From: Phialocephala subalpina
Taxonomy: Eukaryota > Ascomycota > Leotiomycetes > Helotiales > Mollisiaceae
Direction: 5' to 3'
Assembly: GCA_900073065.1 (NCBI GenBank)
Contig: FJOG01000026.1
Coordinates: 80,617-144,616 of the forward strand
Length of the DNA: 64,000 bases
A program made the translations under genes and the position numbers. Under the pieces are notes generated by a model. It was not told the DNA's origin. It was given only the letters and a program-made list of their open reading frames with translations, and ran no database searches. Below are positions 1 through 64,000 of this stretch, piece after piece; position 1 is the stretch's first letter; each line of letters begins with the position of its first letter.

Positions 1-1423
1 GAACAACGATGTACCTTCAAGACGTGACGCACATCGTGTGCTCCCGTCGTCCAAACATCATCGAGGATTCTCGGATAGTCTCTGAATATGGGTGCTGCCA
101 ATTGCCACCGACGAATTTCAATAGCAGACAGTGGCTTCCATGGATGTCTTCCCATCCACACCAGTGGACCATAAGAGTTATAGTATGACAGGCATCTATC
201 GGCAGAAGCTCCTAGCCGTAGCGATGTCCCAACACCTTCGGGGTCTCTCAAGTAAAGACCGGGATCAAGAGCTTGTTCTCTATCTCCGAGGGTAGTTTCG
301 GCTTTTCCGAGAGCAGTGGCTATAAAGTCTACCGACATTGGTCCTGGTACAGGTCCATAAGAAAGGGCCTTTTCTCGACATGTGGTAAAACGGCGAGCTT
401 CGACGTCCCGAGTGTCTTCGTAGTAGTCGTCTGCAGAGAACGATACCATGCACATGTACACAAGCGTCTCTGGATAAAGCTCCCCTGTGATGGTGGTAGG
501 AAAAGACACGCCAAGTGGCTTATGCCACCATGCAGCAAAGATCAACATAACGCATTTGCAGTGCGCGAAGGCGTTGAGCTGAAACCGTCACTCGTTAAAT
601 AAGTTTCAGTAGATAGGCACGGGTTACACTTGCCTCTAAAAGGCCAATTGGCAGACTTTGGGCCAATCTTGCAATGCTTTGGGCCATAAACCAAAACACT
701 TGGAAGCAGACCAGCAATTTCCCAAGGCCGTCTTTTTTACCTTTGTCGTTGATCTCTTCATCTGAAATCTTTTCGGGTAGTTCTGGATGCAGCTCGGACA
801 ACAATGCCGTGAAAAGTAAAGGACACTAGTGATGGTGCATTTGAGGGGAAGAAACTTCCCTCTGACGGCACGTGTATCAAATGCTAAGCTGCCCATATTG
901 ATGTAAAATTCTTGCTTTGTGCTGAAACGTTTCTAAAGCCTGTCAGTAGTCTTGGCCACAAAAGATGCGGTAGAGAACCGACCTCACAGCGGCTAGTTGC
1001 GATGTCGTCGCTTCCTAGTTCTGAAGAAGTGTCTTTGTTCATCCCTTCTGGGAACAAGGCGTCTTGATAGTCCCTAGACTCTACATCTTGTTGTACTGCC
1101 TGCGGTATCTGGGCTTGTCCTTTGTGGTCTCGAGTGCTCTCGGACAAGAGTCTCGCCACAGCTCTTGCTTCAATATATTGATACTAAGCCACGACAAGAA
1201 CGAGTTCAGATGCAAGCCATCCGATGACCATCTGTTTGAACTTCCTCAGCATTGGTTTGAGAGTCGAATCTGGTTCCGGGATATTGAGGTGTATTGAAGT
1301 CCAGACACACAGCGAGATCGTGATGAGATATGTCGACAACATACCGAACGTGCCTCGAGTTGTGGGATCTGGTTGCCAGGAGATGGTATTGTTGGAGCTA
1401 TTGTTGCCAAAAATGTTGAACAT
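1..1423 (-). pseudogene. Decayed multi-spanning membrane protein gene, runs off left edge
   Basis: Reading leftward from the ATG at 1423, the sequence matches a Pezizomycotina-specific membrane-protein family that I know by motif, not by function: a WQPDPTTRGTFG start, LCVWTSIHLNIPE, then GSLAFDTR, a block beginning ISDEEINDKGKKDGL, and LNAFAH. The first segment is interrupted by a TAG at about 1185 (A-stop-YQYIEARAVARL), where the family has a conserved Trp. A second break is a frame change between about 830 and 804. An intron near 970-920 has unclear borders. A 55-nt intron (633-579) uses a GC donor (GAG|GCAAGT). The last exon (578 to beyond 1) is open to the window edge and carries a YPETLVYMCM motif. 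The two lesions suggest a pseudogene, but the open long exons mean decay is recent or the lesions are sequence errors. Function unknown. Confidence 0.72.
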
Positions 1424-2408
1424 GGTCGTGATGTTTTTTCTGGGACGCAAAATTGCATCGGCTCGCGGTGTGCCTAAAAGCTAATATACTAAAGCACTAG
1501 AACACCTGGAACTTTTAATGGACCTGAACATGTCGAATTAATAGCTGCGGAGAGATTAAGGATGTACCCTGAAACATGTATCAAATGATGCTCCAATTCT
1601 TATTCCAACTTCTCTTTAATGTACTTCGAATCCTAGGATAATTGCAGTTGTACTTTGTGTCGCTCATCTTGCACATTGGGAGAGCAGACATGACCTTGAG
1701 GCAGGACTTGCGTGGAGGGCTGTGCACTTTGTTCAAGCTTCCTCAGTTCCACATCTTGACGTGCGAAAGCAAAGCCAACAAATCAAGTCGAGTTGTACTT
1801 CACTTCCAATCACGATTGGTACATTCTGCTTTGTGGCTGCATACATCGCGGCCGATGACACTGTCATCTCTGGGACTTTGCAGGCAGACGCCTGGTGTGC
1901 AGAAGAAGCGATATAGGACCTGTGACTGTCCAACAGTTTCTGAGACTTTAGAAACGAAACTGATGATGAATTCCAGCAAACTCCGATACTGTAAGGCGCC
2001 CGGGAGGTTATGCCGCTGATGGCTTCTCGGCCGTCATGTTCCGAAGTGATGATGAATGTACCTGGGTACGTGGTACATTAGTGTGTCGTTTTTTCTCAAC
2101 TCCGCAGGCAGAGTCGAAAGGAATGGCTGATTGGTCGCTTACTTTTCTTGCAGCTCCACGACCAAATACAAATTAAAACATCAAAACAGGCGAGGCTGAC
2201 ATATGTTGATGGGAAACTACCTAGGACGGTAAGGGAGGTAAATGGGAATATAGGAACCTTAGATAATCGCGGAGGCGAAACTTGGATTACATTATACATT
2301 TCATTATTTTTCGATGTTGATGGATCGTATTTCTACGACATAATTGTTGGATTGTATAATTTATATCGGCTTATGTGCTTAAAGATGGGAAAATCTCAAG
2401 CTCGCTGA
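1424..2408. other. Gene-poor stretch, nothing recognised
   Basis: Short open frames occur on both strands (for example around 1642-2019 on +), but none shows a recognisable motif or convincing splice structure. The part near 2300-2400 is AT-rich and lies just downstream of the sedolisin stop codon, so it probably holds that gene's 3' UTR. Confidence 0.5.
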
Positions 2409-4407
2409 TTAGTAGCAGGCCTTCGCGATCTCGACCAATTCTGGGAAGATCTATAGAAATCATCAGCAACGCGAGAACATCGACACTCAAGAAGGACCTA
2501 CCGGAGTTCCAAAACCAGTCAGTGGGTCCCAACCCTGGGTGACTGGGAAACCGTTAGTTCCACAGCTGGAGGTGTTTCCGCTGGTAATATCAGTGAAACC
2601 CCTGTAGCCCTTGGAATAAAGCCAAGGGTTCAAGAACCCAAGAGTTGGTTTGCCAGAAGCAAGTAAAGCATCGTTGATGAGACCGATGACACTGGAAGCT
2701 AAGGGGCAAGATGCTGATGTGCCGGAAATGGATGAGAAGGTAGCGTTCCAGACAAATGCGAAGTACAAGCCCTGAGCTGAAATATCAGGATAGCCACGGC
2801 CGTCTAGTTTTCAAGATCAGTGACTGCAGGGTGTAAGAAGAGGAGAGGACTTACTCTTGTTGTACAATCCATCGTACAAGCCGTTCAGGCCCTTGACATA
2901 CTCGTCCACGATACCGTTTTGGTACGAGGGTCGGGAGAAGTAGTTGCTGAAACCACTTCCAGTGGTGTAGAAACCATGAGTCTTTCCATCGGGGCCAATT
3001 CCATCAGGACGCCAAGCGACGACTTCTGGCTCGAACTGCTCAGTGGCACCGACGGTGGTTACGTACGGGCAACCGGCAGGGAATGCTGGCAAGAAAGTGG
3101 TCGCGTTTGTCGTAGATGATACACAATCAGCCGCGGTCTCTCCTCCAAGACCACTATCACCAGAGGAGACCAGCAGACTGATTCCACGAGCTCCGAGTTG
3201 TGCGAATGATTTGCAGACCCGATCAGCATAGGATTTGGGAACAGTTTGCTCGTCATCACCATAAGAGCTACTGATAACTTGAGGCAAGTCCTTGAGACCC
3301 GTCACGTAGTTGACCCATGTGAGATATGGCTCATTGGTGTCGGTTGGAGTGTTGATATCCGGGATGAACGGCGGACTGCCACCGGTGGAAAACGACGTCA
3401 ATGGGATAGGGTACACCATTCCCAAAAGTGTCTGAGCATCTAAGTTGGCTTCCTTGCCAATAGCATCGGCAAGTTCCTCGGCCGTCAAATTGTCGTATGA
3501 GGCAGCTGGTCCATCAGCGATCTCGATTGACGTGAATGTGAGAGCAGTCTTTGCAGCTTCAGGTCGGTATTTCTCCAAGAACAACTCAATGTCCGGACGG
3601 ATTGGGGTCTCGTTCAGGTAGTTGTTGAAGGCGACCTTGCTGAGACCTGGGACCTTAGGAGTGTAGTCAATGGTTCCATAAAGAGTTCTGAAGCACTCAA
3701 TCGTGACTGGGAAGAACTGGCAGACCTTTGCAATGGTCGCGTTAGAAGGTGGTGTGTACCCTGGAGGATACCATGGCTGCGAGAATTGCATATGGTCTGT
3801 CGTTTGTTGCTTGGCTCGCATGAAAGAAGTGGTTGGCTGAATTGTGTCAATCAACTCATGGAGATGAGATGGGAGCGACCACTCAGACGTGCGGACAATT
3901 CTTCCACCGTCTTCATGCTCAAAGACAGAGTACTCAGCATCAAGCAGACGCTCTGCTGACTCGACATCGATGTAGACATGGATCCAATCCTTCGCAGGAC
4001 TGTAATTTGCGAGCGTGACACCATTGTCAAACAGCCACTCGTGTACCAGGTCCAAGGTCTCGTCTGCTGGCTTGACAAGCTCATTCACATCTTCATCACT
4101 GAGATGTTGGCCATAACGTTGGTGGTCTGGATCCGAAACTATAGAATACGGGTTAGGGCATTGCTGGGGTGGGGAGACACGAGCTCATACCTTCATACAG
4201 ATGACGTTCCAATTCCTCGAAATTGTCTTGCTTCAGGCCAATCTGCATGTGAAGCATATGATTTCCCGGTGCTCGATCAATTGGAGTCCATTTCTTGGGT
4301 ACAGGATGAACTTCCTTGACGGAGTAAGCTGTTCGTGACTTGATGGGTGTGCCAAAGGCAGCTTGAGCACCCAGAGCCACCGAGAGGAAAATTGAGAGGT
4401 CCAACAT
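2409..4407 (-). CDS. Secreted sedolisin (S53 tripeptidyl-peptidase-like serine-carboxyl protease)
   Basis: Acid peptidase of family S53, which releases tripeptides or cuts internally in proteins outside the cell. Four exons: 4407-4191, 4138-2855, 2803-2502 and 2450-2409, giving 614 aa. Introns are 52, 51 and 51 nt. The ATG at 4407 was chosen because it starts a signal peptide (MLDLSIFLSVALGAQAAFG). A long activation propeptide follows (to about residue 190), then the catalytic domain. Catalytic residues visible are Glu302 and Asp306 in EANLD, oxyanion Asp400 in SSGDSG, and nucleophile Ser530 in SGTSAS. The C-terminal Ca-site segment (FTDITSG and GWDPLTGFGTP) is present. The last exon encodes only IFPELVEIAKACY. 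All family hallmarks are intact, so an active secreted protease is likely. The exact specificity (endo- or tripeptidyl) cannot be read from sequence. Confidence 0.95.
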
Positions 4408-5483
4408 TCTGACCGAAAGACAGAAGAAGCAGGCAGAGAGAGACTTGGGAATCCGAGGACTGACCAGCTCTGGACGAGGGGCCGCTCGAAGCTTTAAGGG
4501 AAGGAGGCTGCAGTAACCAACAGCTTCCCCGCCGAGCTTGAAATTGCACTTTGAAGCTCCATCTTCCCTCTGCAAGGATGGACCGATGTAAATTTACGGA
4601 GGGACCCTTCGTACATCAGCATTGTCCCTGCCTTAGTGGGACTTTCCTCCAAACAAATTACCCTGCTTTGGGCGCGCCGTCTGACTTGCTGCAGCTTTCC
4701 TGGGTAATCATTTCGTGATGGATAAACTGAGGCGGGTTGCCATACGGACCTTACCGACCTTCCCGAACGAGCATAAGTTTGATGATGAAAACGAGTCGAC
4801 TTAGGCCATCTCCAATTAGACCTCTCGCCTCGAGCTGTTTATAATCACGTAAAATGCACATCCGCGCGAAAACAACAGTCAGAGCGGGGCTGCCGAGTAG
4901 GACCCGATGAGATAAGAAGGAGGGTAAGAAATTTAGATGAACTTCAGGGAAGACACCCGAGCTGGACCGAGCCGCTGGAATTTCAGTTGCCCGATGGAAG
5001 CAAGTGGGAAAATATGACGATGAGAACATTCGTACCACGTATGAAGCCATCTGCAATTTGTCTCGCGATATCGACTGCATATGGCTGCTTCATTGTCTGC
5101 TTTTGGCATCGCCTTTCTTGACTGTAAATGTTCAGCCGAGTATGGGATATTCTTGAGCCTTCAAATGTCCGAGCATGGGCATGATAACTCAGAATTCTAT
5201 TTACTTTCACATAGCCTCACCGTCTCACAATCACTGGGTATAGTCTCAACGTCTCATTCATTTTGTAGCTTCCAAATCATAGGAAACGAATGGTATCATA
5301 AATCCATGCCAAATCCACGCCTGAGCCACATGGCCATCAATCCGCCCTCAAATCACACTCAAAGCCTCCAACTCCCGCTAAATCAAAGCAAGCAAAGGTA
5401 ACTCGTCCTACATCTCACCATCCATATCTCATCCAAGGCAGACGCCAGCGTCTCCTTGCTCATCGTCCTCCCATTATAATCCC
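4408..5483. other. Intergenic, sedolisin upstream region
   Basis: No gene recognised. It contains the presumed promoter of the sedolisin (minus strand, from 4408 rightward) and the 3' flank of the 5484-6212 gene. Short open frames here lack introns with good signals and show no motif. Confidence 0.5.
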
Positions 5484-6212
5484 TTACACCCTATATGAAG
5501 GTGGCGGACTTCGACTCAGCGACCTGACACTAGGACTACGTCTCGGCGCCGCAAACCTGACTCTCGGTCTATCTTCTGGTCTGCCACCCGATCTTCCTCT
5601 CGATGGCTCTGCTCGCGGTCGCTGCGCTTGTGGTGTGTGGGAGCTCGAACTTGCTCCCTGAGACTGCTGCCACTCCGCAGGCCAGCCTGTTGGAGGAAAG
5701 TTTCCACCTTGAGGCGGCCTCTGCGCAGATTGGTCATCCGTCCATCCATACTTGACATCTTGAGGGTATGATTGTGCTTGAGGCTGCGGCTGAGATACCG
5801 GTGCTGCCTGCTGCGGAGGACGTTGAGCACCGACCAACGGAGGAGGTGTAGCCACTGCAGCATTGTACGGGGGAGGTCTCTGCTGAAGAGCAAGCTGAGG
5901 ATTCGAGTAGTTCGTAGGCTTCAAGATAGGCTTCGGTCTCGGGCTAGGACTCTCGCGCCTGTATTTGCCATCGTAAGAGTGAGGTCTGTTGCGTCTGTCA
6001 TCTCGATCGTATGAATGTCTTCTTCTCGAATGCGATCGTCGACGGCGATGCTCGGATCTCGAGGGGCGACTGTCCGGTGGGAAGATTCGATATTGTTCTT
6101 CTTCAAGGGCGGCAGCCTCCTCTTCCAGCCTCTGCTTGTCGCGCTTATTTTGCTGATGCTTGTGGATGATGTAGCCAGCTGCTACAATTTCGAGGCCACC
6201 GAGGAGAACCAT
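5484..6212 (-). CDS. Hypothetical membrane-anchored, Arg/Ser- and Pro/Gln-rich protein
   Basis: Single-exon frame of 242 aa. The N-terminus (MVLLGGLEIVAAGYIIH) is a plausible short membrane anchor. It is followed by a charged helix (about residues 20-42, KRDKQRLEEEAAALEEEQ), an Arg/Ser-rich stretch (about 45-90) and a Pro/Gln-rich low-complexity tail to residue 242. The same architecture (hydrophobic N-terminus, basic and proline-rich tail) is seen in uncharacterised ascomycete proteins. An upstream exon cannot be excluded because the frame stays open for a few codons before the ATG at 6212. Function unknown; compositional bias is the main thing visible. Confidence 0.7.
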   Translation of the reverse strand: MVLLGGLEIVAAGYIIHKHQQNKRDKQRLEEEAAALEEEQYRIFPPDSRPSRSEHRRRRSHSRRRHSYDRDDRRNRPHSYDGKYRRESPSPRPKPILKPTNYSNPQLALQQRPPPYNAAVATPPPLVGAQRPPQQAAPVSQPQPQAQSYPQDVKYGWTDDQSAQRPPQGGNFPPTGWPAEWQQSQGASSSSHTPQAQRPRAEPSRGRSGGRPEDRPRVRFAAPRRSPSVRSLSRSPPPSYRV

Positions 6213-7639
6213 GTTGGCAGATGCGGTAAAGTTACTCGACTTGTAAGTTGGTTGTTCTGGAGTTGATTTCCTGTGATGTTCATGAATAGGTAGATGTTGA
6301 CTGTTGTCAGAAGATTGTGGAAAAATATCGTGGAGGGGTTATGAGGCTGAGCCTCTCAGCTGCTGAGTGAGGCAAATACCCAAGCCGGCGTCACCGAGCA
6401 TGTGTGGAGAGCGGCTACCACGGGCTCTTATCAGCGAATCAAACCTCAATGTTCCATGACTGATCAGAACATTAGTTTCGGGAACGTCTCCGGTCTGATG
6501 ATCATCAGTATTTTGACACATGGTCTGATCTTCTGAGTTGTCGAGAAGAATGTGAAAATGATGTCAGGACGAGGCTGCCCATTCGGACCTGAAGTTTCCG
6601 AGTGAAAGTCATCAACCTTGTGCCTGAGGCATCAAGCTCAATACTGAAGCAGGATCCAGTCTTAGCGACGTCTTAGTCCAATTCCCGATACACCCTAGAT
6701 CACATCTCAGGCATTATCATTATCACAAGAATTATCTTCCAACCACTCTCATCCGATTACCTCTCAGCTTTTCAAGCGTTCTCCAAGCAGTCCAGGCAAA
6801 GCTGGGAGATTGAAAGAGCTACCGAAGTGGATGTCAGAAGTATCGGCAAAAAGGATACTCCTTTCTTTGCCCAATGTGATCCGTGGGCTGGACAACTTGC
6901 AATTCCCACGGGAGCACACTGTGCAAAGCGTCATTGCACTCTGTTGGCATCTTCCAAATATCTAAAATCGAAAAGTTAGTTCCGTAAACCAGTCTGGTGA
7001 GCCGCTTTACTGAGGCCCCATTCCGTCGAAATTATATTCAAGCTGACGTTTGGTACTTTCAATCGAATTTTTACTGTACTCCGATGTTCCATTGACGCAG
7101 GTTTGACTGAAGTCTGGGCTATATGGAAGAATTATGAATTTTTTGTCGGGTCGTCTTTTTCCTTCTTCCGCTCCTTTGGTCTCAATACAGTTAATTGGAT
7201 CTTCCTCCGGCCCTATTCCCTGCAGAGAGCGGCGCAGTTGAAGGTCTACGGCTATCAGAGTTTCTTTGTCGGGATCACTCTCTTCCGAATGCTCTTGCAT
7301 TCGGCCGTACAAATGTGCCACTCACGATACTTGAACCTCCGTGGCCAGAAATAAGCTAGGTGTGTTGGTACTGTACTGTATCGAGTGCAATCAATGGGAA
7401 GGCAGCAATTACGCCTATGATCTTCCGTGTATTGCTGAGGCTTAATGCCAAGTCATTTGTCAAGTGATTCCACAGCAGCTGGGTGACGAAACGGTGTCGC
7501 CGTACTGTCATACCACAAAGAAGTTTTCGCTTAGGCTACCTGTTATCAGTGCCTTACCTTGCCTCGTCTGTGTCTTAAAACTCGTCGCGAAGCTAGGTTT
7601 TATTAATATGAGAAAGTTAAGGTCACTTTGATCTACCCA
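6213..7639. other. Intergenic, no supported gene
   Basis: Contains several small open frames, the longest being 7007-7321 on minus (104 aa, hydrophilic). None shows recognisable motifs or splice structure. The region lies between a minus-strand gene and a transporter relic and may be partly decayed sequence. Confidence 0.45.
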
Positions 7640-8207
7640 AATCAGACTTGGAGAGTACCAACCGGCCTCGGGACAGCATGCTGCTTCTCAACACTTACGA
7701 AATGGAACACGTTGTTGATGTCAAGATACTGAGCACTACAAATTTTGCCGAAGAGGAGCACGAATTGTCGCCATGGCGGGCATACTTTCGATTATGGAGC
7801 TTTGCAAGTCCCTTGGACTTGTTCGTCTCATTGGAGCTGGAACTGCGTATCTATTGATGACTCTCATCTTTGGATCTCTTAACGCTTTCAACGATCGCGC
7901 AGTAGCTCATATCGCCAGTCTAGCGATTACTAGAGCTCTGTTGAGGAAGCCAGAAATACCTCTGTTGGATGATGCGACCAGTGAGTTGAATTTTGAAAGC
8001 CAAATTCAGGTAGCGGATGCGATGAGGAAGGTGGCGAAGGGTGGAACCATGATTCATGTTACGCATCGGGTGGGTGTGATGAAGGGAGTGGATGTGGTGT
8101 TCGTTATGGAGAGAGGGAGGGTGGTGGAGTCGGGACAGTACGAGGAATTGATTGCGAGTGGAGGAAAGCTTAGGGATATGATAGGGGAGATTGTTAGTCA
8201 GGCTTGA
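7640..8207 (+). pseudogene. Relic of an ABC transporter: C-terminal nucleotide-binding half-domain
   Basis: The open frame ending at 8207 matches the last ~110 residues of an MDR/ABCB-type ATPase domain. It reads AITRALLRKP, a degraded Walker B and D-loop (LLDDATSELN instead of LLDEATSALD), an H-loop His in HVTHR, then VVFVMERGRVVESGQYEEL. Nothing upstream encodes Walker A, the LSGGQ signature or membrane helices. The block before the ALLRKP motif (AHIASLAITRALL) no longer resembles a signature region. A Walker B Glu to Asp change and the missing 5' nine-tenths of the gene make this a non-functional remnant. The frame downstream of 7900 remains open, so decay looks incomplete. Confidence 0.8.
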
Positions 8208-8737
8208 ATGAATTGTATTGTTCTCAAGGCGAAGTTTGATACCTCTGATGATCTGGTGAACAGCTTTCAGACTTGATTTCAGCTTCTAACACATTTTTAT
8301 TGCTTCTTTTTCGATTTTGTTGTTCATCTTGGACAAAAGTGCCTAGCTTCTTTTCAAATGTATCTCCTTCACTCGTACTCTGGCTTCCGACTTTGTCGAG
8401 AAAGGATTCTTTCCTATGCTCGCATGTTGATTTTCAGCCAGATGAGGAAGGCAGAGCCGAGCGACCCCTGAAACCCCGCCAACGACAATTGAGCCTGACA
8501 GCCTCATTAGGCCATTACGCCTTAGCGACAAGCACATCATCCGCTATCGCAGCTCAAACGCCAAAGATTTTGAACAAGCTCTTTGAAGGTTGCCAATTTT
8601 CACTCTTTCGTCCTTCAAAGCCTCTCACATTTCAACGAGAATCTTATCTAGAACTTATCACGAGATTGAGATACTTCTTCGACATCAAAGAGAACGCGAT
8701 TGAGGCCGAGAGGGCGTGAGAGGAGGGGTAATTTGAA

Positions 8738-9891
8738 ATGGCGGACGCAGCTGCTGAGTTGGAGGAGCGAGGAATGGTGAGGACGTTGAAGGATCTCTTT
8801 GCTGGAGCTGCTGGTGGGATTGCTCAAGTACTTCTGGGTGAGTTTGTTTTTGCCCTATGAGCTTCAAATCTCCTCCATCTCTCATCCAATTGCGTTCTTT
8901 CCTTGTTTGCGTTTTCGATATCACGTGCATTCATAAGTGGGCATGCGTTCAATTCCTGATATTCAGTCTCAACTCTTGTTACTTTCACCTGGAGTCTTCA
9001 CAAGCTCTATTTCTTCATATTAAACTCATATCTATACGTCAACATCTCAAATATGACCTTCCTTCTGACACTCCACTAGGCCAACCCTTCGACATAGTCA
9101 AAGTCCGCCTCCAAACCACAACCCAATACCCCAACGCCCTCATCGCCGCCAAAGAAATCTACGCCAAAGAAGGTGCCCTCGCTTTCTACAAAGGCACTCT
9201 CACTCCGTTAATCGGAATCGGAGCCTGCGTTTCCGTCCAATTCGGTGCATTCCACGAAGCCCGTCGCCGCCTCGAGACCTACAACACCCAAAAGAACCCT
9301 CTATCTCCAGGTCTCTCATACGGCCAGTACTATCTCGCAGGAGCATTTGCCGGAGTTGCGAACTCGGTGATCTCAGGTCCCATTGAGCACGTGAGAATTA
9401 GGTTGCAGACACAACCTCATGGTGCTGCTAGACTTTACAATGGCCCTTTGGACTGTGTGCGGAAGCTGTCTGCTCATGAAGGTGTTCTAAAGGGCCTGTA
9501 TCGTGGTGAAGCAGTCACTGTTCTGCGAGAAGCGCAAGCATACGGAGTATGGTTCTTGGCTTTCGAATACATGATGAACGCGGACGCATTACGAAACAAA
9601 ATCGACCGCAAGGAAATCCCTAGTTACAAGATTGCATTCTATGGTGGTCTTGCTGGAGAGGCGTTGTGGCTGGCGAGTTATCCGTTTGATGTTGTGAAGA
9701 GTAAGATGCAGAGTGATGGGTTTGGGACGGAACAGAAATTCAAGGGCATGAATGACTGCTTCAGGCAAACGTTCCGAACGGAGGGATTGAGAGGGTTTTG
9801 GAAGGGTATCGCGCCGACGTTGTTGAGGGCTATGCCGGTTAGTGCGGGGACTTTTGCAGTTGTGGAGATGACGATGAGAGCGATATCCTAA
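8738..9891 (+). CDS. Mitochondrial solute carrier, YMC1/YMC2-like
   Basis: Inner-membrane transporter of the SLC25 family. Two exons: 8738-8837 and 9080-9891, giving 303 aa. The intron is 242 nt, long for this window. The ATG at 8738 starts MADAAAELEERGM, followed by the first helix (FAGAAGGIAQVLLG). Three carrier repeats show the P-x-D/E-x-x-K/R signatures QPFDIVKVRLQ, GPIEHVRIRLQ and YPFDVVKSKMQ, each followed by a G-rich helix (YKGTLTPL, YRGEAVTVLRE, WKGIAPTLLR). The GPIEHVRIRLQ second signature and overall spacing fit yeast Ymc1/Ymc2 and related amino-acid or carnitine carriers best. The substrate cannot be deduced from sequence. All three repeats are complete, so the protein should be functional. 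Confidence 0.93.
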
Positions 9892-10851
9892 AGAGGATGA
9901 GAGACGCTTGGGAGAAACATAGAGAACACTTTCACAAGACCTGCCGAGGATGGATGCAATAGAAAAGGCAGCTGTTCATTTTGAGAGCGAAGATATAATT
10001 CGTTGCAAGGTATTCTACGAAAACGGTTCTTGCACTTGAGAGAGCTCCAAATCATATCCAACGATCCTCAGGTGGTGTTACATCACGATCCCAAAAGTCT
10101 CGAGCCAATACGAGGAAGTATAGATACAACTCACATTCACTCACCAGATGCCGGATAGTGCGATCCTCAGATTTGTTTGTTGCACATCGCGCTAACTAGG
10201 TGGCCCAATAAGAACCTTTCCATGTCTCGAAGCACGTGGACTAAAAGACCGTTTGAAAGTCCAAAAGCTGACTCGGGAGTTCGTAGTATATCTCAACTTC
10301 GAAAGTTCCAAAAAGGTTTAGAATATTAAGCCTCTCTCTGCAAATATAAAAATGCTCTCATCACATGTCGACTGGACTTTGGCATCCATGTGGACCAATC
10401 ACGAGTGCCCATGGAGCAGAGAAGGCGATGTGTGTTTCTCGATTCCCAACTCTCACGAATTTATTTTATTGGTCTCTCAGTAACTGCGTGGTAAGCGAAG
10501 GCCATCTTTTTGGCCTCCAAACTCGGCAACAGCTTGAGGCTGGCCACTCACAGCCAGTCATTATCTCCGGTCGCAATTATACAACGGCATTGGTTGGAAC
10601 CTTGTCCCAACCAGGGTGATAATATTTGACAGTATTGCGATGTGAAGAGACAGGTACGACTTGATCGTTCTCACAAGTTTAGTTATGAAGACTCTTTGGG
10701 CCAGTGGAAGTTCATTCGATTTACGTGAGATCCTTGGACATTGTATCTGTTGTTTGTAACAGCTCCTCTTGCAAGTTATCGATTCATGTTCGCCTTCCTA
10801 ATGCATACCAGCACTTGTTTCCCAACGCCATTCGTCATGCCATCTACTTGC
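9892..10851. other. Intergenic between carrier and RINT1 genes
   Basis: No gene recognised. This is the convergent 3' flank of the mitochondrial carrier (+) and of the RINT1/TIP20 gene (-). Short frames near 10365-11022 are shadows or chance. Confidence 0.55.
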
Positions 10852-13534
10852 TCACTGTTGAATCTCCACCCTCTTCGCAAGCACCAATCTCGCCTCCCCA
10901 ACAGTAAGATGATTCATCCCCAACGTCGCCAGCGCGTCAGCAGCCTGCTGTCCACTATTACCCAGAATCTTCTGCCACGCCTCCTTGAGATTCATCTGGC
11001 CATCCTCAGCTTCCAAGGGTAAATTGAGTAAAGTAGCAGCTTCTGTTAGCTTTGGAACACCGAGACGAGTTTTCGAATTATACCAGTCGTCGATGACTCC
11101 TTGGATGGCGGCGACGTCTTGCATCAAGCGGGATGCTCCGAGGGTGGTGAAGTCTTGTTTGAGGAGGACGTCGCGGAAGAGCATGTCTTCGAGGGTGTCG
11201 AGGGGTCCTCGCCAGAGACGGCGGAAGGCGGCGTCTGCTAGTGCTCGGCGGAGGAACATCATGTCTTGTTTGAGCGCCTGTAGTTCCGTAAGTACACGGT
11301 GAGTGTCAGAGGGCTATTAAAGTGCGTACCTGAAGTGGCTGGTCTAGCTCTGCTGTGACAGCAATGAATGAAGGACCTGTTTATATGGTTAGGATGAGCC
11401 TTGGTAAGATGGGAGAAAGACAAACTGGATTGTGGCAAGTCGCCAATGGTGGTCCATTGCGGCTTGCTCATATACTGCTTGAAGTTCGTCGGAAAGGATC
11501 TCCTGAGCGAGCTGATGATGAGTTCTTCTGCTTTATTCCGAAGGGCTAGATAGCTTTCGATGGTCTTGTCAAACAGCGATCCTTCTTCTTCGGATCCCAC
11601 AGCATCAGAGGTAGCATCTCTGACCTCGTTGTAGCTCATCTCACCAGCCAGGTTATCTTCTACAGGAGTATCCCTGGCGCGATTTTGCAGGTGCTCCCAC
11701 AATTCAACAAAAAACTATGTCTCAAGTCAGACAAAAACATTCGAGAGAAGACCTAGCAAGATCTAGGATAGGGTGGATATCACCTCTTCATTTCCCCAAT
11801 CCTTCAGCATGGAGATGAGATGGTCTGCACTACCAAAGACTTTGCATAGAGTTTCCAATCGTCTCACACCTTCCACTGACTGCAGCTGCTCTTTGGTGGC
11901 ACCATGAACAGCACGCCCCACGGTAGAGGTGTAAGTCACGAATGTGTCCAGATGTTCCTTCAGACGAGCCCAGTATTCATCGAGAATCTCCGCCTGAATG
12001 CCGATGAGGAATTTAATCTTATGAGAGAATCTTCGTACTCTGTTGTACGACAAGGTGACATTGATGATGAGCTCTGTGATTCTTGTGGCTCCATAAGTAG
12101 CTTTGGTTTTGCCAGGTGCAGAGCTGTCGTAATCAATGTCCCCACTGTCAGGAGACTTCATGATGTCGCGGTATCGGTCTATTGTGAATTTCTTCTCGAC
12201 TTCCAGCCATCGAGGGAACCAGGTATCAAGGACATCCCAAGTCAACCCTTTCCAGCCAAACTCAATATTCCCGGCGTCATAGTTGAACCTCACTCTGATA
12301 GCGTCGTCGAACTTCATCAGCTGATCAATCATCTGGGTGAAGTACTGTGGCTCGTTCGAGACTGCTTCTACCAGGTTGTCGACTTTCTCCTTCAAGATAG
12401 GGAGTATTGCAGTGATGAACGCCGCAACCGGGTCGACGTATAATGAATTGCCTGCTAAATAGCTGCCTCTGAAGTGAGCTGCCAGGAGAGGCCCAACATT
12501 CTGTCTCAGATAATCTTCCCATTTGCTCACTGTTCCGATGAACCATTCGGAGATATGAGTTAGAAGCTACAAACAGTTAGAACGAGGTTCATCAAGCAGG
12601 AATGGTGACGCACATGATGTGAATGATTGGTTGGTTTGTCGCTGAAGAAGTGGTATCTGAATTGCTGGATGAAGCTTCTGGCTAGGACACTTATAGGGAG
12701 TAATATGAGAGGTTCTCGCGCTGATATAATTTCCGGTGCCTGTAAATCTAACAGCTTCTCAAAACTGCCACTGAACTCTCTCGACGGTTCGACTGTTTGG
12801 TCTGGCCACTTCATTTTGTGGAGTACTGAGTCAAATTCGTCTGTCATGATCTTCTTCATGTCCGTCCATAGAGTGTTGGAAGTACTCTCGACGAAATTGA
12901 CCAGGTGGACAGCAGCACCTTCGGCAGGCTCTTGTAGCTCCTTTAAGGACATGGCAAGCTCCTTGAGTTCAGTGTATGGTTTCAAGGCTTCTTTGGGGTC
13001 GGCGGGTAGGTGCCTCCGAGCTTCCATTCGCAATTCTTCCACATCATTCAGCATCTCAAGATAAGCTCGTGCAAGCTCTACCTTTCGGAGCATCTCCATG
13101 GGACCGTTAAGCTTCCGTGTAGCCTCCTCTGGTGTATCTGATGATGTGACGATCATGAGGCGTTTTTGTACATTGGACTGCTGGCGCTCAAATTCCTGGG
13201 TCTGCTCGAGCATTAAAGATGTGCGGTTCATAGAGGCCGTTTTGGCCTGCCGTAATTCGGATTGAGCATGTTGGAGCTATGTTATTATTAGCAAGTGAAG
13301 CTCTGCATACGCCGACTGCTTCGTTGGAATGCCTACTTGCTCCTCCAGCTGCTCCTTCTGCCTCTCAACACTAGCTATCAAGCTCTCCAAATCCCCCAAG
13401 TCGGAAGTGGTCTGTATTTTGTCATTGAGGAAGTCTTCCACTCTGATGTCCCGTTCTCCTGACGGAATGTCCCTTGCCGGGTCGAGCAATATGGCGACAG
13501 GACTCCGCTCTCTTTCAATGGATTTGGCCGCCAT
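10852..13534 (-). CDS. RINT1: RINT-1/TIP20 family vesicle-tethering protein
   Basis: Subunit of the Dsl1/NRZ-type tether that captures Golgi-derived COPI vesicles at the ER. Six exons: 13534-13337, 13276-12614, 12566-11784, 11714-11426, 11376-11330 and 11277-10852, encoding 801 aa. Introns are 60, 47, 69, 49 and 52 nt, several with clear CTAAT/CTAAC branch sites. The N-terminus (about residues 40-110) is coiled coil (LESLIASVERQKEQLEE and on). The body carries family landmarks: FIQQFRYHFFSDKPTNHS, ISEWFIGTVSKWEDYLRQN, FNYDAGNIEFGWKGLTWDVL and a helical C-terminal region. Exon 5 is only 47 nt, and both its splice sites preserve frame (phase 1 to phase 0). The gene is divergent from DNA ligase I at 13899 across about 365 bp, a likely shared promoter. 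No lesions seen. Confidence 0.93.
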
Positions 13535-13898
13535 ATCTGTTCATCAAAGTGGTTGTATAGAATCTTGAAATTGTGACAGTGAAGGTGTTGATCTGTTTTC
13601 TTGACGTACAGTGAATAGTGGTTCGAGGGTGTAAATATCACGAGGTCTAGCGACCAGGAGGTTTTGATTGGCTGTCTTGTCTCTTGCTCTCCTTTTATCA
13701 AAGTTTTAAGTGGATCTAGCAATCGCGTCTGAAGCGCGCCTCCCAGATTGATGACGGCATCAGACGAAACACTCAGGCACCATGTCTTTGGATGAAGCTT
13801 GAAGAATGACGATGCTTATAGCAGAAGCTTAGGACCAAACGCCAGGTCGAAGGATGAAGAAGGCAAGGTAACAAAGGAACAGCTGTGACTTGCTCACA

Positions 13899-16800
13899 AT
13901 GGGGACTCCGGCCAAAAAGCGCAAGCTCAACAACGATTCCAAAGCGTCGCCGGCCAGCTCTCGAAACCTCGACTATTTTTTCGGGAAACAGAAGCAGGAG
14001 AATCTTCCCAGTTCGACTGCTGCGACGCAAACCTTCGACCAGAATGACGATACCTCAGAGTTGACGGACGAGCAGTTGGCCAGGAAGTTGCAGGCAGAAT
14101 GGAACCAGCAGGACGCTGCCGCAAACGAGATACACACTGAGTCAGGAAAAGAGGAAGCAGAAAAGCCTGCCGACTTAGCGGATCTGCCAGAGCGAAGCAA
14201 CCATACTCCCATGCCAGATGGTACTGGTGAAGGCAAGCCGGAAGAGCAGAATGAGGTACCAAAGGACGAAAAGCCAGCGCCTTTTGTCTTCGGAGCGAAG
14301 AGCAAGAATACCCTCTCTTTGCAATCTGCCGGAACTGCAGAGGATACCATATGCTCGAATATACCATTCGACGAAAGCCCGTTGACCTTCGACCCCTCCA
14401 AATATGTCAAAGAGCTACAAGGACATTGGGCTGCCGAAGGAGGCGATGCATCCTACGCACTTCTCACAAGGTGTTTTGTGTTAGTCAATAGTACACAGAG
14501 TCGCATCAAGATTGTAGATACTCTTGTCAATCTCCTCAGGGTGATTATTGAGGGTGACCCAAGTAGCCTTCTGCCTACCGTATGTCTACGTCTCATTTTC
14601 AAGTCCACATACCCCACGTTATTTCCATTGCAGTACACATCCGTTTCTATGCTTCACTATGTCCAAAGACGTCATATCTGATTGTCTATCTATCTCTTAG
14701 GTCTGGCTAAGTACCAACGCTATCTCTCCTCCGTACATCTCTCTCGAACTCGGCCTCGGAGGTTCCGCTATTTCCAAAGCATTGAAGAACGTCTGCGGTC
14801 TAGACAACAAGTCCCTCAAAGCCCTCTATGATAAGGTCGGCGATGCAGGTGATGTCGCGTTCGAGGCGAAGAAGAAGCAGAGCTTCACTCTCAGGAAGCC
14901 AAAACCACTTTTGATCAAGGGAGTGTACCAATCACTCGTCAAAATAGCCAATACTCAAGGAACAGGAAGTGGTGAGATCAAGCAAAGAGTTGTTGATCGG
15001 CTTTTGCAAGACGCACGAGGTGCTGAGGAAAGCCGTTACATTGTGAGAACCCTGTGTCAACACGTAAGTATTTTCAGCATTAAGCCAGAAGAGATCAGCT
15101 GGCTAATCCAGACACAGCTTCGAATCGGTGCGGTAAAGACGACTATGCTGATTGCACTATCTCGAGCATTCCTATTGTCACGTTCACCAGGAGCAGATTT
15201 CCCTCTGAAATCACCACAAGAGCTGGCCAAACTCAAGAAAGAAAATCTAACAGAAGTATGGTCCAAATCAGAGGAGATTGTGAAGGCATGCTTCGCCAAG
15301 CGGCCCAACTACAATGACCTCATTCCCATCATGCTTGAGATCGGCGTGTGTGACGAGTTACTGATCAGATGTGGTCTGGCTCTACACATTCCTCTGCGAC
15401 CTATGCTGGGTAGCATCACTCGAGATTTATCCGAGATGCTTACCAAACTCGATGGGCGAGAGTTTAGTTGCGAGTACAAGTATGATGGTCAACGAGCACA
15501 GGTTCACTGCGACAACCAAGGGAAAGTCTCCATATTCTCTCGACATCTTGAGCTTATGACAGACAAATATCCTGATTTGGTGGCCTTGATACCCAAGATT
15601 CGAGGAGAAGGAGTCTCAAGCTTCATCATGGAAGGAGAAGTCGTCGCTGTCGATCGTGAAACAGGAGATCTGAAGACCTTCCAAACACTCGCCAATCGAG
15701 CTCGGAAGGATGTAGTGATAGGTAGTGTCACGATCGATGTCTGTCTATTCTCATTCGACCTCATGTATCTTAACGGCGAGTCGCTCCTCGATCGACCATT
15801 TCGCGAAAGGCGAGAATTGTTACGAGGACTCTTCACCGAAGTACCCAACCAGTTCACCTGGGTTAAGAGCATCGATGCAACGTCTCAAGACTCCGAGACT
15901 GTACTCGAGTTCTTCAAGAGCGCTACAGACATCAAATGCGAAGGGATCATGGTCAAGATTCTTGACAACTTGCCAAGCCCTGCCCTTCAATCCGAAGTAG
16001 TGGAAGAAGATACTGCCACTTCAGCACCCGAACCAGCACCAACACCCACTAAGTCTTCCACAAAAGCTAAAGGCAAAAAGAAATCAAAAACAAAAGACGA
16101 GTCTTCGGAAGCAGCAACAGAAAAAAGGAACACCCGCCGCAAACCCCTCCTGTCAACCTACGAACCCGACAAACGCCTTGACTCCTGGCTCAAGGTAAAG
16201 AAAGAGTACGTAATAAAACTTTCCTATCCTGCAAATGCAAAAAATCTCAGACTCTACCTCAAGACAATCTCCCAAAACATTTTTCAAATAGCAACTGCTA
16301 ACGTCCTCCTCCTCCAGCTATGCCTCCACCTCCGACACCCTAGACCTAATCCCCATCGCTGGCTGGCATGGGCAAGGCCGCAAATCCGCATTCTGGTCAC
16401 CCATCCTCCTCGCCTGCCGCAATCCCTTAACGGGTATGTCAAATCTTATCTTCGCTTTCAACATATTCCGAGGGCCAATGTCTCAGGACAATCAAAGCTC
16501 GGCTTCAGTGCTCTTTAATTCTCTACTAAATATCATACTAATTCCACCACAGGCTCCCTCGAAGCGGTCTGTAAATGTATCTCTGGATTCACCGACACAT
16601 TCTACAAAGCCAACAAAGAATTCTACTCCGAAGATGGACCCAATACACTTGGTGGCCAACCCTCTTACGTGGAATACACAGCCGGGAATCCGGATGTGTG
16701 GTTTGAGCCACAAGAGGTATGGGAGATGGCGTTTGCGGATGTTACTTTGAGTCCTGTTTATACGGCTGCGATTGGATTGGTGAGTGAAGAGAGGGGGTTG

Positions 16801-16968
16801 AGTTTGAGGTTTCCGAGATTCTTGAAGAAGAGGGAGGATAAGAGTATTGATGAAGCGAGCACAAGTGAATTTCTGGCGGGGCTGTGGATGAAGCAGGAGG
16901 AGAGGGTGAAGGTTGAGGGCGCTGGCGGCGGTGCAGGGAAGGCAGAGAAGGATGAGGATGAAGATTAG
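13899..16968 (+). CDS. CDC9: ATP-dependent DNA ligase I (replicative ligase)
   Basis: Seals Okazaki-fragment nicks and completes excision repair. Five exons: 13899-14579, 14701-15063, 15118-16205, 16318-16433 and 16553-16968, giving 887 aa. The start ATG encodes MGTPAKKRKLNND, with a basic nuclear signal and a degenerate PCNA-box-like NLDYFFGK. The N-terminal ligase domain precedes the adenylation domain. The adenylated Lys469 lies in EYKYDGQRAQ. Other nucleotidyl-transferase motifs are FIMEGEVVAVD, FSFDLMYLNG, CEGIMVK and WLKVKKDY. A Lys/Ser/Thr-rich insertion of about 60 residues sits between CEGIMVK and YEPDKRLDSW, as is common in filamentous fungi. The OB-fold end includes PIAGWHGQGRK. 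The second intron (54 nt) has no stop and is a multiple of three, so retention would insert 18 residues. The tail is acidic/lysine-rich. Confidence 0.96.
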
Positions 16969-17100
16969 ATAGGGTGTATATTGGGAGGGGATTGATGAAT
17001 GTAAAATATGAATGTGCAATACAACATCACCAGAAGCAGTCCCAACTATCGAAGCTCTTGATATCAATGATTGCGCACACTTTCCGGTTGCTCCTTGCCT

Positions 17101-17350
17101 TCGCAATTCACCAGGCAGACACGACGCTGTGTCGAATGTCGGTCTCCCAATTTGGCAGCAGAGCGGATTCGATTGTCCGACTCCCTGCTTTTGGTTCAAT
17201 GCAGTTTTAGATGTCTGAATGCAAATCTGGTAGAAGACATAGTTCAGTTGTCCGATTCCTTATTCGATAGAAAAGCAGGTTCAAAGTGTCTGGGTCTCAA
17301 ATTTGGCAGAAGCGTAGGTTGGAATGTCGGCATCCAAATTTGATATAATA
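17101..17350 (+). repeat. Degenerate minisatellite, 37/38-nt unit in 75-bp higher-order period
   Basis: The trinucleotide GTC recurs at 17138, 17175, 17213, 17250, 17288 and 17326, alternately 37 and 38 bp apart. Every second unit shares a longer core (CAAATTTGGCAGAAG-like at 17147, 17221 and 17297), giving a 75-bp repeat of paired units. A weaker unit starts near 17101. Units are diverged at roughly a third of positions. The 75-bp period equals 25 codons, and one plus frame stays open (17071-17343) with a visible 25-residue repeat, so a coding origin is possible but unproven. It lies in the convergent gap between DNA ligase I and proteinase A. Confidence 0.7.
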
Positions 17351-17645
17351 GATATCTCTAAACAGATGCCAATATAAGAATGTTGGTCACGGCTCGGAGC
17401 ACCGAAGCGGAATAGTAGTTCGTTGCATAGACAGATATTCATTGAATGTACGTAACAGAAGGAAATTCTCGATCAGTCTGATCAATTATCGCCAGGAAAT
17501 AAATCCAGGCCATTGTAGGGGCGAATTCACGCAAGGCAGTATGAGAAATCCCAGAGACCTAGAATACAGTGATTAAAGAAACGCCTCTCCATGTCCATGA
17601 CCTCCCCTATCCAATTTGTATCTTTCCACATGAAGTATTCAGCAT

Positions 17646-18950
<1,305 letters not shown>

Positions 18951-19853
18951 GATTGCGATTCGTAGGTATTACTATCACTGTCAAAGTAATAGACGAGAAC
19001 AGATGAGAATAGGTGGTTGTGTTGATGCGCAACCCGTCGTGGTGATCGATTGATGGGTTGTTGATAAGGGAAGAAGGAGAGGTCGAGCTCTTCAGGCGAG
19101 GTGCAAGAGGTGGGAGTGGGAGCAGCTGATGACGCTTTGGTTCGTTGCTGGCGGCGGTTGCCTGTGGATTCAGAGCTAGAGTGAAATGGGGATAGTGCGG
19201 TGGCTGGGAAGGACGACAGGACCGAGCTCAAGCAGGAACGCAGGAACAGGCCTTGATATATGTCAATGATCACACGAGGAGACTTAAGAGGCATTTAAGG
19301 TTACTAGAGTCGATTCGAGATGGTGAATCATCAATGGATGCCTTCTGGATTCACCATGGATGAGAATATGTCCTCACGTGAGACAGTTCTCGACTCAGTC
19401 GCCTCGGCAGATCAACAAGACCAGTCAGAAGCTCATCCGATCATGAGGCTGACTAGTTGGTGCCACGACTTCATGTTCAGGTACAACTACGAACTCCGAA
19501 TGGCAGGTGCTACGAAAGCACAGCTTCGTTGTTGTGACCGAAACACTTGAAACCATTCAGAAGCCGCCACGCTCGAGCCGTCCCGAAGCCGGCGGCAATG
19601 CTCTCAAAAGTCCTAGTTCAGGTACAGTACGCTTATGCGACCTCTCAGGAGTCATGATCTCAGTTTAACTATCCTCGAAGCTTGATAACAATCCTTCGAC
19701 TTATAATAGAAGTACAGTCAAGCTAAGGAGCTTTAAAGGTCAGATCAACAGAGATGAACCTCAGTGTCAGCCCATGAAACCATCTCCGTTTTCAAGATTT
19801 ATACCTTCGCCTTTGCAATATACCCGCTTTAGTGGGAGATTTATAGCTTCAAA
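18951..19853. other. Divergent intergenic region between PEP4 and cupin gene
   Basis: Likely holds both promoters. A short plus frame (19320-19550, 76 aa) exists, but it has no motif and no good splice context, so no gene is called. Confidence 0.5.
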
Positions 19854-20243
19854 ATGTCCAATTCTCACATAGTGATATCACTAACAACAAATGGAAGTAA
19901 CCACTGTAAGCAAGTGACTTGTGCACTTACCCTCCTCGCCAGTATAGACGGCACACATGAAATCAAAATCGCCTTGTTGGAAGGGCTATACACATTCTAC
20001 TCCCACCCTGACAACGACGAATGTTTTTATCTTGTTTCGGGCTCTTTGACCATCGAGGTACTACATGAGGAAGGAGGAAGGGTGGAGGAGATGAAGATGC
20101 AACCAGGAAATCTATTCGTCGTTCCGAAAGGGGTCAAGCATAGACCGATTGGGGAGGAGGCTAGGGTTATGGTTATTGAGAAGAAGGGGGTGTTGGATGG
20201 GAGTGGTGGGTTGGCGAAGCCTGTTGGGGAGGGGGAGAAGTGA
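19854..20243 (+). CDS. Small single-domain cupin protein
   Basis: Frame of 129 aa. The cupin core is clear: YSHPDNDECFYLVSGSLTIEV is motif 1, in which the usual first metal-binding His (HSH) is Tyr, keeping one His and the Glu. PGNLFVVPKGVKHRP is motif 2 with the second-motif His. The loss of one metal ligand may change or abolish metal binding. The first ~30 residues (MSNSHIVISLTTNGS onwards) do not resemble the usual N-terminal strand, so a short intron or alternative start cannot be excluded. I tested GT/AG pairs inside 19900-19960 and none kept frame. The role in the cell is unknown. The gene is convergent with the 20351-23437 gene, with only 107 bp between stop codons. Confidence 0.75.
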   Translation: MSNSHIVISLTTNGSNHCKQVTCALTLLASIDGTHEIKIALLEGLYTFYSHPDNDECFYLVSGSLTIEVLHEEGGRVEEMKMQPGNLFVVPKGVKHRPIGEEARVMVIEKKGVLDGSGGLAKPVGEGEK

Positions 20244-20350
20244 AAGAAGTGGATCTTGAAAGTGATGTTTGTACATGTTATCCTCGAATACAAAATGCTC
20301 TGATATGCTATACAATTCTTGTACACGTGTTGTTACAAGCCCTGGTATTC

Positions 20351-23300
20351 CTACCCAGAGTTGAAAAGGTTTCTGCTGGCGAACCGATAAGGCGCCTTGG
20401 TCTCTTTCTTAGTATCGTTCTGTTCAGGTTCTGCACCATCGATTATGTCGCCTTCGAAAATCACGTCGCGATTGTCCCCTTCCGCCTTGAACTTACTCGC
20501 CTCCTCCTGCTCCAGCTTCTCAGTCACATAGTCCGTCTCATATTGCATCTTGTATTTGGCCACTTCGTCGTCAGTTGGCCACCCATCCCAAGTCACAACA
20601 CTATCCACCAGCGACCACGCTCTACCTTCAAAAACCGTCCCCTCGACGGCGATTCGGATAGCAATCAGCGTCAGCAAAAGGTGTCTCCCTTCTCGCGAAT
20701 TTCGTTCCGCGATAGCATCGAACTCTACATGGTTGTCCACCATCCATTCAAGAGCAAAGATAATCTCGTCATAGTTGTCAATAGCCGCTATACTGCGAAT
20801 ATAGGCATGAAGATGAACTCCACGAATGGAATGATTGAATCTTGGCAAATGGAAGGGCGATGGATTATTGCAAACAATGAGTTTTTTGAATTCGGCCTTG
20901 ATGACTTTGGAGGCTGCAAGGACTTGGACAATTTTCGATGCTTTGGGTGGATTGCCCTCTTGCCGTTGGGATACTTTGGTAAAAAGCTTTGCGTACTTGG
21001 TGAAGGTCTCGCAAATGTGCTTGAAGCCAAGTGGATCTAGCTCAAGACCGATTCGATGAAACTCTTTGAGCGCCGCGGCAGACACACGCCAAGCTATTTC
21101 AACGTTCTTAGGATTGCCACTGAGTTTAGGAATTAGGACAAGATTGGGTTGAGATAATGCTTTCCAGAGAGCGTGCCACGCAGGCCTATGTTTCTGCTTC
21201 GATGCTTCAAGGAGAAATGCAGCATGTTGCAGAGGCTGAGCAAAGACCGGGTGAGGGCGTTGCCCTTGCAAGTCCTTTTGGCGCCTCCCCTTCATGACCT
21301 CACGAACGGCCCAGACCTTGTCGGACTTGGAGCTAGGCTGTCTGTGTCTTTCCCACATATTTTCCTTGGGAACAAGAACGGCCCGAGGAGCAAAACGACA
21401 CAAAAGTGCAACAAATCCTCCTATTATCCACGGCTCTACGACTTGCATCATGTCTTGAGAAACCATGGACTTAACTTCGTTTGATGGCGCGTTTTCAGTG
21501 TCACCGCCGTGCAAATATCGCAGTGCATGAGCACTAAGTCCGCTGTCATGAAGATATCGTATGCCTTCACGAATCGATGGTGCGTGTCTGACCAGAAAAT
21601 TCAAACAGAGGCCAGAAGGGCGCAGTCCTTGACGAAGCATATTCTCATAAAGCTCGTTGTATGAGGGTGGTCGAAGACGGGACCTGTAGAAGTCGCTAAT
21701 ATTGTCGTCGATAACAGGCTGTACTTCTCGACCGTCTCCTGGAGCCCCGTTGTAAACATATCCCGTTGAACGTCTTCTCCTTTCATATACAAGCTTTCGA
21801 AACATCGCATGGTACATAATTAGGCTTGGCTTGCCACCCTGTTCTGAGTGCTCTGTGAAAGCAGCCCATGCCTCTTGCACGTCACGAGTTGCTTCAATTC
21901 TGGCAGCCCAAATCGAAGGATTCAAGGGGTCTTGGGACATTACGTAGCTAACCAAAGGTCGATTTTTGACAAAAGCTCGTGTCTGTATTGTGGGAGTCCC
22001 ATCCGGTTCCTGGCCGCCTAATATGCTCATGATCATATCAAACGAAACGTCGGAATATCCAGACTCTCTCTTGCGCATCAATGCTGCTATACTGCGGCTC
22101 AAATCTTCCTCCAGTTCTCGTTGGGCATCCATGCCATCTTGTTCGACCCTCCAAGGGGGCCAAGTCCTAGTCCGAAGAGTTGCAGACCTTGACTCAAATG
22201 CGGACTTTTTGGATGCAGCAAGGACCTGGACGACAGCTTGATAAGCAGGCTGGTCAAGAATCAAAGGTGGAGAGAAAGTGCTCGAAAGTGCTAAGATGAC
22301 TTTTTGCGCCGACCAACTGTATATGGTGGATTCGAATGGCTCGTAGACAGCTGGTAACGCAAGCGCTTGAAGTAGGTTGTTCTGTAGACGGCACATCCGT
22401 CGATAATGGGCGGGCCTGGGAGTCCTTACATCGTCTACACAAGCAATTGGAAGAGTATCAATATATGGTCCGATCATATGTGCCACTGTGACTACTGCAG
22501 GAGGCCATATACGACGACATTGATATAGCAGACGATGTATAAGAATTGAGAATGCGTTTTCTTCGAGGTCATGGAGGGGAATGGGAGACCCAGAAAAGCC
22601 GAAGGAGGATTCGAGGGAGGAGTGTCCTTGAGCGGTCGGGTTTCCACTGGCGTTGACGGTCAAATCGAAGCCGAGACTGCTCTTATGCAAGACTCGTTGC
22701 CATATGTGAACCAGCAACTTCTTCAAAGTGCCAACTTGCAATACATCTGTTCGGCAGATCTCCAAGAGGAGAAAAGAAGGATATCGGGTGAGTGTGGTGA
22801 GAAAAACATTGACTCTCTCATCAGCACTTTCCTCAAGCACAATCGTTGCCCAGTCTTCGACATCGGTAAATGAAAGTCCTCTATCAGAGAGAGCTATAGA
22901 TGCGATGCGATAGGCCTCCTTGTCGTGCGAATCCCAGTGATCCTACCATTCATCAGCACGAATTGTGTTTATATTCTTCATTGGCCAGCCATACCTCTGG
23001 TAACTGAGAGAAATGAAGGTAGTGCAATAGTATTGTAGGTAAATTGTCCCACCTCAACTTGTGTCGGGTGGCTTTCCAAAATACACTTCTTTCAGAGTCG
23101 TCTTGAATATCCAAATACGTCGCCAAAGCCTCAGTTGGTGTGATAGTAGCATGCCTTGAAGACTTCACATTTTCATAGTGCTGCCGTGGCATCCTGACTT
23201 TCCGGGTGCATGACGGCTCTGCAAAATCTGAGTTGGCTATTCTGGGGCGACTGCTGTGGCTCTGCCGAAGTGTATTGGTGGGAACATGTCGGAGCTTGAA

Positions 23301-23437
23301 CTAGATTAAGGGTCAGTACATTGGGACATTGAAAGAAAGATATAACAAACAGGTCTAAAGGATCGTGGTCTGGAAATAAGCAGGGTCTTGTGTAAAAAGG
23401 GCTCCCCCAATCTCGAGAAATACAAGCGCGATTGCAT
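20351..23437 (-). CDS. Large mitochondrial protein of unknown function, probably helical-repeat
   Basis: Three exons: 23437-23351, 23300-22995 and 22942-20351, for 994 aa. The ATG at 23437, not the out-of-frame one 8 nt upstream, is chosen because only it joins in phase. It gives a classic mitochondrial presequence: MQSRLYFSRLGEPFLHKTLL, continuing Arg/Ser-rich with almost no acidic residues to about residue 55. The body is a run of amphipathic helices without a catalytic motif that I recognise. Stretches such as PSYNELYENMLRQGLRPSG and YDEIIFALEWMVDNHVEFDA have the helix-turn-helix look of PPR proteins. Inference only: an organelle RNA-metabolism factor. The acidic C-terminus ends in KAPYRFASRNLFNSG. 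No internal stop in the 2.6-kb last exon. Confidence 0.85.
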
Positions 23438-23945
23438 CCGTTCATATTGTCCGCATAACTCTATTCCAGAAAAAACATGGAGCTATGCTAGGGAATCCTG
23501 TATTTTCGGTTAGCATGAAGTTGTAACAAGACTCGCAGACCGACCTGTGACGTTGGTAAACTATTTGGTACCTGAATTAACCAGACATTCAGAGATCTCT
23601 TGCCTCCGATTTTCAACGCGGCCGAGGAGGAAGCTACGTTGGGTGACTAAGCGATGCAACGCTAGTGCTCAAAAGAGAATGGTTCCTTGTGAATCTGAAG
23701 CCTTCAATTCGAACCTCATTACCACCGCGCACGAAGTGAACTTTTTTGGTGAAGAGTTCATCTTACCCAAGCCGAAGGACGTTTTCGCGCACTCTTACAG
23801 CCATCGCACGTTTGACGTTCGCAATCGTCCCGTGCATATCAACGCCTACGAACCGCAACTATTGTCATACCGTACCCTATCCTCTGTCCATCGCGAGTCG
23901 CGACACCCGCGAAGCAAAGCATCACAAGAACTTCCCAGTCTTGCG

Positions 23946-26731
23946 ATGGCGTCAGCAAATGGGGTTCTGAGCCCCCTTTTGCAACCAGAGCCTCCCGCCT
24001 CTCCCTTGACTCAATCAGCAAAGCGAAAACGCGATGACGTTTCTGAGATACATACAAATGGCATCGCCAATACCAACAGTGAATCCGCAGACCATATAGT
24101 GGCACAGTCCAAGTCTTTAATCCGCGATTTGATCGATGTCTTGAAAGAGTAAGTCGTTTGATCAATGTTCAAAGGCATTTCATGGTCTCCATGTCAACCA
24201 TTCACATTCCTTGCTATCCCTCCATAGAACTTTGCGAACAAGTGCTCATGAATTTGCCCAGGTTCGATACCACGCCCTCTGTTCTCGATCGCCCGATTTC
24301 GGATCGTCCTTCATCTGCTGGCCCTGAAGCCAAGCGCCAGAAGGCCGAAAGCACGGATACACAGCGGTCTATCTTGACACGATTCTCTGGCGATGTATAC
24401 AAGAATATAGACGAGGTCCTCGAAGATATCGATAGTGCAGTGTCCGATATGATGGATACACTCCGACTGCCAAATGGCACTGCTCAACTCTCTGGCCATC
24501 AATCTGCGATGTCTATGAAGATCACAGCATTCAAGCAAAGAGCTCACGAGCTTATCAAGAGCGAGAAATTCATACAAGAGAAGAAACTGAATACTGGTGT
24601 GAATGCCGCATCTTCTACGAACTACAATCTGAACGGGGGACATGCTGTCACACAGATCAACCCTGCCTCCTCTGACAAGATGGTTCTCACCCTTTATGGA
24701 AGTGCTCCCGGTCCCAAGCAACTGTTCTCTAGTCTCCAGATTCCTCCAAAGAGCACAGGAGAGCAGAAGGACATTCTTCAGACTCTGCGAGAAGTCGGCC
24801 TTCCTAACGGTATTACAGCAACGCGGATCGTACAATCGACTGGTCTGCCGTCTGACGATAAAAAGCGAGTTCCAACATTGGGCGAACTATTTCCAACCCC
24901 AGCGAATGTCCCCAGTCTGTTACCTCCGAAGCCTTCGAAAATTGCAACCACGAGGTCATTGACAGTGGGTTGGTATCAGCCATCTGCCAGCGACTCCTTG
25001 CCAAGAAGTGCCAGCTATTCCAAGCAGTCAATTTCTTGCGGACATTGGCTTGATTACAGCAATGTATCTGCTTCATCGCAAGGTACCAAGCGAAAGCGCG
25101 ACCGTGCCTTGAGTCTCGTCGGCGCAAAGACACCAACAGAACTCGAGCCAGTGGAATCCGAGGTTGCAAAGCTTGATGCTTTATTCCGAAGCGCTTACTC
25201 TGGGTTCGCCCCAACGAAAGATGATGCAGCCGCTGTTGCCCCGGCCAGAGTGTTGGGTCGTATGTGGTGGCAACAAGTGGGCGAGAAGAACTTCGAGAAG
25301 ATGGTCGAGAGTGCAACAGATGACGTGGCCACGGACGAGTTGAACTCTACTTCGAACGAGGTCACGGACACATCCATTAAGCTCGAAGAGATTGAAAAGA
25401 TGATTGAAGAACTTGAGAACGATGGCATAGATCCGACCCTTGTTCCTCTCGAAGCTGCACCTGAAAAGTCTGTCGAGGAAAGGGACGCCGAAGAGATCCT
25501 CGAGGGTATTTCTGAATTATTGGAGACCTTGAACTCCTATCAACGAATTCGACATATGTCACTGAATCCCTCGAGTCGGCCGGCAGGTCTTCTGTCTGCC
25601 CCGGACACCAGTTCCCAGGGCACGCCAACAAAGCCAAGCGAATCGGAGCAGGCTACTTACGAGATCCTGAAGTCTCAATTGACTCTCATGATTGCAACAT
25701 TGCCGCCATATGCCGTCGCAAAATTGGACCCTGACCGTCTAGCAGAATTGAGTATCAGCACAAAGATCGAGGTGCCTATGAACGACTACAAGGGTGTCAT
25801 GGAGGAGGATGAAGCCGTAGCTAGGGCCAAGGTCGCCTCAATGACAGCAACTTCGTCAACTGCACGCGCCGCCCCTGCCACAACTTCAAGTCACCGAACC
25901 AGCTCAGCTTCGTTATATGGCAATCAATACGCTCCCAGTCGTTCTGCCCAGGCTCCTGCATCCCAATACTATGGTGCGCAGACCCCAATCCGCCCGCCTT
26001 CGACAAATTACCAGCGACCACCTGCCACTGCACCGGTTGCTTATCAACCCCAACGAGCTGCCGTTCCTGCTTCGGCTCCTTACCGCCCAGGCCCAGCTTA
26101 TGGAACTCCAACCTACCCACACCAGAACCCCAGACCTGTCCAACAGGCTTACGCGCCCGCCAGCCAACAGTATCAGACTCCTTCTAATCAAGCCTATATG
26201 CAACCACCAAGACAGAGCTATCAGCACGTCCCTCAGGCAGTTCAGTCTGGCCAATTGAATGGCAGATATCCCAGTCAACCCGCATATGCTAACCAAACAC
26301 CAACAACGCAGCAGAATGCTATGCAATATGGCTACAATAATGGTGTCAATGTCCCTCGTCAGGTGTCTCCTCAGAAGCCGATATACAGCCCTCAACCTAC
26401 CTTGACCCAACCTCGTCCTTCTTACTCCACACCCACTCCTCCAATGCCGCAAGCTCGACCTTATATGCAACCCCAGATAGCTCAGCCATCGGTGATGAAT
26501 GGCGCGGCAGCACAAGCTCCTCCCTCCCAATATACACCAAACTCCAGCAATCTCACGAGCGGTTACCAAACGTTCATGACGCAAGAGCAACAGTCGAGTA
26601 TGATGGAGCGTCAACGTAGCCTTCTCGCAGCTCAACAACAACAGACACAGCAGAATGCTCGAAACGCAGCTATGGGCAATGCCAGTGGTGGACAGGTGAA
26701 TGGGAACAGCGCTGTTGCGGCCGGTCTTTGA
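23946..26731 (+). CDS. Hypothetical nuclear-type protein with prion-like Q/P/Y-rich C-terminal third
   Basis: Two exons: 23946-24148 and 24262-26731, giving 890 aa (113-nt intron, phase 2). The start at 23946 (MASANGVLSPLLQPEPP) is the first Met that leads into the conserved part. Upstream in-frame codons are probably 5' UTR. Two basic KRKRDD/KRKRDR patches look like nuclear signals. A central conserved segment (GWYQPSASDSL, CGHWLDYS, LDALFRSAYSGFAPTKDD, LGRMWWQQVGE) is folded-looking. From about residue 600 the protein is low-complexity, rich in Gln, Pro, Tyr, Ala and Ser, like transcription or chromatin cofactors. I do not recognise the family with certainty. The gene is divergent from the mitochondrial protein gene across about 500 bp. 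Confidence 0.88.
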
Positions 26732-27412
26732 TTGACCATGTATCGAGACATTGGCAAGTTGCGATGAATTGTGGAATTACAAAAATGGCGTTGATTTTGC
26801 AAGAGATTTTACAACGAAGTTACATGCAACAGCCAGGGATGGTTGTGGCCGCCCTTAGCAGCGTTGCATAAACGGTTCGCTCTGGATGGAATGGAACAGC
26901 GCCTGCTGTTGAAATGTGTGTAAAATTATAGAAAGCTCTTTGCAGAAGCGTCTGAATAATTGTAGATTGACCGTCAACAGTGTTGCCCATGTGAGTGAGT
27001 GAAGATCTAGACTCGATGCATGCCCCTTTTTACCCCTCGCTCCGCTGTCATAACCATGGTTGTTTTTAGGAGGGGTGTTGGGATCCCTAACTTGTCTTGG
27101 CGGCCGGTACGTCATTCTGGTAGTGCTTGTTCCTTGCCAGGGGATTTCGACTGAACAACGCAAACAACCAAACAACACCACTTTCCAAAAGACGTGTGTA
27201 TTCAAATCTGATCTTACAGACAACCAGAGCAGAAGCAAGCGGGACGATACTCCCAACTCGATCGGACAACTACTAGTGACGTGATATCGAGTCACGTCTA
27301 TGATCGCCAAAACGTGAAACTTTGCAGCCTTACGAGATCTTAAGATCGACCCACCAACATCTCCATAAAAGAATTTCTCCTCACAGCTTTCAACACCACT
27401 ACAACACACAGC

Positions 27413-28421
27413 ATGGCGACTCCAACCTTGATAGGCATGCCTGAACCACCATCCAACCCAGATACTCCTACAGAGGCCCCGTGAGTACATCTCCCAAGCT
27501 TTAAGAGCAACACTGACTCAAGTAAGGGGCACACCCAATTCCACCACCACCTCCCTCTCCGCCCTTTCAACAACAGCCATTAAAGACGGTCACCGCGGCT
27601 CCTCCTTCCCCCACGGCGGTCCCGGCCACCGCCACACCCCTTCCAGCAACGAAGCGGAACGCGAGCGCGCCGACCGAATCTCCTTCCTCGCCGGCCTGGA
27701 ACGAGTTTCCACCGTCCGAGCCCCAAATCAAAACCAAGGACAAGCTGGCGGCGCTGGTCCATCTACAAATGTAGGACAGATCCCAGGCTATTTCGACCAG
27801 AATGGAAATCCGGTCTATACGACGAAGATGTCAACTGTAGGTTCGGCGTCTGCTACGGGCTCGATTGGGGGCAGGACTACGACTTGGGCGAGTGGGAGTC
27901 AGAAGGGGCAGACGGAGGCTGGGGATGAGGATCAGATGAGTATGGATACGAACTATAGGGATATAGATGATAGGGATAGGTTCTCGGCTAGTGCGATGGA
28001 TGAGGATATGGATCAAGATGGGATGAGTGATGATACGAGTTTGGTTGGGTTTGGAGAGGGTGCTGGCTCAACAGTCAGTGGACCAATATACACTAGGAGG
28101 GATTTGAATGCTAGTCCAGCAGTGGGGAGAAGTGCTTTGGGGAGTCAGATCAGTGGTCCTGGAACACCGATGAGTGAGCGAACGACAGCTACGGCGGAGC
28201 AGCAGAGGAGAGATGCGCGGATGATTGATGGATTGGCGGCAGATACTCCGGATTACATCGATACGGCTGCTAGAGGTGGCGTCGGCAGTCGAGGTTCTGG
28301 TGTTGATGCTGCAGAAAGAATCGTGAGAGACAGACTCGACAATGGCGAGGGACGAAATCCCGCAATGGGTAGTCCTGACGAAGCTGGGTTGGGAAAATTC
28401 TACTTTGAGGAGAAGAAGTAG
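27413..28421 (+). CDS. Hypothetical Gly/Ser/Asp-rich protein
   Basis: Two exons: 27413-27480 and 27527-28421, giving 320 aa with a 46-nt intron (GTGAGT..TAAG, phase 2). Recognisable conserved blocks, with no function known to me, are ISFLAGLERVSTVRA and QIPGYFDQNGNPVYTT. The rest is Gly/Ser/Thr-rich with an acidic stretch (residues about 170-205, many Asp/Met). The C-terminus is LGKFYFEEKK. The protein is largely disordered by composition. Codon choice is GC-rich at its 5' end and less so later. No membrane segment. Confidence 0.8.
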
Positions 28422-28736
28422 ATGGGATATGATTTGTAGGTGTTTGCGGCTTGGCGTCTTGATTTTGGTTGGCGTTTTGTGTCAGGTTAGGGGATTAGGT
28501 GGTGAGGAATTGATATTCATGATACCAAAGTCCACTGGGCATGTCAAGAGTTTGTTGAATATCAAGCACTCCTTTGTATCTGTATCGATATTGTCAAAAT
28601 CAAGGTCAAATTTTTGTGATTTCCAATTCTCTTACTCTTTCTTGCGTGCCATCGCCTATAGAACGGGAGCTCATTTGACAAGGCAAAAGTGATTATTCGA
28701 AGGCCGCCAATGAGAATCATTTATTTGTGTTGTTGA

Positions 28737-29033
28737 TTACCTTTTGACACCATTGCCTGAGGAGAACGACCGTGATCTGAAAGAGTCACCGGAAGCTTCA
28801 GGAACTCCTGTCGTCAGAGCATGTATAGTCCCTCCGAGATTGTATGTGTAGTTCTGCACGTGGCCTAAATTCATAGGCTTCTTGGATGGCGAAGTAGGTG
28901 AAGTCGCGTCACGCTTTATAAGGTGCTGCTTGGCGAAGGCAATCTTCTCTGCAAGTGGCAGCGCCTGGACTGTTGTTGAAGGTGCCTCGATTGGGAGAGC
29001 AGAGTGTGGGCAGAAGGTGTAGTATGTTAGTTG
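28737..29033 (-). CDS. Orphan open coding segment without a usable start (98 codons, 5' incomplete)
   Basis: Reading leftward from 29033 there are 98 sense codons then TAA at 28739-28737. The sequence looks like real protein: YYTFCPHSALPIEAP, then PLAEKIAFAKQHLIKRD, an SPTSPSKKP linker and NYTYNLGGTIHAL. It begins right after GTTTTAG, a possible 3' splice site. The only nearby in-frame ATG (29042-29040) is followed by TTT TAG, so codon 3 is a stop. Either a short upstream exon supplies the start, or the start has been lost. Function unknown. Confidence 0.5.
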   Translation of the reverse strand, partial: QLTYYTFCPHSALPIEAPSTTVQALPLAEKIAFAKQHLIKRDATSPTSPSKKPMNLGHVQNYTYNLGGTIHALTTGVPEASGDSFRSRSFSSGNGVKR

Positions 29034-29551
29034 CTAAAACATGTTTGAGATAGTAATGATCGCTGCACTGTGTAAATTTTTTGGGAAGTTGAGATTGAGC
29101 AAGTATTAAAGTCTGTGTCGTTCTCCACTAGCTCTTAACAATGTTGCCTGGCTATTCGAGGCAATAAGGTACATTTCACGATGAACATGGCGGTATCGTG
29201 ATGTTTCGAGAAGCTTAAGAATTCGAAACTATGGAAATGGATATCCCAACGACCTACGGGGTATGGCACACTGCAATGATGGAAGTGTGCTCTGTTGGTC
29301 ATCTCGACTCTGCTTCGAGAGTGCCTCCATGCCTGGAAAGCCGCCGTGAGAGCGAACTAAGCGCCAGAGCTCTCTGCAGGCTCGTCCTCGATGCAGCATC
29401 TCTCGCCATTGATACACAGGGTCTTGACTCCAATTCCGGAACTTGCCACTCAGAATGCGTGCTCTGGTAAGAGTCTTCTTCTGATGTCTTGCACCCAGCT
29501 CTCCAAGCTTCTCCCCCTTGCGCTACCTAAATATTGAAGCCGGGTGTTCGC

Positions 29552-30641
29552 CTACTCAAATGAGAATTCCGAGCCTGCCAAGTCCTCTGAATAATACCCG
29601 CACTGAGGGCTGTTATGCGGTACGATGGCGATCTTTTCCAGAGCCGAGTATCGTTGTAGCGCACAATGTGTTTCGTCTGTATTGCGAATAGCCTTGAATA
29701 GAGAACTAAGATTTATCGCGATAGGATGGCGCGGAGGGCAAGGCCACTTGCTGGTAGAAAGCCTCAGATTATGCCCGTCTTTGGAGCGTAGCTCGTGAGT
29801 TTTATCTATGCCACACCAGAATCCGGTATATGTATCTCCGATAACGTCGACAGCTGTCTCGTACTCCTTCAGATCATCAAACTCGTAGTCCAAAGTGAGA
29901 ACTCTGGAACTCTCGGACCAGGCATTGTAAGTCTCCAAATCTGGACTCGAATTTCGGGTGGTAGCTTTGAGAATCCTTCGAGGGTATCGGACCTTGGTTG
30001 AATGTTCATAGCGTCCATAGAACTCTGGAATTCCAACGTTAATCAGATAGACACAGAAACCGGCTTTGCAAGAGCTTACCTCGAGACTCTCAAGAGCTCC
30101 TCCTCCCCATTTAGTCCTTCTGTAGCCATACTCTCCTGCGGGCGCTGCCGACGACGCTTTATGAACTTTAGAAGGGAGCGCAGCTCACCCTCATTGTCTT
30201 CGACATTTGAGCGATTGAACGAGGCATGATAGATGCGTAAATGAAATGCGTAGGTTTTGAAAATTGCAGGTTCATTTGTATAGAAAATTAACATAGGGCC
30301 CGGGATTAAGCGAACGAGGAAGCTAATGTGAAATTCGGAACCAACTTGCTGTACAAGACTAAGGAGGTTGCTTAGTGCATGGCCGAACCAATGTAGAACA
30401 GTGGCGGACACTACAATAGCTTCCCAAATACAGAATAATAACCAAAACTCAAGAACGTAGCAAACTTGGACGAGTGAGGTGACTTGGAACGCGAGCCATA
30501 CTCACAAAGTCCTTTCGACCTCAAGATCGTTTCGCATGTCCCAGCATCAAGATACTCTGAGAAATTAAAACGAATGTCTTGGTCAGCACAGAAGATTTGA
30601 CGCAGTGCAAAGAGAGTAGGCACTCTTGGTGAGCCTTCCAT
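29552..30641 (-). CDS. Hypothetical protein, three exons, last junction out of phase (possibly damaged)
   Basis: Exon 1 starts at ATG 30641 (MEGSPRVPTLFALRQIF, then FNFSEYLDAGTCETIL). It ends before a GTGAGT donor at about 30502 and joins in phase to exon 2 after the TGTAG near 30413. Exon 2 continues VLHWFGHALSNLL to IPGPMLIFYTNEPAIF and KFIKRRRQRPQ. Exon 2 ends at an ideal donor (GAG|GTAAGC, after 30080), but the obvious acceptor (TTCCAG before 30024) gives the wrong phase for exon 3 (YGRYEHSTKVRYPRRIL to stop at 29552). A weaker donor 8 nt upstream plus an AG two bases later would restore frame. I do not know the family. The gene may be intact with odd splicing or recently frameshifted. 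Confidence 0.55.
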
Positions 30642-30777
30642 CCGCCGAGGTACAATTTCTATTCATCTTTCTGGGTATAGGTGCCGCATTGATCATCTCC
30701 TTCATTCCAGTATTCATCCCTCTCCCTCAACTCCTTGGGCTGTTTGACTGTGTGAGGTTGCTGAGACCATGCTTGGT

Positions 30778-31674
30778 TCAAGCTTGAGTGGCCGTTTCAG
30801 TTGCAATATTCTGCAAGAAACGGGGCAGCTTGCTCATATCAAAAACGTCCTCAATCTTCACTCCATCTTTGTAACACAACACGCCGTCCATCCACAGTTC
30901 TCCTCCAACAGCATGATTGAGTTCTTCCGCGAACCATTGCGGATGGAAAGGTAGCCACCGCCTAAGCCACATGAGTTTCTCCAGCGGGCTTCGCGTCCAT
31001 AAGCCAGTATCGAGGAACATCTTCTTCGCCACGCCATAAGCAAATCCCTTCTCAGGAGAGTCGAGACTTCGCAAAAGAGCCATGTACTTCTCACAATCGC
31101 TTATAGATGGTGGCGGTGTGGCACCCCAGACAGGTAACCCTCTCCACCTCCCAAGGACCTCCTGAAAGGATTCATCATGGCCAGTTCGTCTGTTGACTCT
31201 CTTGGTAAAGACCAAGCAGAACTTCTTCAAAGCTCCATTTCTAGACCACTCGATGAAAGTCTGAAGAGCTTTTTGTGTATCGGCAAATTTTCTTGGCACA
31301 AACAAGTCGAACTTCAGCTCGACACTTTGAAGTTGCCGACTCAGTTGATTTGATAGAGAATCCCAGACCATGAAGGAGTTCAGGTCAGCTGGTCTTTGGA
31401 TCCGAAGTGTATTATGCTTCCAGAGAAGATCCTTAGATTCGTGATAGATTTGTTTGCAAACGAGGAGGATAGACAGATTTATTGTAACATCTTCCAATAT
31501 GGTTCCATCTGCTAGAGTCGGCACAATCTTGAGAGGCTCTTTCAGGTGGCGCCACGGCCAGTCGTCGCTAGCCGCTTCGACGAGGGAGATATATCCTGTT
31601 GGCGATACCAGAACGTACTGGAATATCTGGTCTCGAATCTCTCGCGGGAGAGCGTTAATGAGGGGTGATTTCAT
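30778..31674 (-). CDS. Hypothetical protein with F-box/2EXR-like N-terminal motif
   Basis: Intact single exon of 298 aa from ATG 31674. The N-terminus (LINALPREIRDQIFQYVL) has the LP-x-E-I/L-R-x-x-I-F/W pattern shared by F-box-like and 2EXR-type proteins, which are greatly expanded in Pezizomycotina. A second hallmark, LLVCKQIYHESKDLLW, follows at about residue 70, as in proteins of this group. The remainder is helical with no catalytic motif. Inference: a protein-interaction module, function unknown. The 5' end faces NOP56 across about 300 bp. Confidence 0.8.
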   Translation of the reverse strand: MKSPLINALPREIRDQIFQYVLVSPTGYISLVEAASDDWPWRHLKEPLKIVPTLADGTILEDVTINLSILLVCKQIYHESKDLLWKHNTLRIQRPADLNSFMVWDSLSNQLSRQLQSVELKFDLFVPRKFADTQKALQTFIEWSRNGALKKFCLVFTKRVNRRTGHDESFQEVLGRWRGLPVWGATPPPSISDCEKYMALLRSLDSPEKGFAYGVAKKMFLDTGLWTRSPLEKLMWLRRWLPFHPQWFAEELNHAVGGELWMDGVLCYKDGVKIEDVFDMSKLPRFLQNIATETATQA

Positions 31675-31971
31675 GTTGTTGGTCCTTATCTGCTTTTCTT
31701 CTGGGAAAGTTGAATCATTTTGATGTACATGCAGCCTGATGATATTAGGCCTATTTAGGTTAGCCTAGATCCTACCAATAAGCGGCTAGCTGCAAATATT
31801 AGCTTCCGGATTTCGATTCGCACAGCAAAAAAAATTCGGAGCTGCATTCAAGTTCTCTGCATAAAGGTACAGGAAGACGACAACGACATTTTCGCGACAG
31901 AATTTTTGACGTTTCTATTCTCTATGTGGCGGAAGACGTTCACCTAGGAGGATACACAGAATATATTGAAA

Positions 31972-33614
31972 ATGTCTATCGATTATTTGCTGCACGAGAG
32001 CGCAGTGGGGTATGCGATCTTCCATGTCGAGCACCAAGCCGACACCATTGGCAATCGATTGAAGGAGGTTCAAGATGCCGGTCAAGATCTTGCAAAGTTC
32101 GGAAAGATGGTCAAGCTTGTCAACTTTGCGCCATACAGGTATGTCGCTCTGTCTGGCAGATATAAACCAGCTAACATCGAACCAGAGGTGCTGCAGAAGC
32201 TCTTGAGAACATCAATCTTGTGTCCGAAGGCGTCCTCTCCGAATACTTGCGATCCGATCTCGAATTGAACCTGCCAAAGCCATCGAAGAAGAAGAAGATT
32301 GTTCTCGGTGTCCAAGATAAGAATTTGGCTGGAAGCATTAAGGCCTCTTTCCCAGGAGTCGAGTGCGAGACTGGAGAGACGTCTGAGGTGTGCGCTGATC
32401 TCCTCCGTGGTCTGCGACTACATGCCGGGAAGCTTTTGAAGGGTCTGCAAGAGGGTGATGTCGAGAGAGCACAGCTTGGTCTTGGTCACGCATATTCTCG
32501 TGCGAAAGTAAAGTTCTCGGTCCAGAAAAACGACAACCACATCATTCAAGCCATTGCAACCTTGGATCACCTTGACAAGGCTGTCAATACTTTCTCTATG
32601 CGTGTTCGCGAGTGGTACGGATGGCACTTCCCCGAGCTCATCAGAATCGTTTCCGACAACCACACCTATGCGAAGCTCGCTCTTGCGATTGGTGACAAGA
32701 AGAGCTTGACGGATAGTTCATTACATGATATCGCAGCTGTTGTTAATGACGATGCAGATATTGCGCAAGCCATCATCGATGCTGCACGAGTTAGCATGGG
32801 TCAAGATATCTCAGCGACTGATATGGAGAACGTTTCAGCTTTCGCCAACCGCGTTGTCAAGCTCGCCGAATATAGAAGATCACTCTTCCAATACCTTGTC
32901 GACAAGATGGCCATTGTTGCCCCCAACTTGGCTACCCTGATCGGCGAAGTCGTTGCTGCTCGCTTGATCTCTCACGCTGGATCCCTCACTAACCTCTCAA
33001 AGTACCCTGCTTCGACCGTCCAGATTCTTGGAGCTGAGAAGGCTCTCTTCAGAGCGTTGAAGACCAAAGGAAACACACCAAAATACGGCTTGATCTACCA
33101 CTCAAGTTTCATTGGAAGGGCCGGAGCCAAGAACAAGGGTCGTATCTCGAGATTCTTGGCCAACAAGTGCAGTATTGCAAGCAGAATCGACAACTTCTCT
33201 GAGGAGCCATCTACGAAGTTCGGTGCTGCGTTGAGGAAGCAAGTCGAGGAGAGACTGGACTTCTACGCCACAGGAGCTGCCCCAACAAAAAATGAGGATG
33301 CAATGGTGAAGTTTCCAAAACGCAAACGCGTGTGAATATGAGCTAATGATTTATAGAAATCCGCAATGGATGCCGTCCTTGGAGACATTCACGTCGCTGA
33401 CCCAACTGCCGACCCCGAAATGGCAGACATCGCACCACGAGCTGTCCAAAAGCAAGAAAAGAAGTCGAAGGACAAGAAAGAAAAGAAGGATAAGTCAAGC
33501 AAGGAGGAGAAAAAGGACAAGAAGCGAAGACACAGCGAAGTAAATGGCGACGCCGAGTTGAGCGAGAAGAAGAAAAAGAAGAAGTCCAAGAAGGAGTCTG
33601 CGGGTTCGGAATAG
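31972..33614 (+). CDS. NOP56: Box C/D snoRNP core protein Nop56
   Basis: Scaffold of box C/D snoRNPs in the nucleolus, needed for rRNA 2'-O-methylation and 60S assembly. Three exons: 31972-32138, 32186-33305 and 33357-33614, for 514 aa. The introns are 47 and 51 nt, both with GCTAA-type branch sites. Start [17 protein letters not shown] begins the NOP5NT domain. Next comes the coiled coil, then the NOP domain with the near-invariant [29 protein letters not shown] and [13 protein letters not shown]. The paralogue Nop58 differs in these and in its N-terminus, so Nop56 is preferred. The last exon encodes a Lys/Glu-rich KKE/KKD tail typical of Nop56/58. Intact and housekeeping. Confidence 0.96.
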
Positions 33615-33982
33615 ATTTATTCATGATCTCGGCTATGTAAATCGGAGCATCTCGGCGTCGGTCGGTGTTGTGTGTATTTGAATAATGGGCGTTGTGGATA
33701 TCACTGAGTCTGGGACGGGAAATAAGTCGCCTTTTGCGTTTAGGCATTGGCATAGCTCTCGTCGTTAGATTAGTGCAATGCTTTTACGTTATTCTTGTAA
33801 TTTGTTCTCGAATTTACGGTACTATGTGACATGTCTGCATGATTGACCCTCTTGATGATCAAAATCCAGAACTCCGCTCAGAACGCCTGCCATGCTAACC
33901 TGCCTATCTCTTCTCAAACTGGATAAAGCTTGAGTATAGTTGTATGTCCACTTTAGAACTAGATACGGATATCAACGACTGC

Positions 33983-35127
33983 TCAGGCACCTTCACTGCC
34001 GAACTCATTGGTCCAGTCTTCGCTTCGCTTGATGTCCTCTTGAGAAACAGTCGGCCTTGCACCCTTAACGGCTTTGATGAAGTCCTTCAACTGCAACGGA
34101 GGCTCAAGCAGCTTGTCTGAGTCGACTTCGGTCCAGGTCATCTCCATGGCGCCAGCATCTCCAGGTGAGCAGGGAGTCAACTTCTCGACACCATCGTCCG
34201 TTACCTATCACGAGTCAGTTGAATACATCAATTCCAATCAGCTGACTTGCCTTCTTGTAATGTGTCGCTGTTTGAATCTTTCGCACCGGTTGCATAAGAG
34301 CATCCTGTACTGCAATACTAATATCACTTCCAGAGTACCCTTCACTCAACTCTCCCAACTTTCTGTAGTCGGCGCCAGTGAGCTCGCAAGGAGTCGAGCC
34401 AACACTGATCTCAAACATCTTTGTCCGCGCTGGAAGATCCGGTAGAGAGATGTGCACACGTCTCTGGAAACGACGACGGATAGCGGCATCCAATTGCCAG
34501 GGGATATTCGTAGCACCGAGAACGAGGACGCCTTTGCTGTCACGGCCTACACCATCCATTTGCACCAGCATTTCCGTCTTGATACGTCGAGAAGCTTCTG
34601 ATTCTCCTTCGCCTCGAGGACCGCACAGAGCGTCGACTTCGTCGATGAAGATAATGGAGGGCTTGTTCTCTCGTGCCATAGCGAATAATTGCTTCACTAG
34701 TCTGTTCCTCACTGTCAGCAAGTCTGAAGAATCGTATCTTTTGTGAAACAAACCTTTCAGACTCTCCCATCCACTTGCTGACCAAGTCTGAACTGCTCAC
34801 ACTGAAGAACGTGCTGTTTGCCTCCGTAGCCACTGCCTTTGCTAGGTAAGATTTTCCCGTACCAGGCGGTCCGTATAGCAGAATACCCTTCCAAGGCTGT
34901 CTCTTCCCCGTAAACAGATGTGGAAACTTTATAGGCAAAATAACCGCCTCTTTCAGCGCCTCCTTCGCTCCCTCTAAACCAGCAACATCCTCCCACCTAA
35001 TATTCGGCTTATCCTGTAAAATCGCTCCTTGCAGCGCATTCCTCAACTTCTGACTCTCAGGATCCGTACCCTCCTCCTCCTTCCCCTTCCCACCTCCGCC
35101 AGTACTCGTTCCATTCGCGCCCACCAT
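33983..35127 (-). CDS. VPS4: VPS4-type AAA ATPase lacking the N-terminal MIT domain in this sequence
   Basis: The AAA enzyme that disassembles ESCRT-III. Exons seen: up to 34754, 34701-34251 and 34204-33983. From the Met at 35127 they give 348 aa. Walker A GPPGTGKS, Walker B IIFIDEVD, the SRH ([17 protein letters not shown]) and the C-terminal [14 protein letters not shown] and FGSEGA end are all intact. Introns are 52 nt and 46 nt, and the latter has a GC donor (AAG|GCAAGT) with the protein continuing [10 protein letters not shown]. The expected ~80-residue MIT domain is absent. Upstream of the Met at 35127 lies a perfect 250-bp tandem copy (35150-35399) of this gene's own linker and first AAA part, which shifts frame and stops. 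No MIT-like sequence exists up to the prefoldin gene. Rearranged or misassembled. Confidence 0.85.
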
Positions 35128-35399
35128 GCCAGGCTTTTTCCGCTTCGCGTCTCTTCCCCGTAAACAGATGTGGAAACTTTATAGGCAAAATAACCGCCTC
35201 TTTCAGCGCCTCCTTCGCTCCCTCTAAACCAGCAACATCCTCCCACCTAATATTCGGCTTATCCTGTAAAATCGCTCCTTGCAGCGCATTCCTCAACTTC
35301 TGACTCTCAGGATCCGTACCCTCCTCCTCCTTCCCCTTCCCACCTCCGCCAGTACTCGTTCCATTCGCGCCCACCATGCCAGGCTTTTTCCGCTTCGCG
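34900..35399. repeat. Perfect 250-bp direct tandem duplication inside the VPS4-like gene
   Basis: Bases 34900-35149 and 35150-35399 are identical by eye over the whole 250 bp, both starting TCTCTTCCCCGTAAACAG. The unit covers the VPS4 linker ([13 protein letters not shown]) through HLFTGKR. Because 250 is not a multiple of three, reading from the outer copy into the inner one changes frame and reaches a stop. Identity this high implies a very recent event or an assembly artefact. Confidence 0.95.
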
Positions 35400-35946
35400 A
35401 GGACGATTGTAGAGAGATCCGGTGAGCTTTTCGTTAGGGAATATTTGGAGGGATTTTGGGGACGAGAGGGTGATGTCCTCGAAAAGGTCTGAGGAATCGC
35501 AATCTCGTCGTCGCCGTTCGATTACCTGCCTGCAGCGGGGTCTAGACTCTAAATGAAGATTGCGCGACGAAAGAAGGCTACGGTCTAGCTTGAAGCTCTT
35601 TAGCGGATGTATCGCACAGTAGTACAATCTCTGGCTGGAGATACAGTATCTTGTGCGATCCAAAGAGGTTCGTTGTCTTGTCTTGTGAGGTTGCTGTTAT
35701 GACGGTGCAGCTTGGTTCGCCAGGAGACTGCCTGGTCAAAAAATTGCCCCGCGACGCTAGTGGATCGTCCTCCAGATCTTTGATAATGGACGATCAGTCC
35801 ACGAGGCTCTTGTAAAGCTCTTATTAACCTTAATTTAGTTGAGACGATCACTTGAAATACTCGACAAGGAAAATATCTGCCGAAAACACCTCGAAACACG
35901 GCGGCAGACGACCATTAAGCTCTTCAAACCTCCGTACACCACAATC
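35400..35946. other. Intergenic between rearranged VPS4 5' end and prefoldin gene
   Basis: Where the VPS4 MIT exon should be, translations of the minus strand show no MIT-like helices. One minus frame stays open for about 50 codons up to the duplication (ending LAKRKKPGM) but has no Met and does not resemble Vps4. The right end is the presumed promoter of the prefoldin gene. Confidence 0.5.
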
Positions 35947-36520
35947 ATGGCAGACGTACAGCAACGACTGCAAGCCCTCTCCGAGGAGTATCAGAAGCTT
36001 CAGACAGGTATATAACCTCGAAATCGTCATGGGAAATCTGCTTACACAATAGCATAGAGCTACAAAACAACATTCAGTCGGGGCAGAAGCTCGAGTCGCA
36101 ACGGCAGGAGAACAAGGGTGTTCAGAAGGTCTGTGGTGTCATCTGTACTTGACAGACTTGGGACTGAATGGAGCAGGAGTTTGCTGGCCTGGACGATGGT
36201 GCGAATATTTACAAATTGGTTGGACCTGTTCTGTTGAAGCAAGACAAAACCGAAGCTGTGATGGCTGTGGATGGACGATTGGAGTTTATTGAGAACGAGA
36301 TGTGAGGTCCTATAAAGACTACGTAGAGCCCGGAGCTGATGTTGTTATAGCAAGAGGGTAGATAAGCAGATCAAGGATGTTCAGGACAAGAGCGATGCGC
36401 TGAGAACAGAGGTGAGTTCGTAAATCTGGTACTTGAAGCTAGGAGTTGACGTTGGACTAGATCATCCGAGCACAAACAGAGGCACAGGAGCAAGGTGCTC
36501 AAACACAAGTCGCAGCTTGA
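35947..36520 (+). CDS. YKE2: Prefoldin subunit 6 (beta-type)
   Basis: Subunit of the hexameric prefoldin/GimC chaperone that delivers actin and tubulin to the cytosolic chaperonin. Five small exons: 35947-36007, 36058-36128, 36177-36301, 36351-36411 and 36461-36520, giving 125 aa, the usual size. All junctions keep frame (phases 1, 0, 2, 0). The start MADVQQRLQALSEEYQKLQ begins the first coiled-coil helix. The middle has the beta-hairpin signature ANIYKLVGPVLLKQD followed by VDGRLEFIENEI and the second coiled coil (KQIKDVQDKSDALR). The four introns are 48-50 nt, high density for 125 codons. Intact. Confidence 0.94.
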
Positions 36521-37483
36521 TGGAATTAGGAAGCATATTTGGCGTTCGGGATTTGCATTGCATGGCGTACGATACCAAAAGGAACGGACAGAACGATTCT
36601 GCGGATCTCATGAGCATATGCCAATTCGGATCTGCTAACCCCGCTCCTACTCTTCATTGATATGCCAGGCTACGAAAGGTCAAACAGCGTGCTGACTTTA
36701 GAGAAAGAGAGCAAGTAATCACGACCTTCTTTGCCAAACAGTCATTTTCTGCTCACCAGAAGCCAGAATTGCAGCATTAAGCCCGATCAGAAGTGTCGGC
36801 AAAACCTTGACAAAAATGATTTTCATTTTTAGCATTCTAAAATATGATTGGAGGCATTTGTACTTTTGTTGGCGTCAATTAAATTGTTTAATATTCTTCG
36901 TTGAGCCTCCTCGCTTATGCCCCCCTTTCCAACAGAAAGGAGAAGCTTTGAAAAAAGAAAATTGGCAAAAAGATCAACTCCGCGCCGGGCAACCGACTTG
37001 ACCTTTCTCAGGTCGAGGAACTCGGATTCGAGTGTCTTTATTATTCCTCGACATTTTGAATTTCTGTTTGTTCGGAGGTTTGCGAACTGGTTGGCTCGAT
37101 GAATTACACAGTAGATGTCCCGTTGACCTCATCTACATCTAGGCATCTGTAGATGTGTAAAGCCATTCTTCCAGGGGATGACTTCGCTTGCTGGAATGCA
37201 ACCTACCACTTTGACTCCAATTTGAGCATAAAGCGTTTTTACTTTTAGATGGAAAAGAAATACTTATTTCTGTATGGAGCGAATGTGCTCGTAGGTCTCA
37301 AGCGAGGTTACTCTTAAAAGCTTTTAGCTTCCGAGCGATGCCATGATTCTTTTCTTGGTGAATGATACGCTTTCTTCGTCTGATTTTGGCTAGTATTCAT
37401 TTGCACAGGATTGGGTTTGAAAGTGCAGAAGACGTAGGAAAGAACAACTTACAGAGAAGAGGATAAGTCTAAAAGGCCGCTAC
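36521..37483. other. Intergenic, AT-rich, no supported gene
   Basis: Nearly 1 kb with only short chance frames. It marks the transition from housekeeping genes to the accessory stretch at 37.5-43.3 kb. Confidence 0.55.
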
Positions 37484-37802
37484 TTGCTTGTGATCCTGCA
37501 CTATGTATCGGCACTTCTTTCGTATTCTGGCAGCCACGAGGGGTCAAGGTATTCCGAGACCTTTCATCGAACACTCTCAAGATTCCTGGGCTACACGATG
37601 ATGGATGCTCTTTGCGTCCAAACCATTCAAAATCAGGCAGCTAAGCACGTCAATCATCTGCGAAACTTACTTAGAGTTCCGACATTCCACAGGAAGGACG
37701 CTCCTCCCCACCTACCGCCACAACAAATTCAAAACTGGATGTTAAATATTTCCGACTTTAACACCAAATCATCGCCTCAATGATGAAACCGACGATATTT
37801 CA

Positions 37803-38474
37803 TTGTCCTCGAAGCTCCCCATCGGGCTTCGGCTTCAGATATGGAGGGAAGCAATGCCTCGTCGAATCATCATCGAGAATTGTCCATACTGGTCAATAGA
37901 CAAGGCCACGCTCCACTGCGTCAACGGGTGCTCGATCAATGCTTGTAGGGAGTCGAGAATAGAGAGCTTGAGACATAAGGCTACTGCAGTCGGCAGTGCA
38001 GACAAGCGAACGTTTGATCCGTCCGGTGACATCTTGTGTCTGTATTACGGCGATGTAGGTACGATGAGCCTGTCGGATGCGTTTCACATACAGCGCTTGG
38101 GTAGACCATTCCACTTCTACAATGGAGTGTTCGATATCGACGCGAGAAAGGAAATCGAACGAGTCGAAATCATTGTTCGCGATGCTATCTCTGCAGGACC
38201 ATCCTCAGAGTACGAAGCCTTCCCGCAGGTCTTACTGCCGTTTCTACGCCGATTTCCAGTGATGAGAGAGGTAACGGTAGGGAAGCTTCGTAGTGATCGA
38301 CTGAGCGTGAAGACCGGTGTCTGGGAAAAGACTACAAGCTTCGAGAAATATTCAGTCATGCGCAAACCAACTCTGCGGAAGGTTCAGACCAAGGTTGAGG
38401 AGGCATTTGAGAAGGAGAAACTCCTCCGTCCTGAGTGGAAGGCGCTTTCTGTCAGATTTATACAGCAGTTATGA
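37803..38474 (+). CDS. 2EXR-type protein, 5' end unresolved
   Basis: The open frame of 223 codons starts with SSKLPIGLRLQIWREAMPRRIIIEN, a good match to the 2EXR core (F-x-x-F-x-x-LP-x-E-x-R-x-x-IW-x-x-A-x-P) except that the leading Phe residues are replaced. A second landmark (CRESRIESLRHKA) is present. There is no ATG: the frame opens after a TAA near 37744, and the first sense codons include TTG. An upstream frame (37593-37783, MMDALCVQTIQNQAAKHVNHL) could be the N-terminal part, as intact paralogues carry ~80 residues before the motif. I found no canonical splice pair joining them in phase. The gene is therefore either 5'-truncated, frameshifted near 37780, or unusually spliced. Function unknown. 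Confidence 0.6.
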   Translation: MSSKLPIGLRLQIWREAMPRRIIIENCPYWSIDKATLHCVNGCSINACRESRIESLRHKATAVGSADKRTFDPSGDILCLYYGDVGTMSLSDAFHIQRLGRPFHFYNGVFDIDARKEIERVEIIVRDAISAGPSSEYEAFPQVLLPFLRRFPVMREVTVGKLRSDRLSVKTGVWEKTTSFEKYSVMRKPTLRKVQTKVEEAFEKEKLLRPEWKALSVRFIQQL

Positions 38475-38980
38475 ATGATTGACGAGGACCTCTTGATTGA
38501 TAGTCGGTTGCGCAACTTCAGAAATGGTTTCTTTTGTTGGGTACGGCTTGGTAGATGGATGTCCACTATGGAACGGCATATTGCGAGAAGAGGTTTTGAT
38601 TTCCCCCATTTGCGTTGCGTTTCTGAGCCTTCGGCATCCTACTAAAGATCGCACATGCGTCGTGTGGCCCAAATGTCTGTCTATACTTGAGTACTTAAGC
38701 AATTTATAAGTGCCATAGAGACCAGGAACATTGGAACAGGGTCCTGCTATGTCGGGAGTGACCCCTTTAGGTAAAGAAGTACCTCGATATATTTGAGAAC
38801 ACCTCAGACGAAAGGAAGGTTGGTCTATTCACTTAGTATTTTCGAACGAATTCGCCTTCAATCTTTATAGCTTGAGTTTGTCCGTAGTTCTTCCTCGGCG
38901 CGTTATCCCTCGTGCCTTTCATATCAAGAACGCATTTGTGCACCTCAACAACGTCTACCCAACGCCCTGGCCACGCACCA
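38475..38980. other. Intergenic within the 2EXR stretch
   Basis: No gene recognised between the two 2EXR loci. It probably contains the 3' UTR of the first and the promoter of the second. Confidence 0.45.
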
Positions 38981-40140
38981 ATGGGAAACCTAATCAACGC
39001 CATGGCGAGAACTGATTCCGGTGCGCAATCCAATGATCCTGTCAAGGAAAACGTACGTTTGTGCGGACGCGACATCGAGCTTCCCATGCCAGAGCTGAAG
39101 TTGCTGACAAGTTGTAGGACAATGATTCAACCGAGAGCCTTACTGCCAGCCCAAATCAACCCATCATGGCCGCCGAAATCTACATGCAAAAGGTCCAGCA
39201 GCTCGCTCAACTATCCCGTGATGCGCAAGTCCTCACCGAGTCCCTACAAGCTGTAACGGCACAAGCTCTTGGAACAAGCGTGTACTCTCAGACTACCCTT
39301 TCGACTCACTGAAGCTGATCCAGTCCGTTACTCGTGTACTCGACACGTTCGTGAAGCAAGGTAGCGAGTATGCCAAGCTCGATAGATTCACCTTGTTCCC
39401 GAAACTTCCTATTGAACTGAGGATCAAAATTTGGAGGGAAGCTATGCCAAGCCCTCGCGTTGTACAGACTTGGAGGATTGACGTCTCTGAAAGTCATAAG
39501 GATCATATAGACTTTGCGAGGGGTGCTGACGAGCGTCCCATGAACCTCGTTCACCATCCGCCTCCCCACGTTGCTTCATGTCTGCCAGGAGTCAAGAACA
39601 GAGGCCTTGAAGAAGTACAATTGGAAGCCTGATACAATCAGCTACTTGTCGTACGATTGGATCGATCCGGCAGAGGACACCGTTTATCTCGCACCTAGTG
39701 CGTATGAAGACCTCAACCTATTCGACTACATATCATGCTTGGCTGTTACAGTAGTGAACATTCAGCATCTTGCTATGGATAGCTGCTTCTGGGTGGATGC
39801 CATGGCTCAACCCTTGATTAAGCGTTTCACTGGTCTGAAATCATTCACGATGATAATGAAGTGCGAACGTCATTACTGCGTTGAAGAGCACGACCCACGC
39901 GGTCTTGAGCCGTGAGGCCTGAAGTTGGCGGACTTGGTGTTGGATCCTTCAGAGACCGAGGCTGAATACTCAATCGATGCTATTGAAACGATTAGGAAGG
40001 AATATGAGCAACACGTTATCGAGGCCAAGAAAGGTGGAATCCAATTTGTGCTACCATTACTTCAAGTCAAAATCCTCGAGGCCTTTGAATGCGGTCTCTG
40101 CGAGCAAGAGTCAGGGGTCGATTCGGAGTTTGATTTTTAA
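38981..40140 (+). pseudogene. 2EXR-type protein gene with two frameshifts and one stop
   Basis: Exon 1 (38981-39052, MGNLINAMARTDSGAQSNDP) joins across a 65-nt intron (GTACGT..TTGTAG) to exon 2 at 39118 (MAAEIYMQKVQQLAQLSRDA and on). The frame then breaks near 39285: one frame ends TTLSTH-stop, while DYPFDSLKLIQSVTRVLD continues in another. The core follows (LFPKLPIELRIKIWREAMPSPRVV). A second break near 39560 separates this from LLHVCQESRTEALKKY, the second family hallmark. A TGA at 39913-39915 (GLEP-stop-GLKL) lies in the last third, after which the frame is open to 40140. Three independent lesions in an otherwise recognisable gene support a pseudogene. Confidence 0.8.
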
Positions 40141-40516
40141 TGGAGGGCCTAAGTCGCTTGGGTTTCATCGCTAGGCAGTAGGAGCTCAGTGAGAGCGTGG
40201 CAGTAGGAATTGCTGGGATGGTACTTAGCCTGACTCATAGACAGTCTAGAAATGAATAATGGCAGCAGAGCATCACTGCACGATATGCAAAAGTGAATGT
40301 CCCCAGTTTTCATGGATCATTATGCCCTTCAAAAGTTTGACTTTGGGCTGGACTGCCATTCTTTTCTTTGAACTCCCTTCGCCCCTTCCATTGACGTTCA
40401 GTCTTTACCACGCCCAAGCATCAGAAGGGTCGGAGATCTATTCCACAACATCATATCATAAATTAAGGTGGTGCATTTTCATTCCCCCCGCCCTGCATTC
40501 AATTATCTCCATCACC

Positions 40517-41247
40517 ATGGAACACATGTTGGTCCAATCCCTTTTGAACCCAGATCCTCCGAGTCCAGAGAATTCTATTGGGAATCTTGCTAATTTCTGC
40601 TTCAAGGTGAGAGCCTCATGGAATTCAAAGGACTTGGTCTGACACTCTCTTCACAGAATCGCAAAGGAGTCTCGGCTCCCCAGCTCCCACTCACACCCAC
40701 GCCTGACCCCCAGCACCAGCTTAAGGACAGACATGCAAAAAGGAGTGGGTGGACACCTATAAATTCTGCGATTGACGATGAAGACACAGAGGCTCAGTAC
40801 CAGCTTATCGACAGACACATAACAAGGAGTTCCTGGGAGCCTATCAATTCTGCGAGTGACGAAGAAGTCACAGAGGCAGCACATATCTTGATGAAGCTCA
40901 GTACTCACACTTATGGACGGACGGTGGACGACTCCGAAGCGGCAGAGACGATATTGCAACTCCAATATCAAGAGGTGGTGTTCACAGCGCCGCCAACTCT
41001 CCCACCTGGTACCCATACCACCTGCAAGAGTCCACACACGAGTCCATACGAGAGCCCAAAACTACGAAGCCAAGTCCATTTTGGTGATGAGGATACAATC
41101 TTTGACGGCCAAACTGTGTCTGCCAGATCTCGCGAAACGTCTCCAAAAAGGCAACGATGTGAAATACCCCCCGCCTTGTCAAAAACCGCAAGCTCGTCAC
41201 AAACGGAATACTCGACAGAGACCGAACACTGGACGGGATCCGAGTGA
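40517..41247 (+). CDS. Hypothetical low-complexity protein with internal 28-aa repeat; probable frameshift near stop
   Basis: Exon 1 (40517-40606, MEHMLVQSLLNPDPPSPENS) and exon 2 (40657-41247) join across a 50-nt intron (GTGAGA..TCACAG, TCTGAC branch), giving 226 aa. Residues about 49-104 are two tandem 28-residue repeats (Q-x-QL-x-DRH..R-S-x-W-x-PINSA-x-D-x-E-x-TEA). The rest is Ser/Thr/Pro-rich with SPHTSPYESPK. Directly after the stop, a different frame stays open to 41506 and looks equally protein-like (SDRKGPSLPAIENSTRDETEDEED, then RRRRSIAYSSGF). That hints at a frameshift near 41240 or an unseen splice. Unknown function. Confidence 0.6.
40711..40878 (+). repeat. Two tandem 84-bp coding repeats
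   Basis: Copies 40711-40794 and 40795-40878 are head-to-tail, in frame (28 codons each) and clearly diverged. Shared blocks include CAG.ACCAGCTTA..GACAGACA and CCTAT.AATTCTGCGA. The changes keep the frame, as expected for a coding tandem duplication of moderate age. Confidence 0.85.
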
Positions 41248-41524
41248 TCGTAAGGGACCGTCGTTACCTGCCATCGAAAATTCTACTCGTGACGAGACTG
41301 AAGACGAAGAAGACACAACGCCTAACGGCGCCCCAGAACACTCGCCAAGGACTCCCAATGTCATTCACCGGAGACGTCGAAGCATTGCTTACAGTTCTGG
41401 CTTTCCTAGTGGCTTGTGTATTGTTGTCAATGATGAGGATTCTGATGAAAGTCAAGAAATGCCACAAGGGCCAAGACGGAGAGGTTCGAGTATCAGGTTG
41501 ATTTAGAGAGGATGAGTAGCGAGA

Positions 41525-41706
41525 GTTCTTGAACACTGTATGTGTGCGATACGGCGTGGCTTAGGATGTTTGTTATGCTTGAATTGTTGGAATACTTGGA
41601 TTGTCGAGTTGTACCCCTCCTCGAGCAATGGGCATTGAATAGAGTGTGCAGTGTTTAGCGACAGACAGTGCAGGAGAAAAGGGGTCAGAATGCTAGTGAT
41701 TTTCAT
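41525..41706 (-). CDS. Possible small secreted protein (weak)
   Basis: A 67-codon frame ending at 41503 on the minus strand starts with a signal-peptide-like segment (MKITSILTPFLLHCLSLNTAHS), followed by two Cys and one N-glycosylation sequon (NST). It overlaps the 3' end of the neighbouring plus-strand open frame and has no recognised relatives. Composition alone supports it, so it may be chance. Confidence 0.2.
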
Positions 41707-42081
41707 CGTTGAAGCTCTTTAAATGCTCATGACATCTTGAAAATTCGCGACGGCAACGGCTGGGAGTTGGAGCTGAGTTGGACCTTACCCAGTGACTCGC
41801 ACCTACTGTTTGCGGTTCCTTTCCTTCAAAGGTGAACTGGAAGTCGAAGTGGGGTCGCTAGCGTGGCTCGCTTAGCTCTGCTACTTCCTCTCGCAACCTC
41901 CCACACTTCTTCTTCCTTCAACATCTCCCAACCTGGAGCTTCCCTCATTCAGCTCCATCGCTGAACGGCTCCTTGTGCTTCGATACCAAGAGCAGTACCG
42001 CATGCGAGCTTGCTGTCGATTGTGTATTTCATCTGCGCGCACAAACAAATTTGGTCGGAGAGCTGCGCTTGTGACTTGAAG

Positions 42082-42298
42082 GTGAGTCCTTCTTTACTAT
42101 CCTAGATGGTAGGAGGAATTCACTAACAATGTAGGCAAAACGTTACGGACAGATTATGGAGAGAAGAAAGGCAGAGGAGCTTTAGTTAAGATCCAGGTGC
42201 GTTTTAAGTACTCATGCAACCCAAAAGAACCGACTGGCTTACTGACAATGATGGACTAGACGCCATCTACGAATAATTACACGCAACCGGATCTCATC
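42082..42298 (+). promoter_or_regulatory. Probable 5' UTR with two introns upstream of 2EXR gene
   Basis: Upstream of the ATG at 42299 lie two GT..AG pairs with fungal signals: AAG|GTGAGT at about 42081 to AATGTAG at 42134, and CAG|GTGCGT at about 42197 to GACTAG at 42260. No coding frame runs through them, so they would be leader introns. Confidence 0.4.
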
Positions 42299-43297
42299 AT
42301 GAACACCATCCCACCGTCAGTGCAGGCGCTCCGCATGGAAGAGGCCGAGAAGGCTGCTCTTGCCATTGTAGCTGCAGCCCGAAAGTTCGCTTCGGAGCCA
42401 ACGAGCATCTCCCAACAGTCATGGCAAAGTTTGCTAGTATCTATCAACGATCTGTCGCGAAGCGTCCACACTCGAGCATATCCTCCTGCTGCTAAAAAGG
42501 ACGGAGTGAAGTTTTTCCAGTTCTCTAAGCTGCCATTGGAGTTGAAGCTTAAGATCTGGAGATACGCGATGCCAGACAAGAGAATCCTGGTAATGTCGCT
42601 AGAGTTCGATGGCCACTTTTGGGGCAAGTTCTTACGAGCCAATGATCTGAGTCCAACGGAGGAGGGCTTGAAATGGAGAGAATGGCAGAACGATGGCTCG
42701 AAGCACAAGGTCCAGCTCGCACGGGGCCACGCAAGCATCCAGCAGGTGTGTGCGGACTCTCGCGAGGAAGCTCTGAGAGAATACACAGTTTGTCTAGACC
42801 TGAAACAGAGGAACGACAGTCCTATCAGGATAAATCCAACAGATGACGTTCTCTATACCCCCAAGCAGATGCTTGAATCGTCCAATTGCCGAAATTTCCG
42901 GTTGGGTCATTGCTGGAAGGACAATGTATTAGGGGTGATCCAGCACATCGCGTTCGATGGCAAGACCATCATGGATATGTTGAACAGGGATAGTGGAAAT
43001 CCATTTCGAAATTTTACTGTCTTGAAAGATGTCACCGTCGTGCGCCACGATGACCGTTGCGAACTCACATCCTATTCCCTGAGGAAAGGTGATATCTCTT
43101 TCGAAGTTCCACAGGAAATGCTACCATCTCCAGCCGTCGATGAATATCCAAAAATCATCGAGCAGCTTCGGTCTAGGCTCTTGAAGTACCACACTCAGAA
43201 CCCTAATTGGCAAGTTCCCGCCATTCGATTCAAAGTTTTACATTTCAACGGCAAGCGATGCTGTAACATGACATGGAGGGAGTGGAGGAAAATATGA
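42299..43297 (+). CDS. 2EXR-type protein, intact
   Basis: Single-exon frame of 332 aa from the ATG at 42299 (MNTIPPSVQALRMEEAEKAA). About 80 residues of helical leader precede the 2EXR core FFQFSKLPLELKLKIWRYAMP (about residues 67-87), which has both aromatic residues and the ELK-x-x-IW signature. A second landmark is QQVCADSREEALREYTVCL. The C-terminal half includes NPTDDVLYTPKQM, as in the family. It is the only fully intact member of the three-gene 2EXR stretch (37.8-43.3 kb). Function unknown; such proteins are expanded and fast-evolving in filamentous ascomycetes. Confidence 0.85.
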   Translation: MNTIPPSVQALRMEEAEKAALAIVAAARKFASEPTSISQQSWQSLLVSINDLSRSVHTRAYPPAAKKDGVKFFQFSKLPLELKLKIWRYAMPDKRILVMSLEFDGHFWGKFLRANDLSPTEEGLKWREWQNDGSKHKVQLARGHASIQQVCADSREEALREYTVCLDLKQRNDSPIRINPTDDVLYTPKQMLESSNCRNFRLGHCWKDNVLGVIQHIAFDGKTIMDMLNRDSGNPFRNFTVLKDVTVVRHDDRCELTSYSLRKGDISFEVPQEMLPSPAVDEYPKIIEQLRSRLLKYHTQNPNWQVPAIRFKVLHFNGKRCCNMTWREWRKI

Positions 43298-44696
43298 TGT
43301 GCGGCTATGCTGAATGCAATATAATTGGGGCTGCTCGAGGATATAAGCATTCGATCACTTCCTCCTGACGAATCTCCTTAAAGGCAGTGTTGCTGGACTT
43401 ATTGTTGATGGGACAAAGTTCGGATGGTACAGAGCATTCTCAAGCAATGGAAATGAATCATGATCGGCTGGCGCTTTCTCTCAGAATAGCTTGACACAAC
43501 TATGATGTGGCACTTAAGCAACGAGACAAATCACAACACGATAACACAATTTGACATTGAAGCATAGAATATGATGTGGTGGCTGGCTTATGTCGAGCTT
43601 ATTACAGCACTAAGGAGCTCCAATAAAAATCGAACCAATTCCATGGTCTAGGCACTATTGTGAAATTCTAATCCTCTGATTGTGCCCTGTATTGGACATC
43701 TGTCTTGAGCTGAGATGAGAATGGTCTAGAACGCAACATTGAGCAGCCGCGGCATCTCCAATCCTGGATCAAGCCGCCGTACTGCAATAATACATATCGC
43801 GTATACCAGCTAGAAAGTCAAGACTACTACTGAATTGCATTTTAGCACAAGTGTCTAAGCACAAGGAGAATCAAGCGTGAAAGCATGTTTCGTCACTTGA
43901 CTGCGTTAGGGCGTGCTCCATGTCACTTCTTGTCAAGAAGGGCATCACAAAGAAGGCAGAACGGTGGCAGCGAAAAGAAAAGAAAAGAAAGGCAAGTCTC
44001 AGATCAATCATTGAATTGATCAAATTGATCATCTACTCCACAGCACAACATAAAATACAGCCAACAGCAACCTCATCTCTCATGCTCCCATCTCAATATC
44101 TCTTCATATCCTTTTTCTCTTCAATTCCTCACTCCCCTCTTTCTAAACACAAACACGCTACTCCACCTATTCCATACCACCCAACTACTATTGCCTTCCA
44201 TGCCATTTTCTCAAGTTCCCTGAACGAATTCTTCATGCACACGTCATCGATAAAAAAAGAATCCCATCCATCCATTCATCCTAAACCCATCCAAACCCAT
44301 CGAAAATGCAAGAGCCAGACAGACGTTCCCTCCCTCCAACCCGAGGCCCCCTGGGCAGAGCCGATAAAACGCCATCAATGAATACCATAGTTTGTAAAAG
44401 GAACGCGGAAGGACGACATCAGCGCAGAATGAGGAAGGAAATTTTTTAGTACACATTGACAGATTAGGTTTTCGCGGTTGATTGATTTGGGGCACAAGAA
44501 GGCCTTCCCATATGTACGGTTTGGTGGGGTTTGTGCGAGGTTCAACTTCTTTTTCGTTGAGTGGTGAGCGAGTGTTGTGGTGTTTTCAGACCCGATGTTC
44601 CTTCTTCTTGAGGAAAAGGGTTAAGCGAGTGTGGTGCGAGGCAGGAGCGCTCTTCTAATTTGGGGCATTCATGATATCCAAAGATGGTAAAGATGA
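43298..44696. other. 1.4-kb intergenic, no supported gene
   Basis: A plus frame at 43920-44381 is open but has a UTR-like composition (runs of CCAT/ATCC and AAAGAAAAG) and no motif. The right part probably contains the long 3' UTR of SPT7. Confidence 0.5.
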
Positions 44697-47600
44697 TCAT
44701 CTCTCGATACTCTCTGGACTCATCATGCCGACGGCACTCCCGTCATCTTTCTCCGTGTTGCTTGCGTTGCCTTGACTGCTTTCGACTCTCTCCATCGAGA
44801 CAGGCCCGCCATTCGGTAGGCTCAGCTTCAACTTCTTGGCTGAAGCTGACAGAGCGTTCGGCTTCTCTGGACTGCCATTGACACCGGACTTGGCACCAGT
44901 AGCTGGATCCATGGCAGTGCCATTGTCGAGCTTCTTTTTCTTCTTGGCATTGCCGGACTGTTCTTTCAGTGGCCGCTTCCGAGGACTGGTGATCTTGCCA
45001 GTAGGACCCAGACGAGGTCTTGTCGGTCTTTGCTTGGGAGGCAATTCTTCGTCTTCCAATAGGGGCTCGTCATCATTGGCATGCAACTTAGCGAGGAAGA
45101 AGTTCCTGACAAGACCAATCTGGTCTTCCAAGTTCTCCTTGGTCAAAGGTTCCAGAGGTGGGAGAGGTTCGAGGATATCCGTCGAAGGACCTTGTGCAAC
45201 GGCAGTTGGTTGGTTTTGATACAGCCTGGTATGCAACAGATGTAACGGCACCGACAGACTTGCCATTCCAAATTCGCTGTCCAGACCAAGAGCCTTGAAG
45301 CCGAAGAAATCCTCGCCGAGCTCTTCGGCGAAGTCACCACCAACGAACTGCTCGCTGCCGTCGTTGAACGCGCCAGATCCATCAGGTCCAGCGTCAGTGA
45401 GCGCAGGACGAAGAAGATCGGAAAGATGAGCCTTCATACGTTCATGCATAACTCCCAGTTTGGAACCGAGGCGTTCGACATCATCCTTGACGTGACTCTC
45501 TAAGCTTTCAATGTCGAGGCCATTCTCACTAAGCGTGTGGAGAACGACTTCCTCATTCGTAAATCGTTCTTGCCATTTGGCTCCAGGAATATTGGCAGGT
45601 ATCTTTGGCGCTTCGCGGTAGACATTGAAAGTCTGGACGAGTTTTGTGAAAAAATCTCCTGCAATATCGGTGATGACATCTAGGGCACTCGGCTGAAGCT
45701 CTTCGAAGCCAGCGTGGTAGCATATTTTGGCGACAGAACGTTGCAAAGCAGCCTTACAGACCCAAGTTGCCATTATCGGACCATCATCTGAGACGACGTG
45801 GGGCTCGATGTCGGCTTCAATAAATGGCTCGGGTTCGTACTTTGGAAATTGGTTATTGTACATCTGTCGATCGTTAGTCCACAATACCAACGTGAAACAT
45901 TCGCTTCTTAACGTACCTGCGCCTGCAATTGCATCTGCTTGATGACGCCGATTTTCGAACACAATTTCCTTGTCTCCTGCATCTGCCTCATATTCGCATC
46001 AACCTTTGCAGCCAAAGAGCTTTTAGGAGTCGTAAATTGGCCGGGTGGGACCATGCGGATACACTCGTCGTTCTGGTCAATGAGCTGCCCTTCAGCGTCA
46101 TCGACCCACTGAAGATTGCGAGGAATTTCTGGTATGGCTGAGAGGGAGTCGTAATAATCGGGTATGACCCGTTCTTCCTCGCCTTCCATTCCTTCGGCGA
46201 GAGTTTCTACGCCCTGCAATGCATCCTTTGATTTGGCATCGGACCGCGAAGCATCGATCTGGGCTTCTTTTTGCTGCCGAAGCCATCTCCTCATGCCAGC
46301 TTTCGAACGAAGGAGAGCAGGCTCATCTCCATTGAGCTTATCGCCTCTGAAAAGACGATTCCTCTCTTTGGCTATCAGCGCACGGTCTTTCTTTGTCACT
46401 TGCTTCCAGATTTTGTACTCTTCATCTTCTCGAAGATCATCTGCAGCAGCGCCAAGTGCCTGACCTAGCGAAATTCCATTGATCGAGGGTCCGTCAATGT
46501 CCATACCGTCAGCCTGGCTTCCGTGGCCTGGCACGCCGTTCATCGATGGTGTGATGGATCCGATTGGTGGTGTGGCAAAACCGTTCTGGCTTCCATCGAA
46601 ACCAGCTTCCGAACCTTCACGCAAGTTTCCCAGAAGACCGTTGAGTTGAAGAGTAGGCTTTTGTTCAACACTAGGAGTGCCTTCCTCATGACCGGTTCCT
46701 GATTTTCGAGCTTTCGAACCCTTGGCTCCTGCCTTCCGTCCTCTGGAAGACATGATCGGCTCATCATCGCTATCATCATCTTCGCCGCCGTTTTGCTTTC
46801 TTCGCTCTTCGGCTTCGACTTCTGCTCTTGGCCGGATGACGAGATCTGGAATCAGGGGTACAAGTTTCTCTGCCTCTTTCCTCATGGAATTGGCATTCCG
46901 CCGTAGTGGGTGTGTTACATCAGCATTATACTTAAGACAATTACCCCATATCAAGTCAAGATCATCAACAAATTCCTTCTTCGACTTGTATGTCAATGTC
47001 TTCAACTTCTTGGTCATTGTCCCAAGGTCCATAGGATGTTTGATTACTAATACGCGTTAGACGACCTCCCCATCAGATGAAGATACTTACTGAGATAGTA
47101 GTCAGGTGCATCCCGCTTGTTCACCCTGGTAAGGAAAGGTGCGGAGTACTCGGTCATTGCTTTTAGTTCACTCAGAACTTTTTCCGCAGCTTCATAGAGT
47201 TCTTCTTGGTGGACATTCTCCTCGCTTGCCCACTTACTCCTGTTCTTGCGGACTTCGTTCATCAGGGACCGTAATTCGGCATCCGAGGCTCGGACTTGGT
47301 CGCGCTTGAGGTCTATCCGTGCAATCAGATGCTTGAGCGTCAAACTCGAAGCGCCAAGATTGGCACTGCTCAGCGATCCGTGGTGTTCTCCATTCGCGCC
47401 GTTCGCGTTGTTGTTTGTGCCACTATGGTCCATCTCAGCATCTATCTGCTTCTCAGACTCCTCTAGTCTCTGCTGCTCCAGCATGGCTATCCGATCGTTC
47501 TCTAAGGTGTAAAACAGTGTGTGAAAACTGCGCTTCGCTGCTTCCTCGGTGGCCTTCTTGGCCTCCTCCAACTGCTTGCGCGCATCTTCAGAAGACTTGG

Positions 47601-48162
47601 GTTCTTCTTGCGCTGGATCGTCTTTATTCTGCTCGGCCTGCTTGGTTGGAGAGACATCTGAGGAAACAGGAGAGCTGCCGGATTTCGAGGGCGACAACAG
47701 GGCATTTCCACTTTTGTTTTTGCTAGGAGACTTCTGCACATCGTCTTCATCCTCATCCTCATCATCATCGTAGTTGTCCTCGTCAATTGTCCGCATAACC
47801 TTCTTGGGGGCTGGTTCCCTGGCGGGCTCCTCGATATTGAGCTCATCCGCGACGGATTGATCATTTTGCGCGCTATCATCGTCGGCAGAGTCTTGTTCGA
47901 ATGTCCTCTGTCCACCGAACAATCCAGCTATCTTGGATTCACTGCGCTGGTATAGTTCCTTGAACAGCTGCCTCTGATGATCCTCCTCCACACTGTCACC
48001 ATCATATTGTACGGTGGCCGGTTCCCCCATTGTCGCATCTTCGAAAGGGAGACTTGGGGTATTCGAGCCCGCAGGCGTATCGTCTCGTCGATGGAAGGGT
48101 TTGCTACTGAGATGCGATGATGAAGGAAGCCATGATTGATGTCCGGAGTTGAATATAGACAT
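44697..48162 (-). CDS. SPT7: SAGA complex subunit Spt7 (bromodomain and histone-fold protein)
   Basis: Core architectural subunit of the SAGA transcription coactivator. Three exons: 48162-47091, 47046-45917 and 45863-44697, for 1122 aa (introns 44 and 53 nt). The start at 48162 ([15 protein letters not shown]) was chosen as the first ATG in frame. The N-terminal third is acidic/disordered with a [10 protein letters not shown] run and a coiled coil. The bromodomain (about residues 330-425) is split by intron 1: [26 protein letters not shown], with the acetyl-lysine-binding Asn in NCLKYNAD. A histone-fold-like segment occupies about residues 760-815 ([22 protein letters not shown]). A Lys-rich tail ([16 protein letters not shown]) follows. 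Intact. Confidence 0.94.
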
Positions 48163-48772
48163 CTCAAGCGGGCGGGTGAAGCGCAAGGATGCGCGCCAGA
48201 ATTATCGCCTCCTCCTCGTCGTGAGAAAACGGTTTGCAGCTCCCTCAACTGGGCTTTGGGTTCGTGGCCGTCATCTGTGATGCAGCAAGCAATTTGTGTC
48301 TCGATAAATGATGTCGTTGTCGCGTTATTGATGGATTTCTCCCAAATTCGATAAAGTCGGGTTGTCTTTGGGGAGAACGTCGTTGCAGTCAGAAGGCCGG
48401 ATCTAGCACATTGCGAACGTTAAGACCTGGTAGAAAACCATATAAAAATCACCACAACTCGGCGCATTATTAGAATCTACAATGATCTTGTTCCTGCGCA
48501 TTAGGCGCATCTACACTCTCGAGCAGTCTATCTAATTTTCTGTCACTTTAAAGGTTGGCTTAAGGTTGTTGGAAATACAGAATCCCTCAATGCAGTTCGC
48601 CGCGGCCTGGCTCCACTCGTTGATCATTCCTCATCACGTGCAGCTCTCGTCGTGCCTCACTGAACACGAAAGCTCCAACGCTGGAACCTAGAACTCCCTG
48701 CAAACAAAAACTTAGGGGACGTCCAGAGCTGAGATGACTTTTACATCTACGCAGACATAACAGCACATCAAA

Positions 48773-49463
48773 ATGCGAATACGACTACCCTTCGCAGGTC
48801 AGTGAATCACATCAACAGCTCCCAGCCTTGTCCCGGAACTGACATCATGCTATAGGAGCTTTCATCTTCCTGGCCGCAACAGCAGGATATGCTGGCCTCT
48901 CCTCCCTCCAACTCGAAGCCATAATCAATGACAAGATCCTCCACTGCCTCACATTCTTCATCCTCACAACCTGCTTCTACTGGATCCTCGACACCTCCCG
49001 CAGGCGTAACCTAAACCTCACTCTCCTCGCCTGCACTGGCATCCTCGGCGTCGGGTCGGAATTCCTTCAAGGATTTCTGCCAAATGGAAGAGATTTCGAT
49101 TTCTACGATATCGTCGCTAATGTGGTGGGGAGTTTGGCGGCGCTGGGATTGAGCTCTTGGTATCACCTGAGGATGTTGGAGAGGAAGAGGTTGGCCAAGA
49201 ATTATCAGGTCGTGCCTGGAGATGAGGAGGCAGATCTTGAGCTTGGTGAGGGGATTGGGGCACAGGAGTCAGGAACGACGAGCGCGTCAGTGCCGGTACA
49301 TACTCCGACCTTGGATCAGGAAGTGGATAATTGGGATGAGAATATCGAGGATGGCTGGGATGAGGATGAGCATTTGGACAGTGCTGAGGGAGAGGGGCTG
49401 AAGACACCTAGTGCGAGCTCCGCTGGTGAGGATCTCGGGGAGGCTAAGAAAAGGGCAGATTGA
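48773..49463 (+). CDS. VanZ-like membrane protein
   Basis: Two exons: 48773-48797 and 48856-49463, giving 210 aa with a 58-nt phase-1 intron after 25 nt of coding. Four hydrophobic segments lie in the first ~130 residues. The VanZ-family signature is visible as DKILHCLTFFILT, then FYWILD, then GSEFLQGFLPNGRDFDFYDIVANVVGS (E-x-x-Q, R-x-FD-x-x-D-x-x-AN-x-x-G). The C-terminal third is acidic and cytoplasmic-looking (WDENIEDGWDEDEHLD). Bacterial VanZ relatives are phosphatidylserine-like lipid or glycopeptide-resistance proteins. The fungal role is unknown. The gene is divergent from SPT7 across about 610 bp. Confidence 0.87.
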
Positions 49464-50157
49464 TGTGTTACGATACGATGACTTGCGAGGAGTTTTCGGG
49501 CGTCCAGGCGCAGCGGATTACGGATTTTGGGATTTGGCAACAAGTTTTTGCGCGTTGTAGGATTACGATACGAGAAAGGGTACCTCTCAGCTTAGAAGCT
49601 TTACTCGGGAGAAATGAACAAAAAAACTTTCGAAGAATCTTGCTATTAGTGTGCTATTGTGCCTGGCTATTGATAACTTCGGAGTGGGCTACTTCTAAGT
49701 TTTCATATCAGTGATAGTGAAAGTACATACATAGATCAGGTCAATCAGCAGATTTTTGCAGCAGATTCATACCATCACATAATTCTTTCTAGGTCAACCA
49801 GTCGAAAAAGGTCGATCTTTAAAAATCAATGGAAAATTTGTTCATCTCTCTCAAGTCCCAAAGCCAAAAGGACTACTTTGGATACACTAGTAATATTTTG
49901 CTGCAAAGTTGCTGAACATCTTCCCAGAGGACTCCTACCATGGATTCCTATGCCGCAAGCTTGTCAGTTACATATTAGTGATATGCGTGTGAAACTCTGA
50001 TTTTTAAATTCCATGTCGAAATTTAGAGTCACATCTTCCCTCAAAATACCCACCTCGGCAAAACCTCTCCATATGACTCCATCTAGCCCACTCCTTCCTC
50101 TGCACCAGTATAGATTTAAATAACAAAATCCCTTCCACCAACCAAGCAAAACCCAAA
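49464..50157. other. Intergenic upstream of tRNA-Phe
   Basis: No protein gene recognised. It is AT-rich towards 49700-49950. The bases just before 50158 should carry upstream elements of the tRNA-Phe gene, but no clear TATA-like box can be assigned. Confidence 0.5.
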
Positions 50158-50299
50158 GCGGCTTTAGCTCACTTGGGAGAGCGTACGTTTGCCCATTACC
50201 ATCAATCATAGCAATTTAACTAACAATCTTCCAGGCCAGACTGAAGATCACTTCAGACATGAAATCTGGAGGCACTGTGTTCGATCCACAGAAGCCGCA
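50158..50299 (+). tRNA. tRNA-Phe(GAA) with two introns, one of spliceosomal type
   Basis: The mature tRNA assembles from 50158-50182, 50235-50246 and 50264-50299, 73 nt. Acceptor stem GCGGCTT pairs perfectly with AAGCCGC (50292-50298), with discriminator A. The D arm is GCTC-ACTTGGGA-GAGC. Anticodon stem CCAGA/TCTGG flanks the loop CTGAAGA with anticodon GAA at 50243-50245. The T arm is CTGTG-TTCGATC-CACAG. Every stem is fully Watson-Crick. Intron A (50183-50234, 52 nt) lies between positions 25 and 26. Intron B (50247-50263, 17 nt) sits at the canonical 37/38 site and contains CTTCAG, complementary to CTGAAG of the anticodon loop, as usual for eukaryotic tRNA introns. Internal A box (TAGCTCACTTGG) and B box (GTTCGATCC) are intact, but their spacing is increased by 69 nt. 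Confidence 0.93.
50183..50234 (+). other. Spliceosomal-type intron inside the tRNA-Phe gene
   Basis: The 52-nt insertion begins GTACGT, has ACTAAC at 50218-50223 and ends TTCCAG, with about 11 nt between the branch adenosine and the 3' AG. These are the same signals and length as the mRNA introns in this window (mostly 44-60 nt). Excising exactly the GT..AG span restores G26 and a perfect tRNA. A one-base shift is the only other cut that would also restore the tRNA, and it lacks GT-AG ends. Confidence 0.85.
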
Positions 50300-50339
50300 T
50301 CCTATCTGCGAATCAAGGATTACCTTGACTAGAACACAC

Positions 50340-50348
50340 TTTTTTTTT
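50340..50348 (+). terminator. Pol III-type T-run downstream of tRNA-Phe
   Basis: Nine consecutive T residues lie about 40 nt after the tRNA-Phe 3' end on the coding strand, adequate for RNA polymerase III termination. Confidence 0.6.
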
Positions 50349-50589
50349 GGCATCTTTGCAGGAATCATCTTGTTCTTCTTCTTCTGGGAGTTAAAAATGG
50401 TTGAAAGGACTTTTTAGTGATGTGGGTCGACGGAAGCGAGTGTTGACAAGCGAGTTCACTTTTGCAGCATAGCAAGAGCATCGTCAACTTTTGACTATGA
50501 TAGTTCTCGATTTTTCTGGTTGGCCTCCCGGCAAAGCGGATTTGCTCTCTTCGTCTTCAAGAATTCGACACAGCCAAAAAGAGATGAGC

Positions 50590-50596
50590 AAAAAAA
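50590..50596 (-). terminator. Pol III-type T-run downstream of tRNA-Trp
   Basis: Seven A on the plus strand (seven T on the tRNA-Trp coding strand) begin 33 nt beyond its 3' end. Confidence 0.55.
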
Positions 50597-50629
50597 CAAA
50601 AGAGAAACTCCATCGGCCTGAAGGGGATT

Positions 50630-50701
50630 TGAACCACGCCCGATTTGAACGGACAACCTTCCGATCTGGAATCGGACGCGCTGCCGTTGCGCCAGCGGTC
50701 C
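50630..50701 (-). tRNA. tRNA-Trp(CCA)
   Basis: Intronless 72-nt tRNA. The acceptor stem is GGACCGC/GTGGTTC (two G-U pairs), with discriminator A. The D arm is GCGC-AACGGCA-GCGC. The anticodon stem is TCCGA/TCGGA with loop TTCCAGA, giving anticodon CCA. The T arm is GTCCG-TTCAAAT-CGGGC, with one T-G pair. It converges with tRNA-Phe; about 330 bp separate them. Confidence 0.93.
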
Positions 50702-51068
50702 TCGAGGTAGATGAATGAATATGTCAAGAATATGCTTGTTTAAAGATATGATGATTCGAGGAAAACTGGGTGGGGGTGAGGTCATGCCGAGATTATCCCT
50801 CCTGGAAGTGTCACCACGTCCATATCCAGAAGAAGGTTCATATCCAGTCCTGTGAGGGACTTGAAGCATTTCAGCTTGGTGGAAGTCCTTCCGTTGAAGG
50901 GATAATAGCATCTGAGATGCTTGTGCTGACATTCATCCACTACTTTCTATTGGTTAACTATGCAAGACAAGAACTCATTGGCTTGGATCAGAGTCCGAAT
51001 ATTCCTTGCTGAAGTATGTACTCATACAACCCGTAGCCATCTCCCTCAATCAGAGACCTGCAGTCTAT
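50702..51068. other. Intergenic between tRNA-Trp and ferric-reductase-like gene
   Basis: Short stretch with the 5' flank of tRNA-Trp and the 3' end of the minus-strand reductase gene. No further gene seen. Confidence 0.5.
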
Positions 51069-53066
51069 CTACCACCCAAAACTCTCATCATGGAACCAAA
51101 CATCCCTTCCCTTCCCAACCCATCTCCCTACATTTCCCCTCATCTCTCTCGCCATTTCAGCCGGCCCACACACCAAGACCGCAACCCTCTCCTCCTCCCC
51201 CTTCCTAAATACTCCATCCACCACCCTTCCCAAATCCGGTCTATCCCTCTCAGTAACCCTAATCCCCACTTCATCTTCCTTCCTGCTTAACTCACTCATC
51301 TCCACACTCCCATCTTCTGGTTCCGGCTCATTAATACCATGATGACTATCGTTCCCCGTGACGAAGATCTTCACATTCTCATCATCTTGTATAGAGCTTC
51401 CTTCCTCAGATTCGGATGTGGCTTGGGATGAGGAATCGAGTGCCCATAAAGCTTCAGAGGAGGATCGCATTGACCAGATCACAGTTACGCGATCGGGGCT
51501 CTTGGATTCTGCGACGAGTTGGTCGCGGATATGTTGGTAGATGGGGAGGATGAAGGTTGAGCCTACGCCGCCTGCTACGAGGAGGATGCGATCATAGTCG
51601 GCGGCGAGGTTGGGGAAGTGTCGAGATGAGCCGATGGGCCCTTCGATGTTGAGTGGTGGATGGGCTTTTGAGAGATGGGATAAGTGCTCTAAAGCTTTGG
51701 TCGTGGGGCCGTGGAGGGTGCGGAGGACGAGTGTTACTTCGGTGTTGGAGACAGAGGCGATTGTAAAGGGGTTGTAGAGGAGTTCGTAGATGGAGGGAGA
51801 AGAGGAGTACGGAGGCGTGCTCTCAGGCGGGATCTGAAGGTAGACGTGCTGACCTGGAGCGTCGCGGAAGCGTTGGATTTTTGATGGTGGTACGGGAACT
51901 CGTATCTTGACCAGCTTAGTGTGAGGAACTGACGTGATGGTGGAATAGCTGGTGATGGTATCAAGCTTTCTGCAGATAATGTCGAAGATGAACAAGGCGA
52001 GAGCTTCGGTGACATATATCCGCAGGTGGCTGGCGTGGAAGAATAGCAGCGGGGGTAGAGCCATGCCGACAGTCAGATGAACGACGAAGAAAACTCGGTA
52101 ACTCCAACGTCGGACCTTCTCTAAGCTTGCGCTGAAGAGGATATTCATGAGGAAGAAGGCGACGTATCCGATGATGACGACTCTTGTGGTGAGGCGTGTT
52201 GCAAGAACGCCAGCTTGAACGAAGTAATTCAGATACCACGTAGCATGAAGTAACAGGAGTCCATAGATGACCCTTCCTTGAAGTCGATGCCAAGGATTGA
52301 GTTCCTCATGTGAGGTTCCAAAAGCGAGGTTCAGAGGCGAGTACAGCGATTTCATCGCCAGCATATAGTGAAGAGGGAATTGGGCCGCTGCAACGGCTCC
52401 AAAGCGCTTGGTGATATGCAGATAATCTACCTTCCTGTAAGTGATGGATCTCTAATTCCTCAACGAATGACAAGGAGGTATGGGGCACGTAGTCGCAATG
52501 GAGATTGAATCGACAAGGGTGAAAGAGCTGATGTGGCCAGAAGAGGAATCGCAAGCATGCAAGTATGATGTTGAGACATGAAGATATTGTATTTTAAAAA
52601 TAAATGCAAATACTAAACTTGAATGATCTTGATATGCTGTATTAAAGGTGGTCGCAAACATTCGAACACACAAGAAAAATCTAAACATACCTTCGCCAGT
52701 CTGATGAACACACAAGAACAGCAACCAAGTCATCCACGACGTTCCTGCAATCCAATGAATTCTCAGTCCCCATGTTGGTGCAACTTCTCCCTCAAGCCAC
52801 CATACAAAAGACCTCCATTTCCGCACCACGGCACCAGTTGTCGAAGTCCTACTCTGCTTCAAGCCCGGTGAGCTCGGAATAGCAGAATATCTGACTTTAG
52901 CTCTTTGTCTTTCAGAATACACCCAGGCACCTAATCGATACAGCTGATAAGCGAGGATAGGGACGAGAGCTGAGAGCTGAGAATACACAGCATATCTATC
53001 AAGAGTGAGTCGTCGTTGGTGCTTCTCATCATGTGTGAGGTCAACGAGGTGATACGGCCAACCCAT
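51069..53066 (-). CDS. Ferric reductase-like transmembrane flavocytochrome
   Basis: Member of the FRE/NOX superfamily that moves electrons from NADPH through FAD and two haems across a membrane, reducing metal ions or oxygen. Two exons, 53066-52691 and 52426-51069, give 577 aa. The intron is 264 nt and ends GGTAG, joining TGE|DYLHITKRFG in phase. Two haem-ligand His pairs are visible: HRLQGRVIYGLLLLHATWY and VHLTVGMALPPLLFFHASH. FAD-binding elements are GQHVYLQIP and YNPFTIAS. NADPH-binding elements are LLVAGGVGSTFILPIY and VCGPAEMAREMR, and the terminus is WFHDESFGW. Seven or so hydrophobic helices precede the FAD domain. The acidic low-complexity insertion (ATSESEEGSSIQDDENV) lies in the NAD domain. 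Aim14-like or Fre-like cannot be separated here. Confidence 0.9.
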
Positions 53067-53542
53067 CTTTCAAATATCAGACGAACGCAAGGGCGAAAGT
53101 TGAGCGTCAAGCTTGGATGTTCGTTCCCAAAAACTTGTTGACTTCGGGACCGAACCAAGATATCAGGTCTGAAAACCGCGTCCTTTTGATCCTTCCGATC
53201 CCCCAAAGCTGGTCTTGAATATCGTCCAAATGAATGAGGACAAGTTTACTTCATCTCAAGGCATCAAAGCAACAATGTGAAGTGTTATCTGTTCTCTTTC
53301 CCGCGCCGCATAAGCAAATGCCATATCATTAGAAAGCTTACAAACGTCAATGGCTCAGCTCCCTTGCCAAGACACGTTGCGGGAGCGCTAGCAAGGGTGG
53401 TCAACCCCTGACGGATCAACGACGTCAAGAGCTCGGAAAATCCGATGGGAACATTTTTCAGCTGTTCGAGCGCTATCATTCTTCAACCGTTCTCTTCACT
53501 TTCTTGTTCTACATTTCTCTCCTTCATATCACTTCTAATGCA

Positions 53543-54695
53543 ATGAACACAACCACTCTGCGCGGTCTTCGCGCCGCCACTCGTTTTCCGACCACTTCCA
53601 CCAAATACACTGTGCTCGATGTCAAAAAGCCATCCACCGAATTTCTTCAGCTCCGCTATGCCTCCTCCATTCCCTCAACCCCGCACAAATCTACCCCTCC
53701 TCTGCAGAAGCTGTCTGACATCAACGGACCCCTCACGACCCTTCCTCCTCCCCTCGACCTCCCAATCCGAAAAGAAGACCAATCCCTGCCCTCCTACCTC
53801 TTCGCAACTGGCAAGACATATGTAAGGCCAACACTCCCTATACTCCTGGGAAAAGCTTGTACTAACCATGCATGCTCTGCCAGGTAACATTCTACAAAAC
53901 CGGCATAAAAAACATCTACACAAACTACAAACTCTCCTCTCCCATCCAGTCCCGCGTCTCGAAATCCACCCTCCAACAACTTGTATCCTCAAACTCCATA
54001 ACCCGCTCCGAGTACCAGCTCTTATTCCGAAACTGGCACGACATCAAACGCATCCCTCTCTTCGGACTGGTACTTTTAGTATGTGGAGAGTTTACTCCGT
54101 TGGTGGTTATTGCTTTTACGGCTGTTGTTCCATGGACTTGTCGAATTCCGAAACAGATTGATAGCGATAGACGGAAATTGGAGGAGAGGAGAGGGGAGAG
54201 TTTTAGGGAACTAACTTCTTTGCCTCCTTCGCCGAATCCGGGGATGAAAGTGGAGGAAGCGGCGGAGAAATTGGATAAGTGGCAGTTAAGACATATAAAC
54301 TCGTCCCTCAGCCTCTCCTCCTCCCTCTGGTCGTGGATCTTCGGTCCCCCTTCCTTCCTCCTAAAACGCCGCGTCAAAGCCGCAATCTCATACCTAGAAA
54401 TGGACGACACCCTAATCAACCGCGCAGGAGGCGTAGCAGGGATGAGCGGAGAAGAAGTAAAGATAGCGTGTGTCGAGCGCGGGATAAATGTCATGGGTAT
54501 GAAGGAGGAAAAACTAAAAGAATTTTTGGGAAGCTGGTTGAGGAGTAGGGAAAAGGTTGGGGTGGAGAGGTTGTTGTTGACTAGGTGAGTTGTATAATGG
54601 AGAAGTGAGGTGATGGTGACTAATTGCTTTGTTAAAGGCCGAATGTTTGGCCTGTTAGGACGAACTCTCCGGAGACGAAGAGGGTGAAGTTATGA
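53543..54695 (+). CDS. LETM1-like mitochondrial inner-membrane protein
   Basis: Three exons: 53543-53821, 53884-54584 and 54638-54695, for 345 aa. The introns are 62 and 53 nt, with ACTAAC and CTAAT branch sites. The start at 53543 opens a mitochondrial presequence (MNTTTLRGLRAATRFPTTST). A transmembrane segment (IPLFGLVLLVCGEFTPLVVIAF, about residues 155-177) is followed by the ribosome-binding-like helical domain, with DTLINRAGGVAGMSGEEVK and CVERGINVMGMKEEKLKEFL. These are recognisable landmarks of Letm1/Mdm38 relatives, which act in K+/H+ exchange and ribosome-membrane contact. It is shorter than Mdm38 and lacks the coiled-coil tail, so it is a divergent short form. The tiny third exon ends RPNVWPVRTNSPETKRVKL. 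Confidence 0.85.
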
Positions 54696-55160
54696 GACGA
54701 GGATTCACCCCACAAGCAAGGAGATGATGGAGAGAATAAACGAAAATAAAAGGAGAGGAAGTCAGAGTATCCGACAGTATATGAAAGGGGAGTTGAGAAT
54801 CACCGGCACGGACTATCACGTTCACATCTGTCGACCGTCAAAGGGGATGTGGGAATTTTTGAATAGAGGCTTATTATTAAGGCCCGAGTCTAAGACCCGA
54901 AATCATGCTATGTACAGTTGTGTAGAATACCATGCATACGGTTTGCATTGGAAAGGCGTTTCTCTGGTAGAAGGTATGGCTTGGAAAAGAAAACCATGAG
55001 CCATAAAACTCATCTCCCCGTAAAACAACAGCTTAGATACCTGATACAGACACTCAGCTATAACTCTTGACCATGCTCCATCCTTCATGTCTATCCTCCA
55101 ACAATCATCGGTCGTTATTCGTTTGCTGGGAAGAAGATAGTTCGACATCGAATTATTCGC
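54696..55160. other. Intergenic, convergent 3' ends
   Basis: 3' flanks of the LETM1-like gene (+) and of the NAB3-like gene (-). No gene recognised. Confidence 0.55.
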
Positions 55161-57968
55161 TCACTGACGGAACCTAGCAAGCTGTGCCATGATATTTTGG
55201 ACCTGCTGAGCAGACTGTTGAGGCTGAGCCTGAACAGGTGGTTGAGGAGCAGCAGCAGCTCCACTCGCAAGAATCGACGCCAACGCAGGATTCGAAGCAA
55301 GATGCGCATAAGGATCTGCAGGCGGTTGTTGATAGGACTGCTGGGGGGGTTGTTGTTGCTGACCATTGAGACCGCCAAGAATGCCGGCAAGATCGATCTG
55401 GGAGTTCGCAGCCGCAGCTGGAGCATTTTGTTGTTGTTGAGTGAGAGAGCCAAGAAGCTTTTGCAAGGTTGCGTTATCGAGTTGACCGACCATGTTTGCC
55501 AAGCTGGGGGCAGCTGGGGCTGGGGCTGGGGCGGGCTGCTGGTATTGCTGTCCGTTGGCATATTGATGAGGAGATGGAACATATGGTGCACTCTGGACGA
55601 GTGCTTGAGGTTGGGTTTGCTTTGCACGGAGGACAAGTTCGGCGGCGATCTTTGGGTCGAGATCTTGGTACTCATCGAATCTGACATTGTTGACACCTCC
55701 TTGACGATCGAAGACTTGAAGTGGGATCTTGCTAGAGTTTTGTGATCTCATGTCGAGCTTAGATACTGCGTGGACACCTTCAAGAATCTGTCTTCGGATA
55801 ACAGCTTGGAGAGGGAACCGAGGGCTGAGGAACATGACTTCAACATTGATGCCACGACCTCGAATCTCGTTCTCGACCCATGAAATGAAGTTTCGGTCAA
55901 GTTGATCCATAAGGATGATTTGGACGTCGGGAACATCTCTTGGCTCTCGTCTTGGAATCTGCAAAGTCGCGTCTTCATCTGCCTCACGGCTTCTGGGGCT
56001 CATGCTTCTCTCTCGATATCGTCCCATTTCTCTTTGACCATAAGGAGGAGATCTTGACCGGCCGCGACGATTGTCTCGACTGTTGTAGGACTCTCTACCA
56101 CGTGGTCCATAGTCGTCGCGACCACGGAAATTGCCTCCTCGAGGTGGTGTGGGTGATCTTGCAGATGATGGACGGTAGTCATCACGAACACGTAGAGGAC
56201 GTCCGTATTCGTCGACGCGAGTTTGAGGTGTGGCACGGGGTTCGTAACGATCGACATGGTCACGGCCTTGTCCATTTCTACCGCCTCGGCCTGCCATACC
56301 TCTAGAATAATCTGGAGATCGGGATCTTTGTCTGGATGCTTGTGCGTTGCGCGTGTTCTTCTGTGGCTTCGAGATTTCGAGGTCTTTCGAATTGTCAGCG
56401 GGGCAAATTTCAAAGTAATTGGAAAACTCACGTATTCTCTTGCCTCTCACTTCAGAACCTTGCTCACGTTGTAAAGCTGCGTAACACGCTTGACTGTCAT
56501 GAAATTGGACGAATCCGTAAGCTTGCTTGATCGAGATCTGTGCGATTTTTCCGTAGGGATGGAAAACGTGGAATATATCTCGCTTGGTAACTTTCTCGCT
56601 TGGAAGATTGCCTACTCGCAGTCAGCTCCTCTGAACATACCAACCACAAGCAAGTTGCTTACCTATGAATAGACGAGAACCATTAGGGAACTGATCCCAC
56701 AATCCCTCTGTAACAAAATGGCGCTCATTGTCGAGAAACTCGTCATATTTTCTCTGGATCTCGGGGCCCCATTTCGCATCTAGTTCATCAGCTTCATCCT
56801 GTGATCCTATAGATTTTGCCTGGTTGCCTTGAACCGACAGTCTATTGATCTGGGAATATGAAGCTGGGCTGATGGGGCTAGATGTGGAATGGGGGGACCG
56901 GAAAGTGACAATTGGAGGAGGAGGGAGCCCACCTCTTGGATCCATTGATCTGCCTGGAGGAGGAGGGAGTCCACCTCTGGGGTCAGTGGATGTGCCAGGA
57001 GCACCAGCAGCTACAAGAGGTGGTCTAAAAGAATTGGGAGGTTGTGGGAGTCCTGCAGGTGTCGTATGATACTTCTGGATATCGTCATATTGGCGCTTCT
57101 GGGGTACATTTGGACGTGGTGGAAGACTCGAGTGGGGAGGAAGGCCAGAGCTACTCTTGGGAATGGCTACAATTGGAGAGGTAGCAGATTGACCAGCGGT
57201 GGCAGCTTCCTTCTTCTCAGCATTTGCGGTGATGTTGTCCAGTAACTGCTGAATATCTATTCCATCGCTCGACGCATCGTCATGTATGAGAGGCTTCGAG
57301 TCGGCAGATTCTGCTGGGGGTCCAGCAACGTCGCTCTTGCCTGTGGGACTGGTGGCTGGGACTTCGATACTCAATGGGAGAAGGGAGGAAGGGTTGGGAT
57401 TGGGAAAGTCGGCGGTTGGACTCTCGTCACTAAGTTTGGGGATGGCAACGGCTGGGCCACCTTGGATATCGGCGGCAGGCTGGTTGGAGAGTAAGGACGA
57501 TGGTTCAGTGATTTCTGACACGGAAACAATGGAAAATTTCGTCTCTGGCTCAATGATTGCCTGTGATACATCCTGACTATCTGCGTGTGCTTCTCCATCA
57601 GAATCAAAGGTCATGGCATAGTCATCACTGACATCGTCGCCCTGCTTGGTATTTCCATCCTGCTTCTGCTCTGTGCTGTCGGGTTGTTCTTTGTACGCAT
57701 CGGAAAAGCTCGAATCAGCGGAAGGTGAACGTGCTGCGACGTCTGCAGACCCGGGGATTGAGTCTGTTAGGACGGCTACGTCTGTCTTGGGCGGCTCAAG
57801 TTCAATGTGTGTAGAGGTCATGTTGAAGATTGGGTCGATCTGGTTCCGGAGGACTGGTATGTTTGAAGGTTCAGGAAGATGCACTGGAAGAGGAGAGAGA
57901 GGAGACAACAATGTCTTTGTATGGAACTCGGGCGGCTCTGGTGTCATAGGGTCGCTGGCTGCGATCAT
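55161..57968 (-). CDS. NAB3: Nab3-like nuclear RNA-binding protein
   Basis: Relative of yeast Nab3, which with Nrd1 binds short RNA motifs and ends RNA polymerase II transcription of non-coding RNAs. Three exons: 57968-56663, 56611-56432 and 56383-55161, giving 902 aa. The introns are 51 and 48 nt, and both interrupt the RRM. The ATG at 57968 (MIAASDPMTPEPPEF) is the first in frame. The N-terminal half is Pro/Ser/Asp-rich. The RRM spans about residues 430-510: RLFIGNLPSEKVTKRDIFHVF, then QAYGFVQFHD and RIHLEISK. An Arg/Ser/Gly region follows. A folded block typical of Nab3 orthologues comes next (VQIILMDQLDRNFISWVENE). The C-terminal Gln/Pro/Ala-rich tail ends QNIMAQLARFRQ, resembling the self-assembly tail of Nab3. 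Intact. Confidence 0.9.
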
Positions 57969-58666
57969 AGAGAAGGGAGGGTATGCGGAGGCGTGCAAGG
58001 TGGGTGGGTGTGTTGAAGAAAGTCGAGGGCTTTTACAAGAGGCTGTCAAGTGGGAAGCTCAGATCAACAATGTGGAAGGAAAGAGTAGTGAATTTCGTAG
58101 AGAGGAGGGCGGGGTGGTGGCGCGACTCGAGAAGGAACGAGCGAGGCTGTCTCTGATACTTGTTGTTTGTGGGCGTGGTGCGATGATTTCAAGAGTTGTA
58201 TCGCATTTGATGATTGATGGCGCACAGATTAGATGCGATGCGATGCATTGGCAAGAGGATGCCTTGGGGATGTCTGGGAGTGGGAGGAATTTGAATGAGG
58301 CTGACAATCATATTTTCAAGGCCCCGCCAGTCCGCAACTGCTGCGCTAGACTTCATTAGGCGCGCTAGTCACCGCAAACGTGCCATGGGCATTTGTGACA
58401 GAAATCATGGCGTCTGCATCCGCAATGCAGGTGAATCCTGTCATTCAAGTGCAATCCAACACAAAGTCTTCAGCTAGGCAGCTGAGACAATACTTGGAGG
58501 GGTTCTTAAAAGCTCGAGTGGCCCCTCAAGTCTGGGAGTCACCACCTCGAGTCTCCTGTCCACTCTCAGTAGGGCGATACCTTCTTCACGTCTATCGTTA
58601 TAACACAGTATTGTTGCTTCTTGTAATTTACGTCTACCAAGTTGCAATTGCTATCAAACCCCAATC

Positions 58667-59758
58667 ATGCTTCAACGCTACGCTCTCGGCACATTCTCCG
58701 CTGCCTCTTTTCGCGGCCAGTCGTTCCCAGCTCTGCAGCAATTAAGAACCACCTATTCCTCGCATTCAAGGAGTAGTGACGATGAAACGGACTTTGATGC
58801 AGCACGAGAGTGGTATAGAGGGTTCAACAAGTCAACAATTCCGTTAAAGATTGCCACTACAACATTTTCTTGCTCGAGTGGCCCTGGTGGACAGAAAACC
58901 AACAAGTGAGTTTTTACTTCTCATCTTCTTCGAATTATAGTAACAGATATTACAGGACCGCTTCGAAAGCCACAACAACCTGGTCGGTAAAAGCCTTGAT
59001 GCCGCACGTGCCAAAAGTCCTTCACAGGGAGTTGCGAGCATGCAGATACTATGCTTCTTCTTCGGATTCCATTGTTATCCAATGCGACAGCGATCGAAGC
59101 CAAACGAGTAACGAAAAAGAAAACTTTGAGAGACTCACTGAAGAAATCACCAAGATGTACAAGAAAAGAGTGCCAGGGGTGACCTCCGCGGAGCAGAAGC
59201 AAAGAGTCGAGAAGATGTAAGTTGATTTAGTATAGCTTTCATGGTGTTACTATCCACTGCTGTTCACACAATTTATGGTACTGCCTTGCAGAAAGTCTCT
59301 AGCTCGATTGTCCAAGGATCACAGTTACAACGACCAAGCTGCACAACAACACAAATTGCGCTTAAAGCAAGCCATTGTGGCAGAAAGGAGAAGTACTCAA
59401 GGGTTAGAAAGACAGAAAAAATCCGCAGCCGAGAGAAAGGCACAAAAAGAGACAGCAGAAGCTCGACTCTTTGCATTGAAGGGTAAGAAGGGCAAGAAGG
59501 GCAAGGGTCCGAAATCTTAAGTTGCAATTTCAGCGTCATCAGCATCATCAATATCACCAACATTCATATCAACACCATCACATCCACTCCCGCCTCATGC
59601 GTCAGGTGCAATCACTTCCTCTATTGTATGAATTGATGCTAACTCTATTTCATCACAGGATCAAAGCGGATAATTCTGCACGATTGAGAATGAAAAAGAT
59701 GCACGGCGACAAGAAACGTGCTAGAAAAGGCGGTGGAGGCCGAGGAGGAGATTTCTGA
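58667..59758 (+). CDS. Mitochondrial peptidyl-tRNA hydrolase/release factor of the ICT1/Pth4 type
   Basis: Codon-independent class-I release-factor relative that rescues stalled mitochondrial ribosomes. Exon 1 is 58667-58905 (MLQRYALGTFSAASFRGQSF, an Arg-poor-in-acid presequence). Exon 2 is 58956-59216. The catalytic GGQ is intact in SSGPGGQKTNK, split by the first intron. YYASSSDSIVIQCDSDRS is the second hallmark. Exon 2 ends in phase 2 at a strong donor (AT|GTAAGT). Two terminal exons fit: 59659-59758 gives KADNSARLRMKKMHGDKKRARKG, matching the basic ribosome-binding tail of the family (199 aa). Alternatively 59292-59520 gives a Gln/Lys-rich tail ending KGKKGKKGKGPKS (242 aa). Both keep frame, and I prefer the first as ancestral. 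Confidence 0.88.
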
Positions 59759-60221
59759 GCCCCGGAAGGTCACCTTGTAAATGTAGGATATGAAATACAT
59801 ATGAACGGTGTGTACAGTTGGGTCTGGGAAAGAAATTGATATCCAAAGATTCTTGGCAAACCTTCCTTCGCCCCATATTTTGACATTCTGCCAACTGAGA
59901 CCGTCAAGAAGAATCTCAGCCTTTGCTGTCTTGGGTGTGGAAAGTCTGTACTCGGCGTGAGGAGAAGACGTCTAGCCTGCATGAATATATTCTGACCGCC
60001 ACTGAAGTCTCTCTTGTTGGCTCGGCGCGATGTGATAGAAAATGGTTACACAAACCTCTGATTGGACAGCAGGCACCTGAAACATTCTGCAGCTCAAACC
60101 CAGCCACCAACATTCCCTTGCACATGCAGCATGGGGTACACCTCACTATACCTCCAAGTTCAGAAAGATATTTGAACCCTGCAAGCAATCAATTCGAAAT
60201 CCACGCCAGATCATAGCAAAG

Positions 60222-61020
60222 ATGCTGAGGACTAGATCGTTCCCTCCGGCCGCGATATTCAGACCAATGACAACGAAAAAGACCTCGAGAAGCTACGGTA
60301 CTAAGCAGGATCCCTCTATTCATAGCCAACCGGTGGTACATGAGCTTCAAGGATGGACAGATCAGCAAAGAACAAGGGCAAATCTCTCAGTAAGTAGTCT
60401 CGGGGCCTCAACGTTTCAAATCTCATAGTTATAGGTCTGGCTCGAAAGTCTGCTTGCGGTACCCACTATCAGTTCTCATTTGCCAGCTCCCAGACCTTTT
60501 CCACGAAGAAGTAAAAAAACCTCAAGCAATCGAATGGCAAGGAATTGGAGATTTTGTGCGACAAGGACCAAAGCGCTGCGAAGAATATGGAGTCGACATG
60601 GACAACGGTTACAACACTTGTTGACCTTATTGTATCCCGAGTGTTACCTGGCACATCCGTCAAAAAACAAGGGGCAAAAGCCATGGACAGGGTTGCAGAA
60701 TTGTACGTATTGCTAATGCTGAAAACATAAGGCCTACCAAGTGATAGACTCACCTCTGAGCAGCAAGCTCGGCAAGCAATGCATCCAAAGGTCAAAGAGG
60801 AGCTCAGACGACAAGATCTTCAACAAGCTGTTCAGGCCGCCCACTTGCGAACCCGTGAGAAGAGAGAAGAATACTCGTCCTCTACCAAAAAAAACCCAGG
60901 AGATCCAAGCGTGTCGGCAGTCGAAGTCAGTGACGGAAACCTTGCGCCCAATAGAAGTCATTCCGGGGAATGTGAGAGTTTGCGAAACGGCTCGGTCTAT
61001 GCTGATAGCCACACCAATTC
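60222..61020 (+). pseudogene. Coding-like remnants in shifting frames, unknown protein
   Basis: Exon-like pieces are visible. From ATG 60222 (MLRTRSFPPAAIFRPMTTKK) to a GTAAGT at 60391, then after a TTATAG the frame VWLESLLAVPTIS. A different frame then carries KELEILCDKDQSAAKNMESTW and VDLIVSRVLPGTSVKKQGAKAMDRVAEL. A good donor (TT|GTACGT at 60703) and a GATAG acceptor would join to LTSEQQARQAMHPKVKEELRR, open to beyond 61000. The AVPTIS and KELEI pieces are not in phase, and a TAA lies just before the latter. I do not recognise the family. Either a frameshifted gene or an unusual splice form. Confidence 0.4.
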
Positions 61021-61363
61021 CGTACTAGGAAATTTGTTTGTCCCAAGAGCTAGGTTTTGTGGGTGGACTTGTGGAAGGACAGTGTCTCAGTGCCCTGAAG
61101 ATCCTAGAGGTTGTCGAACTTTGGAATCTGTCGACTTCCGCCCTTATCAATGCATCTACGCAATCACCAGTGCCAAAAATCAAAGTCCGCCTTCAAGCTC
61201 TCTTAGATCCGATGACACTGGTTTGGACACCTGTATCTGCGAGTGTGTACTTTGTGTTTTTCAGTTCAGCTACGACTTCCTGTGTTCCTCTATGAACATC
61301 ATTTCACTTGAAGCGAATGTATACATTTGTACTTCACTCTATGAACTGCTCGTACTGGAATGA

Positions 61364-61985
61364 TGAGCAGTCTCAGATAAGACACGCATGAAGATCGATG
61401 GGCTTTGAGACTTCTCTCAATATGAGGAGGCCTTGCTTGTAAAGAGGCGGTTTGCGGCAAGTGAGCTGTACGCAAGGTAGATGGCAGAATTTGCAAACAC
61501 AAAGACGTTAGAGCATGCCTGCCTCTTCCATCATAAGCATTTGAAGTAATGAGACGAAAGAAGTTGCGAGTGGCGAGTGCATAGCAAGTGCTTTTACAGA
61601 CACTATAAGTCGAAAGGCTCGTTGCTGCGCTCTGGAACAAGGATATCTCAGTGCTTTGAGCGTTGATAAGTGCCCGTCTTCCTTTACACATTCAAAGGAC
61701 ACCCCATGAAAGACTTAATGCAGCTCAGCATTCTCTGGTCTCTCGGGTTCTCGGTGGTCTGTTTGTCCGTTGTCCGTTGTCCGTTGTCAATTGCGATTCA
61801 TTATCGAAGCTATTCACCGCATACCTCATAGCTTATCGGTCGATAACAAATTTACAACTTCTTCTGAGACCCAAAACTTCCTTTGAAACTTCCAACTTGC
61901 TTGCTAGGAGCCATTTCTTGCTGCCAGCGACTTGATTTCAGGTAGCTATTTGATTGTTTATAGAGATAGCGCGTTTCTACTTTCA
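61364..61985. other. Intergenic upstream of SET/MYND locus
   Basis: No gene seen. At about 61763-61787 there is a short CCGTTGT(CCGTTGT)n-like tandem (GTCCGTTGTCCGTTGTCCGTTGT), a three-to-four-copy 7-bp repeat. Confidence 0.5.
61763..61787 (+). repeat. Short 7-bp tandem repeat
   Basis: TCCGTTG is repeated three to four times head to tail in the presumed promoter region of the SET/MYND locus. Confidence 0.7.
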
Positions 61986-63930
61986 ATGAGTTTGCTGTCT
62001 CCAAACACCAAGATCGCCATCATGGACCAGGACTGGGATCCCAGTGACCCTACCATGGCAATTAGCCTGGGCAAACCTTCTGAGAGCGTAAGTTACATCT
62101 AAACCCTCAAGTATACTCAAGCTTCTATCGACGGCTGACATAAAAGGAACAGGAAGTCGAGGAATTTAGATCAGCACTCATCGAAGCTACCGGAAAGGCC
62201 AAAGAAACACCCTATCTCTACCTGCCATGGCTAGACCGAGCTGTCAAACTTACACAGCTTGGATATCCCGAACTCGCAGCGGCAGACGCGTACAAGGTGA
62301 TCCTCCTGTGTAACACTTGCCTTGACCTCGAGGATCCATTTTGGAGACATCGTTCGATTCACCACCGCTATGTACATCATATTCGCTCAGAAGAATATTC
62401 CGTTCGATGTGTGTGAGACTTACATGCGCTTTGCTATTAAGAAGCTTCTATGGTTGGTGCGAGCAAGAGCGTAAGTCGAAACACCGAGTCTTTCCCCCCT
62501 TGTCAACGAAATCCATCTTTCATCGAGAATGGAGCCAATAACACTAATACCTCACCAACTATCTGGTCCTCAGCGCCGTCCTCCTGAAGCTACGAGCCTT
62601 CCCAGACGTCATGAGAATCTCCAGCGAAGCCCTGTACATCTACGCCGCGATCAAGGACCCCTCCGAGACCGAGAAAGGCATCCAGCGACGACTCTCCGAC
62701 CGCATTCATTACGCTCAACAGGAATTCAACAAATGCGCCCAACACTATGCGGAAGATGACATGCCGTTCGAGGCTCAGAAGCAATTTCTAAGTTTCGGAT
62801 TCGGCTACATCAGAACATATCATTGGGTTCTCATCGTAAGCAGGTCCGATCATTCAAGCAAATCGAAACGTGCAACGAGAACTTGAAAAAGTGGTCCAAC
62901 AGCTTGGGAATTCGAACATCAATGATTGGGGGATCTAAGACAAAGCTTTTGGCCCAATCTGCTACGGCATGTTCGCCACGCGCGACATACAGAGAGGAGA
63001 GATCGTCATGACAGAGACTCATCCTTTCGCAATGTTCCTCGAACAATCGGAAACCCAATGCATGAATTGCTTCACGCCGCTTGCTTCAGCCACTTCTCTT
63101 CGTATGATGGAGTGCTGCCCAAAGGTCGCCTATTGCTCTGCAAAATGTGGGAAGTCAGCTATGGACAACTACCACAGTACGATCTACGGCAAAGACTTCT
63201 CGTCAATCATTAATCGGACCCACAGCACATACGGAGGAAAGGCAGAGGGTGCTCAGTACAACGATGGCTCGATGGAACTCGGAAACCTGAGTGGCTGGAA
63301 CGATGGGGTCACTGATAAGCACAAGCATTCTCAGTTCCCCTTTCCAGACCACGCTCCTATCTTCATGATTCGCATCCTTGCGATGTGCGTCCAAGCTAGC
63401 TACGATCCTCTTTCACACCCTAATATTGACCAGCTAAAGCCGAACGAGGGGGTGAAATGGTCTGGCCATTCAAGGGAATGGTCAAAGGTCCAATCGAAGT
63501 CTTGCAGCCGCTGGGTATCCATGTATTTGCTAACCACAACTTCGATACATGGGTCATACTTTCAATGTGGTAAGCTGTACTCCACCCCACGCTTGCGGCA
63601 ATCTAGCAAAGGCATTGCCTAATGAGCGATAGGTATCGAATCATGAATAACAGCACGTCAGCCACAATGGATTTCCCGAACCGTATCATGGCTCCGAACC
63701 ACTGCTGGTTCAACCACAGCTGCAATCCGAACGCATCAATGGTCCTTCCACGATCAGGTCGCTTCTCCGATACCGAGATCGTGGCACTGCGAGACATTGA
63801 GGAGGATGAGAAGGTCTTCGTTTCATACATCACCCCGGAAGATTTTTTGGGTGCGAAGGAGGATAGGCAGAAGAAGTTAGAGTCGTGGTTGCATACGAGC
63901 TGCAATTGCAGTAGATGTCATAAGCAGTGA
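61986..63930 (+). pseudogene. SET-domain/MYND-finger protein gene with several frame lesions
   Basis: Family: fungal SET proteins with an inserted MYND zinc finger (SMYD-like), putative lysine methyltransferases. Exon 1 (61986-62087, MSLLSPNTKIAIMDQDWDPS) and exon 2 (62147-about 62296) are in order. Then the frame changes near 62330, with FGDIVRFTTAMYIIFAQKN to RARA continuing across a GTAAGT intron to AVLLKLRAFPDVMR. Further breaks: a shift between YHWVLIVSR and GPIIQANRNVQRELEK (near 62850), an in-frame TAA at 62936-62938, and a missing base in the G5 run 63448-63452, after which the true sequence reads EMVWPFKGMVKGPIEVLQPLG. MYND cysteines (CMNCF, CCPKVAYCSAKC) and the SET NHSCNPNASM motif survive; the last exon is 63633-63930. 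Four lesions argue for a pseudogene. Confidence 0.75.
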
Positions 63931-64000
63931 GGAATATTGACGGCTGGGTGTGAGCATCCTTGTGTTGATTAGTCTCCCACGTCTCGCGAGAAGCCCTGAT

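Follow-up and report, generated by a model that had tools for sequence, protein, structure and literature searches.

Probable spliceosomal introns in tRNA-Phe and other tRNA genes of Phialocephala subalpina

The tRNA-Phe locus

The window, meaning here the whole 64,000-nucleotide stretch of Phialocephala subalpina DNA that was analysed, contains a tRNA-Phe(GAA) gene at 50158-50299 with 52 nt inserted after nucleotide 25 (Table 1). Direct reading of the sequence bears out the GT...ACTAAC...CCAG insertion at 25/26 that had been described in an earlier note on this DNA. Standard tools pass over the gene: ARAGORN with default settings and Rfam make tRNA-Trp their sole call in the window. Once the 52 nt are removed, ARAGORN reports tRNA-Phe(gaa) with a score of 112.8, together with a 17-nt intron at the canonical position 37/38, which is absent from the earlier note.

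The same note had stated that cutting at GT and AG restores the tRNA, and the mature sequence so obtained is indeed identical, at 72 of 72 compared positions, to that of an uninterrupted paralog (C43, L010). This identity leaves two possible registers for the boundary, which differ by one base and include the GT-AG one. The ARAGORN score is insufficient for this purpose, since 20 of 2,070 other deletions of the gene score higher.

Table 1. Features of the interrupted tRNA-Phe gene and its surroundings, in window coordinates
Feature	Position	Strand	Remark
Upstream TATA element TATAGATTTAAATAA	50109..50123	+	C36:130725-130739; common to this genome's tRNA genes
tRNA-Phe exon 1, nt 1-25	50158..50182	+	Acceptor 5' strand, D arm, A box
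52-nt GT-AG spliceosomal-type intron at 25/26	50183..50234	+
5' splice site GTACGT	50183..50188	+
Branch-site motif ACTAAC	50219..50224	+	Presumed branch A at 50223, 11 nt from intron end
3' splice site CCAG	50231..50234	+
tRNA-Phe exon 2, nt 26-37	50235..50246	+	Anticodon GAA
Canonical 17-nt tRNA intron at 37/38	50247..50263	+	ARAGORN, after removal of the 52 nt
tRNA-Phe exon 3, nt 38-73	50264..50299	+	T arm/B box about 50279-50287
3' trailer with hairpin	50300..50339	+	Conserved in five Phe copies
T-run	50340..50348	+	Presumed Pol III terminator

A scan of the genome for other tRNA-Phe genes, suggested in the earlier note, was carried out with a pattern for the 3' half of the tRNA, which matches five sites with zero mismatches each. 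The exact 5' half is present at four of the five, which are the complete genes. Like the window gene, the copy at C119 is interrupted at 25/26, by a 53-nt GTAAGT...TACTAAT...CAG intron; that at C63 carries a 48-nt GTAAGG...TTCTAAC...TAG intron at 15/16, in the D loop, and C43 is uninterrupted. The fifth, C46, retains just the sequence from the AG onward. A split tRNA at C46 was considered and rejected, as the 5' half is absent from 9.7 kb upstream. Orphan 5' halves elsewhere do not rise above chance: the 4 exact matches are the four complete genes, and 9 matches with one mismatch compare with 34 control matches. We therefore read C46 as a 5'-truncated copy.

The T-run that the earlier note had listed among the signs of an intact gene is present, but it begins 41 nt beyond the gene, behind a trailer common to the Phe genes. 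This trailer of about 40 nt is found in all five Phe copies (50300-50348 in the window; C119, C63, C43 and C46). The CGCA of the acceptor 3' strand is able to pair with a TGCG within it, which is followed by a covarying hairpin, GAACA and the T-run. Trailers of Lys(CTT) (CTCGGGCTCAATTCCCGAG) and Gln(TTG) (GAACCTTTCACAGGGTTC) can also pair with the acceptor strand, and acceptor-pairing trailers accompany uninterrupted copies too.

Interrupted tRNA genes across the genome

For the protein of window frame 24158-26731, the one window protein searched, the best match, at 98% identity, comes from Phialocephala subalpina, a root-dwelling species belonging to the P. fortinii complex (Mollisiaceae, Helotiales). 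In the assembly searched (68.1 Mb, 119 contigs) at least 28 interrupted tRNA genes were compiled, representing 18 isoacceptors and containing 40 insertions of 47-60 nt: Phe (3), Cys (2), Glu(TTC) (1), Ala(AGC) (3), Ala(CGC) (1), Pro(AGG) (2), Lys(CTT) (4), Gly(CCC) (1), Gly(GCC) (1), Arg(TCG) (1), Arg(TCT) (1), Thr(CGT) (1), Thr(AGT) (1), initiator-like Met (1), Tyr (2), Leu (1), Ser(GCT) (1) and Gln(TTG) (1). The set is no census, being gathered from TATA-selected sites, BLAST with concatenated tRNAs, a Cys pattern and targeted sequence look-ups; the tRNA family search scored 63 of 2,196 candidates. Lys and Leu anticodons were read manually, ARAGORN leaving all four Lys(CTT) genes unnamed (tRNA-???) and reading Leu as TAA; the Lys(CTT) anticodon stem contains one T-T mismatch. 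Excluded from the 28 are the truncated C46 Phe, damaged Thr (C64:568203), Gln (C75:330340) and His (C45:517373) copies, and a diverged Tyr copy without insertion (C47:2790259). The introns occupy 26 isoacceptor/position combinations, the outermost positions being 5/6, in the acceptor stem, and 64/65, with two insertions in some genes. None of the 40 lies within the anticodon loop, and hence none at 37/38.

The recurrence of the insertions was also assessed in a sample defined by promoter element. Elements like TATAGATTTAAATAA lie upstream of this genome's tRNA genes, and the genome contains 374 matches to it when one mismatch is allowed, whereas the reversed pattern has 74. From the 100 listed exact sites 98 were taken regardless of downstream content, the two dropped being C63:725631 (the third Phe gene) and C62:1380874 (an Asn gene). 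Each was scored for a tRNA either as it stands or with one or two GT-AG segments that contain a branch motif cut out. Of the 26 tRNA genes so obtained 10 are interrupted, or 9 of 25 if the window gene is set aside, and 16 are uninterrupted. None was obtained in the 98 reverse complements or in 20 shuffles of the 98 sites. Recurrence at 10 of 26, with empty controls, makes the insertions more than chance.

The other 72 of these 98 sites are non-tRNA and comprise 8 families (the largest with 14 members; e.g. L052, L084 and L092) and 39 singletons. At least one such site, L111, is a 5S rRNA gene. Twenty non-tRNA loci, with 7 of the 8 families represented, yielded no Rfam match at gathering score, and these may be new families of Pol III RNA. 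The tRNA-His genes L028 and L030 are each followed by a second B-box-like stretch (GGTGGTTYRATTCCA), and L041 and L153 have Ser-like tRNA bodies for which ARAGORN reads the anticodons ACT and ACC. A scan of viral contigs found nothing.

The signals of the insertions are uniform. Among the 40, 39 are GT-AG and one is GC-AG; donor position 3 is A in 32 and position 5 is G in 39. A CTRAY motif lies 9-15 nt before the AG in 36 (CTAAC 17, CTAAT 18, CTGAC 1), and three of the other four have TTAAC. The earlier note had likened the signals and size of the Phe insertion to those of mRNA introns in the window, and this extends to the whole set: donors and acceptors of the 40 insertions resemble those of 24 predicted mRNA introns, and lengths of 47-60 nt (median 52) compare with 44-121 nt (median 61). 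Branch motifs are more mixed in the predicted mRNA introns (CTGAT 7, CTGAC 7, CTAAC 6, CTAAT 4), although, since these were predicted by frame continuity with the branch motif as a selection criterion, the motif is not independent there. Depletion of T-runs was dropped as a sign of Pol III transcription, TTTT occurring in 1 of the 24 predicted mRNA introns and 2 of the 40 tRNA introns.

How far the tRNA fold alone defines these boundaries was measured in the 16 single-intron genes by scoring all deletions of 38-71 nt (about 1,570-2,320 per gene). The GT-AG excision is the single best deletion in 8 and tied best in one more. In the remaining 7, from 2 to 45 non-GT-AG deletions score higher, so that paralogs are needed to fix the boundary. 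In all 16, however, no other GT-AG excision is among the deletions scoring at least as well. After excision all 28 genes score 106-122 in ARAGORN. By the available sequence tests the insertions are most likely U2-type spliceosomal introns.

Conservation, transcription and processing

Uninterrupted copies were found for Phe (C43), Ala(AGC), Pro, Cys (C54), Tyr, Thr(AGT), Ser(GCT), Gln(TTG), Leu, Gly(GCC) and Arg(TCG), so it might be supposed that the interrupted genes are silent or decaying copies, in which introns can be tolerated as all tRNAs come from uninterrupted paralogs. Some fragments are evidently dead (C46 Phe and the damaged Thr and Gln copies mentioned above). Two Gly genes would fit the same picture: in interrupted Gly(GCC) one position of the acceptor stem is unpaired and there are two differences from the uninterrupted copy, and in Gly(CCC) an A-C mismatch leaves one acceptor position unpaired. 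Elsewhere, however, the exons are unchanged or compensated. Eight genes have mature sequences identical to that of an uninterrupted paralog (Phe1, Phe3, three Ala(AGC), Pro2 of Pro(AGG), Gln(TTG) and Thr(AGT)) and Phe2 shows one D-loop difference. The changes in Pro1 of Pro(AGG) (T-A for C-G in the acceptor stem) and in Ser(GCT) (C-G for G-C in the anticodon stem) are double changes that preserve the pair, and differences among the four Lys(CTT) copies are confined to the surroundings of the canonical intron.

The introns present a different picture. At shared sites the intron cores are 31-61% identical, compared with 33-38% (sd 7-10%) for shuffled sequences; 10 of the 21 pairs lie within one sd of the shuffled mean and 11 above. 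The exception is the pair of Tyr introns, 97% identical, which looks like a recent duplication. In Arg(TCG) (L127, C57) both introns start GTTCGTT and end AATTACTAATTGA...CAAAG, which looks as though one arose as a copy of its neighbour. The introns have thus diverged far more than the exons. This speaks against recent insertion into dead genes, which the earlier note had considered as one explanation: paralogs have intron positions in common, yet the introns themselves have diverged. Gene conversion could keep exons alike, yet it would have to skip Lys(CTT) introns lying 9 nt apart. Splice-site dinucleotides, which dead genes would lose, are intact in 40 of 40 insertions. We therefore regard silent copies as a very unlikely explanation, and the alternative that the earlier note favoured, a spliceosomal-type intron in a tRNA gene that selection still maintains, is supported by 40 insertions in 28 genes with mRNA-intron signals and conserved tRNA parts.

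The number of copies found bears on the same question. For Lys(CTT) all four are interrupted, with both intron sites in common, and for Glu(TTC), Gly(CCC), Thr(CGT) and Arg(TCT) the one copy found in each case is interrupted, although diverged copies may have been missed. Among Ala(AGC), Pro(AGG) and Cys the interrupted share is 3/4, 2/3 and 2/3, respectively. The earlier note had reasoned that intronless copies supplying all the tRNA-Phe would count against it; one uninterrupted copy does exist, at C43, which goes half of the way towards that refutation, and Phe alone is thus no proof of splicing. Three of the four complete Phe copies are interrupted. Cys illustrates how counts may miss diverged genes: BLAST gave one interrupted gene, and a D-arm pattern then added L173, interrupted in the T loop, and the uninterrupted L174, so that the claim of a sole copy was dropped. 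The Glu(TTC) pattern found the interrupted gene and two unrelated matches. Lys(TTT) was found uninterrupted (L098) and may also read AAG codons. Given this and the possibility of missed genes, it is likely, though short of proof, that an essential tRNA depends on splicing.

Related Lys(CTT) genes occur on two contigs filed under a deltaproteobacterial MAG, NYXK01000182.1 and NYXK01000116.1 (L171 and L172). Each has an insert after the anticodon and the same trailer (CTCAATTCCCGAG) as here, with no GT-AG insertion at either Lys(CTT) site. L172 carries a P450 gene divided between frames, which makes the contigs look like fungal contamination. The intron-free sites are compatible with either a gain of the introns along the Phialocephala branch or their loss from the other.

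Splicing usually goes together with Pol II transcription, and introns split the A or B boxes in several of the interrupted genes, so that these could be spliceosomal introns in genes made by Pol II as capped precursors. The earlier note had indeed thought of Pol II as a possible route to the spliceosome. Its involvement is unneeded, however: a TATA-like element, as in uninterrupted tRNA genes, lies 17-59 nt upstream in all 28 interrupted genes (part of the set having been chosen by that element), and a T-run follows within 49 nt in 22, the downstream sequence examined being just 9-29 nt in the other 6. A strong upstream element may explain how split A and B boxes are tolerated. In addition, fission yeast U6 is a Pol III RNA matured by removal of an mRNA-type intron, as described in part of PMC10484740. 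Transcription by Pol II thus appears very unlikely. The weakest proposal, that these are non-canonical tRNA-endonuclease introns in the style of archaea, nucleomorphs or Cyanidioschyzon and look like GT-AG introns by coincidence, can appeal to archaeal use of 25/26 and other non-canonical sites (PMC4090602, in part), but is hardly credible given uniform donor, branch and acceptor signals with no role in that pathway and a strict 4-bp BHB central helix that is not enriched in the 40 insertions (3 and 1 for two geometries, against 1.3 (sd 1.1) and 0.9 (sd 0.9) when permuted), a test confined to the strict helix as distinct from relaxed eukaryotic motifs.

We consider it highly probable, then, that the window tRNA-Phe is a functional nuclear gene with two classes of intron, a tRNA-endonuclease intron at 37/38 and a U2-type spliceosomal intron at 25/26, a degree of confidence that applies jointly to the whole explanation including the at least 28 intron-bearing tRNA genes and the following processing route. 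Pol III would start at the upstream TATA element and stop at the T-run. U1 and U2 would recognise the pre-tRNA through GTACGT and ACTAAC, and the spliceosome, acting in the nucleus, would remove the 52 nt. Stacking of the D and anticodon arms would then be possible, after which the 17-nt intron would be removed by tRNA endonuclease and ligase. It is also probable that spliceosomal introns have spread through the tRNA repertoire, at acceptor, D, anticodon-stem, variable and T positions, and that part of translation, at least for Lys(CUU), depends on spliceosome action on Pol III transcripts.

Comparison with known systems

Introns of eukaryotic nuclear tRNAs are taught to be removed by tRNA endonuclease, and tRNAs passing through the spliceosome would break the division of labour between the two machineries. 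If true, Pol III transcripts can be routinely spliced and tRNA supply is tied to splicing capacity; there would be a further class of tRNA intron and, in short genes with known mature sequence, a record of intron gain. Since standard tools miss such genes, as did ARAGORN and Rfam here, related fungi may have to be rescanned for tRNA genes in a way that allows for introns of this kind.

We know of no spliceosomal introns in tRNA genes, and a search of the open literature, with subscription papers largely outside its range, found no report of them. The parts of PMC11782384, PMC4090602 and PMC12730881 that were available contain no tRNA precedent. Absence of a precedent from print is not thereby established, and the nearest known case is U6 snRNA. 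In Schizosaccharomyces pombe this RNA, made by Pol III, has an mRNA-type intron that is removed during maturation (PMC10484740, in part). The likeness lies in a GT-AG intron within a short RNA transcribed by Pol III and, as we infer for the present genes, removed by splicing. U6, however, is itself part of the spliceosome, whereas the hosts here are many tRNA genes, some with two introns. Unlike that of S. pombe, U6 in this genome is uninterrupted in its 7 matches above cut-off, and the 23 such matches of 5S are likewise full length (48 and 47 candidates scored, respectively).

Canonical nuclear tRNA introns, at 37/38 and handled by the tRNA endonuclease, share with the new ones their residence in nuclear tRNA genes, and the window gene has both. 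The new introns differ in position, size, GT-branch-AG signals and the lack of a BHB signal. In the nuclear rDNA of ascomycetes, mRNA-type introns were reportedly described in a 1993 paper. There, as here, spliceosomal introns interrupt a non-mRNA gene of filamentous fungi, but rRNA is a Pol I transcript.

Introners, or introner-like elements, also place many introns in one lineage. A genome search with the body of the window intron, by contrast, turned up no second copy, and similar introns are confined to the Tyr pair and, in part, Arg(TCG); introners are named in the part of PMC12730881 available.

Insertions in the D or T arms of eukaryotic tRNA genes are mostly a mark of pseudogenes, according to part of the Yoshihisa review (PMC4090602). 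The same portion of that source describes tRNA genes of archaea, nucleomorphs and Cyanidioschyzon merolae that resemble those found here in having several introns per gene, at D, T and other positions. Those introns are of BHB type or, in Guillardia nucleomorphs, 3-24 nt long (PMC4090602), whereas the introns described here are 47-60 nt in length and carry a splice-site consensus.
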